Source: Marinoscillum furvescens DSM 4134 (lineage in GTDB: Bacteria; Bacteroidota; Bacteroidia; Cytophagales; Cyclobacteriaceae). Taken from it: DNA of 58,247 nucleotides. Below are positions 1 through 58,247 of this stretch, piece by piece. Position numbers and translations under genes: made by a program. The notes under the pieces were generated by a model. It did no database searches, was not told where the DNA came from, and saw only the letters and a list, made by a program, of their open reading frames with translations. Position 1 is the first letter of the stretch. Each line of letters begins with the position of its first letter. The stretch is taken from positions 1 to 58,247 of the forward strand of contig NZ_QREG01000029.1 of the NCBI RefSeq assembly GCF_003386095.1, read 5' to 3'.

Positions 1-36
1 CCTTCCTTTTTGCCCCCGTCCCTGCCGAACGGACGG

Positions 37-66
37 CAAAGATAGTAAAGAACTTCTTTCCGCAAA
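37..66 (-). promoter_or_regulatory. Promoter reading leftward out of the window (TTTG-N18-TATCTTTG)
   Basis: On the minus strand TTTG (63-66) is followed after 18 nt by TATCTTTG (37-44), an exact match to the Bacteroidota sigma-A promoter (TTTG / TAnnTTTG). It lies between the purA stop and the window edge, so it should drive a gene to the left of the window. Directly after the expected start site the transcript could fold CCGTCC (from 31-36) with GGACGG (from 16-21), a small GC-rich leader hairpin. Confidence 0.75.
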
Positions 67-81
67 TAGTATCAAGGAAAA

Positions 82-1359
82 TTATTGAGAAATTTTCTCT
101 TTCATCAAAGTTTGGGTGCGATCTGGACCTAGAGAAATGAGACTAATCGGCGTTTGCGTGCTGTTTTCGATGTATTTTACATATTCAGCCAAAGTAGCAG
201 GCAAAGACTCAAAACTTTCAATATTGTTTTCTTTCCAACCTTTGAAGCTATCAAACACCAAATTATTCTCCTGACCGTCCAGATATAGCGGCAACTCCTC
301 GGTAGCCTCATCTCCTACTTTGTAACTATGGCAGATTTTGATCTCGTCCATATCTGCAAGTACGTCTGCTTTCATCATGAAGAGCTGGGTAACTCCATTG
401 AGCATGCAGGTGTACTTCAATGCTGGTAAGTCTAACCAGCCACATCTACGTGGGCGACCTGTGGTGGCTCCAAACTCATTCCCAAGTTTTCGGAGCTCTT
501 CTCCATCATCACCATGTAGCTCTGTAGGGAACGGCCCACTACCGACCCTGGTACAGTATGCTTTGAAGATACCGTAGACTTCTCCGATTTTGCCAGGGGC
601 TACTCCCAGACCTGTGCAGGCACCTGCCGCGATGGTATTACTACTGGTCACATATGGATAACTACCAAAGTCTATGTCTAGCAGTGATCCCTGAGCTCCT
701 TCGGCCAGGACACTCTGCCCATCTACCAAAGCCTGATTTATTAGATACTCCGTGCTCAGGATATCGAACTCTCGAACGGTTTCAATAGCCTCGAAGAACT
801 GCTTTTCTTCTTCTTCCAAAACGGCTTCAAAATTGTATCGCTCGAGTATCTGAAGGTGAAAATCTCTTAGCTGACGATAGCGTTCGTCAAAATCTGGTTC
901 ATTGATATCTCCTATACGGAGGCCCTTGCGTGCGGCCTTATCCTGATAAGTAGGCCCGATCCCCCGCAGTGTGCTACCGATTTTTTTATCCCCTTTGGCT
1001 ATTTCATACGCTTTGTCGAGCATACGATGTGTGGGGATAATCATTTGTGTCTTATTGGAGATTACCAAATGGCGTTTAAGATCGAGGTTGAATGGGGCGA
1101 GTCCCTCGATTTCTTTTTTGAAGGTGATGGGGTCTAGAACGACTCCATTACCGATAACATTCAAAATGCCTTCGTGGAAAATACCTGATGGTATTTGGTG
1201 AAGGACGTGCTTGTGTCCATCGAACTCTAACGTATGTCCTGCATTGGGTCCTCCCTGGAATCTGGCTACCACATTGTATTTGGGTGCCAAAAAGTCCACA
1301 ACTTTTCCTTTACCTTCATCTCCCCATTGAAGGCCTAATAAAATATCTACTGCTGCCAT
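82..1359 (-). CDS. purA: Adenylosuccinate synthetase
   Basis: Catalyses the GTP-dependent joining of IMP and aspartate to adenylosuccinate, the first committed step from IMP to AMP, in the cytosol. The 425 residues match the usual family length. The N-terminal loop GDEGKGK sits at residues 13-19 with catalytic Asp14, and GGPNAGHT carries catalytic His42. The IMP-binding stretch (GSTLRGIGPTYQDKAAR, about 128-144) and the C-terminal GTP-binding part (ISLGPDR) are intact. The ATG lies 5 nt after the stop of the STAS gene, so it is probably the last gene of a fur-STAS-purA transcript. Identification is secure. Confidence 0.98.
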   Translation of the reverse strand: MAAVDILLGLQWGDEGKGKVVDFLAPKYNVVARFQGGPNAGHTLEFDGHKHVLHQIPSGIFHEGILNVIGNGVVLDPITFKKEIEGLAPFNLDLKRHLVISNKTQMIIPTHRMLDKAYEIAKGDKKIGSTLRGIGPTYQDKAARKGLRIGDINEPDFDERYRQLRDFHLQILERYNFEAVLEEEEKQFFEAIETVREFDILSTEYLINQALVDGQSVLAEGAQGSLLDIDFGSYPYVTSSNTIAAGACTGLGVAPGKIGEVYGIFKAYCTRVGSGPFPTELHGDDGEELRKLGNEFGATTGRPRRCGWLDLPALKYTCMLNGVTQLFMMKADVLADMDEIKICHSYKVGDEATEELPLYLDGQENNLVFDSFKGWKENNIESFESLPATLAEYVKYIENSTQTPISLISLGPDRTQTLMKEKISQ

Positions 1360-1364
1360 GAATG

Positions 1365-1706
1365 TTAATTGATTTTGTCGAGAGCTTCCTGCTCTGTATC
1401 GACGATATTAAAAATTGCCTGTAGTTTGGTAATGATTAAAAGCTTTTTGACGTGCTCTGATGGCTTGATCAAAAAAAGCTCTCCTCCTTTATTTCTAAAT
1501 TTTGTCAAAATGGTAATCAATACACCTATACCACTACTGTTGATATAGCGGACATCTGATATATCGATCAAACAATATTTTTTCCCTGAATTGATAGCAT
1601 CATTGACAAGCTCAACGAGTTCTGCTCCGTTGTTTTCGCCAATGAGGTCACCACTAAAGGTAAGCTTGAGCTGATCTGCAGTGGTGGTATGACTATAATT
1701 CATCAT
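1365..1706 (-). CDS. STAS-domain protein, anti-sigma factor antagonist type
   Basis: A 113-residue single STAS domain related to SpoIIAA/RsbV. Such proteins bind anti-sigma or other regulatory kinases and are switched off when a conserved serine is phosphorylated. The segment [10 protein letters not shown] (54-63) matches the phosphoacceptor loop (D/N-S-S-G-x-G), with Ser57/Ser58 as the candidate residue. The ATG overlaps the fur stop by 4 nt (ATGA) and the purA ATG follows 5 nt after its own stop, so translation is likely coupled through all three genes. No RsbW-type kinase or PP2C phosphatase is in the window, so the partner is unknown. The fold assignment is firm; the role in sigma-factor control is inferred from the family. 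Confidence 0.85.
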
Positions 1707-2161
1707 TTTTCTTTCGGTTTATTTTCACAGTTTTCCCGCTTGCAGTTAGCGTGTAGGATCAGTGAATGGTGAATGACATCAAACTTGAGTAATTCACCAA
1801 CGGTATTTTGTATGTTTTGGATGCGTGGATCACAAAACTCCATTACTTTATTACAGTCGGTACAGATCAGATGATCGTGCTGTCGGTAGCCATATGCTTT
1901 TTCAAACTGGGCCAGATTTTTTCCGAACTGATGTTTGGTGACAAGGTCGCACTCTACTAACAGGTCGAGTGTATTATAAACTGTAGCCCTGCTCACGCGG
2001 TAGTTTTTATTTTTCATACTAATGTAGAGCGACTCTACATCAAAATGACCATTCCGAGAATATATTTCTTCCAGGATGGCATACCTCTCAGGAGTTTTTC
2101 TCAAACCTCTCTCTTCCAAATACCCGGTAAAAATGTTTTTTACCTCTTCGAATACAATCAC
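1703..2161 (-). CDS. Fur-family metal or peroxide sensing repressor
   Basis: A 152-residue Fur-superfamily regulator. Residues 1-85 form the winged-helix DNA-binding domain ([10 protein letters not shown] at 21-30, [12 protein letters not shown] at 57-68). The C-terminal dimerisation part carries the metal ligands: HDH at 95-97, Cys100/Cys103, and a Cys140/Cys145 pair (CX4C, as in E. coli Fur) for the structural zinc. Whether it senses iron, peroxide, zinc or manganese cannot be read from the sequence. The start is GTG at 2159-2161; no in-frame ATG gives the full first helix. A TATATTTG -7 element lies about 20 nt upstream. It heads an operon with the STAS gene and purA, an unusual partnership for a Fur protein. 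Confidence 0.9.
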
Positions 2162-2179
2162 GCGTTTTGATGTTTGCTA

Positions 2180-2187
2180 CAAATATA
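2180..2187 (-). promoter_or_regulatory. -7 element TATATTTG upstream of the Fur-family gene
   Basis: Matches TAnnTTTG on the minus strand about 20 nt before the GTG start. No TTTG is found at the expected spacing, so only half of the consensus is visible. It separates the fur-STAS-purA unit from the upstream spoT gene. Confidence 0.5.
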
Positions 2188-2207
2188 GACGAGATATACA
2201 AAAGCTA

Positions 2208-4409
2208 CTAGGTATGGCGGGATACTGATACCACTCCCTGGACTTTCTCCAAATTGCGAATGAGTTGATCTACGTGTTCTGTATCGCTGACATAAAGCTC
2301 TATCTCACCTTCGAAGATCCCTCCTTCCGTGTTGATAGTAATGGAGCGCATGTTTACTTTCAGCTCTCCAGAGATGACACTGGACACGTCGTTGATGAGT
2401 CCTATCCGATCTGTACCAATGATCTTGAGGCCTGCCAGAAACGAATCATCCTGACTGGATGTCCATTTGGCTTTGACTACCCGATAACCATAGTTCGACA
2501 GTAATTCAGCAGCGTTGGGGCAAGTAGTTCGATGAATTTTGATACCATCATTTACGGTCACAAACCCAAACACATCATCTCCTGGGATAGGATTGCAGCA
2601 TTTAGCAAATTTATAATCTACTACATCCATGTCTTCACCAATAAGTAAGAGATCATAGTCATCCTCACGGACTTTTTTGATCTTGGACTGCATGGCTTTT
2701 GGATCACTGACCCTTCGGTACTTGTGTTCTTGCTCCTTCTTTTCGTTAAAGCGCTTGATCTCGCTGTGATCTATTTTGCCTTTACCTATGAGGTAAAACA
2801 GATCTGTGGGTGTCTTTACATTAAAGAACTCTGTAAGCTGTATGAGTGTCTCCTGGCTAAAAGGTACTTTGAGCTGTTTGAGCTTCCGCTGAACCACTTC
2901 TTTACCTTCTGCTGCAAATTGTTTTTTCTCCTCTTTTAGGGAGTCTTTGATTTTTGATTTGGCTTTGGAGGTAACTACATATTTGAGCCAATCTTCATTG
3001 GGTCGCTGTTTTTTGGATGTCAGAATTTCTATCTGATCTCCATTCTTTAATTTGTAATTAAGCGGCACCAGTTTCTGGTTCACCTTCGCCCCGAGGCAGT
3101 GCGCTCCTACCTCTGTATGGATATCAAAGGCAAAGTCGAGTGCGGTGGCTCCATTTGGCAGGGTCACAAGATCTCCTTTAGGTGTAAATGTGAATACTTC
3201 TTCCTGAAATAAATTGGAACGGAAGTCATCTACGAACTCTATAGCAGAAGTGTCGTTTTGTTCCAAAATCTCTCTCACCTTGCCTATCCACATTTCGAGA
3301 CCTTTGTCCGCATCTCCATTTTTACTTTCCTTATACTTCCAGTGAGCTGCATAACCTTTCTCGGCTATTTCGTCCATACGGCGTGTGCGGATCTGAACTT
3401 CTACCCACTGGCCTTTACCGCTCATGACAGTGGTGTGCAGCGACTCATAGCCATTGGCTTTGGGTATGCTTATCCAATCTCTCAGTCGGTCCGGGTTAGG
3501 CTGGTAGTAATCTGTCACTATGGAATACACTTGCCAGCAGGCTGCTTTTTCATTTTCCAGCTCGGTATCAATAATGATGCGAATGGCAAACAAATCGTAG
3601 ACCTCTTCGAATGGCACATTCTGCTTGCGCATCTTATTATGTATGCTGTGGATCGATTTTGGTCTTCCTTTGATTTCACAGGTAAAGTGCTGACCGTTGA
3701 GTTCATCACGAATGGGTTTGATGAAGTTTCGGATAAACTTATTTCGGGCATCACGCGTAGCGTTGATCTTGGAAGCGATATGTGTGTATGAATCCTCCTC
3801 GGTGTATTTGAGGTATAGATCCTCGAGCTCACTTTTAATCGCATACAATCCGAGGCGGTGTGCCAATGGAGCGTATAGATAGATCGTCTCATTGGCTATT
3901 TTCAGCTGCTTGTCACGAGGCATACTTTCAAGCGTACGCATGTTGTGCAACCTGTCTGCCAGCTTTATTAAGATCACCCTTACGTCATCTGAGAGGGTGA
4001 AGAGCATTTTACGGAAATTTTCCGCTTGCTGGGAGCTCCCCTGGTCAAATACTCCTGAAATCTTGGTGAGTCCGTCTATAATGGTAGCCACCTTCTTCCC
4101 ATAGGCACGTTCGATCTCACTGAGCTCTATTTCGGTATCTTCTACTACATCGTGCAATAATGCACATACTATAGAGGTGGTACCCAGTCCGATTTCAGAA
4201 ACACATATCTGTGCAACTTCCAGTGGGTGAAAAATATAAGGTTCCCCTGATTTGCGACGCATGTCTTTATGCGCCTCCATAGACATATAAAATGCCTTTT
4301 TAATTATTTTGGCATCCCCATCCTTAAGAACTGGTTTTGCATGACGCAGTAATCTGCGGTATCTACGAATGATCTCTTTCTTTTCCTCTTCTAAATCAAC
4401 TTCTATCAT
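2208..4409 (-). CDS. Bifunctional (p)ppGpp synthetase/hydrolase, RelA/SpoT (Rel) type
   Basis: Makes and degrades the stringent-response alarmone (p)ppGpp. At 733 residues it has the full long-Rel layout: an HD hydrolase domain with His61, His86-Asp87 and the EDT after it (about 40-190), a synthetase domain (about 230-370; GRPKSIHSIHNKM and KANGYESLHTTV), a TGS domain (about 405-465; FTFTPKGDLVTLPNG) and a C-terminal ACT domain (about 660-733; IGTDRIGLINDVSSVIS). The intact HD residues argue for active hydrolysis as well as synthesis. The ATG at 4407-4409 begins an acidic stretch typical of the family in Bacteroidota. It is transcribed away from the divergent tRNA-Leu gene. No clear promoter was seen in front of it. 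Confidence 0.95.
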   Translation of the reverse strand: MIEVDLEEEKKEIIRRYRRLLRHAKPVLKDGDAKIIKKAFYMSMEAHKDMRRKSGEPYIFHPLEVAQICVSEIGLGTTSIVCALLHDVVEDTEIELSEIERAYGKKVATIIDGLTKISGVFDQGSSQQAENFRKMLFTLSDDVRVILIKLADRLHNMRTLESMPRDKQLKIANETIYLYAPLAHRLGLYAIKSELEDLYLKYTEEDSYTHIASKINATRDARNKFIRNFIKPIRDELNGQHFTCEIKGRPKSIHSIHNKMRKQNVPFEEVYDLFAIRIIIDTELENEKAACWQVYSIVTDYYQPNPDRLRDWISIPKANGYESLHTTVMSGKGQWVEVQIRTRRMDEIAEKGYAAHWKYKESKNGDADKGLEMWIGKVREILEQNDTSAIEFVDDFRSNLFQEEVFTFTPKGDLVTLPNGATALDFAFDIHTEVGAHCLGAKVNQKLVPLNYKLKNGDQIEILTSKKQRPNEDWLKYVVTSKAKSKIKDSLKEEKKQFAAEGKEVVQRKLKQLKVPFSQETLIQLTEFFNVKTPTDLFYLIGKGKIDHSEIKRFNEKKEQEHKYRRVSDPKAMQSKIKKVREDDYDLLLIGEDMDVVDYKFAKCCNPIPGDDVFGFVTVNDGIKIHRTTCPNAAELLSNYGYRVVKAKWTSSQDDSFLAGLKIIGTDRIGLINDVSSVISGELKVNMRSITINTEGGIFEGEIELYVSDTEHVDQLIRNLEKVQGVVSVSRHT

Positions 4410-4435
4410 CTATTTTCAAAAATCTTTTGTGATCT

Positions 4436-4465
4436 TTTGCGAATTTAAACTTTTATATATCTTTG
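4436..4465 (+). promoter_or_regulatory. Promoter of tRNA-Leu (TTTG-N18-TATCTTTG)
   Basis: TTTG at 4436-4439 and TATCTTTG at 4458-4465 are separated by 18 nt, a full match to the Bacteroidota housekeeping promoter. The predicted start lies about 10 nt before the tRNA acceptor stem. Confidence 0.85.
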
Positions 4466-4480
4466 CACCTCCAAAATTTA

Positions 4481-4562
4481 GCGGATGTGGCGAAATTGGT
4501 AGACGCACTAGACTTAGGATCTAGCGCCGCGAGGCATGGGGGTTCGAGTCCCTCCATCCGCA
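4481..4562 (+). tRNA. tRNA-Leu (anticodon UAG)
   Basis: The acceptor stem GCGGATG (4481-4487) pairs with CATCCGC (4555-4561), followed by discriminator A. The D-arm stretch GGTAGACGC is present. The anticodon stem CTAGA/TCTAG encloses the loop CTTAGGA with anticodon TAG. A variable arm and a T-arm with GGTTCGAGTCC follow. The CCA tail is not encoded, so it must be added enzymatically. The gene is monocistronic: its own promoter lies just upstream and a strong terminator starts 10 nt after it. Confidence 0.97.
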
Positions 4563-4571
4563 CTAAAAAAC

Positions 4572-4625
4572 AACCCTCTTCCCCTGCTCTGACCAAGATC
4601 AGAGCGTGTAAGAGGGTTTTTATTT
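4572..4625 (+). terminator. Rho-independent terminator after tRNA-Leu
   Basis: The outer stem AACCCTCTT (4572-4580) pairs with AAGAGGGTT (4610-4618). An inner stem GCTCTGA (4586-4592) pairs with TCAGAGC (4599-4605). A T-rich run follows. It lies between the tRNA and the trigger factor gene. Confidence 0.9.
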
Positions 4626-4648
4626 TATAACCATTAATACTTACCACA

Positions 4649-5971
4649 TTGGAAATCACACTTGACAAAATCGACAAGACCGAAGGCTTAATTAAAGTTA
4701 AATTAAACGAGGATGATTACCAACCAGGTGTAACCCAAAAAGTCAAAGAATACAGCAAGCAGGCCAACATCAAAGGCTTCAGACCTGGAAAGGTACCGGC
4801 AGGTATGATTCGCAAAATGTATGGTAAGTCTATTCTGTTGGAAGAAATCAATCGTCTGGTTTCTGAAAAGCTCAATGGTTTTCTTCGCGAGAGCGATTTG
4901 CAGTTTCTCGGCGAGCCCATGCCGAAAGAAGAGGATTTCGAATCCATCGATTTAGATAATCAAAAGGATTTTGAATTTACCTACAATGTAGGTTTTGCAG
5001 AAGAATTTGATTTAAAGATTGATGACAAACTGAAGGTCGATCGTCATGCTATCAAGATCGATGACAAAGTGATCGATGAAACGGTAGAAAACCTACAGCG
5101 TCAGTTTGGTGATATGGCCACTCCGGATGTGTCTGAAGATAAGGACACGGTGTATGGCGAAATCAAATCCAAAGACGGTGAAATCAACAAAGAAATCAGC
5201 ATTGATCTCAACGATACCGAGAAAGCGGCTACTAAAAAGCTCACTGGAGTGAAAGTGGACGATGAAGTAGAGTTGGACCCTAAAAAACTCTATAAGGATA
5301 GCCACAAGCTTCATCACCAGCTAGACATCTCTCATGAAGAATTTGATGCACTGAAAGGCAAACTTAACTTTACAGTAAAAGGAATCAATCGTCAGATTCC
5401 TGCTGAAATCAATCAGGACCTATTTGACAAGACTTTTGGTGAAGGTACTGTAAAAGACGAAAAGGAGTTTCGCGAAAAAGTAGCCGAGTCTGTAGGACAA
5501 AGCTTCAAAGCAGAAGAAGAGCAATACTTCAACTTCCAAATTCGTGATTTACTTATCGAAAAAGCTAAGATCAATTTACCAGATGAGTTTTTGAAGCGTT
5601 GGTTGATCAAAACCAATGATCAGATCACTGAGGAAGTACTCAAAGAAGAGTATGAGCAGTACTCTAAAGAGCTCAAATGGTCACTTATCCGCAATAAAAT
5701 CGTAAAAGATCAGGACTTCAAAGTAGAAAACGAAGAAGTCATAGAGGAAGCTAAAAACCTGATTCGTCAGCAGTTTGGACAGGCAGGACTAATAGGCCAG
5801 ATGGATGACAAGCTGGATATGTTTGCTCAAAACTACCTACAAGCCGAAAATGGTGAAAACTACATGAAGGTTCATAACCAGGTTCAGAATAATAAAGTGT
5901 TCGATTACCTGAAAGAAACACTGACAGTAAAAGACAAAAAGGTAACAATGGACGAATTCCGTAAGCTTTAA
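4649..5971 (+). CDS. tig: Trigger factor, ribosome-associated chaperone
   Basis: Binds the ribosome near the exit tunnel and shields nascent chains. The N-terminal ribosome-binding domain (1-115) carries the signature GFRPGKVP at 43-50. A divergent central PPIase-like region (about 150-245) is followed by the helical C-terminal chaperone domain. The length of 440 residues is normal. The start is TTG at 4649-4651: the first residues (MEITLDKIDKTEG) match the expected beta strand and no in-frame ATG lies upstream before a stop. It is followed by its own terminator and then by clpP-clpX, the conserved bacterial order tig-clpP-clpX linking folding with proteolysis. Confidence 0.96.
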   Translation: MEITLDKIDKTEGLIKVKLNEDDYQPGVTQKVKEYSKQANIKGFRPGKVPAGMIRKMYGKSILLEEINRLVSEKLNGFLRESDLQFLGEPMPKEEDFESIDLDNQKDFEFTYNVGFAEEFDLKIDDKLKVDRHAIKIDDKVIDETVENLQRQFGDMATPDVSEDKDTVYGEIKSKDGEINKEISIDLNDTEKAATKKLTGVKVDDEVELDPKKLYKDSHKLHHQLDISHEEFDALKGKLNFTVKGINRQIPAEINQDLFDKTFGEGTVKDEKEFREKVAESVGQSFKAEEEQYFNFQIRDLLIEKAKINLPDEFLKRWLIKTNDQITEEVLKEEYEQYSKELKWSLIRNKIVKDQDFKVENEEVIEEAKNLIRQQFGQAGLIGQMDDKLDMFAQNYLQAENGENYMKVHNQVQNNKVFDYLKETLTVKDKKVTMDEFRKL

Positions 5972-6006
5972 CGAAACTTAGTCCAACCAAAACAAGTTTA
6001 AAAAGA

Positions 6007-6034
6007 GTCCTTAGTGCATAGGGACTTTTTTTAT
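6007..6034 (+). terminator. Rho-independent terminator after tig
   Basis: AGTCCTTA (6007-6014) pairs with TAGGGACT (6020-6027), with one G-T pair and the 5-nt loop GTGCA, followed by a run of Ts. The T run merges into the -7 element of clpP. Confidence 0.8.
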
Positions 6035-6040
6035 TTTTGC
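6033..6040 (+). promoter_or_regulatory. -7 element TATTTTTG for clpPX
   Basis: Exact TAnnTTTG match 23 nt before the clpP ATG. No TTTG is visible at -33, where the tig terminator stem sits. It suggests clpPX can be transcribed independently of tig. Confidence 0.55.
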
Positions 6041-6062
6041 TCAGTTAAGCTAAATTGAAATC

Positions 6063-6740
6063 ATGATCAATAAAGACGAATTCAGAAAATTTGCCGTTAA
6101 AGGCCAAGGCATTAGCGGAACAACCTTCGATGCATATACCGACACAGTAGAAAACATGACCCGTGCGGTCATCGAAGAGCGACCTACCAACTTTAGAGAA
6201 ATCGATGTTTTTTCTCGCTTGATAATGGATAGAATCATTTTTCTAGGCATGCAGGTGGAAGAAAACATTGCCAATATTATCACTGCACAGTTACTATTTC
6301 TGGAGTCAGTAGATTCCAAAAAGGACATCCTACTCTATGTCAATAGCCCGGGGGGGTCAGTATATGCAGGTCTGGGCATGTATGACACCATGCAATATGT
6401 AAGTCCGGATGTAGCAACTATCTGTACGGGTATGGCAGCTTCTATGGGTGCTGTGCTCCTGACAGGCGGCGCGAAAGGTAAGCGATCGGCATTGCCACAT
6501 GCGCGAATCATGATTCACCAGCCAAGTGGAGGGATGCAAGGCCAGTCTAGAGATATGGAGATCACCCTAAAGCAAATGCAGGAATTGAGAAAAGACCTGT
6601 ATACGATCATAGCAGACCATTCAGGGCAGTCTTACGAGCAGATAGAAAAAGACTCTGACCGTGACTACTGGATGCGTGCATCGGAAGCCAAGAAATATGG
6701 CCTTATCGATGAAGTATTAGAAAAAAACCCTAAGAAATAA
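6063..6740 (+). CDS. clpP: ATP-dependent Clp protease proteolytic subunit
   Basis: Serine protease that forms the 14-mer proteolytic chamber used by ClpX. The catalytic triad is visible: Ser127 in TGMAASMGA, His152 in [10 protein letters not shown] and Asp201 in SDRDYWM. The 225-residue length includes an N-terminal extension of about 30 residues before the core, plausibly trimmed as a propeptide. The stop TAA overlaps the clpX ATG by one base (TAATG), so the two are translationally coupled. Identification is secure. Confidence 0.98.
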
Positions 6741-7969
6741 TGGCACAAGTAACTTGTAGCTTTTGTGGGAGAAACAAAAAGGATGTAGACCTGATGATCT
6801 CAGGCATCCACGCACACATATGTGATAAATGTATCTCTCAGGCGCAGCAAATCCTCAATGAGGAGCTGAAAACCAAAAGCACCACCGAAAGTCCGAAATT
6901 TAACCTCATCAAACCTGCGGACATGAAGACGCATCTGGATGAGTTTGTAATCGGTCAGGATGAAGCCAAAAAATACATCTCCGTAGCGGTATACAACCAC
7001 TACAAAAGACTCATGCAAGCTGAGCGCAAGGACGATGTGGTGATTGAAAAATCAAACATCGTGATGGTAGGTCAAACGGGCACGGGTAAAACCTATCTCG
7101 CAAGAACCCTAGCAAAAATCCTACAGGTACCTTTTTGCATAGCAGATGCCACAGTACTCACTGAGGCTGGTTATGTGGGGGAAGATGTGGAAAGTATACT
7201 TACACGTCTGCTCCAGGCGGCAAACTACGAAGTAGAAGCTGCTGAGCGTGGTATTGTGTACATCGATGAGCTGGACAAAATTGCTCGTAAATCAGACAAC
7301 CCATCCATCACACGGGATGTGAGTGGTGAAGGTGTACAGCAGGCATTGCTCAAACTTCTGGAAGGTACCTCTGTAAACGTGCCACCTCAAGGAGGTAGAA
7401 AGCACCCAGACCAAAAAATGATCACAGTGAACACTGAAAACATCTTGTTTATCTGTGGAGGAGCTTTTGACGGAATCGAGCGACACATTGCCAACAGGCT
7501 CAACACACGTCCGATAGGATTTGCAAGCAGCGATGATTTCAGCGCCGAGTCTATAGATAAAGAAAACCTACTGCAGTACATCACTGCTCAGGATTTGAAA
7601 AGCTTTGGGCTCATCCCTGAGTTGATTGGACGTCTGCCGGTACTGACGCACCTCGACCCGCTCAATAGGGCTGCATTAAAAGAGATATTAACCAAGCCTA
7701 AGAACGCCCTGATCAAGCAGTACGAGAAGCTGTTTGACATGGAAGATGTCAAGCTTGTGCTGACGTCCGAAGCATTGGACTACATCGTAGACAAGGCTGT
7801 GGAGTTTAAACTTGGAGCACGAGGACTCAGGTCTATCTGCGAAGCGATCATCACGGATGCGATGTTTGAGATACCTTCAGCGAAGGACATCACAGAGATG
7901 GAAATCACCAAAGATTACGCAGAAGAGAAATTCGAGAAATCTAAGTTTAACAAACTAAGAGCGGCATAG
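6740..7969 (+). CDS. clpX: ATP-dependent Clp protease ATP-binding subunit ClpX
   Basis: AAA+ unfoldase that recognises tagged substrates and feeds them to ClpP. The N-terminal zinc-binding domain has Cys6, Cys9, Cys28 and Cys31. Walker A GQTGTGKT is at 111-118, GYVGEDVE at 144-151, Walker B with IDEL around 175-178. The IGF tripeptide at 259-261 is the ClpP-docking loop. Sensor 2 GARGLRS is near the C-terminus. Its 409 residues are a standard length. The 3' end overlaps the convergent lpxB gene by 15 nt, so there is no room for a terminator between them. Confidence 0.98.
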
Positions 7970-9055
7970 CGCCAAGATTCGTTCAGCAGCTTCTTTGGAG
8001 GCTTGCTTGCCCGCCAACATTTTACGAATCTCCGAATAACCTTCGGAGATTTTTTTTTGCCTTTTCTCACAATGAAGGAGCTCATCAAGCTCCTGAGCCA
8101 CTACCTCCACATTACACTGCCCTTGTATGCACTCACTCACGACCTTCTCATTCAGTAAAATATTTACCAATGAGATATAAGTAATTTGGAGCATCCACTT
8201 GGCCAGGTAATAATTAACCCAAGAAGTCTGATAAATCACAATCTGTGGTATACCCAGCAGGGCAGCTTCGAGGGTAGCTGTACCTGAGTTGACCACTGCA
8301 GCCCTACTATGCCTCAGCACTTCAGTACTATCGTCCCATTTCAATTGTACGTTAGGAATTTCACTCACGGGGCTGTAAGCGGCTGCCCCCAGATGCGACA
8401 CTGCTGCCAGCTTAAATTGATAATTAGGGTATTTTCTTGCCAGTCCGGCTATTACGGGCACACAAGTTTTAACCTCCTGTATTCGGCTTCCCGGCAGCAC
8501 AGCTATAGGTAAAGGGGAACTTGGAAGTGATTCTTCTTTAACAGGATAGATATGCTCTAACTGCTCAAATGTTGGGTTTCCAATAAAATGGGCTTTTACC
8601 TGATGTTTTCTAAAGTAGCTTTCTTCAAAGGGAAATATACAAAGCACTTCATCTGTGAGCTTTCTAAGGCCAGACAGCCTCCACGCTCCCCAGGCCCATG
8701 TTTTTGGGGGGATATAATAGCACACTTTGATCCCCAGCTTTTTGGCTATCCGGGCTACGCGCATGTTAAATCCAGAGAAATCTACCAAGATTACAACCTC
8801 CGGTCGCAACTCCAATAGCTGCCGCTTACAGGTGCGTAGCAAGGACTTGAACTGAAATAGTTTGCCTAGAATTGCCGAAAACCCCATAACGCCAAAAGCG
8901 TCTTGAGTCTGAAGGATAGTGGTTCCGTCTTTTTTCATAGCCTCTCCTCCCCACCCATATATTTGCACATTCGGCTGAGCAACTTTTATTTGCCTAATGA
9001 TTTGGGAGGCGTGAAGATCTCCTGATTTTTCTCCGGCTATGAAGAAAAGGGTCAT
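7955..9055 (-). CDS. lpxB: Lipid-A-disaccharide synthase
   Basis: Glycosyltransferase (GT19) that joins UDP-2,3-diacylglucosamine and lipid X to the lipid A disaccharide at the inner face of the cytoplasmic membrane. Motifs in order: [13 protein letters not shown] (8-20), GWGGEAM (about 39-45), [11 protein letters not shown] (about 131-141), [11 protein letters not shown] (about 190-200) and [13 protein letters not shown] (about 255-267). The 366-residue length is normal. Its ATG follows the queD stop with no spacer, so queD-lpxB form an operon. Together with lptD at 41.7 kb it shows an outer membrane with lipid A. Confidence 0.96.
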
Positions 9056-9481
9056 TTATAACCCTTCACCGAAGAACTCTACAAAATTTCTAGGAGTCTC
9101 ATAAAGCTTGAGGCTATGCAGCTCGCATTGTTTGCCCAGGTCACCTACCTGTGGGGCGAGGATTTTCCAAAACTCAACAATGAGGCTTTCGCAACTTGCG
9201 AGTTTGCCCTTCATGAAGTCTACATCCAAGTTGAGGTTTTTATGATCTACTTTTTCTATGATGTCACGGCGGATCAAATTGCTGAGCTGTTTGAGGTCTA
9301 CCACAAAGCCTGTCTCAGGGTCAGGCATGCCTTTGACTGTAGTGATCAACTCAAAGTTGTGTCCATGCCAGTTTTCGTTGGCACATGGGCCAAACACCTC
9401 CACATTGCGCTCGTGGGACCAGTTAGTATTATACAGCTTGTGGGCTGCGTTGAAATGCTCTTTTCGACTTACGTAAATCAT
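9056..9481 (-). CDS. queD: 6-carboxytetrahydropterin synthase family protein (QueD/PTPS)
   Basis: Converts dihydroneopterin triphosphate to 6-carboxy-tetrahydropterin, the second step of 7-deazaguanine (queuosine) synthesis. The 141-residue protein shows the zinc ligands and active site: EHFNAAHKL (8-16), GPCANENWHGHNFE (catalytic Cys and HGH) and a late glutamate. The reading frame stays open 36 codons further upstream, but those residues are not family-like and a TATCTTTG -7 element lies within them, so the ATG at 9481 is preferred. queE is at 28.6 kb. A mammalian-type pyruvoyl-tetrahydropterin synthase role is less likely given queE in the same genome. Confidence 0.88.
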   Translation of the reverse strand: MIYVSRKEHFNAAHKLYNTNWSHERNVEVFGPCANENWHGHNFELITTVKGMPDPETGFVVDLKQLSNLIRRDIIEKVDHKNLNLDVDFMKGKLASCESLIVEFWKILAPQVGDLGKQCELHSLKLYETPRNFVEFFGEGL

Positions 9482-9502
9482 GCCTCTGCTAAAATCTGGC
9501 TG

Positions 9503-9510
9503 CAAAGATA
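9503..9510 (-). promoter_or_regulatory. -7 element TATCTTTG for queD-lpxB
   Basis: Exact TAnnTTTG match on the minus strand, 21 nt before the queD ATG at 9481. No -33 TTTG is present. It helps fix the queD start. Confidence 0.6.
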
Positions 9511-9550
9511 AAAAGGAAATCTGGGGAAGGCGATACCCCACACGTATGAT

Positions 9551-9558
9551 TAACTTTG
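9551..9558 (+). promoter_or_regulatory. -7 element TAACTTTG for the heptose-epimerase-like gene
   Basis: TAnnTTTG match 17 nt before the ATG at 9576. No clear -33 element. The upstream ATG at 9546 lies before the predicted transcript start, which argues for the start at 9576. Confidence 0.55.
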
Positions 9559-9575
9559 GTGAAAACAAAAGCTTT

Positions 9576-10526
9576 ATGATAGTAGTCACTGGTGCAGCGG
9601 GGTTTATCGGTAGTCATTTAATCGACAAGCTCAACCAAGAGGGGTTTAAGGCAATAATCGCCGTGGATCTTTTTCATGATGAAGTGAAGCTTGCCAACCT
9701 TGACCACCAAAACATACTAGCGAGCCTGGATCGCCGGGTGTTTATTCCATGGCTGGAAGAAAATGCCGAAGGGGTAGAGTTTATTTTTCACCTGGGAGCA
9801 CATACAGACACTACAGAGACAGATGAGGCACTGTTTGCTGAGCTCAATACGAATTACACCAAACAAGTTTGGAATATCTGTGCTACCGAGCAAATACCGC
9901 TAATCTATGCTAGTAGCGCGGCCACTTATGGCCTGGGTGAGTTAGGGTTTTCAGATGACCATTCACTGATCCCACAGCTCCAACCCCTAAATGCTTATGC
10001 TCATTCCAAACATCAATTTGACCTATGGGCACTAGGTCAGGAAAAACGTCCTTTTTATTGGGCTGGGCTAAAGTTTTTTAATGTCTACGGCAAGAACGAA
10101 GACCACAAAGGCAAAATGTCTTCCATGGTGTATCAGCTTCACAGGCAAATTGAAGATGGTGGCAAGGTACGCTTGTTTAAATCCTATGATGAAAAATATG
10201 ACGATGGTGAACAGCTGCGAGACTTTGTATATGTGCAGGACGTGGTAAATGTGATGTATTGGATGATGCATCATCGAAAAGACAGTGGAATATATAATGT
10301 GGGAACAGGGCAAGCCCGTAGTTTTAAGGATGTGGTCAATGCCTTGCAGCAGGTACTGGACAAGCAGGTGGATATTGAGTATATCGACATGCCAGAACAT
10401 TTACGTGACAAGTATCAGTACTTTACGGAAGCGGACTTAAAAAAACTAAAGTCCATCGGTTTCCCAATGGACTTTAGCAGTTTGGAGGATGGGGTTAGAG
10501 CTTGTTGCTCCAATCTTCCTAATTAG
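9576..10526 (+). CDS. hldD: ADP-glyceromanno-heptose 6-epimerase (NAD-dependent SDR)
   Basis: Extended short-chain dehydrogenase that epimerises ADP-D-glycero-D-manno-heptose to the L-glycero form for the LPS inner core. The Rossmann motif TGAAGFIGSHL starts at residue 5. SSAATYG and YAHSKHQFD give the catalytic Ser and Tyr-x3-Lys. The family-specific FFNVYGKNEDHKGKMSS is present. The 316-residue length from the ATG at 9576 fits the family (about 310-330). The open frame continues upstream to 9480, but that extension precedes the glycine-rich strand and the predicted promoter. It is divergent from queD and its 3' end overlaps the convergent propeller gene by 4 nt. Confidence 0.9.
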   Translation: MIVVTGAAGFIGSHLIDKLNQEGFKAIIAVDLFHDEVKLANLDHQNILASLDRRVFIPWLEENAEGVEFIFHLGAHTDTTETDEALFAELNTNYTKQVWNICATEQIPLIYASSAATYGLGELGFSDDHSLIPQLQPLNAYAHSKHQFDLWALGQEKRPFYWAGLKFFNVYGKNEDHKGKMSSMVYQLHRQIEDGGKVRLFKSYDEKYDDGEQLRDFVYVQDVVNVMYWMMHHRKDSGIYNVGTGQARSFKDVVNALQQVLDKQVDIEYIDMPEHLRDKYQYFTEADLKKLKSIGFPMDFSSLEDGVRACCSNLPN

Positions 10527-13500
10527 TTTTTGTAAAATCGCTGGGAGTAGTTAACTCCGCCTTGTTGAAACCTCAAAATATATAGTCCTTCTGTAAGGCT
10601 AGATACATCCAGTCTATTCTCTGTCAACAAGACAGGATACACTCTACCATTTAGATCTATAATGTTTAAATTCTGAGCTCCGACCAACGGTTGATTTATC
10701 GTAATATAGTCAGTTGCCGGATTGGGGTAGATGCTTATCGTGTTATGCTTCTCAACATTGAGCACTTCGGTTTTTTGTATCTCTAGATCATCTACAACCC
10801 ACCCAAACCCATTGGAATTAGCATCTGCAAATAATCTAAATCTTACTACTATGGTGTCTCCTGCATTGAAAGTTTTTCTAAGGTCAATCGAACGCTCACT
10901 GAAAAGGTTAGACTTACCATCCGCCTCTTCATTGTACGCTTGCAACCATCCGCTATTTGCTCTTGCATCATAACCATCAACTAAAGGTTCCCAGTTTAAT
11001 CCATCTTCTGATCCTTCCACAATTACATAATCCCAAAATTCAAAGTCACCATATTCTGTTCCATCTTCTCCAGGTTCCACTATGGCTATTTCATTATAAG
11101 TAATTGTAGGATTTGTGTTTGATACGATGATTTTCTTCTTAAGTAATGCTGAAGAAGTAGAATTATCCTTATATGGATGCGGCGTATGCAGGGCTCCATT
11201 AGAAAAGCCCGAAACGGTTCTTAGCACATCAAAACCATTCAACAGAAAATCATTTACAACAATTTGACTGTTAAATTCGGTTTCGTATTCCAACAACGCA
11301 TCTCCATATTTGAAATAATCAAACAAAACATCACCAGAACTCGCCACTTGGCCATTTTTATAACCTACTACTTGAACACTTATAGTTCCTTCTTCCTGAG
11401 CCTCAATTACAAATGTGGTATCCACACCCTCAATATCTGCAACACTTCTTTTCGTCAGGTTATTATTTAAAAGTATATCCAACGAGTCAAACTTACTTGT
11501 CACACTTAGATTGATCAGCAATTCATCATTTTGTGGGAGTACGGCTAAATCCACAATTTGTGGAGCAACAAGGATTTCTGGCAACTCTTCCAGTTTTACC
11601 GTCCAAATCCCTCGACCATGTGACGCAATGACAAGAAAGTTGTCCACCTGCTTAATATCCCAAACGGCAACAGCTGGAAAGCCATTGTCGGTAAGATGCC
11701 ATGTTTCTCCACCATCCAGGGATTCTACTAGACCAATTTCAGATCCTACCCAAATCTTCTGGGGTTCATTTGGAAAAACATACAAGCAGTAAACCGCAAC
11801 GTTAGGAAACCCATTAAGACTTTCGCTATTACCGCTGCTGAATCCAGTAATATCTTGCCAGCTATTTCCTAAATCTTCAGTTTTTAGCACCTTCGGGGAA
11901 TTAGCAAATGAGAACAACGCAAAAGCCGTACTGTCTTCGGTAGGGTGAGTGGCAAACCCCGAGGCTACTCCCAATAAAGTACCATCATAGTTAGAAGTAT
12001 TGGAGAAATTCTCAGCACCATCTACAGAAACATGGAAATTATAAGATGATCCCATTCCTGATCCCGCCCAAACAATCTGTTGATTTGCATCTGAAACTTT
12101 AATATGCATGAATGAACTAAAAGACCAATTCTCGTTTATTGGTTTTAACTCCCAATTATCTCCAAAGTCCGTGGATTTGTAAACTCCAAACCTCCCAACA
12201 GTATAAATGGTATTAGGCTGCTTCTTTGAAGTTGATAATCTAGAAATAAAAGGAAAGTTATTGGCTGCAGCTTCATCTCGGTTTAGTCCATTTATAGCTA
12301 GCTGCCACGACCGTCCACCATCACTTGATTTTCCGAATAGATTATGCTGAGAAGAACCTATCAACTCATTAGCATTTCCATAATTCCACAAAGCTTCAAA
12401 ACCATCACCACCGATTCTTAAGGTGTAATCTGTTTCAAAATTGGCTGCACTAGAAAGATCTGATGTCCAGGTTCCATTATCCTGAGCTCCACCAATGAAC
12501 TTTTCACCACCGGGCATTTTGTCTGCACCGTAAAACTGAGTGGTATTATACCCTTGCCCTCCAAAGTTCCAGCTTCCTCCTTTTAATCCGGGGTCTTTAT
12601 CTGCATCTGAATAATACAACCCACCATCATTTGCTGCAATTAATTCGAATTCTTCATTCTCCTCAGAAGTAACTCTTGCCATAAGGTTATGGTGATCGAC
12701 ATGAATCACCTCATTAGGATTTCGATTATCATATTGGGCACGACCATCGGTAAGGTTTATCGTTTCGCTATTAATCAATCGTTGCTTTCCATATAAAATT
12801 GCTAGTTTCGACTCAGGAAGGCTAGCTTCATCAAATGTCCCATCTTCAGGGAGAATAGGCCAGAAAAAATACATCTGCTCCACTTCCTGTCCACCAACTT
12901 TTGCCACTTCAGGGCTGGCTATGTCTGTGTACTCAATATTGTGAATAAATAAATATTCACGACTGTCTTGTTTGGTGTCCTCTCCCTGGTTTTGAACTAT
13001 GAGGTTCCACTTACCGTCTTCTTGCTGATCCCTAAATGAAACCATAAGCTGGGTATTGGTTTCTACATCCCACACCTGAAAAGGAACTTCTACATAATCT
13101 CTGTACTGATATTCAGTTGCTGGAACACCTGCTCCCTGTCCCCCTACTGTGAATCTGTGCGCTTTTTGGGTTCGATTGGCTCCAAAGAGCACTTCGACTG
13201 GTCTTTTTTGAGTAGATATGCCCGTGTCTAGTACACCTCCAAAAAAAGGTGCGCCAAAATTGATTAACTCTATAAAGCTACCTGTATTTACCTGATCTAA
13301 ACCTAAGAGTGTTGGCTCACCAGTATCGTATGGCTCCCCTTCTATTGATACCTTGAAAAGATCTACTCCTCCAACATAAAATGTATTTGATTCGAAAGGG
13401 TGAGCTAAGATCGTATTGTCATAATTCCCTTGACCATTTAAGTAATCATATGCGGTAGAGCTTTGGTCACTTAGCAGCACCCATGATTTGGCCTTATCAC

Positions 13501-14536
13501 CTGAAAAGTAAAGATCCGAGCCTGTTCCCGATTGACCGCCGACTACCGAGGCAAATAGCGTATCACTATTAATATTAGATACCGCAAGTTCAATACGTCC
13601 TTGGGCGAGAATTCCCTGACCTGAATCAAACCAGCTATCTCCCGTATCTTCAGATTTCAAAACACCAATTCCATTAACAGCAGCATATTGAATTGAAAAA
13701 TCAAATGGATCTGCAATCAATTGTTCTATAGGAGAATTGCTGGCATATACCTTGGTCCAGGAAACTCCCCCATCCACAGATTTGAAAATAAAACTTTGCG
13801 TTAGATTGAAGATCCCAGTACCTGTTTCAGTACAGGCCAATAGGACATTGGCGTTATTTGGGTCAACTATTATTCGGCTTACGGCACTAAACTCGTCATC
13901 TTGTATTGTGGAAGAAAGAACTTCCCAAGTCTGGCCTTTGTCAGTTGATTTTAATATACCATTCCCGACTATCACTGACAAATGAGAAAATGCCTCTCCA
14001 GTACCGGCATACAAAATACTAGGATTAGCAGGAGAAGTAGCCAGGCATGCTATGGCCATATTGGGAATGTTTTTAGTCAATATTTCCCAACTCTCCCCTT
14101 TGTCTGTTGTTTTCCATACCCCACCACCAACAGAGCCAGCATACCAGGTGTTGCCTGTTGGGTCTTCAGCATCAATGATTACACCACGAGTTCTTCCCGG
14201 AACATTTGCTGGTCCTCGTTCTTGCCATTCTAAAGGAGCCACACGAGCATTCCTTCTATTCTGAGAGAGCTTTTCTTTCTCCCTGAATGTATACCCAGCA
14301 CTATAACCTATTTTCTCCTGACCTTCTTTAGTTCTAATTAGTTTATATGCCTCGGTATATTTAGATGGATAGCCAAATCTCAGCACATCTCTTCTGTCCT
14401 TGGTGTCATGGTCTATCCTTGCCACCAAACCCTTGTCAATAAGTTGGTTCCCAGCTGGATTATACTGGTTAGAATTTTCTGATCGTTTGCATCCACCAAG
14501 GAGTAAGACGATCATGGCTAAATAAAATATCCTCAT
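10523..14536 (-). CDS. Large BNR/sortilin-like beta-propeller protein with T9SS sorting domain
   Basis: A 1337-residue exported protein. It starts with a lipoprotein-like signal (LLLGGC, Cys16). A long region of Asp-box repeats (S-x-D-x-G-x-x-W; e.g. TTDKGESW, SDGGRSW, STDFGDNW, SLDGGETW; about ten copies between residues 140 and 940) indicates one or two sortilin/BNR propellers, with a beta-rich insert around 400-560. About 1110-1260 looks like a MAM/jelly-roll-type domain (WVVDDLEIQ). The last 75 residues form a T9SS type A sorting domain: IYPNPATDYITI, NLNIIDLNGR, LTEGLYILRF, ending in a short basic tail. It lies 178 nt downstream of the first Sus-type operon, behind a strong terminator, so it is probably its own unit. 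No enzymatic residues were recognised; adhesin or substrate-binding roles are possible. Confidence 0.85.
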   Translation of the reverse strand: MRIFYLAMIVLLLGGCKRSENSNQYNPAGNQLIDKGLVARIDHDTKDRRDVLRFGYPSKYTEAYKLIRTKEGQEKIGYSAGYTFREKEKLSQNRRNARVAPLEWQERGPANVPGRTRGVIIDAEDPTGNTWYAGSVGGGVWKTTDKGESWEILTKNIPNMAIACLATSPANPSILYAGTGEAFSHLSVIVGNGILKSTDKGQTWEVLSSTIQDDEFSAVSRIIVDPNNANVLLACTETGTGIFNLTQSFIFKSVDGGVSWTKVYASNSPIEQLIADPFDFSIQYAAVNGIGVLKSEDTGDSWFDSGQGILAQGRIELAVSNINSDTLFASVVGGQSGTGSDLYFSGDKAKSWVLLSDQSSTAYDYLNGQGNYDNTILAHPFESNTFYVGGVDLFKVSIEGEPYDTGEPTLLGLDQVNTGSFIELINFGAPFFGGVLDTGISTQKRPVEVLFGANRTQKAHRFTVGGQGAGVPATEYQYRDYVEVPFQVWDVETNTQLMVSFRDQQEDGKWNLIVQNQGEDTKQDSREYLFIHNIEYTDIASPEVAKVGGQEVEQMYFFWPILPEDGTFDEASLPESKLAILYGKQRLINSETINLTDGRAQYDNRNPNEVIHVDHHNLMARVTSEENEEFELIAANDGGLYYSDADKDPGLKGGSWNFGGQGYNTTQFYGADKMPGGEKFIGGAQDNGTWTSDLSSAANFETDYTLRIGGDGFEALWNYGNANELIGSSQHNLFGKSSDGGRSWQLAINGLNRDEAAANNFPFISRLSTSKKQPNTIYTVGRFGVYKSTDFGDNWELKPINENWSFSSFMHIKVSDANQQIVWAGSGMGSSYNFHVSVDGAENFSNTSNYDGTLLGVASGFATHPTEDSTAFALFSFANSPKVLKTEDLGNSWQDITGFSSGNSESLNGFPNVAVYCLYVFPNEPQKIWVGSEIGLVESLDGGETWHLTDNGFPAVAVWDIKQVDNFLVIASHGRGIWTVKLEELPEILVAPQIVDLAVLPQNDELLINLSVTSKFDSLDILLNNNLTKRSVADIEGVDTTFVIEAQEEGTISVQVVGYKNGQVASSGDVLFDYFKYGDALLEYETEFNSQIVVNDFLLNGFDVLRTVSGFSNGALHTPHPYKDNSTSSALLKKKIIVSNTNPTITYNEIAIVEPGEDGTEYGDFEFWDYVIVEGSEDGLNWEPLVDGYDARANSGWLQAYNEEADGKSNLFSERSIDLRKTFNAGDTIVVRFRLFADANSNGFGWVVDDLEIQKTEVLNVEKHNTISIYPNPATDYITINQPLVGAQNLNIIDLNGRVYPVLLTENRLDVSSLTEGLYILRFQQGGVNYSQRFYKN

Positions 14537-14663
14537 TCTATTTGGGTTAAATGTAATAGTACTCTATTCGTTTGTTCAACGTAGTTGTTAGGAAATAATC
14601 AGTTTATTCAGAACGATTTTTCAATTGAATAGCTTAGGGTGATTTTCTTAGAATAGTAATTAA

Positions 14664-14695
14664 CAAGAAAAAGGTCCAGTTGGACCTTTTTCTTG
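14664..14695 (-). terminator. Strong rho-independent terminator after the first Sus-type operon
   Basis: A perfect 14-bp stem (14664-14677 with 14682-14695) with loop AGTT. The stem's own T-rich arm reads ...TTTTTCTTG, so it may work in both directions. It closes the susC-susD-lipoprotein operon before the propeller gene. Confidence 0.85.
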
Positions 14696-14714
14696 AATTA
14701 GAAGTGATGAGTTT

Positions 14715-15659
14715 TTACTCGGGAGAATAATTATGCGTACAATCACCAACTCTCACTTGATCGTCTGACTGTCTCACATAACTAAATGTAATATCAACTT
14801 CAGGTGCATCCGTACAGGTAAGATTCACCTTACCTGAACCTCTTGCTAACCAAGGCTCCTCAGCTGGCACTCCAAAGCCAGATGCAGCGCCATTGATTTC
14901 CGTATCATCAAACGTGATACTGTTATCAGCAGGGTTAATCGTCAACACTAGTTGATTCGTACCCGCAGCACCCCAGCCACCGAAATTGTCAATAGTGATC
15001 TGATTACCGCTTGCATTGATCATATTCGACGTAAATGTGAAGTCTCCACCACAACTCTCTGTTGTGGTATAAGCACCTTCCATCTCAGATGGATTAGCTG
15101 GGCAATCACTATCCGCGATATTGATATAGGTATCATTACGGATAGGCCCTCTACCTCCAGCTAAAGTCAACGAAGAAGTTGTGGTCCCAGTAGCACCAGT
15201 CAATGCCACTTCAAGCACCTTATCTCCATCTGTAATTCCATCTGAAAGAAAATCAATGTCAAAATCTACTTGATCAGTAATTAAGTCATTGCCTCCTGCA
15301 GGAATGTAAGGAACCAAAATTGAAGCACCATTAGCATCTTTACTTACAATAGGGTAAACCTTAGTTCCAGAATTTCCAGAGGTGATTGAATCTGCAGAAA
15401 TATCAAAATCAACTCCGAATTCTGCACTACCTGTGAAGGTTATTGTTGCAATCAAATCTTCCTGAAAGGAAATTGGAGATTGTATAGTTACCGTTTGGCT
15501 AGTACCTCCTTCACCAGCGGCAACTGTATCAGGAGTATTTGCTCCGAACTGTACGAAAAGGTCAGTTTCAGGAATTCCAGCAATTGGATCTTCAAAGTCC
15601 TCACATGCGGACATGACGATCAATGCGAATATGATTATAAATATATTTTTCATTTCCAT
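14715..15659 (-). CDS. Surface lipoprotein with Calx-beta-like region, third gene of Sus-type operon 1
   Basis: A 314-residue lipoprotein: signal peptide with lipobox MSAC (Cys19), followed by an acidic stretch (EDFEDP), the usual export mark for surface lipoproteins in this phylum. Residues about 35-175 resemble a Calx-beta-type Ig fold (ATITFTGSAEFGVDFDI, DKVLEVALTGATG). The C-terminal half has four cysteines (SDC, ESCGGDF, LTCTD, GDCTH) in a separate beta-rich domain. It starts 5 nt after the susD stop. ATGs at 15657 and 15651 are both possible; the second gives a more typical signal. By position it should be an accessory substrate-binding protein. The ligand is unknown. Confidence 0.75.
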   Translation of the reverse strand: MEMKNIFIIIFALIVMSACEDFEDPIAGIPETDLFVQFGANTPDTVAAGEGGTSQTVTIQSPISFQEDLIATITFTGSAEFGVDFDISADSITSGNSGTKVYPIVSKDANGASILVPYIPAGGNDLITDQVDFDIDFLSDGITDGDKVLEVALTGATGTTTSSLTLAGGRGPIRNDTYINIADSDCPANPSEMEGAYTTTESCGGDFTFTSNMINASGNQITIDNFGGWGAAGTNQLVLTINPADNSITFDDTEINGAASGFGVPAEEPWLARGSGKVNLTCTDAPEVDITFSYVRQSDDQVRVGDCTHNYSPE

Positions 15660-15664
15660 TTTGA

Positions 15665-17158
15665 TTATCGTTCAAAGTATACTGGCACATCAATCAATGG
15701 AGAGATATCGATATTGATATTACTCTCAATCTCAGAATTAGGAATTTCCACACGGCTGATTATGCTATTAATAGGTGCTCCTACAGGCACATCCAACGCC
15801 GGCTTCTTCGTTCTTCTCCAGTTTGCCCAAGCTTCTGACCCTTGATTAAAGAGTGCGATGTACTGCTGTATTTGAATAAACTCTGTGGCATCTGTCTCTG
15901 CGGCCAAATCAAGCGTATTTAAGAACGCTTGCTTATCAGCTGCTGAAATTTCAAAATCGCTTCCATCAAAATGATTCATGGAAGCCAACACTCCATTTTC
16001 CAAAGCTTCTTGCGCAGCTACTGTACCACCAGGAGCTAACCCTCTCTCGTATGCTTCTGCTGCCAATAACCAGTATTCTGAAGCCAACAACCACTCATCA
16101 GATTTATCTTGACGGATGTAGAACAAGCTTACATATCCGCGATCTACTTCATCAGGTAGTGGACCTGCTCCGTTGATTGCTCCTTCTATTGGTCCTGAAG
16201 GATTGTTGATGTTTCGCTGAAAGAAAGAAAACAATCTTGGGTCATTTGCTGGCTGTAAAAGCTCTACCATTTCATCTGATGCCAATCTCCAACGTTGGTG
16301 TACTCGGTTTCCACCTGCATCAGTTTGGAATGAACCGAAACTAACGAAATTGTCAAAAGTAGCGTAATCAAAGTTTTGATTTGATCTAGTCGGGAAATAA
16401 GCAAATTCCGCGTTCTCAGAGCCATCTAGCTCATCGATAAATTCATTCCCTCCTGTCAATAAATCAGTAATCTCTTGAGAACGATCTTCTACATACGATA
16501 CTCTCATTAATGCACGCAATTTCAAAGTATTTGCGAATGCTAACCACTTATTCATATCTCCTGCATAAAGCGGATCATAATCTGTTATTGTGGTTTGAAA
16601 TGACTGATCAGCTAAATCTATTCGGGCAATTGCATCATCCAGAATATCAATAATACCCTGATAGATAATATCTCCAGTATCAAATTTTGGAAAGAGAATT
16701 TCCGAATCATTACTTTCAGTAAATGGGATTTCGCCCCAGGTATCTGCACCTATCATCCAGGCAAATGCTTGAAAAATTCGGATTTGTGCTACCCCATTGG
16801 TTAGCCCCTCTTCCTCGGCCAATAACACGGCCAAGTTCAGGTCTTTGATAATGTCACCGTAGAAGGTAAACCTCCAAAAGTTATTATTACCAATCGGACT
16901 GTAATTATAGGTATCAGGCCCAGTAAGTACCACTACAGGTTTATGATGCTGGATATACGCTTCTCCATTCGGATTCAATGTATTCAATAAATTCTGAGAC
17001 ATTGCAATCATCGAATTCGTCATTACAGTACCAGGAGGTACCGTTGTTGATGCATTTGGATCCGTATTTACATCCAAAAAATCATCCTCACAAGCTGTGC
17101 TCAAAAACAAAGCACTAACGATCGCTAGAGTTTTTATATAATTTTTCATTTGATTCAA
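15665..17158 (-). CDS. SusD/RagB-family outer membrane lipoprotein (copy 1)
   Basis: A 497-residue nutrient-binding lipoprotein that caps the neighbouring SusC transporter on the cell surface. Lipobox STAC (Cys23) is followed by EDDFLDVNTDPN, typical of the SusD-like group without known glycan partners. Helical TPR-type segments follow, e.g. IFQAFAWMIGADTWGEIPFTES and WLAFANTLKLRALMRVS. The C-terminal YIALFNQGSEAWANWRRTKKP is the family signature. It begins 17 nt after susC. No glycoside hydrolase or protease lies beside it, so the substrate cannot be inferred. Confidence 0.93.
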   Translation of the reverse strand: MNQMKNYIKTLAIVSALFLSTACEDDFLDVNTDPNASTTVPPGTVMTNSMIAMSQNLLNTLNPNGEAYIQHHKPVVVLTGPDTYNYSPIGNNNFWRFTFYGDIIKDLNLAVLLAEEEGLTNGVAQIRIFQAFAWMIGADTWGEIPFTESNDSEILFPKFDTGDIIYQGIIDILDDAIARIDLADQSFQTTITDYDPLYAGDMNKWLAFANTLKLRALMRVSYVEDRSQEITDLLTGGNEFIDELDGSENAEFAYFPTRSNQNFDYATFDNFVSFGSFQTDAGGNRVHQRWRLASDEMVELLQPANDPRLFSFFQRNINNPSGPIEGAINGAGPLPDEVDRGYVSLFYIRQDKSDEWLLASEYWLLAAEAYERGLAPGGTVAAQEALENGVLASMNHFDGSDFEISAADKQAFLNTLDLAAETDATEFIQIQQYIALFNQGSEAWANWRRTKKPALDVPVGAPINSIISRVEIPNSEIESNINIDISPLIDVPVYFER

Positions 17159-17175
17159 TTTTAGTCGTCTAATGT

Positions 17176-20100
17176 TTAGAATGTAAGTCTTACATTAAAA
17201 CCGTAAGAACGAGTAGTAGGAAGGTTGTACGCTTCAATACCTTGCGCATTACCTGGACCATAGAAGCTAACCTCTGGATCGATGTGCGGCACTTTTGTAT
17301 ATAGTATTGCAAGGTTTCGTGCCTCAAATCCAAATTGAACAGCTCCAAGCGGAGTTTTATCTAGTAAAGAAGATGGCAGTGAATAAGAAACCTTAATCTC
17401 TCTAAGTTTCACATAAGTACCATCGAAAACACCTTCAGAATCCACGTCATTTTCCTGCCCCCAAAGTTGCTGGTACGTGATCGGAATATCATTAGGTTTT
17501 GTAGAGGTGGGATTTCCTTCTGCATCTTCCTCTAAAAGAATTACACCTTTGTCTATATAGGCACCATCTCTGTCCAAAGTTTCCTTTACATGACCACCTG
17601 CTCTCAAATCCTGAATAGTTTGTGAATGGATATCTCCACCTTGTTTCCAGTCAATCAAGACACTTGCAGAAAGTCCTTTCCATGAAACCTCATTTCCCAA
17701 ACCAGCAATGAAATCAGGAGTAATGTTCCCAATTTCCTGATCATCAATATCCAAGCGAAGACCGGTGTTAGGGTTGATTAAGATATTACCATCATCGTCT
17801 CTTCTCCAATCAGACCCGATAAGCGTACCCAATGAACGATTTAAGATCGCTCTCAATCCTGGATCTGTACGAGTACCATTAATATCAATGAAATTAAAGT
17901 TGTCCGGAAGGTCTACAAGTTTGTTTACATTTTTGGCAAAGGTACCACGTACTACCCACTTGAAATCTCCAGCTTTCACAGGTGTAACTTCAGCTAGCAC
18001 CTCTATACCTTTATTAGTAACCGTACCAGCATTCAATGTTTGAGTAAGAAATCCTGTACTACCTGGAAGATCAATACGAACAATTTGATCGGTAGTCTCA
18101 GAACTGTAGTATGTCGCATCTAGCAAAAATCTACTATTGAAAAATTGTAGTTCAGTACCTATTTCCCAAGAAGATGTTCGCTCAGGTTTCAGTGCTAAAG
18201 GAGGGATATTACCAGATCCACCAAAACCAGGAATACCATTCCATGGGTAAGCATTGTCTACACCGAATAGTTGAAAGATTGAAGTCTGAGGAAAATACAA
18301 GAAATCTAACTGAAACGGATCAGTTCCATTACCTACCTCAGCATAACTGGCTCTTACTTTAGCATAATTCAATACTTCGGAGTTCAAGTTGAACATGTCC
18401 GTTACGATCGCACTTGTACTTACACTTGGGTAGAAAAATGATTGACTATTTTCCGGTAGCGTTGAATTCCAGTCGTTTCTTCCTGTAACATTCAAAAACA
18501 AGTAATCTTTGTATGAAGCTCCTAAGTCAAAGAATGCACCAATCAGTCTGATACGCGAAAGAATTGCGTTTTCAGGTGAGTTAATCAAAGCATTATCTGC
18601 TATGAATAAGGTTGGATCTGTAAGTTCCTGAGCTCTATTGAAGTTTGATTCTATGTATTGTTCATATACGTTATGTCCCAGAAGTAAATTCACATTTAGG
18701 TCAGGCGTGAATTGATGATTCAGTGTAATAAAGAAGTCTGAATTCAAATTGGACTCAAAAAGATCGTTCGCCCAAAACTCACCTAAAGGATCTGCTACTG
18801 ATCCAGGCGCTGTATTTTGTTGACGTCTTTCACTATAAACATCAGCACCTACTTTCCAGGAGATATCCATCCAATCGTAAGGTTTAAACCCTACCTGAGC
18901 AAATGTGATGAAACGATCAATTTCACCAGTGTAGACGTTTTCATTTAATGACCAATATGGATTTTGGTTTAGTCCTAAGAATAATCTTGGAGAACCATCT
19001 GCGTTCAGATAGTTAGCCAAAGAATCCTGGCTGTAGTTTCTTGGTAAGAAACCTACCACTGAAGCAACTGCACCGTCATCATTGAAACCAGTTATTGGTC
19101 GTCCTTCATTACGTGTGCGGATGTAGTTTGCCCCGAAACTGCTATAAAACTTGTTATCAAATTGCCGCGTAGCATTAAAACTGGCGTTAAGCCGATCGTA
19201 ATTCGTGTTTGGAACAAATCCTTCTTGATCGAACTTAGTCACAGACATTCTGAAAGTACCTTTTTCATCTCCTCCAGCCAGAGCTACACTATTTATTATT
19301 GTCTTACCTGTACCGTAGAAATTTTCTACATTGTCGGGATGTGGTGAATACCTGTCAATGTTTCCATTTGCATTAACAAATGATTGTCCAAGCATCTCAG
19401 GGCCCCAGTTAGCAGTTGCTGAACTATCAATTTTTCCCGCGCTGCCTTGTCCATATTTGTTTTGATAATCAGGAAGTCTCAGTGGATCATCAAATCGAAC
19501 TGATGAGTTTATAGTTACTGAGGTCTTGGAGTTCTTCTTACCTTTCTTGGTAGTAATGATAATGGCGCCATTCGCCGCGCGCTGACCATACAATGCTGTA
19601 GCTGCTGGTCCTTTCAATACACTCATCGACTCAACATCATCAGGGTTGATATCCTGAATTCTGTTTCCATAATCCACACCAGTGAATCTATCTACAGATG
19701 CAATGTTTGAGTTTGAAATAGGAATACCATCTACTACATAGAGTGGTTGATTGTTCCCATTAATAGAGCTGTTACCTCGAATAACCACACGTGAAGACGA
19801 ACCCACAGATCCGGAAGAACCGGTAACCTGTACGCCGGCAACTTTTCCAGCAAGTGAATTGGCAATGTTAGTTTCCCGAGCCTTAACGAACTCTTCTCCA
19901 TCCACACTAGAAACTGAGTATCCAAGAGATTTTTGTTCTCTTTCAACTCCAAATGCCGTCACCACAACTTCTGTAAGTTGCTGTACGTCTGACTGCATCG
20001 AAACATCGATGACTGAACGCGCCCCTATTTCAACTTCCTGTTGGGTAAGCCCAATAAAAGAAAAAACAAGAACACCACCTTCTTCTGGCACACTCAATCT

Positions 20101-20280
20101 ATAATTTCCATCTAGATCAGTAGTTGTGCCCGTCGTTGATCCTTTCAGAACAACATTTACTCCAGGAATTGCGCTATTGTCGTCTGCCGACCGCACAGTT
20201 CCAGAGACTGTCCTTTGCGCCATAGCACAGAATGCCACAGCGAAAGTAAACATGAAACTGAGTAGTAGAATCCTCTTCAT
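17176..20280 (-). CDS. SusC/RagA-family TonB-linked outer membrane transporter (copy 1)
   Basis: A 1034-residue TonB-dependent outer membrane channel that works with SusD. Signal peptide 1-21 (ending AMAQ), a CarboxypepD_reg-like domain (about 22-105; GVNVVLKGSTTGTTTDLDG), a TonB-box-like stretch (LTEVVVTAFG), a plug domain (about 115-240; DIESMSVLKG-like DVESMSVLKG and ALYGQRAANGAI) and a 22-strand barrel ending with the outer membrane signal RSYGFNVRLTF. It leads operon 1 (susC-susD-lipoprotein). The first 45 nt around its start are identical to those of the second susC at 26.4 kb, showing a common origin. Confidence 0.95.
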   Translation of the reverse strand: MKRILLLSFMFTFAVAFCAMAQRTVSGTVRSADDNSAIPGVNVVLKGSTTGTTTDLDGNYRLSVPEEGGVLVFSFIGLTQQEVEIGARSVIDVSMQSDVQQLTEVVVTAFGVEREQKSLGYSVSSVDGEEFVKARETNIANSLAGKVAGVQVTGSSGSVGSSSRVVIRGNSSINGNNQPLYVVDGIPISNSNIASVDRFTGVDYGNRIQDINPDDVESMSVLKGPAATALYGQRAANGAIIITTKKGKKNSKTSVTINSSVRFDDPLRLPDYQNKYGQGSAGKIDSSATANWGPEMLGQSFVNANGNIDRYSPHPDNVENFYGTGKTIINSVALAGGDEKGTFRMSVTKFDQEGFVPNTNYDRLNASFNATRQFDNKFYSSFGANYIRTRNEGRPITGFNDDGAVASVVGFLPRNYSQDSLANYLNADGSPRLFLGLNQNPYWSLNENVYTGEIDRFITFAQVGFKPYDWMDISWKVGADVYSERRQQNTAPGSVADPLGEFWANDLFESNLNSDFFITLNHQFTPDLNVNLLLGHNVYEQYIESNFNRAQELTDPTLFIADNALINSPENAILSRIRLIGAFFDLGASYKDYLFLNVTGRNDWNSTLPENSQSFFYPSVSTSAIVTDMFNLNSEVLNYAKVRASYAEVGNGTDPFQLDFLYFPQTSIFQLFGVDNAYPWNGIPGFGGSGNIPPLALKPERTSSWEIGTELQFFNSRFLLDATYYSSETTDQIVRIDLPGSTGFLTQTLNAGTVTNKGIEVLAEVTPVKAGDFKWVVRGTFAKNVNKLVDLPDNFNFIDINGTRTDPGLRAILNRSLGTLIGSDWRRDDDGNILINPNTGLRLDIDDQEIGNITPDFIAGLGNEVSWKGLSASVLIDWKQGGDIHSQTIQDLRAGGHVKETLDRDGAYIDKGVILLEEDAEGNPTSTKPNDIPITYQQLWGQENDVDSEGVFDGTYVKLREIKVSYSLPSSLLDKTPLGAVQFGFEARNLAILYTKVPHIDPEVSFYGPGNAQGIEAYNLPTTRSYGFNVRLTF

Positions 20281-20284
20281 ATTT
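20240..20284 (-). repeat. 45-nt identical segment shared by both susC starts (copy 1)
   Basis: Positions 20240-20284 match 26442-26486 without a mismatch. The segment covers the last bases of the leader and the first 13-14 codons of each susC gene. Flanking sequence diverges at once upstream, while the coding part stays similar at protein level. Confidence 0.85.
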
Positions 20285-20692
20285 AACTGTTTTAAAATTG
20301 TACATTATGTTTCAGTGTTAAATCTATATTAATTCTCGGATAATCAAACTTTCTTCAACGAACGGCGTATAAGGCTAAAAACACTGTAAATGGAGGGTTT
20401 TACAGGATAAAAAGTTCAAAATGGCCTCTCCTGAGAATTCAATCAAAATAATCCTCTGCCAAAAAGGAATTTCACCAAGCATTTCACTTTTTTTAACAAA
20501 ACGCATTTTTTTGGCATTTTCGATGAAACACACCGTTGGGACGGTGATTTAATGCGCTAATTCCTCGAAACACTTAAAATTTCTTATCTAATGTTAGGTG
20601 ACAAAATCTTAATCTAACCTTAGATGATCTACTCTCCCTACAAACTCAGCCGCCTAGCAGCGTTTTGCAATTTCCTGCAGAGAACAAGGCAT
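20281..20692. other. Non-coding region upstream of susC copy 1
   Basis: No gene is seen here. It holds the presumed control region of operon 1. Two inverted repeats are visible: CTGTAAA (20384-20390) with TTTACAG (20399-20405), and TCTAATGTTAG (20587-20597) with CTAACCTTAGA (20614-20624, one mismatch). No TAnnTTTG promoter was found. Confidence 0.5.
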
Positions 20693-20729
20693 AAAAAAAG
20701 GGTGACTCAACAGAATCACCCTTTTATAT
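20693..20729 (-). terminator. Rho-independent terminator after Sus-type operon 2
   Basis: AAAAGGGTGA (20696-20705) pairs perfectly with TCACCCTTTT (20716-20725), loop of 10 nt. On the minus strand the stem runs into TTTTTTAT. It lies 20 nt after the stop of the 346-residue lipoprotein gene. Confidence 0.88.
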
Positions 20730-20748
20730 TTTAAATATTTACGTTCTA

Positions 20749-21789
20749 TCAATCAGCAGCTTTGATCATGATAGTTTTCTCAACGTAATTAGTTTTCAAT
20801 GAAGCTTCATCATCTCCAGAAACACCATCTAGTGTAATGGTAACCGTTCTATCTGTAGAGAATGCATTATCAGATATAGATAATACAATAGACTTCTCCG
20901 TTTCACCTGCCTCAAAGACAAGCTCCCTTGAAGAGTTGTTTGGAGTAGCATCATTTACACCTATTGCTACCGATACACCATAATCAACAGTCACTTCTGA
21001 GTTGCTAGCATTGCTTAGCATTACCGGGAACTCATATACTCCAGCAGAAGTAATCGTAACGGTAGCAGTATCTATAGATGCCATTTTTGTGTCATCCATA
21101 AAAGTGTACACGATTGTCTGCAGAGTATCTGCTTTCACATATTCCTCAGCTAATTCAGTTTCTGTAATGGCACCAAGCGTGAAGATCAGATCTTCTGAAC
21201 CTACTTCCTCCTCTGGAGTCACTACCACTTTAATTGAGCTAATTGTATCAGCAAAATCCAATGGACTTTCGTAACGCGGTAAAATAAAGTACCTAGAAGG
21301 ATCCATAGACCCACCAATCGTATAAGCAATTTTTCCATCACCGTTGATTCCACCAGGAATATCCAACTCAATTGTGATAGTGTCATTCACTAGCATTTCG
21401 CTGCGTTTTGCTGAATCAGCTGAAAAGCTGATTTCCTTTGAAATCACCTTTATTGCTTTGGAGCCTGCAGCCTCTCCCTCCGATACACTCAAAGTGTAGT
21501 CAGCTGGATCGGTGAACAAAACATCCACATAAGCATCATTTTCAGAGTTTTCAGTGATGGTAGCGCCACTTTCAATAGACCAGCTATAATCTGCATCTGC
21601 TTTATTCATCAACAGATAATACTCCTTTTCATCTCCTACATAAGCTGTAGATGAACCTGAGATGCTGAGCGTCTTGCCAGGTTTGATCGCTACTGAACGT
21701 GCGTCATCCTCTTGACAACTCGTTGCAGTGAAACCCACCACAGCGAGTAAAACTCCTGCCTTTAGGAAATTATATTTATTAAATTTCAT
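20749..21789 (-). CDS. Surface lipoprotein with Calx-beta-like repeat, third gene of Sus-type operon 2
   Basis: A 346-residue lipoprotein: signal with lipobox ATSC (Cys25), then QEDDAR. Three beta-sandwich segments can be told apart: a PKD/Ig-like one (about 40-115; YSWSIESGATITENSEND), a middle one (about 120-235) and a C-terminal Calx-beta-like one (about 240-340; VDYGVSVAIGV, LVFEAGETEKSIVLSI, RTVTITLDGVSG). It follows susD by 29 nt. It occupies the same place as the 314-residue lipoprotein in operon 1 and shares the Calx-beta style but little obvious identity, so the pair may set ligand specificity. Confidence 0.75.
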   Translation of the reverse strand: MKFNKYNFLKAGVLLAVVGFTATSCQEDDARSVAIKPGKTLSISGSSTAYVGDEKEYYLLMNKADADYSWSIESGATITENSENDAYVDVLFTDPADYTLSVSEGEAAGSKAIKVISKEISFSADSAKRSEMLVNDTITIELDIPGGINGDGKIAYTIGGSMDPSRYFILPRYESPLDFADTISSIKVVVTPEEEVGSEDLIFTLGAITETELAEEYVKADTLQTIVYTFMDDTKMASIDTATVTITSAGVYEFPVMLSNASNSEVTVDYGVSVAIGVNDATPNNSSRELVFEAGETEKSIVLSISDNAFSTDRTVTITLDGVSGDDEASLKTNYVEKTIMIKAAD

Positions 21790-21818
21790 ATGTCAGTTTC
21801 TTTAATTTAAGGTTAAAA

Positions 21819-23273
21819 TCAGTTTACGTCCCACCAGAGTAAAGTGGTCATATCCCCTGGATCAACTGCTTCTAAGTTTTCACTGTTAGCTTCCGCTTCA
21901 GAAGCAGGGTAAAATGCACGCACAGGGATTCTGTCTACACCAGAAACAGCGTTAGCAGAAATCACCAAAGACGGCTCATCTAACCTTCTCCACTCAGACC
22001 ATGCTTCCAGGCCTTGAGTATAAAGTGCAACCCACTTTTCGTATCCAATTGATTCTTCCCAATTGGCAGCATCGTAAGGATTAGCGGTAGTGTAAGCAGT
22101 TGCTTCCGCTTCCGTTCCGCCCCAATCCTTGATAGAAGCCTCTACTGCATTGTTGAATGCATCGGCAGCACTACCGGAGATAAAGCCTCTTTCGATTGCT
22201 TCAGCTCTGAAGAACTCTACTTCGGCATAAGTCAACAACTTAGCTGGAGCTGTTGCTTCGAGAATAGAACCATGAGGTCTAGAAGATACAGGCTTCAATT
22301 GGAATGCGTCAGCATCTGTAAGTCCGTAAGGCAACCCTACGATCTCACCATTAAAGTTTGGTGCAGCATAATCATCCAAACGTGGATCATTACGATCTTC
22401 CATATCGCTAACCATTACGTCAGTAATACAGAAGTCATCACGGTTATTCACCACTTTGTCCACGTAGAAAGGATTCGCGATACGCTGATCAGCATCAAAC
22501 TGGAACAATGCATTTTCGTCATTAGATGAAATTACTCCTAAGGTAGAGCTAAATGCCTGACTCACAGCAGTGCCAGCAGTACCAGAATCTACATCTGCCA
22601 TTCTCATGCCTAGACGTACTTTAAGAGAGTTAGCGAGCTTACCCCACATAGCCATATCACCACCATAGATGATGTCACCAGCGCCGAAACCAGCAGCTGT
22701 AGGCGTAATGTTCGCGATCGCATCATTCAGCTCAGAAAGCATTCCTGCATATACAGCAGATTGTAAATCGTAAGCTGGGTTTGGAAACTCCTCAGGGTTG
22801 AATGCCTCAGTATAAGGAATATCACCCCAAATGTCAGTAACTGTCTGGAAAGCTAGCACTTTGAAAATTGCGATCTGCGCTAGTCTGTTGTTCTTCACAG
22901 CTTCAGAAAGTGACTCATTTTCCTCTGTAAGCTGCTTTGCAACTACCAGATCAATGATACCTCCAGGACTAGCATTAGTCCCTGAGTAAAATGACTGCCA
23001 TGGAGTACTAAAAGACGAAGGTGTCTGATTGTACCTTGAGTCTTCGGCATATTCGTTTTGTGCAAAGTGCTGCACCATCAACATACCGAACTCAAAGTTC
23101 ATCGCACGCCCCCAAATCTCATCTGCAATTGAAAATTGAGCCTGAGTAAACAGGTTCTCAGCAGGGATTTCAGTAGGCTCGTTAGGATCAGTATTGATCT
23201 CATCGAAGTTGTCTGTACATGCGAATACTGTCATCGCAAGCACAAGAGCAATTAGTCTATTTATATTCTTCAT
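21819..23273 (-). CDS. SusD/RagB-family outer membrane lipoprotein (copy 2)
   Basis: A 484-residue surface lipoprotein partner of SusC copy 2. Lipobox VFAC (Cys19) is followed by TDNFDEINTDPNEPTEIP, the same signature as copy 1. Helical segments include IAIFKVLAFQTVTDIWGDIPYTE and WGKLANSLKVRLGMRMADVD. The C-terminal WVALYTQGLEAWSEWRRLDEP matches copy 1's family motif. It begins 17 nt after susC, the same spacing as in operon 1, which supports duplication of the whole unit. Confidence 0.93.
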   Translation of the reverse strand: MKNINRLIALVLAMTVFACTDNFDEINTDPNEPTEIPAENLFTQAQFSIADEIWGRAMNFEFGMLMVQHFAQNEYAEDSRYNQTPSSFSTPWQSFYSGTNASPGGIIDLVVAKQLTEENESLSEAVKNNRLAQIAIFKVLAFQTVTDIWGDIPYTEAFNPEEFPNPAYDLQSAVYAGMLSELNDAIANITPTAAGFGAGDIIYGGDMAMWGKLANSLKVRLGMRMADVDSGTAGTAVSQAFSSTLGVISSNDENALFQFDADQRIANPFYVDKVVNNRDDFCITDVMVSDMEDRNDPRLDDYAAPNFNGEIVGLPYGLTDADAFQLKPVSSRPHGSILEATAPAKLLTYAEVEFFRAEAIERGFISGSAADAFNNAVEASIKDWGGTEAEATAYTTANPYDAANWEESIGYEKWVALYTQGLEAWSEWRRLDEPSLVISANAVSGVDRIPVRAFYPASEAEANSENLEAVDPGDMTTLLWWDVN

Positions 23274-23290
23274 TTTGAATCAAGTTTAGA

Positions 23291-26200
23291 TTAAAGTTTG
23301 AAGCTTACGTTGAATCCAATTGATCTGGTAGAAGGTACCTGAGCATTTTCCAGTCCCTGGATGTTGCCTGTACCTGTCACCACCTGAGGATCCAGGAATG
23401 GAAGCTCGCTATAGAGGATCATTAAGTTTCTACCAAGAAGTGAAACATTGATATCTCTGATAGGGAAGTCTCCAAGAAGTCGATTAGGCAATGTGTAACC
23501 CAATCTCATTTCTCTAAGCTTAACAAAACTTGCATCGTATACATTAGGAGCAGCTACTCTCCAGATAGTTTGGTAGTAAACCTGAGGGTTTACCGCTACA
23601 GTGTTTTCACCACCTTCTTCAGTCACTCCGTCGATGATCATACCTTCTTCACGGATGTTACCTTCGGCAGTTTTAGGAAGCATACCTGAGTAAGCCGCCC
23701 ACTGAAGTGAAGTAGAGTGAATTGATCCACCTTTTTGGAAATCAACCAATGCGCTCAAGCTTACACCCTTATAATTGAAGGTGTTTCTCAAACCACCTGT
23801 AAAATCTGCAATAGCAGAACCGAGGTATTTTCTGTTAGCTTCAATCAATGGCATTCCATCAGATCCTACGATGATTCTTCCATCTTCATTTCTCTGGAAG
23901 TCCTGACCGTAGATTGCCATGTATGGATCTCCTTTTTGCAGACGAACGTCAGCCGCCCAGGTGCTACCCATGATGATGTTGTTTACTCCATCAGCAAGCT
24001 CTACTACTTCGTTGTTATACGTAGCGAAGTTCAAGTTTACATCCCAAGAGAAATCTCCTGTTTGTACTGGTGTACCTCTCAGCATTACTTCAAAACCACT
24101 GTTTTTCATAGAACCAGCGTTCACAATACGTGAAGTAAAACCAGTAGTAGAAGATGAAGCTACCGCAAAAATTTGCTCAGTAGTCGTTCTGTCGTAGTAT
24201 GCTACTTCAAACCCTACTCTGTTTTGGAAGAAGTTCATTTCCAATCCTACCTCGAATTCATCAGTAAACTCAGGCTTCAAGTTTGGATTGTTACGAGCAT
24301 TAGGAACTGTATAGCGAGGGCTGCTACCAAAGTTTGGCTGTAAAGGCTCGAAAGTATTTGTCAATGAATATGGATCTGCATCGTTACCAGCTCTACCATA
24401 TCCTACACGCAACTTACCAAATGAAAGTACATCATTGTTTTGCAATGCTTCCAACTCAGTGAATACAAAACTTGAAGTGATTGACGGATACCAGTAGTTG
24501 TTGTTATCCTCAGGCAACGTAGAAGACCAGTCACCACGTACAGTCAGGTCAACAAACACCGTAGAGTAGAAGCCAAATGAAGCACTACCAAACACACTAT
24601 TGATAGATTTTCTTGTGGTCTCAGTAGTCAATGTTGGGTTTCCTATACCATTACTTAGGTTGAAGAACCCATCAAGAGCAAGACCTCCGTTTACACTACC
24701 CAGGATGTACTCTCTTTCCTGAGACATCAAGTTACCTCCAATAAGGGCATTCAAGGAGAATGCAGGGCTAAACTGCTTGTTGTACATGATTTTACCCTCG
24801 AAGTTAGACTCCCTGAAGGTACGAGTACGTTCAGTGTAATCAGACTGATCTACACCACCATTTTCGATTCCTTCGTATGCACGGAAAGTAAACCCGTCAG
24901 TCATCGCACGACCAGAGATTGTCAGACCGTCCATTAACTCATAGTTTAATGCAACATTACCGAAGAAACGATCTCTTGTATCTTCTTGCAAGAACTTGTG
25001 ACGTACCCAGTACGGGTTATCAAAGAAGTAAGGGAAAGGATTCCAGGACTTCAATGAACCATCCTCGTTTTGAGTGATACCAGTAGGGTTCCAGGTGTAG
25101 TGTGTACCATCTTCCCACTCGTAGTTTTGCATACGATCCAAATCCAGTTGTGTTTGCCACCACTGCGTGAAACCTTGCATAGGGTTTCTGTTGCTATAAC
25201 CTGTAGCAGTTCTTCCTAAAGCTGACTGCTTTACAAGACTACCAGCAGCTGTTACAGTTAGTTTATCTGAAAGGTTGTAACGAGCATTGATGCTAAAAGT
25301 ATTTCTGTCCAAACCTGAGTTTGGAAGAATTCCGCTCTGATCAAGGTTTGTATAACTCAAACGGAAAGAACCCTGATCGTTTCCGCCACTAAGTGCTACT
25401 GAGTTTTGTAGTGTAACACCAGTTTCGAAGAATTCTTGATAACCGTTTTCCGGTGCAGACCAAGGTCTTGTTTCGCCATAGTTAGCAGAATTTGGATCCC
25501 AAGAATCCCAGTGTCTAACCGGCTGACCTTCGTATTTAGGTCCCCAGGCCCCATCTTTAGAATATACTGGCGCGTAGTAAGTGGTTCCGTTTTCAGTAAA
25601 CTCGGTAAAACCAGAAGGGGTAGAAAGTGTAGCACCTCCACCGTATTTCTGCTGATGCTCGATCATGTTTACTGCCTTCTCAAACGTAACACTTGAGCTT
25701 ACATCTACACCGATCCCTTTTTTCTTGGCACCAGATTTTGTAGTAATCAAAATCACACCGTTTGCACCACGTGTACCATAAAGAGCTGTAGCTGCCGCAC
25801 CTTTTAGTACTGACATAGACTCTATGTCCTGTGGGTTGATGTCGGATGCAGCGTTACCATAATCATAAGCGCCACTACCAAACCCACTCTGTTGTGCGTT
25901 AGTTGCATAGTTGTCATTGTTTATAGGCATACCATCTACCACAAAAAGTGGCTGGTTTTCGCCAAGGAATGAGTTTGAGCCACGAACAGTGATACGAGAC
26001 GAACCGCCAAGCGCTCCGCTAGTACCTTGAATCTGAACACCAGCAATCTCACCTTGAAGGGCGTTGATTACGTTTGGCTCAGCTGCTTTGGCCACATTTT
26101 CAGCATCTACAGACTGCACAGAGTAACCTAGTGCTTTTTTGTCACGAGATACACCAAGCGCTGTAACTACAACTTCTGTAAGTTGCTTCACATCGCTTTC

Positions 26201-26482
26201 CATTTCCACATCGATCACTGACCTGGAGCCAATTTCGACTTCCTGTGCTGCCATACCTATAAAGGAGAACACAAGTATACCGCCATCTTCAGGAACACTT
26301 ATACGATAGGTTCCGTCAATGTCAGACGTAGTACCGGTACTTGTGCCTTTCAGCACAACGTTCACACCGGGAATCGGCTCACCGCCTGCTTCGGTGATTT
26401 GTCCAGTCACTGTTCTTTGCGCCATTGCATTGAATGCAAAGGCGAAAGTAAACATGAAACTGAGTAGTAGAATCCTCTTCAT
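23291..26482 (-). CDS. SusC/RagA-family TonB-linked outer membrane transporter (copy 2)
   Basis: A 1063-residue TonB-dependent transporter with the same layout as copy 1: signal peptide 1-21 (AMAQ), CarboxypepD_reg-like domain (GVNVVLKGTSTGTTSDIDG), TonB-box-like LTEVVVTALG, plug (DIESMSVLKGAAATALYG) and barrel ending RSIGFNVSFKL. Residue identity to copy 1 is high in the first 130 residues and falls in the barrel loops, the part that contacts substrate. It heads operon 2. Nothing in the 248 nt upstream (AT-rich, no TAnnTTTG match) looks like a standard promoter. Confidence 0.95.
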   Translation of the reverse strand: MKRILLLSFMFTFAFAFNAMAQRTVTGQITEAGGEPIPGVNVVLKGTSTGTTSDIDGTYRISVPEDGGILVFSFIGMAAQEVEIGSRSVIDVEMESDVKQLTEVVVTALGVSRDKKALGYSVQSVDAENVAKAAEPNVINALQGEIAGVQIQGTSGALGGSSRITVRGSNSFLGENQPLFVVDGMPINNDNYATNAQQSGFGSGAYDYGNAASDINPQDIESMSVLKGAAATALYGTRGANGVILITTKSGAKKKGIGVDVSSSVTFEKAVNMIEHQQKYGGGATLSTPSGFTEFTENGTTYYAPVYSKDGAWGPKYEGQPVRHWDSWDPNSANYGETRPWSAPENGYQEFFETGVTLQNSVALSGGNDQGSFRLSYTNLDQSGILPNSGLDRNTFSINARYNLSDKLTVTAAGSLVKQSALGRTATGYSNRNPMQGFTQWWQTQLDLDRMQNYEWEDGTHYTWNPTGITQNEDGSLKSWNPFPYFFDNPYWVRHKFLQEDTRDRFFGNVALNYELMDGLTISGRAMTDGFTFRAYEGIENGGVDQSDYTERTRTFRESNFEGKIMYNKQFSPAFSLNALIGGNLMSQEREYILGSVNGGLALDGFFNLSNGIGNPTLTTETTRKSINSVFGSASFGFYSTVFVDLTVRGDWSSTLPEDNNNYWYPSITSSFVFTELEALQNNDVLSFGKLRVGYGRAGNDADPYSLTNTFEPLQPNFGSSPRYTVPNARNNPNLKPEFTDEFEVGLEMNFFQNRVGFEVAYYDRTTTEQIFAVASSSTTGFTSRIVNAGSMKNSGFEVMLRGTPVQTGDFSWDVNLNFATYNNEVVELADGVNNIIMGSTWAADVRLQKGDPYMAIYGQDFQRNEDGRIIVGSDGMPLIEANRKYLGSAIADFTGGLRNTFNYKGVSLSALVDFQKGGSIHSTSLQWAAYSGMLPKTAEGNIREEGMIIDGVTEEGGENTVAVNPQVYYQTIWRVAAPNVYDASFVKLREMRLGYTLPNRLLGDFPIRDINVSLLGRNLMILYSELPFLDPQVVTGTGNIQGLENAQVPSTRSIGFNVSFKL

Positions 26483-26486
26483 ATTT
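26442..26486 (-). repeat. 45-nt identical segment shared by both susC starts (copy 2)
   Basis: Identical to 20240-20284. See the entry for copy 1. Confidence 0.85.
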
Positions 26487-26730
26487 TACTTTTTTAAATG
26501 AAACATTAATTTATTGCAATTAAAATTATACGTTTTTTCCACTAATTGAAAACAGTAGCAGCAGAATATAATTTCGACCAAACAGTAGGATTTCACGGCC
26601 AAAATGAAGTTTTGCACTATAAATTGAGGGGAATTATAGACCAGCAGGCCCTCTCACAAAATAAAAATTTACAATTGTACTATTTACAGAATATTAATTC
26701 TGAGTAGAAAAAAATAAAAAAAGTGAATTT

Positions 26731-28620
26731 CTAGTGATTTGGAACAAAAATCACCTTAAAAGTGATCCGTCTATTCTTACTTCTACCTTCGGGTGTTGTA
26801 TTGGCTGCTATTGGCTGAGTACTTCCGTACCCTTTATAACTCATTCGTTTGGCATCTATCCCATTTTCACTTAAAAACTGATAGACTGAATGAGCGCGTT
26901 TTGTCGACAGTGTCTGGTTGTATGCCTCACCTCCCTGATTATCCGTATGCCCTTGGATCTCAAATTCAATTGCGGGGTTTTCATTTAAATATGCCACAAT
27001 CTCCAAAAGCTCTGCTCTAGATCGTGGGTCTAATCTATAGTCATCCACACCGAAATATATGTTTTCGAGCGTGAGCTGATCACCAGTAGCTATCGGCGAC
27101 AATAGGATGTTTAGTGTATCAGGTGTTAGCGCTTGACCCTCTGATGTTTCAAATCGAAAATCCTCAAACAAGTATCCCTTTTTTTTCACGAATACACCGT
27201 AGGTCTGCCCTTGCGTCAGTACCAGAAAGTATTTGCCATTTACGGAATCCGAACGAACGTGGTATATATCGGAAGAATCCATCAAATTAATCATCCTGAG
27301 GTCTGCTCCTATTGGCGCTTTCGTTTTGGCATCCATCACCTTACCGGTGACGTATTTGGATTTATCTGCCACCAACGTATCCACCAATGGGTAGCGCACC
27401 AGTAGGCTGCGCTTGACTCCTTGTTTGCTTATGGTCTCTTTGGCAAAATACGCCATAGAGCCTGAGGCATTCAAAAACATGGAGATTTCATCATGATGGG
27501 TATTTACCGGAAAGCCCAGATTTACAGGTGTACTCCAAATGCCTGACTGCTTTTGCGACAGCAATAGATCAAAACCACCCATGCCTACATGTCCTTCAGA
27601 TGAAAAGATTAGTGAACGTCCATTTGCATGAATAAACGGGGTGGTTTCATCATATACCGTGTTTACTGGTTTTCCCAAATTTTGGGCTTCCTGCCACTCA
27701 TCTCCCACCTTTCGGGATGTCCAAATATCTCGTTTACCAATCCCTCCTGGCCTATTTGAAGCAAAATACAAAGTCCGCCCATCAGCGCTCAATGCCGGCT
27801 GAGACTCCCAATACCTGGAATTCACTCCGGGGCCCAGGTTTTGTGGCACTGACCAATAATTACCTGTTTTATAAGAAACATACAGGTCGCAGCTTCCATA
27901 GGACTTCCTGCCTTCGCAAGCTGTAAATATCAGTGTTCGCCCATCTGCAGATATGGAGCAAGCACCTTCATTAAACTCCGTGTTGATATTGGGTGAAATA
28001 GACTGTGGGGGAATCCACTGCCCACCTATCCGGGAGCTAACCACAATATCCTCATCCGAATAGGGCCTGTCGGAATCTCGTTTGGTAAACAGCAGCGTAT
28101 TTTCGTCTACGGTTAGGACAGGAAAATACTGCAACTGAAAAGCGTTGAGTGCATCGGGCAATTGTTCAAGGACAATATCCTCCTGAAACTTTATAGCATT
28201 TACGGCAAATGAAATACTATTCACCAATAGTGAATCCGGGCTTTTTACATGCTTAATGGCTGACAGTGCCTGCTGGTATCTCCCAGCCTTGAAGTTCATC
28301 CCGGCGATTCGCACCCACAGCTTTTCACTCACTTTCTCAGGAGCTACCTCCACCAATCTGTTATAATAGCTCAATGCTGAATCTTGTTCCTGATATACAC
28401 TAAATATAGTGGCCATCCTTAGGTGGGCCTTCCAGTAAGTGGGATCGGTTTCTATGGCTTTGCGCAAAAGGCTCTTAGCTTCTTCAAACTGCCTCAGCCT
28501 GATGGCCTCTTCTGCTTTGGTGGTACTCTTCACAGCTCGTTTGCTATACTCCTGAGAGAAGGCATTATATGGCAAAAAAGCCAAAAGCAACATTATGAGT
28601 CCTGTGAATGCCTGGTTCAT
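26731..28620 (-). CDS. PorE-like protein: TPR, PD40 propeller, CarboxypepD_reg, OmpA C-terminal domain
   Basis: A 629-residue exported protein from the ATG at 28618-28620. Signal peptide 1-23 (ending AFSQ), TPR-like helices (about 25-130; EEAKSLLRKAIETDPTYWKA), PD40/WD40-like repeats (about 175-400; ACSISADGRTLIF, PALSADGRTLYFASNRPGG, PFIHANGRSLIFSS), a CarboxypepD_reg-like strand domain (about 425-500) and an OmpA-type peptidoglycan-binding domain (about 520-629; FEIQGHTDNQGG, NQTLSTKRA, GRSKNRRI). This order equals that of PorE of Porphyromonas gingivalis, a T9SS component that anchors to peptidoglycan. It has no lipobox, unlike PorE. Its ATG overlaps the queE stop by one base. The T9SS role is inferred from architecture. 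Confidence 0.85.
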   Translation of the reverse strand: MNQAFTGLIMLLLAFLPYNAFSQEYSKRAVKSTTKAEEAIRLRQFEEAKSLLRKAIETDPTYWKAHLRMATIFSVYQEQDSALSYYNRLVEVAPEKVSEKLWVRIAGMNFKAGRYQQALSAIKHVKSPDSLLVNSISFAVNAIKFQEDIVLEQLPDALNAFQLQYFPVLTVDENTLLFTKRDSDRPYSDEDIVVSSRIGGQWIPPQSISPNINTEFNEGACSISADGRTLIFTACEGRKSYGSCDLYVSYKTGNYWSVPQNLGPGVNSRYWESQPALSADGRTLYFASNRPGGIGKRDIWTSRKVGDEWQEAQNLGKPVNTVYDETTPFIHANGRSLIFSSEGHVGMGGFDLLLSQKQSGIWSTPVNLGFPVNTHHDEISMFLNASGSMAYFAKETISKQGVKRSLLVRYPLVDTLVADKSKYVTGKVMDAKTKAPIGADLRMINLMDSSDIYHVRSDSVNGKYFLVLTQGQTYGVFVKKKGYLFEDFRFETSEGQALTPDTLNILLSPIATGDQLTLENIYFGVDDYRLDPRSRAELLEIVAYLNENPAIEFEIQGHTDNQGGEAYNQTLSTKRAHSVYQFLSENGIDAKRMSYKGYGSTQPIAANTTPEGRSKNRRITFKVIFVPNH

Positions 28621-29246
28621 TAAGGGATATCGAGGTATTTGTGAGTCTGTAAAGATATACGCCATTGTGGGTTTTTCTTCACATAGTCAACGATCAATGG
28701 GGTCATTTGGTCTTTCTTAGACCACTCTGGCTGTAAAAACAGCCTCGTCTTTTCAGGACACTCCGCTGCGTGAGCTTCTGCCCATTTAAAGTCAGACTTG
28801 TTGAATACTATAATTTTCAACTCATCAGCGGCCGGGTAAAAGTCTGGCTTTGGTGCCATGAACTTTTTAGGCGAAAAACATACCCAGTCCCAATCCCCGC
28901 TAATGGCATGTGCTCCTGATGTCTCTACATGAGTCCGCAAGCCCGCTTTCTTTAGTGCTTTTGTCAGAGTAGTAAGATCATACATCAAGGGCTCGCCTCC
29001 TGTAATTACTACGATCTCCACTCCATGACTTTTTGCTTGAGCGACGATCTCCTCAATGGTGAAGTGTGGATGTGCCGCTGCATCCCACGACTCCTTCACA
29101 TCACACCAAACACACCCAACATCACAGCCTCCTAACCGAATGAAATAAGCCGCAGCCCCACTAAACGCCCCCTCACCCTGAACGGTGAGAAAGGATTCCA
29201 TTACGGGCAGCGAATCGGTGAAAGGCTTAGGAGTGCTGATCTTCAT
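28620..29246 (-). CDS. queE: 7-carboxy-7-deazaguanine synthase
   Basis: Radical SAM enzyme that turns 6-carboxytetrahydropterin into 7-carboxy-7-deazaguanine, the step after QueD in queuosine synthesis. The iron-sulfur motif is C41-x3-C45-x2-C48 (CDVGCVWC), preceded by SFLTVQGEGAFSG. VVITGGEPLMY is the SAM-binding GGEP motif. Its 208 residues are normal for the family. The start overlaps the folD stop by 20 nt and the stop overlaps the PorE-like ATG, so folD-queE-porE-like form one transcription unit. queD is distant (9.1 kb). Confidence 0.94.
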   Translation of the reverse strand: MKISTPKPFTDSLPVMESFLTVQGEGAFSGAAAYFIRLGGCDVGCVWCDVKESWDAAAHPHFTIEEIVAQAKSHGVEIVVITGGEPLMYDLTTLTKALKKAGLRTHVETSGAHAISGDWDWVCFSPKKFMAPKPDFYPAADELKIIVFNKSDFKWAEAHAAECPEKTRLFLQPEWSKKDQMTPLIVDYVKKNPQWRISLQTHKYLDIP

Positions 29247-30099
29247 AGGCCTTTAGGGTATTTAAAAGCAGAGAAGCGATCGTCATAGGCCCTACTCCTC
29301 CTGGTACAGGTGTTATAAAAGAGGCCTTTTCTGAAACGGTAGCAAAATCCACATCACCAGAAAGTCTAAAACCCGATTTTCGTGAATTGTCTACCACACG
29401 GGTAGTGCCCACGTCCACCACTACTGCTCCTTCTTTGACCATTTCTTCGGAGATCAAACCGGGCTTACCCACTGCCACAATCAGGATGTCGGCATTTTTA
29501 GTATGGCTCGCCAAGTCCTGAGTGTATTTATGACACAGGGTCACGGTAGCTCTACCCTCTTCTGTCATCATCATGCCTAGAGGAGCACCCACCAGGCGGC
29601 TTGCGCCCACTATCACACAATGCTTGCCCTCAGTCTCCACATCATATCTTCGTAGCAATTCCATCACACCAAAAGGTGTAGCAGGCATGATGAGCTGGTT
29701 TTTAGACACAATACTTCCAAAGTTCTGGTTGGTAAAGCCATCAACATCCTTTTCAGGTTTGATGCTTTCCGTCACACGCTCTACAGAAATATGCTCAGGC
29801 AACGGCAGCTGTACGATGAAGCCATCTATGTCATCGTCACTATTTAGGTTTTCTACGTGCTTCATCAGCTTCTCCTCAGAGATAGTACTGGCAAAGTGCA
29901 TGAGCGTAAAATCAAACCCTACAGACTTGCACGCCGCTATTTTCCCATTTACATACGTATGGCTAGCCCCATCGTCTCCTACAATGATGATGGCAAGGTT
30001 TGGAGCGCGTCTCCCCTGAGATTTGAGTTCATCTACACGAGTAGAGATTTCTTGCTTGATGTCTGAAGCTACCTTTTTTCCGTCGAGTAACGTGGGCAT
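29227..30099 (-). CDS. folD: Methylenetetrahydrofolate dehydrogenase/methenyltetrahydrofolate cyclohydrolase
   Basis: Bifunctional cytosolic enzyme interconverting 5,10-methylene-, methenyl- and 10-formyl-tetrahydrofolate with NADP. Signature segments: YVNGKIAACKSVGFD (catalytic Tyr-x3-Lys, about 49-63), FIVQLPLPEHI (about 95-105), KDVDGFTNQNFG, the nucleotide loop GASRLVGAPLG (about 165-175) and PVPGGVGPMT (about 264-273). Length 290 is standard. It begins a run with queE and the PorE-like gene. Confidence 0.97.
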   Translation of the reverse strand: MPTLLDGKKVASDIKQEISTRVDELKSQGRRAPNLAIIIVGDDGASHTYVNGKIAACKSVGFDFTLMHFASTISEEKLMKHVENLNSDDDIDGFIVQLPLPEHISVERVTESIKPEKDVDGFTNQNFGSIVSKNQLIMPATPFGVMELLRRYDVETEGKHCVIVGASRLVGAPLGMMMTEEGRATVTLCHKYTQDLASHTKNADILIVAVGKPGLISEEMVKEGAVVVDVGTTRVVDNSRKSGFRLSGDVDFATVSEKASFITPVPGGVGPMTIASLLLNTLKAYEDQHS

Positions 30100-30158
30100 T
30101 TTGAACGTAGTTTATGAGTTGAAGAAACAGGGCTGTGTTGTCTAAGAATATGGGCTTT

Positions 30159-31949
30159 TTATTGGTCTAGTTTCAATACGGCCATGAATGCTTCTTGTGG
30201 TATTTCCACGTTACCTACTTGACGCATTCGTTTCTTACCTTTCTTTTGTTTTTCGAGTAGTTTGCGCTTACGCGAAATATCTCCACCGTAACATTTGGCC
30301 AATACGTTTTTACGCATGGCTTTCACCGTCTCACGGGCAATGATTTTTTGACCTATAGCCGCCTGTATGGCAATCTCGAACATCTGACGTGGCAGTAGCT
30401 CTCGAAGCTTTTCGCAAAGTCGCTTGCCCCATTCGTAAGCTTTATCTCTATGCACTACCGCAGATAGCGCATCTACTCCTTCGCCATTTAGCATGATGTC
30501 TAGCTTCACCATGGTAGACTTCTTGTAGCCTATCAGCTCATAATCCAGTGATGCATAGCCTCTTGAAATGGTCTTGAGTCTATCGAAAAAGTCAAAAACA
30601 ATCTCAGCCAGTGGCAACTCGAAAGTTAGTTCTACACGATCTGAAGTCAGGTACACCTGGTTTTTGATCTCACCTCGCTTGTCCATACATAAAGCGATCA
30701 CAGGCCCGATAAACTCTGACTTGGTGATGATCTGTGCTCGGATATATGGCTCCTCTACATGAGAAAGTGTATTAGACTCTGGGAGTTCAGAAGGTGCACT
30801 TACTTTTACTACATCTCCATTTTCTTTGATGGCATGAAAACGTACCGAAGGCACGGTGGTGATCACCGTCATATCAAACTCACGCTCCAGACGCTCCTGC
30901 ACGATTTCCATATGCAGCATACCCAGGAAACCACAGCGGAAGCCAAAACCAAGTGCAGCGGAAGTTTCCGGCTCCCAAACAAGGGATGCATCATTGAGCT
31001 GCAGCTTTTCCATAGAAGCACGTAGCTCCTCAAACTCGCTGGTCTCTACCGGATAAATACCAGCAAAAACCATAGGTTTTACATCTTCAAAACCTTTAAC
31101 CTGTCGCTGTGTAGGATTGTCTACGTGGGTGATGGTATCCCCCACTTTCACTTCTTTGGCTACTTTGATACCAGAAATGAGGTACCCCACATTTCCTGCT
31201 GAAATTTCTTTTTTAGGCTCATGTTGCAAACGCAACACTCCTATTTCGTCAGCACCGTAAGTTTTGCCAGTATTGACGAACTTCACATGATCTCCCTTTT
31301 TCAGCGTGCCATTGAAAACACGGAAGAACACTTCAATTCCACGGTAAGAGTTGAATACAGAATCGAAGATCATGGCCTGAAGTGGCTCATCTGGGTTACC
31401 CTTTGGTGAAGGTATCCGATGTACGATGGCCTCTAGTATTTCTGTGATGCCTATACCTTCTTTGGCACTGGCATGTATGATGTCTTCTTTTTCACAGCCT
31501 ATAAGGTCTATGATCTGGTCCGAAACCTCCTCGATCATGGCTCCAGGCAGGTCTATTTTGTTGAGCACGGGTATCACCTCCAGGTCGTGCTCCATGGCCA
31601 GGTACAGGTTGGAGATGGTCTGTGCCTCTATACCTTGTGCAGCATCTACTACTAGTAGGGCTCCCTCACATGCGGCTATGGACCGGGACACCTCGTAAGA
31701 AAAATCCACGTGACCTGGCGTATCGATCAGGTTAAACGTATATTCTTTTCCCTCAAAAGGGAAATACATTTGGATAGCGTGGCTTTTGATAGTAATCCCC
31801 CGCTCTCGCTCCAAATCCATATCGTCCAACAATTGCGCCTGCATCTCTCTGTCAGAAACCGTTTGAGTCGTCTGAATGAGTCGATCGGCCAGGGTACTTT
31901 TCCCGTGATCAATGTGCGCTATTATGCAGAAATTACGAATGTGCTCCAT
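30159..31949 (-). CDS. lepA: Elongation factor 4 (LepA), ribosome back-translocating GTPase
   Basis: Translational GTPase that binds the ribosome and helps under stress or during initiation and assembly. G1 is [13 protein letters not shown] (12-24), G3 DTPGHVDF, G4 [11 protein letters not shown]-like domains II, III and V follow. The LepA-specific C-terminal domain ends with [16 protein letters not shown]. Its 596 residues are normal. A TACCTTTG -7 element lies 18 nt before the ATG. The 59-nt gap to folD shows no obvious hairpin terminator, so read-through to folD is possible. Confidence 0.98.
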
Positions 31950-31966
31950 ACCTAACTAAAAGTTTG

Positions 31967-31974
31967 CAAAGGTA
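31967..31974 (-). promoter_or_regulatory. -7 element TACCTTTG for lepA
   Basis: TAnnTTTG match on the minus strand 18 nt before the lepA ATG. No TTTG at -33. Confidence 0.6.
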
Positions 31975-32071
31975 GTACAAAGATGGGTCAATAAAGGGGT
32001 AATGCGTAAAAGGATGTGAGAATCAAAATGATTGGCATCCATCGCCTAAACCTGAGACACCTTAAAACCCG

Positions 32072-32521
32072 CTATTGCTTGTTTTTGGTATCCACAATGA
32101 TGGTTACTGGCCCATCATTCACCAGAGCAACCTTCATATCTGCACCAAACTCGCCTGTATATACTGGGCGCCCGTGACTTTTCATATCCGCCACAAAGGC
32201 TTCATAAAGCGGAATGGCCACTTCTGGTTTGGCTGCTTTGATATAGGAAGGCCTGTTGCCTTTCCTGGTTTGTGCATGAAGTGTAAACTGACTCACTACC
32301 AACACCTCTCCTGACACATCCAGGAGGCTTAAGTTCATTTTACCTTCCTCGTCAGAGAATATTCTCATGTTGGCTATTTTGCGGGTGAGCCACTGAATAT
32401 CTTCCTGACTGTCGGCCTCCTCTATACCCAGAAGTAACAGAAGCCCTTTATTTATTGATGATTTTGTTTGATTGTCGATGGTGACAGACGCTTCTGACAC
32501 CCGCTGTATCACTGCTATCAA
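32072..32521 (-). CDS. dtd: D-aminoacyl-tRNA deacylase
   Basis: Removes D-amino acids wrongly attached to tRNAs. The 149 residues begin with the typical [13 protein letters not shown]. The active-site motifs SQFTLHA (about 75-81) and [12 protein letters not shown] (about 133-144) are intact. It overlaps the upstream oxidoreductase gene by 4 nt, so the two are co-transcribed. No terminator was seen in the 122 nt to lepA. Confidence 0.96.
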
Positions 32522-33198
32522 AGTCCTTGTTTATTTACGATTTTGTACATTTCTGACGAACCAAAGATATGGGTACCGGAGCGCTCCTGCGAAGCAACTA
32601 CTGCCATGGCTTTGGCCACATCTTTTGCGTCTATCGACCACAAATTACGCCGCATCCCCACCATAAAGAACGAAAGCACTCGAGACCCAAACTTTGCTAC
32701 TTCTTCGCCCAGCCGAAACTCCTTCCTCTCACCAAGCAACAATGATGGACGGAAAATCTGTAAGGAAGGCAGCTCCATAGCTCTCAGCTGTTGCTCTACC
32801 TGACCTTTTACATTGTTATAAAAAAGCGGTGAATTAGCATTGGCTCCAGCTGAGGTAACTACAAGAAACTGACGAAAATCCGGTGACTGCTGCGCCACTT
32901 GTGCCAGAAGTAAAGGGTACTCTAAGTCCACTTTTTTAAAGGCATCTTTAGAGCCCGCCTGCTTGATAGTGGTACCTAGTGTGCAGTAATAATCCTGAAC
33001 AAAGAGCTGTTCTTTCACTGTTTGCATGTTAGCAAAATCCTCCACTACTACGGATTGCACACGTGGGTCATCCACCTCAGCTTCACGTCTCTGGAGTAGT
33101 ATGATTTTGTCATATTGATTTTTTTGGAGCAGTGCTTGTAGCAACTCTCTGCCTACAAGTCCGGTTGCTCCGGCGATTAATGCTGTGCGATTAGCCAT
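32518..33198 (-). CDS. NAD(P)H-binding SDR-like protein (HTATIP2/TIP30-type)
   Basis: A 226-residue atypical short-chain dehydrogenase. The Rossmann motif is [19 protein letters not shown] (6-24). A later SAGAN segment and YNNVKGQVE (Tyr-x3-Lys) match the active site of TIP30-like proteins. Substrate unknown. It lies in a minus-strand series with dtd downstream (4-nt overlap) and a YkvA-like gene 32 nt upstream. Confidence 0.8.
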
Positions 33199-33230
33199 CT
33201 CATTTGGGGTTTGATGTACAACGAATCACT

Positions 33231-33617
33231 TTAGTTTGTCGCTTCCCAGTCTTTGAATTTTTCGATATCCTCTGCGAGGCTTCGAAAGATGAAATAAACC
33301 AATGATATATCATCGGTAAGTCCCAAAGCGGGAATAAAATCAGGAATTAGGTCAGTGGGTGTAATGAAATAAATCAGGGCAAAAACAAGCGTTACTACTG
33401 TGCTGGTAGAAAACGCCGAGTATTTACCACTAATGTAAGCCCTGACCATCCTGACGATGACCTGCAGCTGATAGATAAAGGTAGATCGCTCTGTAGAGTC
33501 ACTATTGATTTTTTCCAACCTACCCTTCACATCAGTAAGCAGAGATTGCACCTTTTCGTTTTGTGAAACGGTATCTTTTGCTCGCTGCAGTATTCCTTCT
33601 ATTTTCTTGTTTGCCAT
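33231..33617 (-). CDS. YkvA-family (DUF1232) small membrane protein
   Basis: 128 residues. The N-terminal half is charged and helical. The C-terminal half holds the YkvA/DUF1232 signature YFITPTDLIPDFIPALG (about 83-99) followed by LTDDISLVYFIFRSL, with a hydrophobic segment before it (VVTLVFALIYFI). Function of the family is unknown. It lies 6 nt downstream of the DUF7935-like gene. Confidence 0.85.
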   Translation of the reverse strand: MANKKIEGILQRAKDTVSQNEKVQSLLTDVKGRLEKINSDSTERSTFIYQLQVIVRMVRAYISGKYSAFSTSTVVTLVFALIYFITPTDLIPDFIPALGLTDDISLVYFIFRSLAEDIEKFKDWEATN

Positions 33618-33623
33618 ATTGGG

Positions 33624-34145
33624 TTAAAACAACGTCTGAATCTCATTTTTCACGTATGTGAGCGCCCCTCGCAGTGTATCCTGTTCGTTTTTCATGTTTT
33701 TCTCAAAAACCAGTTTGGCCAGATCCAGGCTGGTAGCATCGTTACCGAGCTCATTGGCGGCCTCATTGATCAGCGAGATCAGCTGCTCCACTGCGCCAGA
33801 CACATACATCCATGCATCATTTGACATGTAAACCTGCTGAGAGAGGTTATGGTTGTATTCATTTCGAATTTCTGCAACCAGCGCCCCTTGCAGCTGGTGA
33901 GCTGTCATTTCTTTTTCATTTAAACGTGGAATAATGTTATTAGGTGCGATGCGCTCCAAAAGAAGGCATACACGCTCATATGCCTGCAGCCGCACCGGCA
34001 AGACTACTTCCTGGTTTTTATGTTTCAAACTGAGCTGAAGTTCGTCCAGCTGTTTGTTCATAAATGATCTGACCAGCAGGTAGGCCATATACAACACTAA
34101 TACGCCTGGAATGGTGATTTTGAGCAGGTCGTAAACTATATCCAT
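33624..34145 (-). CDS. Conserved membrane-anchored protein, DUF7935-like
   Basis: 173 residues from the ATG at 34143-34145. One N-terminal transmembrane helix (ITIPGVLVLYMAYLLVRSF, about 9-27) is followed by a cytoplasmic helical domain with LPVRLQAYERVCLLLERI and the repeated pattern seen in an uncharacterised Bacteroidota family. The frame stays open 11 codons upstream, but a TATTTTTG -7 element lies there, so the shorter form is preferred. It may act with the YkvA-like protein 6 nt downstream. No function is known. Confidence 0.75.
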   Translation of the reverse strand: MDIVYDLLKITIPGVLVLYMAYLLVRSFMNKQLDELQLSLKHKNQEVVLPVRLQAYERVCLLLERIAPNNIIPRLNEKEMTAHQLQGALVAEIRNEYNHNLSQQVYMSNDAWMYVSGAVEQLISLINEAANELGNDATSLDLAKLVFEKNMKNEQDTLRGALTYVKNEIQTLF

Positions 34146-34175
34146 ATTATCACTGTTTGTAGCTTCTAAAAAGAT

Positions 34176-34183
34176 CAAAAATA
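34176..34183 (-). promoter_or_regulatory. -7 element TATTTTTG for the DUF7935-like gene
   Basis: TAnnTTTG on the minus strand, 30 nt before the ATG at 34145. It sits in the divergent spacer with the IscA-like gene. Confidence 0.45.
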
Positions 34184-34201
34184 AGTATTTATTTTGGCGA
34201 T

Positions 34202-34498
34202 ATGAATGAGCCGGTACAGATTACAGACAAAGCCCAAAAGGAAATCAAAAACATCATGGACAATAAAAAAGTACCTGATGGCTATGGGCTCCGCGTGGGC
34301 GTAAAAGGTGGTGGCTGTGGCGTGTCATTTGTTCTGGGTTTTGACAAACCAAAGGAGGATGATCTGCGCTACGATGTGCGAGGCATCCCTGTCTATGTAC
34401 AGAAAAAAGAGGTCATGTTTTTGATCGGCAAAGAGGTGGATTTCTATGAGGGCGCTGATGCCCGTGGATTTGTCTTTACCGATCCCGAAAAACCCTAG
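34202..34498 (+). CDS. IscA/HesB-like protein lacking the C-terminal cysteine pair
   Basis: 98 residues of the HesB/IscA/ErpA fold. Normal members use one internal Cys and a C-terminal CGC motif to hold iron or a Fe-S cluster. Here the internal cysteine is kept (Cys39 in KGGGCGVSF), but the protein stops after GFVFTDPEKP, exactly where the CGC-containing tail should follow. There is no frameshifted CGC tail in the next bases. So it is a short paralog, possibly a regulator, a heterodimer partner, or a carrier using other ligands. Its 3' end overlaps folB (convergent) by 4 nt. Confidence 0.85.
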   Translation: MNEPVQITDKAQKEIKNIMDNKKVPDGYGLRVGVKGGGCGVSFVLGFDKPKEDDLRYDVRGIPVYVQKKEVMFLIGKEVDFYEGADARGFVFTDPEKP

Positions 34499-34845
34499 CC
34501 CGCCAACGTAACTACAGCCCGGTGACAAAGTCCTTTGATCGGCGGATTGTACTTGCTGACTTTTACCTCTACTCGTGTGACCTGCGGAAAAGCCCCTTTC
34601 AGCTGTTTGATCATTTTGCCAGCCAGGTGTTCCAGGAGCATGGCATCTATGCTCATTACTTCAGCTACCAGTTCATATACCCGCTCGTAGTTTACCGTAC
34701 CTTCGAGCTTATCATCAAGAGCAGCCTCTCCAAAGTCCAGCTCCAGATGCACATCCACACTGTACTTATTGCCAATCTTTCGTTCCTCTTCGTAGTAGCC
34801 ATGGCGAGCGTAAAACTCCATGCCTTCCAGTGATACCAATCCCAT
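34495..34845 (-). CDS. folB: Dihydroneopterin aldolase
   Basis: Splits 7,8-dihydroneopterin to 6-hydroxymethyl-dihydropterin and glycolaldehyde in folate synthesis. 116 residues. The start MGLVSLEGMEFYARHGYYEEER carries the typical early part (here given in two pieces: MGLVSLEGMEFYARHG and YYEEER). NYERVYELV and LLEHLAGKM hold the conserved Tyr, Glu and the late Lys region (VEVKVSKYNPPIKG). It lies 7 nt after the DivIVA-like gene. Confidence 0.92.
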   Translation of the reverse strand: MGLVSLEGMEFYARHGYYEEERKIGNKYSVDVHLELDFGEAALDDKLEGTVNYERVYELVAEVMSIDAMLLEHLAGKMIKQLKGAFPQVTRVEVKVSKYNPPIKGLCHRAVVTLAG

Positions 34846-34852
34846 CTATTTG

Positions 34853-35641
34853 TTATTCTTCGAGTTCGTCAAAAAATGAGCCTCCGGCTTTTTTCTCGCT
34901 TGCTGCCTTTTTTGGTTTAGGGGCAGTCTTTCTAGGGGTCTTTTGTTCTTCCGCTGAGGGTGCCGGAGTGGATTTAGACGCTGAGGGTGTGGGCACCTGT
35001 GGCTGTTCCAGCTGCTTCATTTTCACTGGCTTTACCTCTAGCTTTTCCTTGTTGATGCGATCTTCCGATTCGCGCACCAGCGCTTTCACTTTCTTAGTAT
35101 GATCCTCTAAACTAAACGGCTGGGCCTGCTTGCCAGCAGCACGCTGGATCCTATCTAGAATATCCTTGGAGAGGTTTTTTAGCTCAGAAACTACATTATC
35201 GCGATGGTTTTCCAATGCACGGTAGTTCTGCTCCAGATCTTTGATAGCATCTTGCATTTCTTCTATGATCTGCCGTGCCTCCATTTCAGACTTTTCTATG
35301 ATATCCTTGGCCTTGGACTTAGCCTCAGACATCATGGCGTCAGCATTCATCTGGGTTTCTTTGAGGTGCAGCTCAGCGGCTTTATTGGCCTGGTCAATCA
35401 GATTCGCTCCTGTATCCTCTGCTGTTTTTAGTGTTTTGAAGAGAGAGCTTTCTACTTCACGTAGTTTTTGCACCTCTTTCTCAGCCTGATCCAGTTTTAT
35501 TCGCAGCTCCTTGTTTTCGTCAAGTACCCGCTCCCACTCATTGGAGAGTGATAGCAGAAAAGCATTTACCTCATCCTTATCATATCCCCTGAGCTTCTTC
35601 TCAAAATTCTTCTGCCGTATTTCTAGCGGAGTAATCTTCAT
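34853..35641 (-). CDS. DivIVA-domain coiled-coil protein
   Basis: 262 residues. The first 40 match the DivIVA/GpsB membrane-binding domain (ITPLEIRQKNFEKKLRGYD, DEVNAFLLSLSNEWE). Residues about 35-185 form a long coiled coil. The C-terminal 70 residues are rich in Pro, Ala and Lys (KAAAPK-like, TPSASKSTPAPSAEE) and end acidic (FFDELEE). DivIVA proteins mark curved membrane, poles or division sites and are mostly studied in Gram-positives; versions in Bacteroidota are little characterised. It lies 15 nt after the WD40 gene and 7 nt before folB. Confidence 0.85.
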   Translation of the reverse strand: MKITPLEIRQKNFEKKLRGYDKDEVNAFLLSLSNEWERVLDENKELRIKLDQAEKEVQKLREVESSLFKTLKTAEDTGANLIDQANKAAELHLKETQMNADAMMSEAKSKAKDIIEKSEMEARQIIEEMQDAIKDLEQNYRALENHRDNVVSELKNLSKDILDRIQRAAGKQAQPFSLEDHTKKVKALVRESEDRINKEKLEVKPVKMKQLEQPQVPTPSASKSTPAPSAEEQKTPRKTAPKPKKAASEKKAGGSFFDELEE

Positions 35642-35656
35642 ATTCTGTACCTAAAA

Positions 35657-36568
35657 TTAATGCGTGTTGGTTACTTCCCAAATGGAAATGGTGCGATCGT
35701 CGCTACAAGATACTAACCAATTGTGATATTGCATCCAAAGCAGCTTGTTCACCGAGGTGCCATGCCCTGCGTGCCTGGCCTTATCGATCACCTTCAACAA
35801 CCTAAATTCATTTGCATCCCACACTTTTATAGACTTATCCATACTGCATGTCACAAAATGGTCACCCGAAGGCTCAAAGGCAATGTGATTGATCGTATAC
35901 ATATGGCCTACTACCTCTTCCACAAAGTTATAGCCATTATCTATGTCCCAAAGCTTAAAACGGGCATCTCTACTACCAGACATCAAAATGGGCATTTGCG
36001 GGTGATACTGAAGCGTAAACACGGACTTGTCGTGAGCGGAAATCTCCTGTTTTACTTGCAGGTCATCCAGCGCCAAAATGCGGATCATGCTATCGCTATA
36101 GCCTACGGCCAGCTCATTTCGCTCCTCGTGAATAGCTAGCGACCGTGCATGCTCACCACTAAGACGTGCTTTTTGGTGTACTTTTAGCTCCCAGTCAAGC
36201 TTAAAAACCTCACCATCCCCTGTAGCCACATAAATGTACTGGTCTGTGGACTGAACGTCGAAAATGGCTGCTTTAGTGAGTGCTACAGAACCTATTTCTT
36301 TTTTTGACTCCACATCTACTACATGAATACCACTAAAGTTTTGGCCTACTACCAGTTTGTCTTGCCGGTTACTGTAGCTGAGAGCATAAATAGAAGCCGG
36401 AACTTTTACAATCATTTTGCCCACCTCAGGTGCCTGGAGATCCCACAGCACAACCATGCCATCTCCACCTGCTGAGAAAAACCGCGATTCATCATAGGCA
36501 CACAAAACATAGAGGCTATCTTTATGGCCGGTAAGTGTATGATGTTTTTTTACCTGAATTGGACTCAT
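35657..36568 (-). CDS. WD40-repeat protein
   Basis: 303 residues, almost all WD40 repeats: about seven blades such as LTGHKDSLYVLC, ISAHDKSVFTLQYHPQ, ILMSGSRDARFKLWD, VGHMYTINHIAFEPSGDHF and FVTCSMDKSIKVWD. No signal peptide or catalytic residues, so it is a cytoplasmic scaffold. The ATG at 36566-36568 is preferred over the TTG two codons earlier. It heads a minus-strand set with the DivIVA-like gene and folB. Confidence 0.9.
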   Translation of the reverse strand: MSPIQVKKHHTLTGHKDSLYVLCAYDESRFFSAGGDGMVVLWDLQAPEVGKMIVKVPASIYALSYSNRQDKLVVGQNFSGIHVVDVESKKEIGSVALTKAAIFDVQSTDQYIYVATGDGEVFKLDWELKVHQKARLSGEHARSLAIHEERNELAVGYSDSMIRILALDDLQVKQEISAHDKSVFTLQYHPQMPILMSGSRDARFKLWDIDNGYNFVEEVVGHMYTINHIAFEPSGDHFVTCSMDKSIKVWDANEFRLLKVIDKARHAGHGTSVNKLLWMQYHNWLVSCSDDRTISIWEVTNTH

Positions 36569-36616
36569 AATCAATAAATTGAGGGTAAAATTAAGAAGAG
36601 GTTATCAGAATAAACC

Positions 36617-37222
36617 ATGCCGCTGTTATTATCTAAACCAATAAATGCTCATTCAGCATATGCTGTGTGGAACATACAGGAAACCAATGAGGTTCTGCTG
36701 GGGCTCACAAAAGAGACCGTACCAGAGGGGCTACACCCTACACGTCTGGCGGAATGGATCGTGGGGCGGGTACTTGTAGACCGACTATGCGAGCAAATGG
36801 GTATCTGCTATGAGGGGGTTACATCTCTACCCACCGGCAAGCCCTGTCTTAAAAATTCTCAAGTAGAAATCTCTATTTCACATTCCTTTCCGATGGCCGC
36901 AGCTCAAATCAACCTCAAAACCCCATGCGGAATAGACCTGGAGCGAGCGAGAGGAAAGCTTTTGAAGATTCAGGACAAATTTCTCAATGACAGTGAATCA
37001 GCCTACAAAAACGACCTAAACAAGCTTTGTGCTATTTGGTGCGGCAAAGAAGTATTGTATAAAATACATGGACGCACACAGCTCAGCATGAAAGATGAAA
37101 CTTCCATACGATTTGAGTCTGATGAGGTGATGCTGGGCACCATCCATAAAGACCAACCTCACATTACCCACAAAATACATTACGAGGCAGTGAAAGACTA
37201 CTTTCTAGCTTATAGTCTCTAA
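36617..37222 (+). CDS. 4'-phosphopantetheinyl transferase, Sfp type
   Basis: Transfers phosphopantetheine from CoA to carrier-protein serines. 201 residues. The N-terminal half has PTGKPCL (72-78) and SISHS (86-90). The magnesium-binding motif is GIDLE (105-109). The second motif is WCGKEVLYK (141-149) with Trp141, Lys144, Glu145 and Lys149. No NRPS or PKS is near, so the target may be the fatty-acid carrier protein or another one elsewhere. It overlaps the convergent SirB1-like gene by 4 nt. Confidence 0.93.
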   Translation: MPLLLSKPINAHSAYAVWNIQETNEVLLGLTKETVPEGLHPTRLAEWIVGRVLVDRLCEQMGICYEGVTSLPTGKPCLKNSQVEISISHSFPMAAAQINLKTPCGIDLERARGKLLKIQDKFLNDSESAYKNDLNKLCAIWCGKEVLYKIHGRTQLSMKDETSIRFESDEVMLGTIHKDQPHITHKIHYEAVKDYFLAYSL

Positions 37223-38073
37223 GCCAACCCCGAAAACTGATCATCCATTTTTGAGAGTACGGTTTTGAGCTCATCACTTTTATGATAGTCTCCTAGCTTT
37301 TCAAAGGACACCACCAAATTGCGGAGGCATCGTAGGATAATATCCTCGTTGCTACATGGCTCATAAAAATAATCCTGAGGAGGAATATTGAGGTGTTCCA
37401 GATAGTTGTCTATATCCTGTTTGGTAAAAATCAGGCCTTTGTTAAAAGCATTGATATAAAACGTGCTCTCCGTCCCCTCGTACATCAAGATGAAAAGGTT
37501 TGGTAAGTTCACTCCATATATGGGCAATTCCAGCTTTTGGGCGATCAGCATATACACTGCACACAACGAGATGGGGTTGCCTTTTTTTGACTCCAGCACG
37601 GCATTGATCATGCTGTTGGCCGGAGAGTGAAAGTTCTTGGTGTTTGCTCTAAACTTCAGCCCATTGAACAACACACTATTGATAATGCGTACCTGATCAT
37701 AGGGCAGGAGGTCTTCGCGCAGCTCTCTCCATACTTCTACATATAGCTGATGAATCTGCTGGCGTAGGTCGTCCAGGTCCAGATCCGGGTATTGATAAGT
37801 GGCTATCAGCCACATCCCCTCTAGTAGATCCTCGCTGCGGTTAGTCTTCCAGTCCTCGAGGCGCTCTTGAAATAGCTCAAACTGAAGCATGTGAATCAGG
37901 TCCTCTATCCTTCTTTGTTTCAAAGGGTTAAAGGCTGACTCCCACTCCTCCTCTAGCAGTGGAATGACTCCAGTGCCGAGCTCCATCAGCTTCTGCTCCA
38001 CATGTGTCACTATCTCCTCGTCTTCATCTTCTAGCAGAGTGACCAGCGCCTTGAGTTCAGTGTCTTTCATCAA
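37219..38073 (-). CDS. SirB1/transglutaminase-like protein
   Basis: 284 residues. The N-terminal part is a HEAT/TPR-like helical region (about 1-100). The centre has the SirB1 signature GNPISLCAVYMLIAQKL (about 166-182) and LPIYGVNLPNLFIL (about 183-196), with Cys172 in the place expected of a transglutaminase-like Cys. A short helical C-terminus follows (SNEDIILRCLRNLVVSFEKLG). Biochemical function of the family is unclear. Minus strand, 78 nt upstream of nothing co-oriented except the carboxylase gene behind it. Confidence 0.8.
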   Translation of the reverse strand: MMKDTELKALVTLLEDEDEEIVTHVEQKLMELGTGVIPLLEEEWESAFNPLKQRRIEDLIHMLQFELFQERLEDWKTNRSEDLLEGMWLIATYQYPDLDLDDLRQQIHQLYVEVWRELREDLLPYDQVRIINSVLFNGLKFRANTKNFHSPANSMINAVLESKKGNPISLCAVYMLIAQKLELPIYGVNLPNLFILMYEGTESTFYINAFNKGLIFTKQDIDNYLEHLNIPPQDYFYEPCSNEDIILRCLRNLVVSFEKLGDYHKSDELKTVLSKMDDQFSGLA

Positions 38074-38151
38074 TTATTTCCAGCTAAAATTTCCTGTAAT
38101 CCGAATTAATCTTCGAATTTAACGATTCCTGCCGGATGTAAAAGCCTTCAG

Positions 38152-39792
38152 CTATGTTTGGATTACGCCCACATTCATGGGTTTTTCTATAGGGGCGTTG
38201 TTCGCCGCGGCAATACCGGTAGAAATCACCTTCCTGGTTTCCAAAGGATCTATGACCCCATCTACCCAGAGCTGGGACGCTGCATAATAAGGGCTCAGTT
38301 TTGCGTCATAGCTTGCCTGGATCTCATCTAGCATCTCTTTTTTATCCTCATCAGAAATTTCCTTGCCTTTTGCCTTGAGTGCTGAGACTTTTATCTGCAG
38401 CAGGGTATTAGCAGCGGACTTTCCGCTCATTACTGCTATTTGAGCTGTGGGCCATGCATAAATAAGCCTGGGGTCGTATGCTTTCCCACACATCGCATAA
38501 TTACCCGCCCCGTAAGAAGCTCCCAACACAATGCTGAATTTTGGAACCACAGAATTAGATACGGCATTCACCATTTTGGCACCATCTTTTATGATACCAC
38601 CGTGCTCTGATCTGCTTCCAACCATAAACCCGTTGACATCATGCAAAAAGACCAAAGGAATTTTTCGCTGGTTGCAGTTCATGATAAAACGAGCCGCTTT
38701 GTCGGCAGAGTCACTGTAGATCACTCCACCCATCTGCATTTCTGACGATCCACCACTTTTCTTTGCTTTGATAATCTTGCGCTGGTTGGCCACTATGCCT
38801 ACACTCCAGCCATCTATACGAGCATAGCCGCAAAGTAGTGATTTGCCATAGTCCGGCTTGTACTGCTCAAACTCCGATTCGTCCACCAATCTCTGGATCA
38901 CCTCCAGCATGTCATACGGCAAGTTGCGATCAGCAGGAAAAACCCCGTACAGCTCCTTTTCATCTTTTTTAGGAGGCTTTGCAGCCTTCCTATTGAAGCC
39001 AGCCGTCTCCTGCTCTCCTATCCGATCAAAAATGCGCTTGATAGCGTCCAAACATTCTTTGTCTCCCGGGTACTTGTTGTCAGTCACTCCCGAAATTTCA
39101 CAATGAGTGCTAGCGCCTCCTAACGTTTCATTATCTACATCCTCACCGATGGCCGATTTTACCAGATAGCTTCCGGCCAGGAAAATAGAGCCGGTTTTAT
39201 CCACAATCATCGCTTCATCCGACATGATGGGCAGATAGGCACCACCTGCCACACAGCTACCCATCACTGCGGCTACCTGTATGATCCCTTCAGAGGACAT
39301 GCGGGCATTGTTTCGAAATTGGCGTCCGAAGTGTTCTTTGTCTGGAAATATCTCGTCTTGTAAGGGTAAGAAAACTCCTGCACTATCCACCAGGTAGATG
39401 ATAGGCAGGCGATTTTCGATAGCTATCTCTTGGGCTCTGAGGTTTTTCTTGGCGGTCATCGGAAACCACGCTCCTGCTTTCACAGTAGCGTCATTGGCCA
39501 CCACCACGCATTGCCTGCCGGACACGTATCCTACTCCAGCCACCACGCCGGCCGAAGGGCAGCCGCCCCACTCCTGATACATTCCGTCAGCAGCCAGTGC
39601 ACCTACCTCTAGAAATGAATCCATTGAGTCCAGCAAATACTCGATGCGCTCTCGTGCAGTCAGTTTGCCTTTTTGATGCTGTGAGGCTATTTTTTTCTCC
39701 CCTCCTCCGAGGTAGACTTTTTTGAGTTTTTGTTTTAGCTCAGAAACGAGCAGCTTATTCGAATCTTCGTTTTTATTGAATTGGATGTCCAT
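38152..39792 (-). CDS. Acyl-CoA carboxylase beta (carboxyltransferase) subunit
   Basis: 546 residues with both crotonase-fold halves of the carboxyltransferase. ASQHQKGKLTARERIEYLLD is the family start (residues about 36-55). The N-half oxyanion segment is GSCVAGGAYLP (about 178-188) and the C-half one is GASYGAGNYAMCGKAYDP (about 426-443). GNYAMCGKAYDPR and the general layout are closest to methylcrotonyl- or geranyl-CoA carboxylases of leucine and isoprenoid breakdown, but propionyl-CoA cannot be excluded. The biotin-carrying alpha subunit is not in the window. Confidence 0.9.
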   Translation of the reverse strand: MDIQFNKNEDSNKLLVSELKQKLKKVYLGGGEKKIASQHQKGKLTARERIEYLLDSMDSFLEVGALAADGMYQEWGGCPSAGVVAGVGYVSGRQCVVVANDATVKAGAWFPMTAKKNLRAQEIAIENRLPIIYLVDSAGVFLPLQDEIFPDKEHFGRQFRNNARMSSEGIIQVAAVMGSCVAGGAYLPIMSDEAMIVDKTGSIFLAGSYLVKSAIGEDVDNETLGGASTHCEISGVTDNKYPGDKECLDAIKRIFDRIGEQETAGFNRKAAKPPKKDEKELYGVFPADRNLPYDMLEVIQRLVDESEFEQYKPDYGKSLLCGYARIDGWSVGIVANQRKIIKAKKSGGSSEMQMGGVIYSDSADKAARFIMNCNQRKIPLVFLHDVNGFMVGSRSEHGGIIKDGAKMVNAVSNSVVPKFSIVLGASYGAGNYAMCGKAYDPRLIYAWPTAQIAVMSGKSAANTLLQIKVSALKAKGKEISDEDKKEMLDEIQASYDAKLSPYYAASQLWVDGVIDPLETRKVISTGIAAANNAPIEKPMNVGVIQT

Positions 39793-39826
39793 AGGTTAAA
39801 TTGGGGTGTAGACATTATACTAAACA

Positions 39827-39863
39827 AAAAAGGAGGATCGAATGTCATCAATCCTCCTTTTTC
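39827..39863 (-). terminator. Terminator overlapping the end of the MlaD-like gene
   Basis: AAAAAGGAGGAT (39827-39838) pairs perfectly with ATCCTCCTTTTT (39851-39862). On the minus strand the stem is followed by TTTTTTGTTTA. The MlaD stop codon (39848-39850) lies in the loop, so the last codons form one arm. Confidence 0.85.
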
Positions 39864-40789
39864 AAATCTTTCATTACTCTTTTGTGGCTTTTGCCTAGCG
39901 GCGCAAAGAAGTGCTTTGGGTAGTAGTTGAGATGATTTGCAAGACTGTCAAAATCCACAATGGTTTTTTCTATTAACTGGTACAGCGAATCATCAGCTAC
40001 CAGCTTTCCTAAGGTTCCGTCAGGGTTTTTTAGCATGGTAATGGTAGCATTGAGGCTATCGAGTGTACCTCGCACAGAGGCCAGTGTTTTGTTTACTTCC
40101 AGCGCATTGAGAGAGTCTAACACCCCCTCCGTTTTGGCCATGATGGGGTCTACCTGGTCCAGCTTCGCATTCAAATTGTCTATCAGCACAGCAGTACTAG
40201 ACATAATTTCTGCCAACTCCGCCTGATTTTCACTGATTATTTCGTTTACGCTTATGGTTGTTTTTCGTACTTCGTCTATGGTTTCGTTGATTTTCTCGCC
40301 GCTGCCTTTTAGCCCTATGAGTATTTCATTTACCCGCGTGATGGTGGTATTGAGGTTACTGGCCACTGGCTCTGCGCTGGCCAAAATTTCGTTGAGCCCT
40401 TTATCTACGTAAGAGATGAGTGTATCTCCCGGCTCTATGGGGTTATGTAAAGGCCCTATGGTAAGGACTATGCCTTTGCTTCCAAGAAAATCTGTATTGG
40501 TGAGGGAGGCCACAGTAGAATCCCCAAGTGTGATGGTTTCATCTATATCCAACTCCACCATAATCAGGTTTTCATCATTTTGCATGAGCTTGATCCGGCT
40601 CACTCTACCCACAGCCAGACCATTGATGATCACGGGGTTGGATTTATTCAATCCATCCACATTATCGTAGATCACATAGTATTTATTGGTGGGTGAAAAA
40701 AAATCAACCCCTTTGAGGTAGTTGAATCCGTAGTATAAAAGTACTCCTGATACGAGGGCTATTAAGCCTACTTTGAATTCTTTTGACAT
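39848..40789 (-). CDS. MlaD/Mce-family phospholipid transport protein
   Basis: 313 residues. One N-terminal transmembrane helix (VGLIALVSGVLLYYGFNYLKG, given as VGLIALVSGVLLYYG and FNYLKG; about 7-27), then a Mce domain (about 36-115; YYVIYDNVDGLNKSNPV, INGLAVGRVSRIKL) and a long coiled-coil C-terminus. Such proteins are periplasmic substrate-binding parts of ABC systems that move phospholipids between membranes. The MlaE/MlaF partners are not present here. It lies 15 nt after the amidase gene, as in other Bacteroidota, and ends in the terminator described above. Confidence 0.9.
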   Translation of the reverse strand: MSKEFKVGLIALVSGVLLYYGFNYLKGVDFFSPTNKYYVIYDNVDGLNKSNPVIINGLAVGRVSRIKLMQNDENLIMVELDIDETITLGDSTVASLTNTDFLGSKGIVLTIGPLHNPIEPGDTLISYVDKGLNEILASAEPVASNLNTTITRVNEILIGLKGSGEKINETIDEVRKTTISVNEIISENQAELAEIMSSTAVLIDNLNAKLDQVDPIMAKTEGVLDSLNALEVNKTLASVRGTLDSLNATITMLKNPDGTLGKLVADDSLYQLIEKTIVDFDSLANHLNYYPKHFFAPLGKSHKRVMKDLKKED

Positions 40790-40804
40790 GCTGAGCGCAA
40801 TTAA

Positions 40805-41587
40805 TTAGTTCATTGATTCTAATTCCTGCTTGTAGTCACGGAAAGCCCTGTATATGCCAGAAGCGATATACACCTGATTGAGCTTATCATTGAGATCTCT
40901 TTCCTCTTTAGCATTGCTAAGATATCCCACTTCAAACAAAACAGAAGGCATGGATGTTCGCCACAATACTAAAAAAGGTGCAGATCGTACCCCACGGCTA
41001 TTGCGCCCCACGCGTGTTTTCATCTGACTTTCAATGTTTTGCGCCAGCCTCAGGCTGTTTTGCTGATAGGCACTTTGATAGAGCGAAAAAAGTATATATG
41101 ACTCAGGAGAATTCGGATCAAAACCGTCATACTCGTCTTGAGAATTTTCTTCTAATAGTATTACGGAGTTTTCGCGCTTAGCTATCTGAAAGTTTTTTTC
41201 CAGCTTGTCTATACCCATCACATAGGTTTCCATGCCATGTATACGCGGATTGGCCACCCAGTTGGCATGTATAGACACAAACAGATCGGCATCTTGCTGA
41301 TTGGCCAGGTCTGCGCGTTCGTGTAGTTGTGGAAAGCTATCATCATTTCGTGTATACACTACCTCTACTTCAGGCAGGTTTTCCTTGATGATTCTACCCA
41401 GCTCCAGGGCTATTTTTAGAGCTACATTTTTCTCTTCACTGATAGCTCCATGGGTGCCAGGGTCCCTTCCTCCGTGTCCCGGATCGATGACAATTTTGTC
41501 GATCTTATAATTTTTCACCCCTATGGAATGAAACGACCCCAGAATCATCAGTATACAAATGGCAAAAGCTACTGCAATATTTCTCAC
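40805..41587 (-). CDS. N-acetylmuramoyl-L-alanine amidase (Amidase_3)
   Basis: Zinc hydrolase that cuts the amide between MurNAc and L-Ala in peptidoglycan, in the periplasm. 260 residues. Signal peptide or anchor 1-22. The Zn ligands and catalytic residues are visible: DPGHGGRDPG (His), the Glu in AISEEKNVAL, SIHANW (His) and the catalytic Glu in LFEVGYLSN. No LysM or SPOR domain. First gene of an amidase-MlaD pair, divergent from lptD. Confidence 0.93.
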   Translation of the reverse strand: MRNIAVAFAICILMILGSFHSIGVKNYKIDKIVIDPGHGGRDPGTHGAISEEKNVALKIALELGRIIKENLPEVEVVYTRNDDSFPQLHERADLANQQDADLFVSIHANWVANPRIHGMETYVMGIDKLEKNFQIAKRENSVILLEENSQDEYDGFDPNSPESYILFSLYQSAYQQNSLRLAQNIESQMKTRVGRNSRGVRSAPFLVLWRTSMPSVLFEVGYLSNAKEERDLNDKLNQVYIASGIYRAFRDYKQELESMN

Positions 41588-41669
41588 GGTGACTCGGTTA
41601 TATACTTATTAAAATGCCATAATTTTACGCAAAATTGTAAATTTTTCACCAGTTAATGAAATAGCGGGC

Positions 41670-44438
41670 TTGAGGAGAACTGCGTTAGTATTTATTTTAT
41701 TGTTGGTCATCTTCAGATTGTCAGCACAGACAGACTCCACGCGAGAAGCCCCTGCGGACAGTGCTACTGTTGGCACAAATCCCGAACTAGAGTATAGTGG
41801 TGATACTTTCATTGAGGGTAATTCGGAAGGCGAAAACCGTGCCGTAGTGCGAGATTCCACACGCAACCCGTCAGATACGGCCATAGCACCCAAAAAGCGA
41901 AAGGATGCGATTGAAACCACGATCAATTACAATGCCCGTGACTCCATGGTTTTTGATGTGGAGGGGAGAAAGCTTTACCTCTACGGCAAAACCCACATCG
42001 ACTATGGCAGCATATCACTAGATGCTGACCAAACCAGTATCAACTGGAACGAACGTACTATCAAATCGCAATATTCTACCGATACGCTGGGGCGAAAAAA
42101 GGGAAAGCCTGTTTTTTCGCAAGGCAGTGATGTCTACGAAACCGAAGACATTCTCTACAACTTCAAAACCAAACGAGCCATCATCAAAGGAGTAGTCACC
42201 GAGCAAGACGGGGCCTTTATGCATGGTGAAGATGTGAAAAAGAACGAAGAAGATGAGCTGTTTATCAAAGGCGCCAAGTACTCTACGTGTAACCTCGCCG
42301 ACCCTCACTTTTTCATAGAATCTGAAAAAATCAAGGTAATCCCGGGCAACAAGGTGGTTTCCGGCCCTTTCAACTTAAAATTCCGCGAGGTACCTACTCC
42401 ACTTTGGTTTCCTTTTGGCATGTTTCCACAGCCAAGACAGAAAGCATCGGGAATAGTTTTTCCTTCCTACGGAGAGGAAAGCAGACGTGGATTTTTCTTA
42501 AGAAATGGAGGCTATTACTTTGCTCTCAGTGACTACATGGACCTGAGAGTGACCGGTGACATCTACTCCAAAGGCGGCTATGCGTTTGACATTACATCAA
42601 ACTACAAAGTACGCTATCAGTTTAGTGGGGCGCTAAATTTTGCTTATAACAAAAACATCATACAAGGGCCAGAAGGAGATAGCGAAAACAGTGACTTTTG
42701 GATACGATGGAACCTACGCCCCGAAACACGCGGCAACTCCAGCTTTAGTGCTTCAGTAAACGCCGGGTCGAGCTCTTACAACCAAAACAACAACGTGGCG
42801 ATCGTGGATCCACAGCGAAGTATCAACTCCACTTTTACCTCTAGTGTGAGCTACAGTCAGCGGTTTAACAGGCTGCCGATGAACCTCTCCACAAACCTGC
42901 GCCAAACACAGAACATCCAGTCGGGTATCTATACTATGACGCTACCTGACCTGGCCCTTAACGTAAACCGGATCTACCCATTTAAAAAGCTGGTAAAATC
43001 ATCAAAATCCCCACTGGCAAAAATCAGTTTCAGCCACAACTTTGTAGCGAAAAATGAAATCACCAACTCCACACCATCTGTGAGTGGACTTGGTTTCACA
43101 CCAATCAACTACGAGCAAGTAGACGATACGCTTGCCTTTAACCTGGAAAACCTCGGGACACTATACGACAGAGCCAAAATAGGCGGAAGGCACACCATCC
43201 CCGTTTCTACTTCTTTTAATCTACTGAAGTACTTTACAGTAAGCCCAAGCTTCAACTATCAGGAAGTTTGGTATACCAAAGAGCTTGACTTCACCTATGT
43301 GCCTGAGGAAGGCGGTGTGCGTGTAGACACTACCCAGACATTTTCACGTGCCGGCAGCTGGAGCTCAGGAGCATCGGTAAATACCCGGATGTACGGTATG
43401 TATTACGTAAAAGGCCTATCTGGCATAGAAGCCATCCGCCACGTCATGACCCCAAGCGTAAGCTTCAGCTATAACCCCGACTTTTCGGATGAAAAATATG
43501 GCGTGTACGAAACCATCCAGGTGGATAGTGCTGGCAATACGCGCACTGTATCCAAATATCAGGGTTTTGCATATGGCAGCCCCCGAGGTAGCGAAAGCCG
43601 TACAGTGGGCTTCTCCCTGACCAACAACATTGAGATGAAAGTGAGAGCTAAAAAGGATACGGCCAACGAGTTTAAGAAGATTAAACTGTTCGACAACCTG
43701 TCATTTAATACAGGCTATAATTTCGCTGCAGACTCTTTTAAGCTAAGCAACATCAACTGGAATGCGCGAACGAGCTTCTTCAACAACAAAGTGAATGTCA
43801 CCCTCGGAGGTGCCTTTGACCCATATGTGTATGTAGAAGATGGCACCAACAACGGCCGAAAACTGGACCGATATGCCTGGAACAATGGTGGTGGGTTGGG
43901 TAATTTGTCTTCACTGAGAACAAACATTAGCTTTTCGCTCAAGCCCAAAAACAGCAAAAACAAAAACGACGAACAGCAAAACAACAATCCAAACCAAAGT
44001 CCATTTGATGAGAGCAGCAATGCCATCCAGGATAGCCCATTTGGCACAGAAGGCGAAAAAGAATATGTCCAGCAAAATCCAGAAGAATATGTGGATTTTA
44101 ATGTACCCTGGAGCCTACGTGTGGCCTACAACATCAGCAGGTCTCAAAATGGCCTGGCCGATGCGCAGGTAACCAGCCATGGCATACAGTTTAGCGGCAC
44201 TCTAGGCCTCACTGACAAAACCCAGATCACCTTCAACTCTGGCTATGATGTGAAGAACAAAGACTTTACTCAAACCCGAATAGGTGTGGTAAGAGACCTT
44301 CACTGCTGGTCGCTAAACTTCAACTGGGTTCCCTTTGGTAGATACCAGTCTTTTTCGCTCACGATCAGACCTAAATCAGCCCTATTGCAAGATCTGAAAC
44401 TAGAAAAAAGGCGAAATTTCACCGACTTTTTCAACTAA
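41670..44438 (+). CDS. lptD: LPS-assembly protein LptD-like outer membrane barrel
   Basis: 922 residues. Signal peptide 1-20 (ending LSAQ), a low-complexity acidic linker, an OstA/LptA-like beta-jellyroll (about 85-230; VFDVEGRKLYLYGKTHIDYG, given as VFDVEGRKLYLYGK and THIDYG) and a large C-terminal barrel that inserts LPS in the outer leaflet. The C-terminal end RDLHCWSLNFNWVPFG is the LptD family mark. The start is TTG at 41670-41672: no in-frame ATG gives a complete signal peptide. It is divergent from the amidase. A hairpin with a T-rich tail lies 60 nt after the stop. Confidence 0.9.
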   Translation: MRRTALVFILLLVIFRLSAQTDSTREAPADSATVGTNPELEYSGDTFIEGNSEGENRAVVRDSTRNPSDTAIAPKKRKDAIETTINYNARDSMVFDVEGRKLYLYGKTHIDYGSISLDADQTSINWNERTIKSQYSTDTLGRKKGKPVFSQGSDVYETEDILYNFKTKRAIIKGVVTEQDGAFMHGEDVKKNEEDELFIKGAKYSTCNLADPHFFIESEKIKVIPGNKVVSGPFNLKFREVPTPLWFPFGMFPQPRQKASGIVFPSYGEESRRGFFLRNGGYYFALSDYMDLRVTGDIYSKGGYAFDITSNYKVRYQFSGALNFAYNKNIIQGPEGDSENSDFWIRWNLRPETRGNSSFSASVNAGSSSYNQNNNVAIVDPQRSINSTFTSSVSYSQRFNRLPMNLSTNLRQTQNIQSGIYTMTLPDLALNVNRIYPFKKLVKSSKSPLAKISFSHNFVAKNEITNSTPSVSGLGFTPINYEQVDDTLAFNLENLGTLYDRAKIGGRHTIPVSTSFNLLKYFTVSPSFNYQEVWYTKELDFTYVPEEGGVRVDTTQTFSRAGSWSSGASVNTRMYGMYYVKGLSGIEAIRHVMTPSVSFSYNPDFSDEKYGVYETIQVDSAGNTRTVSKYQGFAYGSPRGSESRTVGFSLTNNIEMKVRAKKDTANEFKKIKLFDNLSFNTGYNFAADSFKLSNINWNARTSFFNNKVNVTLGGAFDPYVYVEDGTNNGRKLDRYAWNNGGGLGNLSSLRTNISFSLKPKNSKNKNDEQQNNNPNQSPFDESSNAIQDSPFGTEGEKEYVQQNPEEYVDFNVPWSLRVAYNISRSQNGLADAQVTSHGIQFSGTLGLTDKTQITFNSGYDVKNKDFTQTRIGVVRDLHCWSLNFNWVPFGRYQSFSLTIRPKSALLQDLKLEKRRNFTDFFN

Positions 44439-44499
44439 TCACTCACCGAGCGATTAGGCACCTCCAACGAATTCTGATTCCTACTCGGCTAATATCGAG

Positions 44500-44535
44500 A
44501 TAGACTCTTCATTACTGTAAGTCTATTTGTTTCTT
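44500..44535 (+). terminator. Possible terminator downstream of lptD
   Basis: ATAGACT (44500-44506) pairs with AGTCTAT (44520-44526), 13-nt loop, followed by TTGTTTCTT. Weak stem, so moderate confidence. Confidence 0.45.
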
Positions 44536-44548
44536 GACTTATGTCAAG
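44533..44548 (+). promoter_or_regulatory. Inverted repeat CTTGAC-N4-GTCAAG before the ethylene-receptor-like kinase gene
   Basis: A perfect 6-bp dyad with a 4-nt centre (TTAT), 22 nt before the kinase ATG. Possible operator. No TAnnTTTG element was found nearby. Confidence 0.4.
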
Positions 44549-44569
44549 TTCATGCGTAAGAATCAGTGA

Positions 44570-47014
44570 ATGAAACGTTTTATCCTTTTTACCGCCATAA
44601 TCCTCAGTGCTAGTCATTTGCTATTGGCTGAGGATGACGCCTACCAGGTAAACCTACCGGTAGATCAGCACATGGCACTTTGCAAAACTCCCACTGGAGC
44701 CATCACCACGTCTGGTTTCAGCGAGTATTTCCAAAACCTCTTTAATACCACCAGCTATCCTGCCCGATGGAGCTGCGGCACCTGGTCGGAGTTCGAAGGA
44801 TGGTTCATGATCGTTTCGGACATATCCATCTTTACGGCATATCTCAGCATCCCTATTTTACTGGTTTTCATCCTATATAGAAGAAAGCAGGACGTACCCT
44901 TTAAAAAATTCCTGGCCCTTTTTGCGGCATTCATTCTTCTGTGTGGCTTTACACACCTGATAGAAGCCATTATCTTTTGGGAGCCGATTTATCGTTTTAG
45001 CGGCTTTCTAAAATTCGTTACTGGAGTCATTTCCTGGGTTACAGTCATAGCACTCACCCAGGCCATCCCTGTAGCGCTCAATTTCAAAAGCCCCTTTGAG
45101 CTGCAGCAAGAAATTGACAAAAGAACGCTTGTAGAGCAGCAACTAAACCTATTTATAAAATACACACCAAATGCTGTAGCCATGTTTGACAAAGACATGA
45201 ACTACCTGGCAGCTAGCGACCGCTGGTACTCAGCATATGGAACATCACAAAGCATCATTGGCACCAACTACTTCATTGATTCTAACCCATTTCTGAATAA
45301 CCCATCGTGGGTTGACTCCATTAAGCTAGCCCAGCAAGGCAAAAAAGTGAGTAAGGAGCAAGATGCCATTGAGCTTCAGGGCACAATGGAGTACTTCCGA
45401 TGGGACCTACAGCCGTGGTACGACCTAAACGGTGATGTGGGTGGGATCATCATGTTTACAGAAAACATCACTGACAAAGTAGTTGCCCAGCAAAAGCTAG
45501 AAGAGCGCGAGCAATTCCTTGCAAATATTTTTAACACGGCACCTATTGGAATAGCATTAATTGATTCTACAGCTAAACCCTTCATGGTCAATGGCCGATT
45601 TTGCCAGATTCTAGGCTATTCGGAAGAGGAAGTCCTAAACAACACAGTGATGGAAATGACGCATCCAGATGATCTAGAAAAGTCCACTGAATGCTTTGAG
45701 CAGCTTAAAAATCAGGAGACTAGTGTGCTTTCTGTAGATAAAAGGTATTTGCGAAAAGATAAAAGCATCGCTCATGCCAATGTTTCGCTCTCCAAAATTG
45801 AAGACCCCATTGATAAGTCTACCTACTTTTTGGCTATGGTAAATGACACCACTGAGTTGGTGCTAAAAAACCGGGAAAATAAGCAGCAGAAAGAAGAGCT
45901 ACAAGAAACCACTGCCATGATGGACACTGCGTTTAAAATCGCAAGAATCGGCAGCTGGGAGCTCGATCTGGAAAAGCAATCCGTATTTTGGAGCGACATG
46001 GTTTATGACATTCATGAACTCCCGCTAAACACCAAAATCACGTTAGAATCTGCTATCAACTACTATCATCCTGATCACGCGCCTTTGATCTCAGCGGCAG
46101 TAAACCTGGCAATAGAAAAGCACGAGCCGTGGGACCTGGAACTGCGTCTGGTCACAAGCACCAAAAAAGATGTTTGGGTGAGAGCTGTAGGACATCCGGT
46201 CATTACTGATGGCAAAGTCACCAGCCTTAAAGGACTGTTTCAGGACATAGACGTAAAAAAACGCTATGACCTGGAAATACAAAATAAGAAAGCAGAACTC
46301 GAACACCTGGTAAACCAGCGTACCAGTCAGCTGCAAAACGCCAACAAGGAACTAGAGGCGTTTACCTACTCCGTTTCACATGACCTCAGGGCACCACTTC
46401 GTGCTATCAATGGTTTTTCCAGAGCCATTCATGAGGATTACAGCGAGCAACTCCCCGACGAGATCACCATGTACCTGGACCGGATCATAGGAAATGCCAA
46501 AAAAATGGGCGAGCTAATTGATAACCTGCTGGAGCTAAGCCGCCTTTCAAGGAAAAATACCAACATGAGCCAGTTTGCTGCCGAGAAGCTTATTGGGGAA
46601 ATCGTTCAAGCAGATCCGCTGTATAAAAAAGTGAAATTTGATATTAGTGAGCTTCCGACTATCCATGGGGACTACAGCCTATTGGGACAGGTATTTCAAA
46701 ACCTGATATCAAATGCTGTGAAATACAGCAGCAACAATCCTGACCAACTGGTGACGATCTATGGCGAAAGTACCGACTCCCACGTTTCCATAACCATTCA
46801 GGACAATGGCGTAGGGTTTAGCATGGAATATGCCGATAAATTATTTGAAGTATTTCAGCGCTTGCATACTGATCGCGATTTTGAAGGAACAGGCATCGGT
46901 CTGTCCATTTGCAAAAGAATCATAGACATGCACAACGGCGAAATTAGCTTCTTGTCAGAAGAAGGTAAAGGAGCTTCATTCACTATTTCATTACCCAAAT
47001 CCGAAAAATCATGA
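44570..47014 (+). CDS. Histidine kinase with ethylene-receptor-like (ETR1-type) membrane domain and PAS domains
   Basis: 814 residues. A signal-like N-terminus (1-20) and short periplasmic part with Cys38 and Cys69 are followed by a three-helix membrane domain (about 82-170). This carries Asp84, Tyr91, Ile94, Pro95, Ile122, Cys125 and His129, the same residues at nearly the same spacing as the ethylene/copper-binding residues of Arabidopsis ETR1 (Asp25, Tyr32, Ile35, Pro36, Ile62, Cys65, His69). Then come three PAS domains (about 195-305, 315-430, 450-565), a coiled coil, a HisKA domain with His604 (FTYSVSHDLRAPLRAI) and a HATPase domain (N-box NLISNAVKYS, DNGVGF, GTGIGLSI). The stop overlaps the Rcp1-like regulator ATG by 4 nt. 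Ethylene binding is inferred from conserved residues and is untested; other ligands are possible. Confidence 0.9.
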   Translation: MKRFILFTAIILSASHLLLAEDDAYQVNLPVDQHMALCKTPTGAITTSGFSEYFQNLFNTTSYPARWSCGTWSEFEGWFMIVSDISIFTAYLSIPILLVFILYRRKQDVPFKKFLALFAAFILLCGFTHLIEAIIFWEPIYRFSGFLKFVTGVISWVTVIALTQAIPVALNFKSPFELQQEIDKRTLVEQQLNLFIKYTPNAVAMFDKDMNYLAASDRWYSAYGTSQSIIGTNYFIDSNPFLNNPSWVDSIKLAQQGKKVSKEQDAIELQGTMEYFRWDLQPWYDLNGDVGGIIMFTENITDKVVAQQKLEEREQFLANIFNTAPIGIALIDSTAKPFMVNGRFCQILGYSEEEVLNNTVMEMTHPDDLEKSTECFEQLKNQETSVLSVDKRYLRKDKSIAHANVSLSKIEDPIDKSTYFLAMVNDTTELVLKNRENKQQKEELQETTAMMDTAFKIARIGSWELDLEKQSVFWSDMVYDIHELPLNTKITLESAINYYHPDHAPLISAAVNLAIEKHEPWDLELRLVTSTKKDVWVRAVGHPVITDGKVTSLKGLFQDIDVKKRYDLEIQNKKAELEHLVNQRTSQLQNANKELEAFTYSVSHDLRAPLRAINGFSRAIHEDYSEQLPDEITMYLDRIIGNAKKMGELIDNLLELSRLSRKNTNMSQFAAEKLIGEIVQADPLYKKVKFDISELPTIHGDYSLLGQVFQNLISNAVKYSSNNPDQLVTIYGESTDSHVSITIQDNGVGFSMEYADKLFEVFQRLHTDRDFEGTGIGLSICKRIIDMHNGEISFLSEEGKGASFTISLPKSEKS

Positions 47015-47445
47015 ATAACAACCTCGACATCCTACTCGTAGAGGACAATCCAGATGACGCTTCATTGGCATTGAGAGTGCTAAAAAAAGTCGTACCCAGA
47101 GAAAATATCGTATGGGTAAATGATGGAGCAGAAGCCCTCGATTTTATGTTTGCAAAACGTGCTTATGCAGACCGGGACCCGTCCATACAGCCACGCCTCA
47201 TTTTGCTAGACCTTAAACTTCCTAAGCGTATGGGAGTTGAAGTACTAGAGGAAATTAAAGCCAATGCTTCTACCTGCGAAATACCCGTGGTGGTACTTAC
47301 TTCATCCAAACAAGAAAAAGATTTAGCAAAATGCTATAAACTTGGAGCAAACAGTTATGTTGTAAAACCGATAGATTTTGACCAATTTACCGAAGCGGCC
47401 AAAAATATCAGTACTTACTGGCTGATGGTCAACCAGGTACCCTGA
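47011..47445 (+). CDS. Single-domain response regulator, Rcp1-like
   Basis: 144 residues, receiver domain only. Acidic pair Glu11-Asp12, phosphoacceptor Asp67 (LILLDLKLP), Thr97/Ser98 and Lys119 (YVVKPIDF) are all there. The long loop before Asp67 (AKRAYADRDPSIQPR) is typical of Rcp1, the partner of cyanobacterial phytochromes. It overlaps the ethylene-receptor-like kinase by 4 nt, so it is its partner. With no output domain it probably acts by protein contact or relays phosphate. Confidence 0.93.
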   Translation: MNNNLDILLVEDNPDDASLALRVLKKVVPRENIVWVNDGAEALDFMFAKRAYADRDPSIQPRLILLDLKLPKRMGVEVLEEIKANASTCEIPVVVLTSSKQEKDLAKCYKLGANSYVVKPIDFDQFTEAAKNISTYWLMVNQVP

Positions 47446-47461
47446 AAAAAGCCCCAATGAT

Positions 47462-49234
47462 TTGAACAACCAGCAAATACATATTTTATACCTAGAAGAC
47501 AATGAGAATGATGTACTTCTCCTGGAGCGTGTCCTGAAAAAATCCAACTTATCATTTAAGCTCACACATATTTCCTCCCGTGAGGAACTCGTCGAAAAGC
47601 TGCAAAACAAGCAGCAACCTGACCTGATTATATCTGATTTCAATCTCAACGGAATTACAGGAGCAGATGCGTTGCAGATCGTAAGAGCCACAGACCCGGT
47701 GGTTCCATTTTTGTTTTTGTCGGGTACGCTCGGTGAAGAGCGAGCCGTTGACCTCATGCGCAAAGGGGCTAATGACTACATCCTCAAAGGTCATGATGCA
47801 CGTATACCACGCACCATTCTGCGTCTGCTGCAGGAGGCCGAAAACAGGCGCATACAGCTAAGCAACGCAGATGAACTCGTACAGAAAAACGCCATCCTTC
47901 AGACCATTATGGAAAGCGTTGTTGATTTGCTATTCCTCAAGGACGAAAACAGACGATACATTACGTTCAACAAATCTTTTGCTCAACATTTCAACCTCGA
48001 ACTGAAAGACGCTCAGGGTAAAACAGATGAAGAGCTGTTTCGCTATGATTTTGTATACACCTCACGAGAGTCGGACAATTACGTATTGAAGTACAACTCC
48101 AGAATTCTTTTCGAAACCGAATATGCAAACAGCCACGGGGAGCGGGTAATCATGGAAACGCTCAAAACTCCGCTACATTCCGTAAAGGGCATGAAACGCG
48201 GAATAGTAGGTGTGAGTAGGGAAATCACCAGCAAGAAAAAACAAGAAGAACAACTCCGAAGAAAAGAACTCCTCCTTCATCAGTCCGAAATTCAGACGAA
48301 ATCAGGGAGTTTTGAACTGCAAGTCAAACAAAAAGTAATTCACTGCTCAGATCAGTTTTTGGAAATCCTGGGCTTTGAAACAAAAAAAAACAAGCTCCCA
48401 TTTTCGGCATTTATCAACAGGGTGTTTGAAGCTGAGCGCGACATAGTACGTGAAGCCATACAAGAAGCCGTTAGAAACCAGGAAGTCTTCGAAATGGAGC
48501 ATAGATGTCTGGCCAAGTGGAGCAATGATATCATCTACTGCCGCACCTCTATGAAGCCCGATGTAAACTCCTATGAAAACACCATCTACTATGGCACGAT
48601 AGTAGACATTACCGAAGAGCGGACAAACAAAAATGCCATCCTGGATGCTCAGGAAAACGAAAGGCGTCTCATAGCCGCAGATCTACATGATAGCCTCACA
48701 CAAAAACTAGTAGCCGCCAGCATGTACCTTTCGTCGATGAGTAAAGACAACCTACGCATTGACCGGGTAGAGACAGCAGACGATCTGATTAGATCTGCAT
48801 TGGAGGAAACCCGGCGACTGAGCAGAAACCTCTCCTTACATTCCATGGAAAACATGGGGCTAAAAAATTCATTACTGGACATCATCGAGTCATTCCCTGC
48901 TGAAATCCATATAGATTACAAATTCGATTTTGAGGAAGAGGATATCACCACCGAAATCACCATGAACATCTACCGGATCATACAGGAAGCCCTGGCCAAT
49001 GTAATGAAATATGCAAAAGCCAATAATGTTCACCTCAGCATAGAAAGATCAGGCTCTGCTCTGCTATGTGTGCTATCTGACGATGGTATCGGCTTTGACC
49101 TCAGCCTGGAAGCTACACAGGGCAATGGGCTCAAAAACATCCGCCAAAGAGTAGCTAAATGCAATGGCATATTGAACCTTCAGTCTGAGCCAGGAACAGG
49201 AACTCGCTTTGAAATTTTAGTGCCCCGCAAATAA
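47462..49234 (+). CDS. Receiver-PAS-PAS histidine kinase (HisKA_3, NarL-type)
   Basis: 590 residues. Receiver domain 1-125 (Asp59 in LIISDFNLNG, Lys109), PAS (about 140-255), second PAS (about 275-385), HisKA_3 with His409 (ERRLIAADLHDSLTQKLVAA, given as ERRLIAADLHD and SLTQKLVAA) and HATPase_c (about 495-588; NGLKNIRQRV, GTGTRFEI). The start is TTG at 47462, 16 nt after the stop of the Rcp1-like gene, so it probably belongs to the same operon, and its receiver could take phosphate from the kinase at 44.6 kb. A LuxR-type regulator, the usual partner of HisKA_3 kinases, is absent. Confidence 0.9.
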   Translation: MNNQQIHILYLEDNENDVLLLERVLKKSNLSFKLTHISSREELVEKLQNKQQPDLIISDFNLNGITGADALQIVRATDPVVPFLFLSGTLGEERAVDLMRKGANDYILKGHDARIPRTILRLLQEAENRRIQLSNADELVQKNAILQTIMESVVDLLFLKDENRRYITFNKSFAQHFNLELKDAQGKTDEELFRYDFVYTSRESDNYVLKYNSRILFETEYANSHGERVIMETLKTPLHSVKGMKRGIVGVSREITSKKKQEEQLRRKELLLHQSEIQTKSGSFELQVKQKVIHCSDQFLEILGFETKKNKLPFSAFINRVFEAERDIVREAIQEAVRNQEVFEMEHRCLAKWSNDIIYCRTSMKPDVNSYENTIYYGTIVDITEERTNKNAILDAQENERRLIAADLHDSLTQKLVAASMYLSSMSKDNLRIDRVETADDLIRSALEETRRLSRNLSLHSMENMGLKNSLLDIIESFPAEIHIDYKFDFEEEDITTEITMNIYRIIQEALANVMKYAKANNVHLSIERSGSALLCVLSDDGIGFDLSLEATQGNGLKNIRQRVAKCNGILNLQSEPGTGTRFEILVPRK

Positions 49235-49239
49235 TTTTT

Positions 49240-49255
49240 TATATCATTTGATATA
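49240..49255 (+). promoter_or_regulatory. Palindromic site A (TATATCA-TT-TGATATA)
   Basis: 7-bp arms with a 2-nt centre, 5 nt after the kinase stop codon. Core TATCATTTGATA. It matches site B in 11 of 12 core bases. There is no T-run, so it is not a normal terminator. Confidence 0.55.
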
Positions 49256-49287
49256 GTTGTTAAGTTTAAATTACTTTTCTTTGAGAA

Positions 49288-49309
49288 AATACTATCAATT
49301 GATAGTATT
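49288..49309 (+). promoter_or_regulatory. Palindromic site B (perfect 22-bp dyad, core TATCAATTGATA)
   Basis: AATACTATCAA followed directly by its exact complement. Centre-to-centre distance to site A is 51 bp, close to five helical turns. It lies 22 nt before the ATG of the 62-residue gene, so it is a likely operator. Confidence 0.6.
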
Positions 49310-49331
49310 CAAATAACAATTGATTGCCGAA

Positions 49332-49520
49332 ATGGAAGGATACATTTGGTATAATAAAGAATTTTTTGGTGGCAAAAAGGAAGATTATGAAGCTTTCTGC
49401 ATGGCTCATGAAGACACTAAGTTCATCATGAAATATTTTGCCACGTCCACCAAGCAGCTATCTGAAATCGCCAACAACCTCAACAACTCCAACGTTGCAA
49501 GAGAGCTTAAGCATGCTTAA
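49332..49520 (+). CDS. Hypothetical 62-residue protein
   Basis: Not recognised. Starts MEGYIWYNKEFFGG from the ATG at 49332 (a TTG 4 codons earlier is also open). Small, soluble, mixed charge, helical in the second half (TKQLSEIANNLNNSNVA), no signal peptide and no cysteine motif (one Cys). Two matching palindromes lie directly upstream, which favours a real, regulated gene. It sits alone between the kinase operon and yebC. Confidence 0.55.
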   Translation: MEGYIWYNKEFFGGKKEDYEAFCMAHEDTKFIMKYFATSTKQLSEIANNLNNSNVARELKHA

Positions 49521-49594
49521 AAGCCTCTAGAATCTCCTTCAGACCTTTCCTATCAGAGTTATCTTCTAAAACAGGTAAAATTCAACCATAGGCT

Positions 49595-49624
49595 ATTGCA
49601 AAATGTAGCTTATTTCTATTTTTG
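49595..49624 (+). promoter_or_regulatory. Promoter of yebC (ATTG-N18-TATTTTTG)
   Basis: ATTG (49595-49598) and TATTTTTG (49617-49624) are 18 nt apart, one base from the TTTG consensus. The ATG follows 24 nt later. Confidence 0.65.
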
Positions 49625-49647
49625 TCGCACCAAAAACGTTTTCGACT

Positions 49648-50358
49648 ATGGGAAGAGCATTTGAATACCGAAGAGCAGCCAAAGAAGCAAGATGGGATAA
49701 AATGTCCAAACTGTTTCCAAAACTTGCCAAAGCCATCACAGTAGCTGTAAAAGAAGGCGGCTCAGATCCGGAAATGAATGCTAAGCTGCGTACGGCCATT
49801 CAAAATGCCAAGGCACAAAACATGCCTAAAGACAACATCGAAAACGCTATCAAACGCGCTAGCGGAAGTGATGCAGCAGAGTATACAGAAGTAACATACG
49901 AAGGCAAAGGACCACATGGTGTTTTGGTATTTGTAGAATGTGCTACAGACAATACCACACGTACGGTAGCCAATGTAAAATCATACTTCAACAAAGCCGG
50001 TGGAGGCGTAGTACCCAATGGCTCACTAGAGTTTATGTTCAACAGAAAGGCGGTTTTTGAAATGGAAAAACCTGAAGGCGTTGACCTGGAAGAACTGGAA
50101 CTGGAACTTATAGACGCTGGCCTTGAGGAAATAGAAGTGAATCAGGACATGATCTACCTGTATGCTGATTACACCAATTTTGGATCACTCTCCAAAGCCC
50201 TGGAAGACAAAAATCTGGATGTTAAGAAAGCCAACCTTCAGCGCATCCCCACCTCGCCGGTGGAGTTTTCTGACGAGCAAATGGAAGAAATAGAAAAAAT
50301 GCTGGACAAGATCGAAGACGATGATGATGTCCAGGCAGTCTTCACCAATATCGCCTAG
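49648..50358 (+). CDS. YebC/PmpR-family protein (TACO1-like)
   Basis: 236 residues. Starts [20 protein letters not shown], the family signature, and contains [16 protein letters not shown] (about 58-73), [19 protein letters not shown] (about 83-101) and [17 protein letters not shown]. YebC proteins were first called transcription regulators; recent work on the family links them to helping ribosomes at proline-rich stretches. It has its own promoter and overlaps the convergent six-PAS kinase by 4 nt. Confidence 0.95.
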
Positions 50359-53222
50359 TCAATAGCTTTAACTTTGAGCTCTACCATGACCATGGTGCCC
50401 TGAGCACCACTATTCACTTCAAAGTGAGCACCTATAGAGGTGGCACGGTTTTTCATACTGGTGAGCCCAAACGTCTTGTCTGTGGTGGTCTTAAACACGT
50501 CAAACCCCACCCCATTGTCTTCCACAGTGAGGGTCAACAGCCCGTCCTTCAACGTCAAGTTGACATGTACCTCGGAGGCTTTGGAGTATTTGATCACGTT
50601 GTTGCAGCTCTCCTGCAAAATCCTGTAAAGACTCAGCTCCACTGTGCCGGGCAGCCGCTCATTGGTCAGGTTGGTCATGTAAAAAAAATCGATATTGGAG
50701 GCCCTGCGCATGGTATTTACGAGTGTTTCGGTAGCTGCCGCTATACCAAAATCCTCTACAGCAGCAGGCATCAAATCATAGGACACCGACCGTGACTCCA
50801 TCAATCCTTCGTCCAAAAACTTCAAGCCCACATCAAAATTTCTCCGAATATTTTCACCTAGCTCGTCCACCCGGTGAGCAATGGATTCCAGGTTCATTTT
50901 GGCGGTGATCAACAGCTGCTGCACACTGTCATGTAGCTCCTGGGCTATTCGCTTCCGTTGCTTATCTTCAGCGTTGATCGTAGCAGCTATAATTTGCTCC
51001 TGCGTCTGAATTTCCCGTGTCACATCCCGAAAAGTTGCCTCCACAATGTGCTTCCCGTTTTCACTTTGTAGGGCCGCATAAAAATTGGCGATAATCTGCT
51101 CTCCGTCTTTGCGCCGCAACTCCAATCTCACATTTTCCAACTCCTTTTGTTGCATTAATTCTGAGCGGAAATACTTCAGGTTCACGGATGGCTCATTGGC
51201 TATTTTACTAAAATTTCTCCCGATCAGTTGTGATGGAATCCGATATCCTAACATTGTAGCGGCAGCAGGGTTGGCATTGAGAATTATACCCTCAGGGTCT
51301 ACCATGAGATAGCCATCTTTTATGCTTTCAAATATGCGTCTGTACTTGCGTTCGCTTTGCTCCAGGCGCTGACGTGCCCGCACCTGGCTGGTTTCATCTA
51401 TGTGTATCCCCACTATTTTGATAGGCTTACCCTGCTCATTGCGCTCTACAGACCCCTGCGCATGAATATGGCGAATCTCCCCATTTCTGTTGATCCGGTA
51501 GTTGTTTTCAAACCGATCAGCATTGTCATACTCTCGGTTATATTCACCCCGCAGCTTTCGCCTATCCTGGGGAATCACACATTGCAAAAACTCCGACAAA
51601 TTACCTACGTGTGGCTCTGGAGGTAAACCAAAAATCTCTGCTGATTTGCGATCCCAATAGTTGATATCACGTGGTATATCATAGATAAAAAAACCAGCAT
51701 TGGCACCAGATATCGCCAGTGCGAATTGCTTATTTGCCAGACTAAGTCGTGCATTGGTGGTGAGCTCAGAGGTAATATCATAAAAGATCCCAATGAGGCC
51801 CATCACTCGATCATTCGAATTAAAGAAAGTGCTCTTATGAAGCTTAATGGTTCGCTTCTTCTCCCCCACCAGCACCTCGGTTTCCGTCACAGAGTCTTTG
51901 AGGGTGCCAAACAGCATGAGCTTATCCGTCTTGGTCAGCTTTTCCGTCTCCTCAAAGTTTACCACAGCATATAGCGACTGCCCAATGATACGATGCCTGC
52001 TCAATCCTACAAACTCACAAAACGCCTGGTTCACCTGTCTCACCTGACCATTGGTATCCGTAAAAAAGAACGGATTTGGAATGGTATCAATAATCGCCTT
52101 TTGCTTGGCTTCATTGTTTAGCGCTTTTTGTTTGGCCTTTACCTCCTCTGTGATATCCTGAATGGTTCCAAAAACCACTTGCGAATCTTCATACTTTGGG
52201 TCCACATTTACTTCTACCCATTTCTGATTCCATCCAGCAATTATTCGGTGCACATATTGTCCGGGCTTTGGCAGTTCTCCCTTGGCCCAGTTTATATGAT
52301 CCGGATTGATAAACACCTCAAACGTAGGCATATCCAGCCGGGTATCTGGAGGCAGTTCACAGATTTGGTACACTTCGTCTGACACTTCAAAAACTCCCGC
52401 CTGTTTGGAAAGCGTCCAGTGCCCCAGCTTAGTGATGCGCTCTGCCCTGGTGAGTAGCCGATGGCTCACTTCCAGCTCATGCTTTTGCCTGCGGAGCATC
52501 ATTGCCTGTTCCTCTGTGGCAGTAATGTCCTGAAACACACCCTGTATGAGCTTTTCTTTGCCAGAAACTATCCTCTCAGAAATAAAGCGGACCCGAACCC
52601 AAATTTGGTTACCCTCATAGGTACGCATTCTGGTAGTGACTGGCTGTCCTGCGGCAGTAGCCTGGCTAAAGCTCGCCACCAAATAAGCGAAATCCCCTTC
52701 ATCAAACAAACCATCCACATTGTCAGCACGAAGTACATATCCTTCAGGTAGTTGTAGGAGGGACCGAGCAGATTCACTCAGCCAAAAGTCTTGTGTTTGT
52801 TCGTTGTAACTCCAGGAATTGAGACTGGAAAAGTCCATGACATTTTCAAGGTCTTCGCCAGACCAACCATGAAATTCTCCTGACTTATAGACTACCAGTA
52901 CCTGATCAGATGAAGGTGTGAGTAGTAGTTCTCCAATACGATGAGGGTCTGAACTGAGCATACATGGGATAGACTGCTGTGTTAGCTTGCCTGATGTAAG
53001 GCTGTCGATAGCTTCACGTACCAATCCCATCCTTAGGCTAGTGCCGTCTAAGCTATACAGCAAAAGCATCAGTTCCTCCAGGGTATTCCCTTCTGTGAGG
53101 CCCAATGTACTTCTGCCGGCTTCATTGATATATGTCAATTGCTCGTCAGTCCCAAACTTCATTATAAAGTCCGAGCTGAGACCTGCCAGATACTCAAAGT
53201 CCTGGCACTGCTGGCTGTTCAA
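50355..53222 (-). CDS. Six-PAS sensor histidine kinase (HisKA_3, NarL-type), cytoplasmic
   Basis: 955 residues with no transmembrane segment. PAS/PAC modules at about 8-112, 125-240, 265-365, 372-488, 495-615 and 625-740, most with a PAC ending (e.g. [60 protein letters not shown]). HisKA_3 holds His764 ([13 protein letters not shown]) and the HATPase domain has [19 protein letters not shown] and [10 protein letters not shown]. The start is TTG at 53220-53222; a TAGATTTG -7 element lies 33 nt upstream and no in-frame ATG fits the first PAS. No response regulator is adjacent. Confidence 0.9.
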
Positions 53223-53254
53223 AATCCCTGGTTTTAATTGCTGGTTAAGTATTA

Positions 53255-53262
53255 CAAATCTA
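53255..53262 (-). promoter_or_regulatory. -7 element TAGATTTG for the six-PAS kinase
   Basis: TAnnTTTG match on the minus strand, 33 nt before the TTG start at 53222. No TTTG at -33. Confidence 0.5.
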
Positions 53263-53388
53263 AGTCAATCGAAAGGTAAAAAAGTTGCCTGCAGGCGAAT
53301 TTCGAAAGACTCTTAAAAAAGTTATGGATTTCGGAGAAACAATCCAACTACCTAAGCACTTAACTATAAAAGGAACAACAAACTTATT

Positions 53389-53607
53389 ATGCTTATGGGT
53401 ATCTGGAAAACAATTTTCTGCACTTGCGCACTGATAATAGGATTCTCTGCATGCAATTCCAACAGAACCAACACAGAAGCAGACCGTGAAGCCACCTACA
53501 CACAAGATGGCAAAGAGATCAATCCCACCGAGGGTGAAGGTGAAGGTACTGCCGGCAAAAAATACATGGAAACTACAGATGGAGATAGCGCACGAGTGGA
53601 GCAATAG
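53389..53607 (+). CDS. Small lipoprotein, unknown function
   Basis: 72 residues. Signal peptide with lipobox FSAC (Cys22), then a short hydrophilic, acidic tail rich in Thr, Glu and Gly (NPTEGEGEGTAG). Starts at ATG 53389 or two codons later. Its stop is one base from the stop of the convergent 150-residue gene. Likely an anchored small surface or periplasmic lipoprotein. Confidence 0.65.
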   Translation: MLMGIWKTIFCTCALIIGFSACNSNRTNTEADREATYTQDGKEINPTEGEGEGTAGKKYMETTDGDSARVEQ

Positions 53608-53608
53608 A

Positions 53609-54061
53609 TCACACCGCTATAGCCTGTCGGCCGGCCTCTTCCAACACATACTTCCGGCAACTATCCAGCTCATCTGCAGGCATTTGCGATAGTGATTTTG
53701 TGAGCGCTTGAGGCACCTGTTTTCCTTCAGAGTCCCACCATTCTTGCCCCCACTGCTGAGCGAGTACGGTATCCACATCAAAGAAGTGGATGTAACTATC
53801 TCCTATCACCCAGGGTTTGTCTTCACCTACATACTTTTGAAGTAGCATCTCGCGAATCCGCTGTGCAGTAGCATCCTTACTTTTGAAGTATGCTTCGGTG
53901 TAGCTAAGCGTTTCAGGCTCAGCCATTACATTGTTCCAAAACTTTTGAGACCTCAACAGGTCGGCAGCACCGATCAAAAAGACCGTGGAGCGATCTAAAG
54001 GCATACCCGATAGTGCACAGTTTGCAGCAAATTTCTTTTTCTTTTTAAACAGATTAAGCAT
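53609..54061 (-). CDS. Hypothetical 150-residue protein
   Basis: Not recognised. Begins MLNLFKKKKKFAANCALSG, a basic start without a hydrophobic stretch, so cytosolic. NCALSGMPLDRSTVFLIG and HFFDVDTVLAQQWGQEWW are the most distinctive segments; the tail DELDSCRKYVLEEAGRQ is helical. Three cysteines do not form a known motif. It lies between an OxyR-type regulator gene (upstream, same strand, 78 nt) and the convergent small lipoprotein. Confidence 0.65.
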   Translation of the reverse strand: MLNLFKKKKKFAANCALSGMPLDRSTVFLIGAADLLRSQKFWNNVMAEPETLSYTEAYFKSKDATAQRIREMLLQKYVGEDKPWVIGDSYIHFFDVDTVLAQQWGQEWWDSEGKQVPQALTKSLSQMPADELDSCRKYVLEEAGRQAIAV

Positions 54062-54139
54062 GGTGTATTTGAGTAGTTGACCTATCTAGTGTACTCTCCA
54101 TTCACCAAAAGGTTACTCCACTCATGTAAAAGGCGTCAC

Positions 54140-55081
54140 CTAAATCCCTTTTATCTGAGGGTCTACAATCTCATAATTGCTGGCTGAAAGCATGTGTTTG
54201 GGGATGTTTCTACACACATACTCTCCCAGTTTGGCTACAAATCGCTGCTTGTCATAGTTTTTGGTCATAATCATGCTAATCTCCCTCGCCTTGGGGGTAT
54301 CGCTTATCGGCAGCACACGCTCTTCCTGGTCCTCATCCAGACTCAGCATACTCAATTCTGGCAAAATGGTCATCCCTCCTTTGGTATCCACTATTCTTAT
54401 CAGAGCGTCAATAGAATTGCTGCGATACACAAAACGCTTATCCGCTCTGATCTTATTCAGATCACAAAAATCATTGATCTGATCTCTGAAGCAGTTGCCT
54501 TCATTGAGCAGCCATAGCTCATCATAGGATATATCCTGAAGGTCTACATGAGCCTTACCATTGGTGTGTTCTGCAGAGTATAGAAAGAAGCGCTCATAAA
54601 AAAGTGGCTCAAACACAATACCCGGCACTGAAATAGGCGTAGATATAAGCCCCACATCCAAGCTACCATCTCGCACTCCTGCCACCACATTTTCAGTGGT
54701 GAGCTCGTGAATATCGAGGTAAAAGTCCGGAAAATCCTTTTGCAAATCACTACTAAACAACGGCACTAAAAACGGCGCCAGTGTAGGAATGATCCCTACT
54801 TTTAAGCGGTCTTTATAGTGCTGCCCCAGACCTTTTGAAAAATCTACAAGTCGCTTAGCATCCGTAAGCACTTGCTGAGAGCGCTCCAAAAAATGCTGCC
54901 CATCTCGCGTGACCTCTATCGGATTGGTATTGCGGTTAAAAAGCTGTACACCGATCTCTGTCTCAAGCTTTTTGATCTGAGTACTAAGCGCTGGTTGAGT
55001 GATGCCTAGTCGCTCTGCTGCTTTATTAAAACTACCATTTCGCTGCAACGCCAGCGCGTATTCCAATTGCTGCAATGTCAT
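54140..55081 (-). CDS. oxyR: LysR-family hydrogen peroxide sensor, OxyR type
   Basis: 313 residues. N-terminal LysR helix-turn-helix (1-60; LGITQPALSTQIKKLE) and a substrate-type regulatory domain (about 91-300). The peroxide-sensing pair is kept: Cys197 in EGNCFRDQ and Cys206 in DFC, nine residues apart as Cys199/Cys208 in E. coli OxyR. It should therefore activate antioxidant genes when oxidised. No catalase or peroxidase lies next to it. An ATTGAT-N11-ATCAAT dyad 8 nt before its start suggests autoregulation. Confidence 0.92.
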   Translation of the reverse strand: MTLQQLEYALALQRNGSFNKAAERLGITQPALSTQIKKLETEIGVQLFNRNTNPIEVTRDGQHFLERSQQVLTDAKRLVDFSKGLGQHYKDRLKVGIIPTLAPFLVPLFSSDLQKDFPDFYLDIHELTTENVVAGVRDGSLDVGLISTPISVPGIVFEPLFYERFFLYSAEHTNGKAHVDLQDISYDELWLLNEGNCFRDQINDFCDLNKIRADKRFVYRSNSIDALIRIVDTKGGMTILPELSMLSLDEDQEERVLPISDTPKAREISMIMTKNYDKQRFVAKLGEYVCRNIPKHMLSASNYEIVDPQIKGI

Positions 55082-55088
55082 AATTCAG

Positions 55089-55111
55089 ATTGATGAATGT
55101 TGCCAATCAAT
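55089..55111 (-). promoter_or_regulatory. LysR-type operator ATTGAT-N11-ATCAAT before oxyR
   Basis: Perfect 6-bp dyad around an 11-nt centre, containing the T-N11-A motif of LysR-type regulators (T at 55094, A at 55106). A third half-site ATCAAT lies at 55125-55130. It overlaps where oxyR transcription or translation starts. Confidence 0.55.
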
Positions 55112-55237
55112 AATTCGTAATTATATCAATCCTGGATTAAAATACGAAACCGTAGCAATGGAATATGGAAGAGGTTTTATCAAAAAAGCTTATATTTAGT
55201 GTATACCCATAGCTATAACCCAAAATTTTCGGCTGAC

Positions 55238-55789
55238 ATGAAACCCCTCAGATACCTCAGCATTCAGGGAAGTGCTGCCCCTACCTACTGGTTTAAACAC
55301 CACGATGCCCACAGCTTTAGAGCTCTGGTTGAATCTATAACAGTGAGCAACTGCTTACTGATTTCGTCCATTTATCGAACTGACATTTTTTACAGAGCCC
55401 ATACTGATAAAACAGACCTACTACTCAAAGTCTGGAGTGCTTATAAAAACATACCGTTTCACAATGAGGTGATCCACAAATTTGTAAGAGGAAGCAATGA
55501 TCAAGAATCCTTTGAATTTTATTTTGATACACTTTTTCACCTAATGCGTCATCCTGCACATTACCAGCGGTACAAGGAACGACTATCCGAAATACAGCTG
55601 GTAGAACCCGGAAACACCATTCTGACAGATCTCATGAAGTGCGACTTGCATCTTTCCAGAAGATATAAAAACCAGGAGGTAGCTTACAAAAGTTTGTCTG
55701 CAGGAAATGTACACACACTAGTAGCACCAGTATCGGCTAACTTACATCAGTTTGCTCTGGAGGCTATCAAACAATTACCCATAAACTAA
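55238..55789 (+). CDS. Hypothetical 183-residue protein
   Basis: Not recognised. From the ATG at 55238 (MKPLRYLSIQGSAAPTYWF); a GTG start 13 codons earlier is possible. Soluble, alpha/beta pattern, His- and Tyr-rich segments (FKHHDAHSFRALVESI, DTLFHLMRHPAHYQRYKERL). No signal peptide. Divergent from oxyR across 156 nt, so it could be an OxyR target, but no enzyme motif is visible. Confidence 0.6.
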   Translation: MKPLRYLSIQGSAAPTYWFKHHDAHSFRALVESITVSNCLLISSIYRTDIFYRAHTDKTDLLLKVWSAYKNIPFHNEVIHKFVRGSNDQESFEFYFDTLFHLMRHPAHYQRYKERLSEIQLVEPGNTILTDLMKCDLHLSRRYKNQEVAYKSLSAGNVHTLVAPVSANLHQFALEAIKQLPIN

Positions 55790-55867
55790 CCTTACTTTTT
55801 TGTGAAACCCTGGTCAGATTTGCAGAATATACTAACTTGACACAGGTTATAAAGAACAAAAAAGTCA

Positions 55868-56407
55868 ATGAAAACCCATTTAACCCTTAGCATCCTACTG
55901 CTGGCCGCGTTCACCGTGGCGAAGGCCCAACAATTTCCAGCTCTGGAAGGTGAAAACCTCAAACACCAGAGTGTAAACCTACCTGCCGATGTAAGCGGCA
56001 AGCATACGCTGGTAGGTATTGCCCTCTCCAAAAAATCTGAAAAATTTCTGAAAGGATGGTTTGACCCGGTGTACAACCAACTCATCAAAGAACCCGAATC
56101 AGGGACAATTTTCGAATTTGGTTTTGATGTGAACGTGTATTTTGTACCTATGCTCACAGGTGCTAAGCGCCCCGCATACAAAAAGGTGATGGACAAGGTG
56201 GAAAAAGACGTAGACCCCAAACTTCACCCTCATGTGCTGTTTTATAAGGGATCGCTGAGCACTTACAAAGACGCCTTGAAAATTGATAACAAAAACGTGC
56301 CCTATTTCTACCTGCTGGACGATACCGGCAAAATCATCTATGCCACCAAAGGCGCTTACAGCCGAGCCAAACTCCAGCGCATCATCGACGAACTTCCTTT
56401 TGACTAA
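55868..56407 (+). CDS. Secreted thioredoxin-fold-like protein
   Basis: 179 residues. Signal peptide 1-20 (ending VAKA). The body (QFPALEGENLKHQSVNLP, HTLVGIALSKKSEKFLKGW, VPYFYLLDDTGKIIYATKG) has the order of strands of a thioredoxin-like fold and ends YSRAKLQRIIDEL. It lacks any CxxC, so it is not an active thiol oxidoreductase. Its general look is near the Atp10-like thioredoxin-fold group. 23 nt upstream of murI. Confidence 0.6.
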   Translation: MKTHLTLSILLLAAFTVAKAQQFPALEGENLKHQSVNLPADVSGKHTLVGIALSKKSEKFLKGWFDPVYNQLIKEPESGTIFEFGFDVNVYFVPMLTGAKRPAYKKVMDKVEKDVDPKLHPHVLFYKGSLSTYKDALKIDNKNVPYFYLLDDTGKIIYATKGAYSRAKLQRIIDELPFD

Positions 56408-56430
56408 ACCCCTAAAAGTAACCAGCTATT

Positions 56431-57252
56431 ATGAGCCAACATCCAATCGGCATATTTGACTCTGGATATGGCGGCCTTACGGTATTGCGCGAAATTGTAA
56501 AGACCCTGCCGGATCATGACTTTTTATATCTGGGAGACAATGCGCGCACGCCATACGGTACCCGCTCCTATGAAACCATCTACGCATATACCCTGCAAGC
56601 CGTAAAGTACCTGTTTGATCAGGGCTGCGAACTAGTAATCCTGGCCTGTAACACGGCATCTGCCAAGGCCCTGCGGACCATTCAGCAGCGAGACCTTCCC
56701 CAAATTGCCCCGCACAAACGGGTACTGGGCGTAATCCGACCTACTGCCGAGGTAATAGCCAGCTACACCCACACAGGCCATATAGGCGTGCTAGGCACCA
56801 CAGGTACGGTCAAAAGTGAATCTTACCTAATAGAAATCAAAAAACAAGCACCCACGCTCAACGTACACCAGCAAGCTTGCCCCATGTGGGTACCACTCAT
56901 TGAAAATGGTGAGCAGGATCACAATGGTGCAGATTACTTTGTGAAAAAATACCTAGACGAGCTCTTTAGCCAGTCACAAGACATAGACACGCTGCTGCTT
57001 GCCTGCACGCACTATCCACTGATGCTCAAAAAGATGCGCGAATACCTACCAGAGACCGTCACCATCCTCAATCAGGGAGATATCGTAGCGCCCAGTCTGG
57101 CAGACTACCTGCAACGACATCCGGAAATCGCCGAAAAATGTTCACAAAATGGTAAGTTGCGCTTTGTGACGACTGACTCCCCTGAAAATTTTGATAGGCA
57201 GGCAGCCACTTTTTTTGGCCAAAGCATAAAAAGTAACTTCGTAGATATTTAG
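56431..57252 (+). CDS. murI: Glutamate racemase
   Basis: Makes D-glutamate for peptidoglycan. 273 residues. Motifs: IGIFDSGYGGLTVL with Asp10-Ser11, LYLGDNARTPYG, catalytic Cys73 in LACNTASA and catalytic Cys192 in LACTHYPLM. Length is standard. It sits between the thioredoxin-fold-like gene and the TfoX gene, 12 nt from the latter. Confidence 0.97.
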   Translation: MSQHPIGIFDSGYGGLTVLREIVKTLPDHDFLYLGDNARTPYGTRSYETIYAYTLQAVKYLFDQGCELVILACNTASAKALRTIQQRDLPQIAPHKRVLGVIRPTAEVIASYTHTGHIGVLGTTGTVKSESYLIEIKKQAPTLNVHQQACPMWVPLIENGEQDHNGADYFVKKYLDELFSQSQDIDTLLLACTHYPLMLKKMREYLPETVTILNQGDIVAPSLADYLQRHPEIAEKCSQNGKLRFVTTDSPENFDRQAATFFGQSIKSNFVDI

Positions 57253-57264
57253 ATTTAAAAGTTC

Positions 57265-57597
57265 ATGGCTTATGATCCTGAACTTGCACTGCGAATCCGC
57301 GATACTTTTCGCTCCCTCGCCACGCAAGACATCACTGAAAAGAAGATGTTTGGCGGACTGGCTTTTTTATATCGGGGCAAAATGACTGTGGGCATCATCA
57401 AGGACGAGCTGGTGGTACGTGTGATGGCGGACAAAATGCCCACTGTACTCGATCAACCGCACACAAGGGAGATGGATTTCACCAAAAAGCCCATGAAAGA
57501 GTTTGTGTTTGTCGCTCCCCAGGGGTTTGAGCAGGAGCAGCAACTCCTGAAATGGATAGACCTGGGCATGGAGCATGCACGCAGCAAAGCTGGCTAA
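57265..57597 (+). CDS. TfoX/Sxy N-terminal-domain protein
   Basis: 110 residues, only the N-terminal TfoX domain (KKMFGGLAFLYRGKMTVGI). In gamma-proteobacteria TfoX/Sxy induces competence together with CRP; here the C-terminal DNA-related domain is missing, so the role is unknown. Lies 12 nt after murI and just before the GNAT gene (ATG 2 nt after the stop). Confidence 0.9.
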   Translation: MAYDPELALRIRDTFRSLATQDITEKKMFGGLAFLYRGKMTVGIIKDELVVRVMADKMPTVLDQPHTREMDFTKKPMKEFVFVAPQGFEQEQQLLKWIDLGMEHARSKAG

Positions 57598-57599
57598 CT

Positions 57600-58058
57600 A
57601 TGAATTTGGAAATTACGAAACTCGGACATACTGAAAAGGCACCTATGGATCTGCTCTTCAAAGCAGACCCCTCCGTAGAAATGATCGAGCGCTACCTGTA
57701 CTCTGGAGACTGCTATCTGGCAAAACTGGATGGCCAGCTTGCCGGGGCATTTGTGCTCATGCCCAACAATGACTCAGAAATAGAGCTAAAAAACATTTCC
57801 ATAGATGCGCAATACCAGGGTCAGGGCATCGGTAAGGAAATCATCAAATATGTAGTTCGGATTTCGAAAATGGAAGGCTATGAATACCTGGTGGTGAAAA
57901 CCGCCGACAGCAGCAAGGACACCATCGAGTACTACCAAAAACTCAAGTTTGAGCATTACTTCATCTCCAAAGGGCACTTTCTAAAATACTACGACCAGCC
58001 CATTATCGAAAATGGCCAACAAGCCATAGATCAAATAGCACTACGCAGAAAGCTTTAG
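57600..58058 (+). CDS. GNAT-family N-acetyltransferase
   Basis: 152 residues from the ATG at 57600. Central acetyl-CoA-binding motif ISIDAQYQGQGIGKEIIKYV (about 62-81) with QGQGIG. It also has a DSSKDTIEYYQKLKFEH segment typical of motif B. The substrate is unknown. The frame is open 16 codons earlier, overlapping TfoX, but the shorter start leaves a normal N-terminus. Last gene before the group II intron end. Confidence 0.9.
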   Translation: MNLEITKLGHTEKAPMDLLFKADPSVEMIERYLYSGDCYLAKLDGQLAGAFVLMPNNDSEIELKNISIDAQYQGQGIGKEIIKYVVRISKMEGYEYLVVKTADSSKDTIEYYQKLKFEHYFISKGHFLKYYDQPIIENGQQAIDQIALRRKL

Positions 58059-58152
58059 CACATTTATGAGAAGAAAGCCCTCCTCTTTTCAAAAAAATTC
58101 TTTGAAAAATACCCGAGCAGTTGGTTTTCTTAAACATTAAAAACCAATGCGT

Positions 58153-58247
58153 ATCGAGTAGAGCAAAGTAAAGGAGACTTTTAGACCTTCGGAAACCCGG
58201 AAAGGATTTCTTCTTTACTTCAGCCCTCTCACACCACCGTACGTACG
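58153..58247 (-). mobile_element. 3' end (domains V/VI) of a group II intron, truncated by the window
   Basis: On the minus strand the last 95 nt read from a domain V end (GTACGGTGGT) into GTGAGAGGGC and a long hairpin whose arms AAGTAAAG and CTTTACTT pair perfectly. The lower stem AGGGC/GCTCT is followed by an unpaired A and then GAG/CTC, giving a bulged adenosine (58159) six nucleotides before the final CTCGAT. That is the layout of domain VI with its branch point and an intron end in AT. The 5' part, with domains I-IV and any reverse transcriptase gene, lies outside the window. Assignment is from these motifs, no homology search was possible. Confidence 0.75.

Follow-up and report, generated by a model that had tools for sequence, protein, structure and literature searches.

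The locus analysed here raises the question of whether a bacterium of the phylum Bacteroidota carries an ethylene receptor of the kind known from plants. The window, that is, the whole stretch of DNA under analysis (58,247 nucleotides of Marinoscillum furvescens DSM 4134, contig NZ_QREG01000029.1), encodes a sensor histidine kinase with an ethylene-binding-type membrane domain, followed by a response regulator and a second kinase (Table 1). An earlier note on this DNA had proposed that the first kinase senses ethylene or a similar small ligand through copper, and had held that functional evidence in this phylum would be new; we found none for ethylene sensing in the literature searched. Published work is cited here by PMC number, and L, G, C and g numbers are our own handles for loci, genomes, contigs and genera. 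Bacterial homologues have been described in cyanobacteria, proteobacteria and ‘other bacterial phyla’ (PMC11819568, PMC13012798, PMC6586836, PMC10452086, PMC7700396, PMC6944256, PMC12722077), and the sole mention of Bacteroidetes in PMC10452086 concerns ACC deaminase. Among the matches listed in a search of mostly open-access literature, no paper was found on Bacteroidota ethylene receptors, nor on ethylene domains that are split or fused to a copper ATPase.

Table 1. Features of the operon in the window and of the copper-ATPase/ETR1_N fusions in other genomes
Feature	Position	Strand	Length	Basis and remarks
Sensor histidine kinase	44570..47014	+	814 aa	Pfam, ORF reading; hydrophobic segment 4-22, ETR1_N 77-171, PAS-type 199-303 and 316-429, HisKA 596-660, HATPase_c 700-811
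ETR1_N (ethylene-binding-type) membrane domain	44798..45082	+		D84, Y91, I94, P95, I122, C125, H129
Rcp1-type response regulator, single-domain	47011..47445	+	144 aa	Asp67; Pfam, PDB comparison
Receiver-PAS-PAS-HisKA_3-HATPase kinase	47462..49234	+	590 aa	Pfam
Copper-ATPase/ETR1_N fusion	L160:3440-8038	+	1532 aa	G327
Copper-ATPase/ETR1_N fusion	L168:4389-8987	-	1532 aa	G513
Copper-ATPase/ETR1_N fusion	L182:3936-8168	-	1410 aa	G879
Copper-ATPase/ETR1_N fusion	L183:152-3775	+	1207 aa	G1082
Copper-ATPase/ETR1_N fusion, partial	L166			G856; cut by contig end; frame holds CPC motif and domain

The sensor kinase and its membrane domain

The membrane domain matches Pfam family PF25487 (ETR1_N) over kinase residues 77-171 with 105.1 bits against a cut-off of 27 (E 2.4e-30). 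The family matches once in the M. furvescens genome and not at all in 14 control genomes; on this score and these controls a chance three-helix resemblance was rejected. When the contigs of the genome were scanned with the full protein, 15 loci matched its kinase or PAS parts and none matched the ETR1_N part. All seven residues listed for the domain in Table 1 align with identical residues of ETR1 (D25, Y32, I35, P36, I62, C65 and H69); the seven are named as necessary for ethylene binding by ETR1 (PMC11819568). The earlier note had placed these residues, and His604 within HisKA, correctly, and the ETR1-like spacing that it described holds with one additional residue between the positions of Pro36 and Ile62. 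It had made no mention of the N-terminus, where a hydrophobic segment and then about 50 residues precede the domain. No GAF domain matched between the membrane and kinase parts of the window kinase; Pfam reports PAS matches instead, including a PAS_3 stretch additional to the two PAS-type regions of Table 1. The matches of an NCBIfam scan were almost all to generic models of kinases and receivers and fell short of the cut-offs; TIGR00229 (PAS) exceeded its cut-off for this kinase and for the third protein of the operon.

Hydropathy places three hydrophobic segments in the ETR1_N region (85-103, 117-135 and 152-170). An AlphaFold2 model from 56 aligned sequences predicts helices at 74-104, 112-134 and 141-170, plus one at 175-194, with a mean pLDDT of 88.9, a pTM of 0.72 and helix blocks at pLDDT 91 or more. 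On ideal helices, D84, Y91, I94 and P95 share one face of helix 1 while I122, C125 and H129 share one face of helix 2, and equal one-sidedness on both helices arose in 49 of 20000 random draws. This one-sidedness lends modest support to an ETR1-like domain; EPR distances measured on ETR1 agree better with a different model than with that of AlphaFold (PMC13012798). As to solved structures, that of the ethylene-binding domain is said to be elucidated in PMC10452086, and an experimental high-resolution structure is said to be still lacking in PMC13012798. PDB sequence searches with the domain and with alignment A1 (without L070, which has an ambiguous base, and without L090 and L091, whose sites are changed) returned no relative, the four rows of the domain query lying at E 0.34 or more, and Foldseek on the model gave no match at E 0.001 or better.

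The response regulator and the third gene

The stop codon of the kinase gene and the start codon of the regulator gene share 4 nt (ATGA), as noted earlier, and the unit holds both a histidine kinase output (HisKA, HATPase_c) and a linked regulator gene. The label ‘Rcp1-like’ given to the regulator is fair since RcpB (1k66), RcpA (1k68) and Rcp1 (1jlk, 1i3c) are among its best PDB matches, at ranks 4, 5, 7 and 8 (E 1e-25 to 2e-21), with three other response regulators ranking above them; its Asp67 is also where it had been placed. The single pathway proposed for kinase and regulator is better read as one of three genes. A third gene, absent from the earlier note, begins 16 nt after the regulator, and its close homologues (E 1e-105 or better) sit at the corresponding position in two loci of genus g35 (L067, L074) and two of g32 (L070, L078), a three-gene order common to four loci from two other genera of the same family. 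The putative pathway would comprise these three genes, possibly with an unlinked LuxR-type regulator as a further part. In L067 and L074 the fourth gene is, by eye, a LuxR-type regulator, whose best match in the window's genome (C13:55862-56494, 55% identity) has no kinase gene directly adjoining and a kinase-like gene about 2.4 kb off.

Within the genus the three-gene unit is not conserved: of three further genomes sampled, two (G007 and G088) carry the domain with no single-domain regulator adjoining it, and G133 lacks the domain. In 21 of 50 non-split loci, the window included, the next same-strand gene encodes a receiver protein no longer than 200 aa; in the other 29 it does not. Downstream of the operon lie a gene that is YebC-like by eye (49648-50358) and, convergent to it, a gene for a 955-aa multi-PAS HisKA_3 kinase (50355-53222, minus strand).

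Comparison with known receptors and regulators

AzoEtr1 of Azospirillum brasilense binds ethylene in a radioligand assay, both in Pichia and in A. brasilense (PMC11819568). On a plasmid of A. brasilense strain 2020WEIHUA_K (L162) we find a 525-aa ETR1_N-PAS-HisKA-HATPase kinase overlapping by 8 nt the gene for a 135-aa regulator, sizes equal to those of AzoEtr1 and its regulator in strain Sp7 (PMC11819568). In the window kinase as in AzoEtr1, the ethylene-binding domain is N-terminal and has the seven residues, PAS and HisKA/HATPase parts are present, and the gene of a single-domain regulator overlaps downstream. Of 100 aligned positions, 38 are identical between the window domain and the AzoEtr1-like one, and 33 between the window domain and ETR1. 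The window unit differs from AzoEtr1 in the hydrophobic segment and the residues that follow it ahead of the domain, in having RWxCGxW ahead of helix 1 where AzoEtr1 has PHGxC, and in more PAS-type regions and a third gene for a HisKA_3 kinase. Because the layout matches that of AzoEtr1, an ethylene binder, we take the window unit to be a further member of a known receptor family; judged by sequence, sensing of ethylene through Cu(I), as in ETR1 and AzoEtr1, is the most likely role of the kinase. With Arabidopsis ETR1 it has in common the three-helix domain, the Pfam family, the seven residues and the histidine kinase, whereas ETR1 has GAF and receiver parts; here PAS stands in place of GAF and the regulator is a separate protein. 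That regulator resembles Rcp1, RcpA and RcpB in being a single receiver domain of about 145 aa, and differs from them in its partner, an ethylene-receptor-like kinase rather than a phytochrome.

Distribution of the domain and conservation of its site

At E 0.001 or better, PF25487 matches were found in 39 of 148 genomes of the window's family (38 above cut-off), 57/291 of its order (56) and 21/395 of its phylum (21), counts that include the window's own genome and come from overlapping samples. The family of G327, one of the fusion-bearing genomes of Table 1, has matches in 6 of 80 genomes (6 above cut-off), and its class in 11 of 391 (9). A plasmid search with a 108-aa window query matched 17 records, including Azospirillum (7), Novosphingobium (2) and cyanobacteria.

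We aligned 70 domains: that of the window, 38 from family loci, 20 from order and phylum regions and 11 others (L165-L169, L182-L187). Forty of the 45 non-window matches in the family sample were taken, G015, G019, G102, G139 and a weak match in G031:C64 being outside the locus set, and L092 and L093, unmatched by the query, outside later counts. After the 20 regions from order and phylum matches, eight were added later from phylum and class-of-G327 matches. All seven site residues are kept in 51 of the 70 domains. By position the counts are His 68, Tyr 67, Ile35 66, Cys 66, Ile62 65, Pro 64 and Asp 58 (Asn 9, Glu 3), the Asp position being the most variable. We presume this residue, Asp25, to be the one whose change to asparagine in a receptor lowered ethylene affinity. 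Such a change of a conserved aspartate in the receptor's membrane domain reduces affinity about 100-fold and leaves a working receptor (PMC13012798). Three proteins of 603-609 aa (L185, L186, L187), with an additional N-terminal hydrophobic stretch by eye, have Thr at the Pro36 position and the rest of the site intact.

Copper-ATPase fusions and copper supply

In five genomes from three families of another class of the same phylum, a CopA-type copper ATPase and ETR1_N lie in one frame. The fusions L160 and L168 are 93.6% identical and run HMA, P-type ATPase, ETR1_N, PAS, HisKA, HATPase, an order found also in L182; L183 has HMA, ATPase and ETR1_N, with PAS scoring below its cut-off and no kinase domain found, and the frame continues into a kinase in three of the five (L160, L168, L182). 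All five have Asn at the Asp25 position and carry CPC, YN and MxxSS, which we take to be marks of Cu(I) pumps, and none has an inner stop. An assembly join was rejected as their origin, the same join without inner stops occurring in G327, G513, G1082 and G879, from three families. Beside L160 are cydAB upstream and an Rcp-like regulator and a receiver kinase downstream, and L168 is alike by eye. In plants the ATPase RAN1 provides ETR1 with copper (PMC13012798, PMC12722077), and the bacterial protein resembles a natural RAN1-ETR1 fusion. By this analogy, since RAN1 supplies the copper of ETR1, the fusions argue for copper in the bacterial domain, a support that extends to the domain in general and not specifically to the window protein.

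The window's genome has one P-type ATPase (G000:C21:8675-10579, L171), which adjoins what by eye seem to be genes for metal efflux. No CPC-type pump was found in this genome and, because its lone P-type ATPase has CPH and not CPC, neither was a RAN1/CopA-type copper supplier; loading of the receptor by a CopA-type pump of this genome was rejected on that ground. Could the domain then be a Cu(I) sensor, with copper occupancy and not ethylene as the signal and the kinase reporting envelope copper? The fusions, the CPH ATPase beside efflux-like genes and a site in which His, Tyr, Cys and Ile35 are better kept than Asp would all suit such a sensor. The Asp is kept, however, in the window, AzoEtr1-like and ETR1 sequences, and no copper gene was recognised by eye beside the window operon; we consider a copper sensor unlikely.

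Subtypes and split forms of the domain

Among 74 rows (the 70 domains and four references), RWxCGxW, the window type, stands ahead of helix 1 in 33 and P[HY]GxC in 25, which include the AzoEtr1-like, Pseudanabaena and Blastomonas references. The remaining 16 have neither motif and include ETR1 and the five copper-ATPase fusions; as exceptions, L055 is cut and L088 is one inserted residue off the motif. A FastTree tree built from 63 sequences has a branch, supported at 0.97, that unites all four references, ETR1 among them, with the PHGxC type, away from the window type, the deep branching order being uncertain because the alignment is short (154 columns). As far as sequence can tell, the window kinase belongs to the RWxCGxW subtype, whose N-terminal part sets it off from both AzoEtr1 and ETR1. 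A copper-based receptor for another small ligand (another alkene or alkyne, CO, isoprene-like volatiles) would agree with this separate subtype, with the extra N-terminal segment and with our finding no binding-tested member in the literature searched, but all seven ethylene residues are kept and, by eye, the gene neighbourhood shows no recognised pointer to such a ligand, making this reading slightly less probable than a copper sensor. In L090, L091, L154, L167 and L169 the copper/ethylene site residues are changed as aligned, and these proteins possibly bind another ligand or none; that the window domain, too, is now solely a membrane anchor and dimer contact, with the several PAS-type regions receiving the signal, is quite improbable given its seven intact residues.

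In nine loci (L054-L058, L061, L062, L144, L145) the domain is a separate small protein of 143-193 aa (L055 being cut by a contig end) ahead of a membrane kinase of 385-494 aa with its own membrane part, which in L054 has four hydrophobic segments. These kinases were identified by Pfam in L054, L056, L144 and L145 and elsewhere by similarity to that of L054. A regulator follows in seven of the nine, giving three genes (L054, L056, L057, L058, L061, L062, L144), and L055 and L145 have two. The split-form domains form one tree group (support 0.99), and we read the arrangement as a putative two-protein receptor in which the domain is a subunit beside the kinase.

Proposed mechanism and its significance

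Copper and ethylene sensing is the best-supported reading of the window unit, argued by analogy from the family, the seven residues, the AzoEtr1 layout and the copper-ATPase fusions of relatives. The kinase would be a homodimeric membrane receptor. Cys125 and His129 would bind Cu(I) within its three-helix domain, and near Asp84 this copper would bind ethylene or a closely similar gas that is small and unsaturated. Occupancy would change how active the HisKA/HATPase core in the cytoplasm is, and this core may phosphorylate Asp67 of the overlapping regulator; the regulator in turn would act on the third-gene kinase by contact or phosphate exchange. That kinase may have as its output a LuxR-type regulator, the gene for which is adjacent in L067 and L074 and lies elsewhere in this genome. 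Several observations count against the chain from copper/ethylene receptor kinase through Rcp1-type regulator to third-gene kinase: ETR1 and the AzoEtr1-like, Pseudanabaena and Blastomonas proteins lie across the 0.97 branch from the window subtype, a single-domain regulator comes next in only 21 of the 50 non-split loci, other genomes of the genus do not conserve the three-gene unit and no RAN1/CopA-type supplier was found in the genome. On balance we hold this chain, taken as a whole, to be somewhat probable.

The range of architectures in the phylum is more unusual than the window unit. We put forward, tentatively and as rather doubtful, that the phylum has its own family of copper-gas receptors, comprising the RWxCGxW subtype, a two-protein receptor and a receptor that follows its own copper ATPase in one fused chain. 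If this is true, a single bacterial polypeptide includes the copper loading for which plants use two proteins (RAN1 and ETR1), and the origin of the sensing domain may have been a copper-handling module. The copper-ATPase fusions would offer a single-chain system for how Cu(I) reaches the receptor, and the separate domain protein of L054, at 159 aa, offers a compact object for a first structure, a solved homologue not having been found in the PDB. The published binding assay in Pichia is applicable to the window subtype, and if the window receptor binds ethylene, gas-hormone sensing would extend to this phylum.
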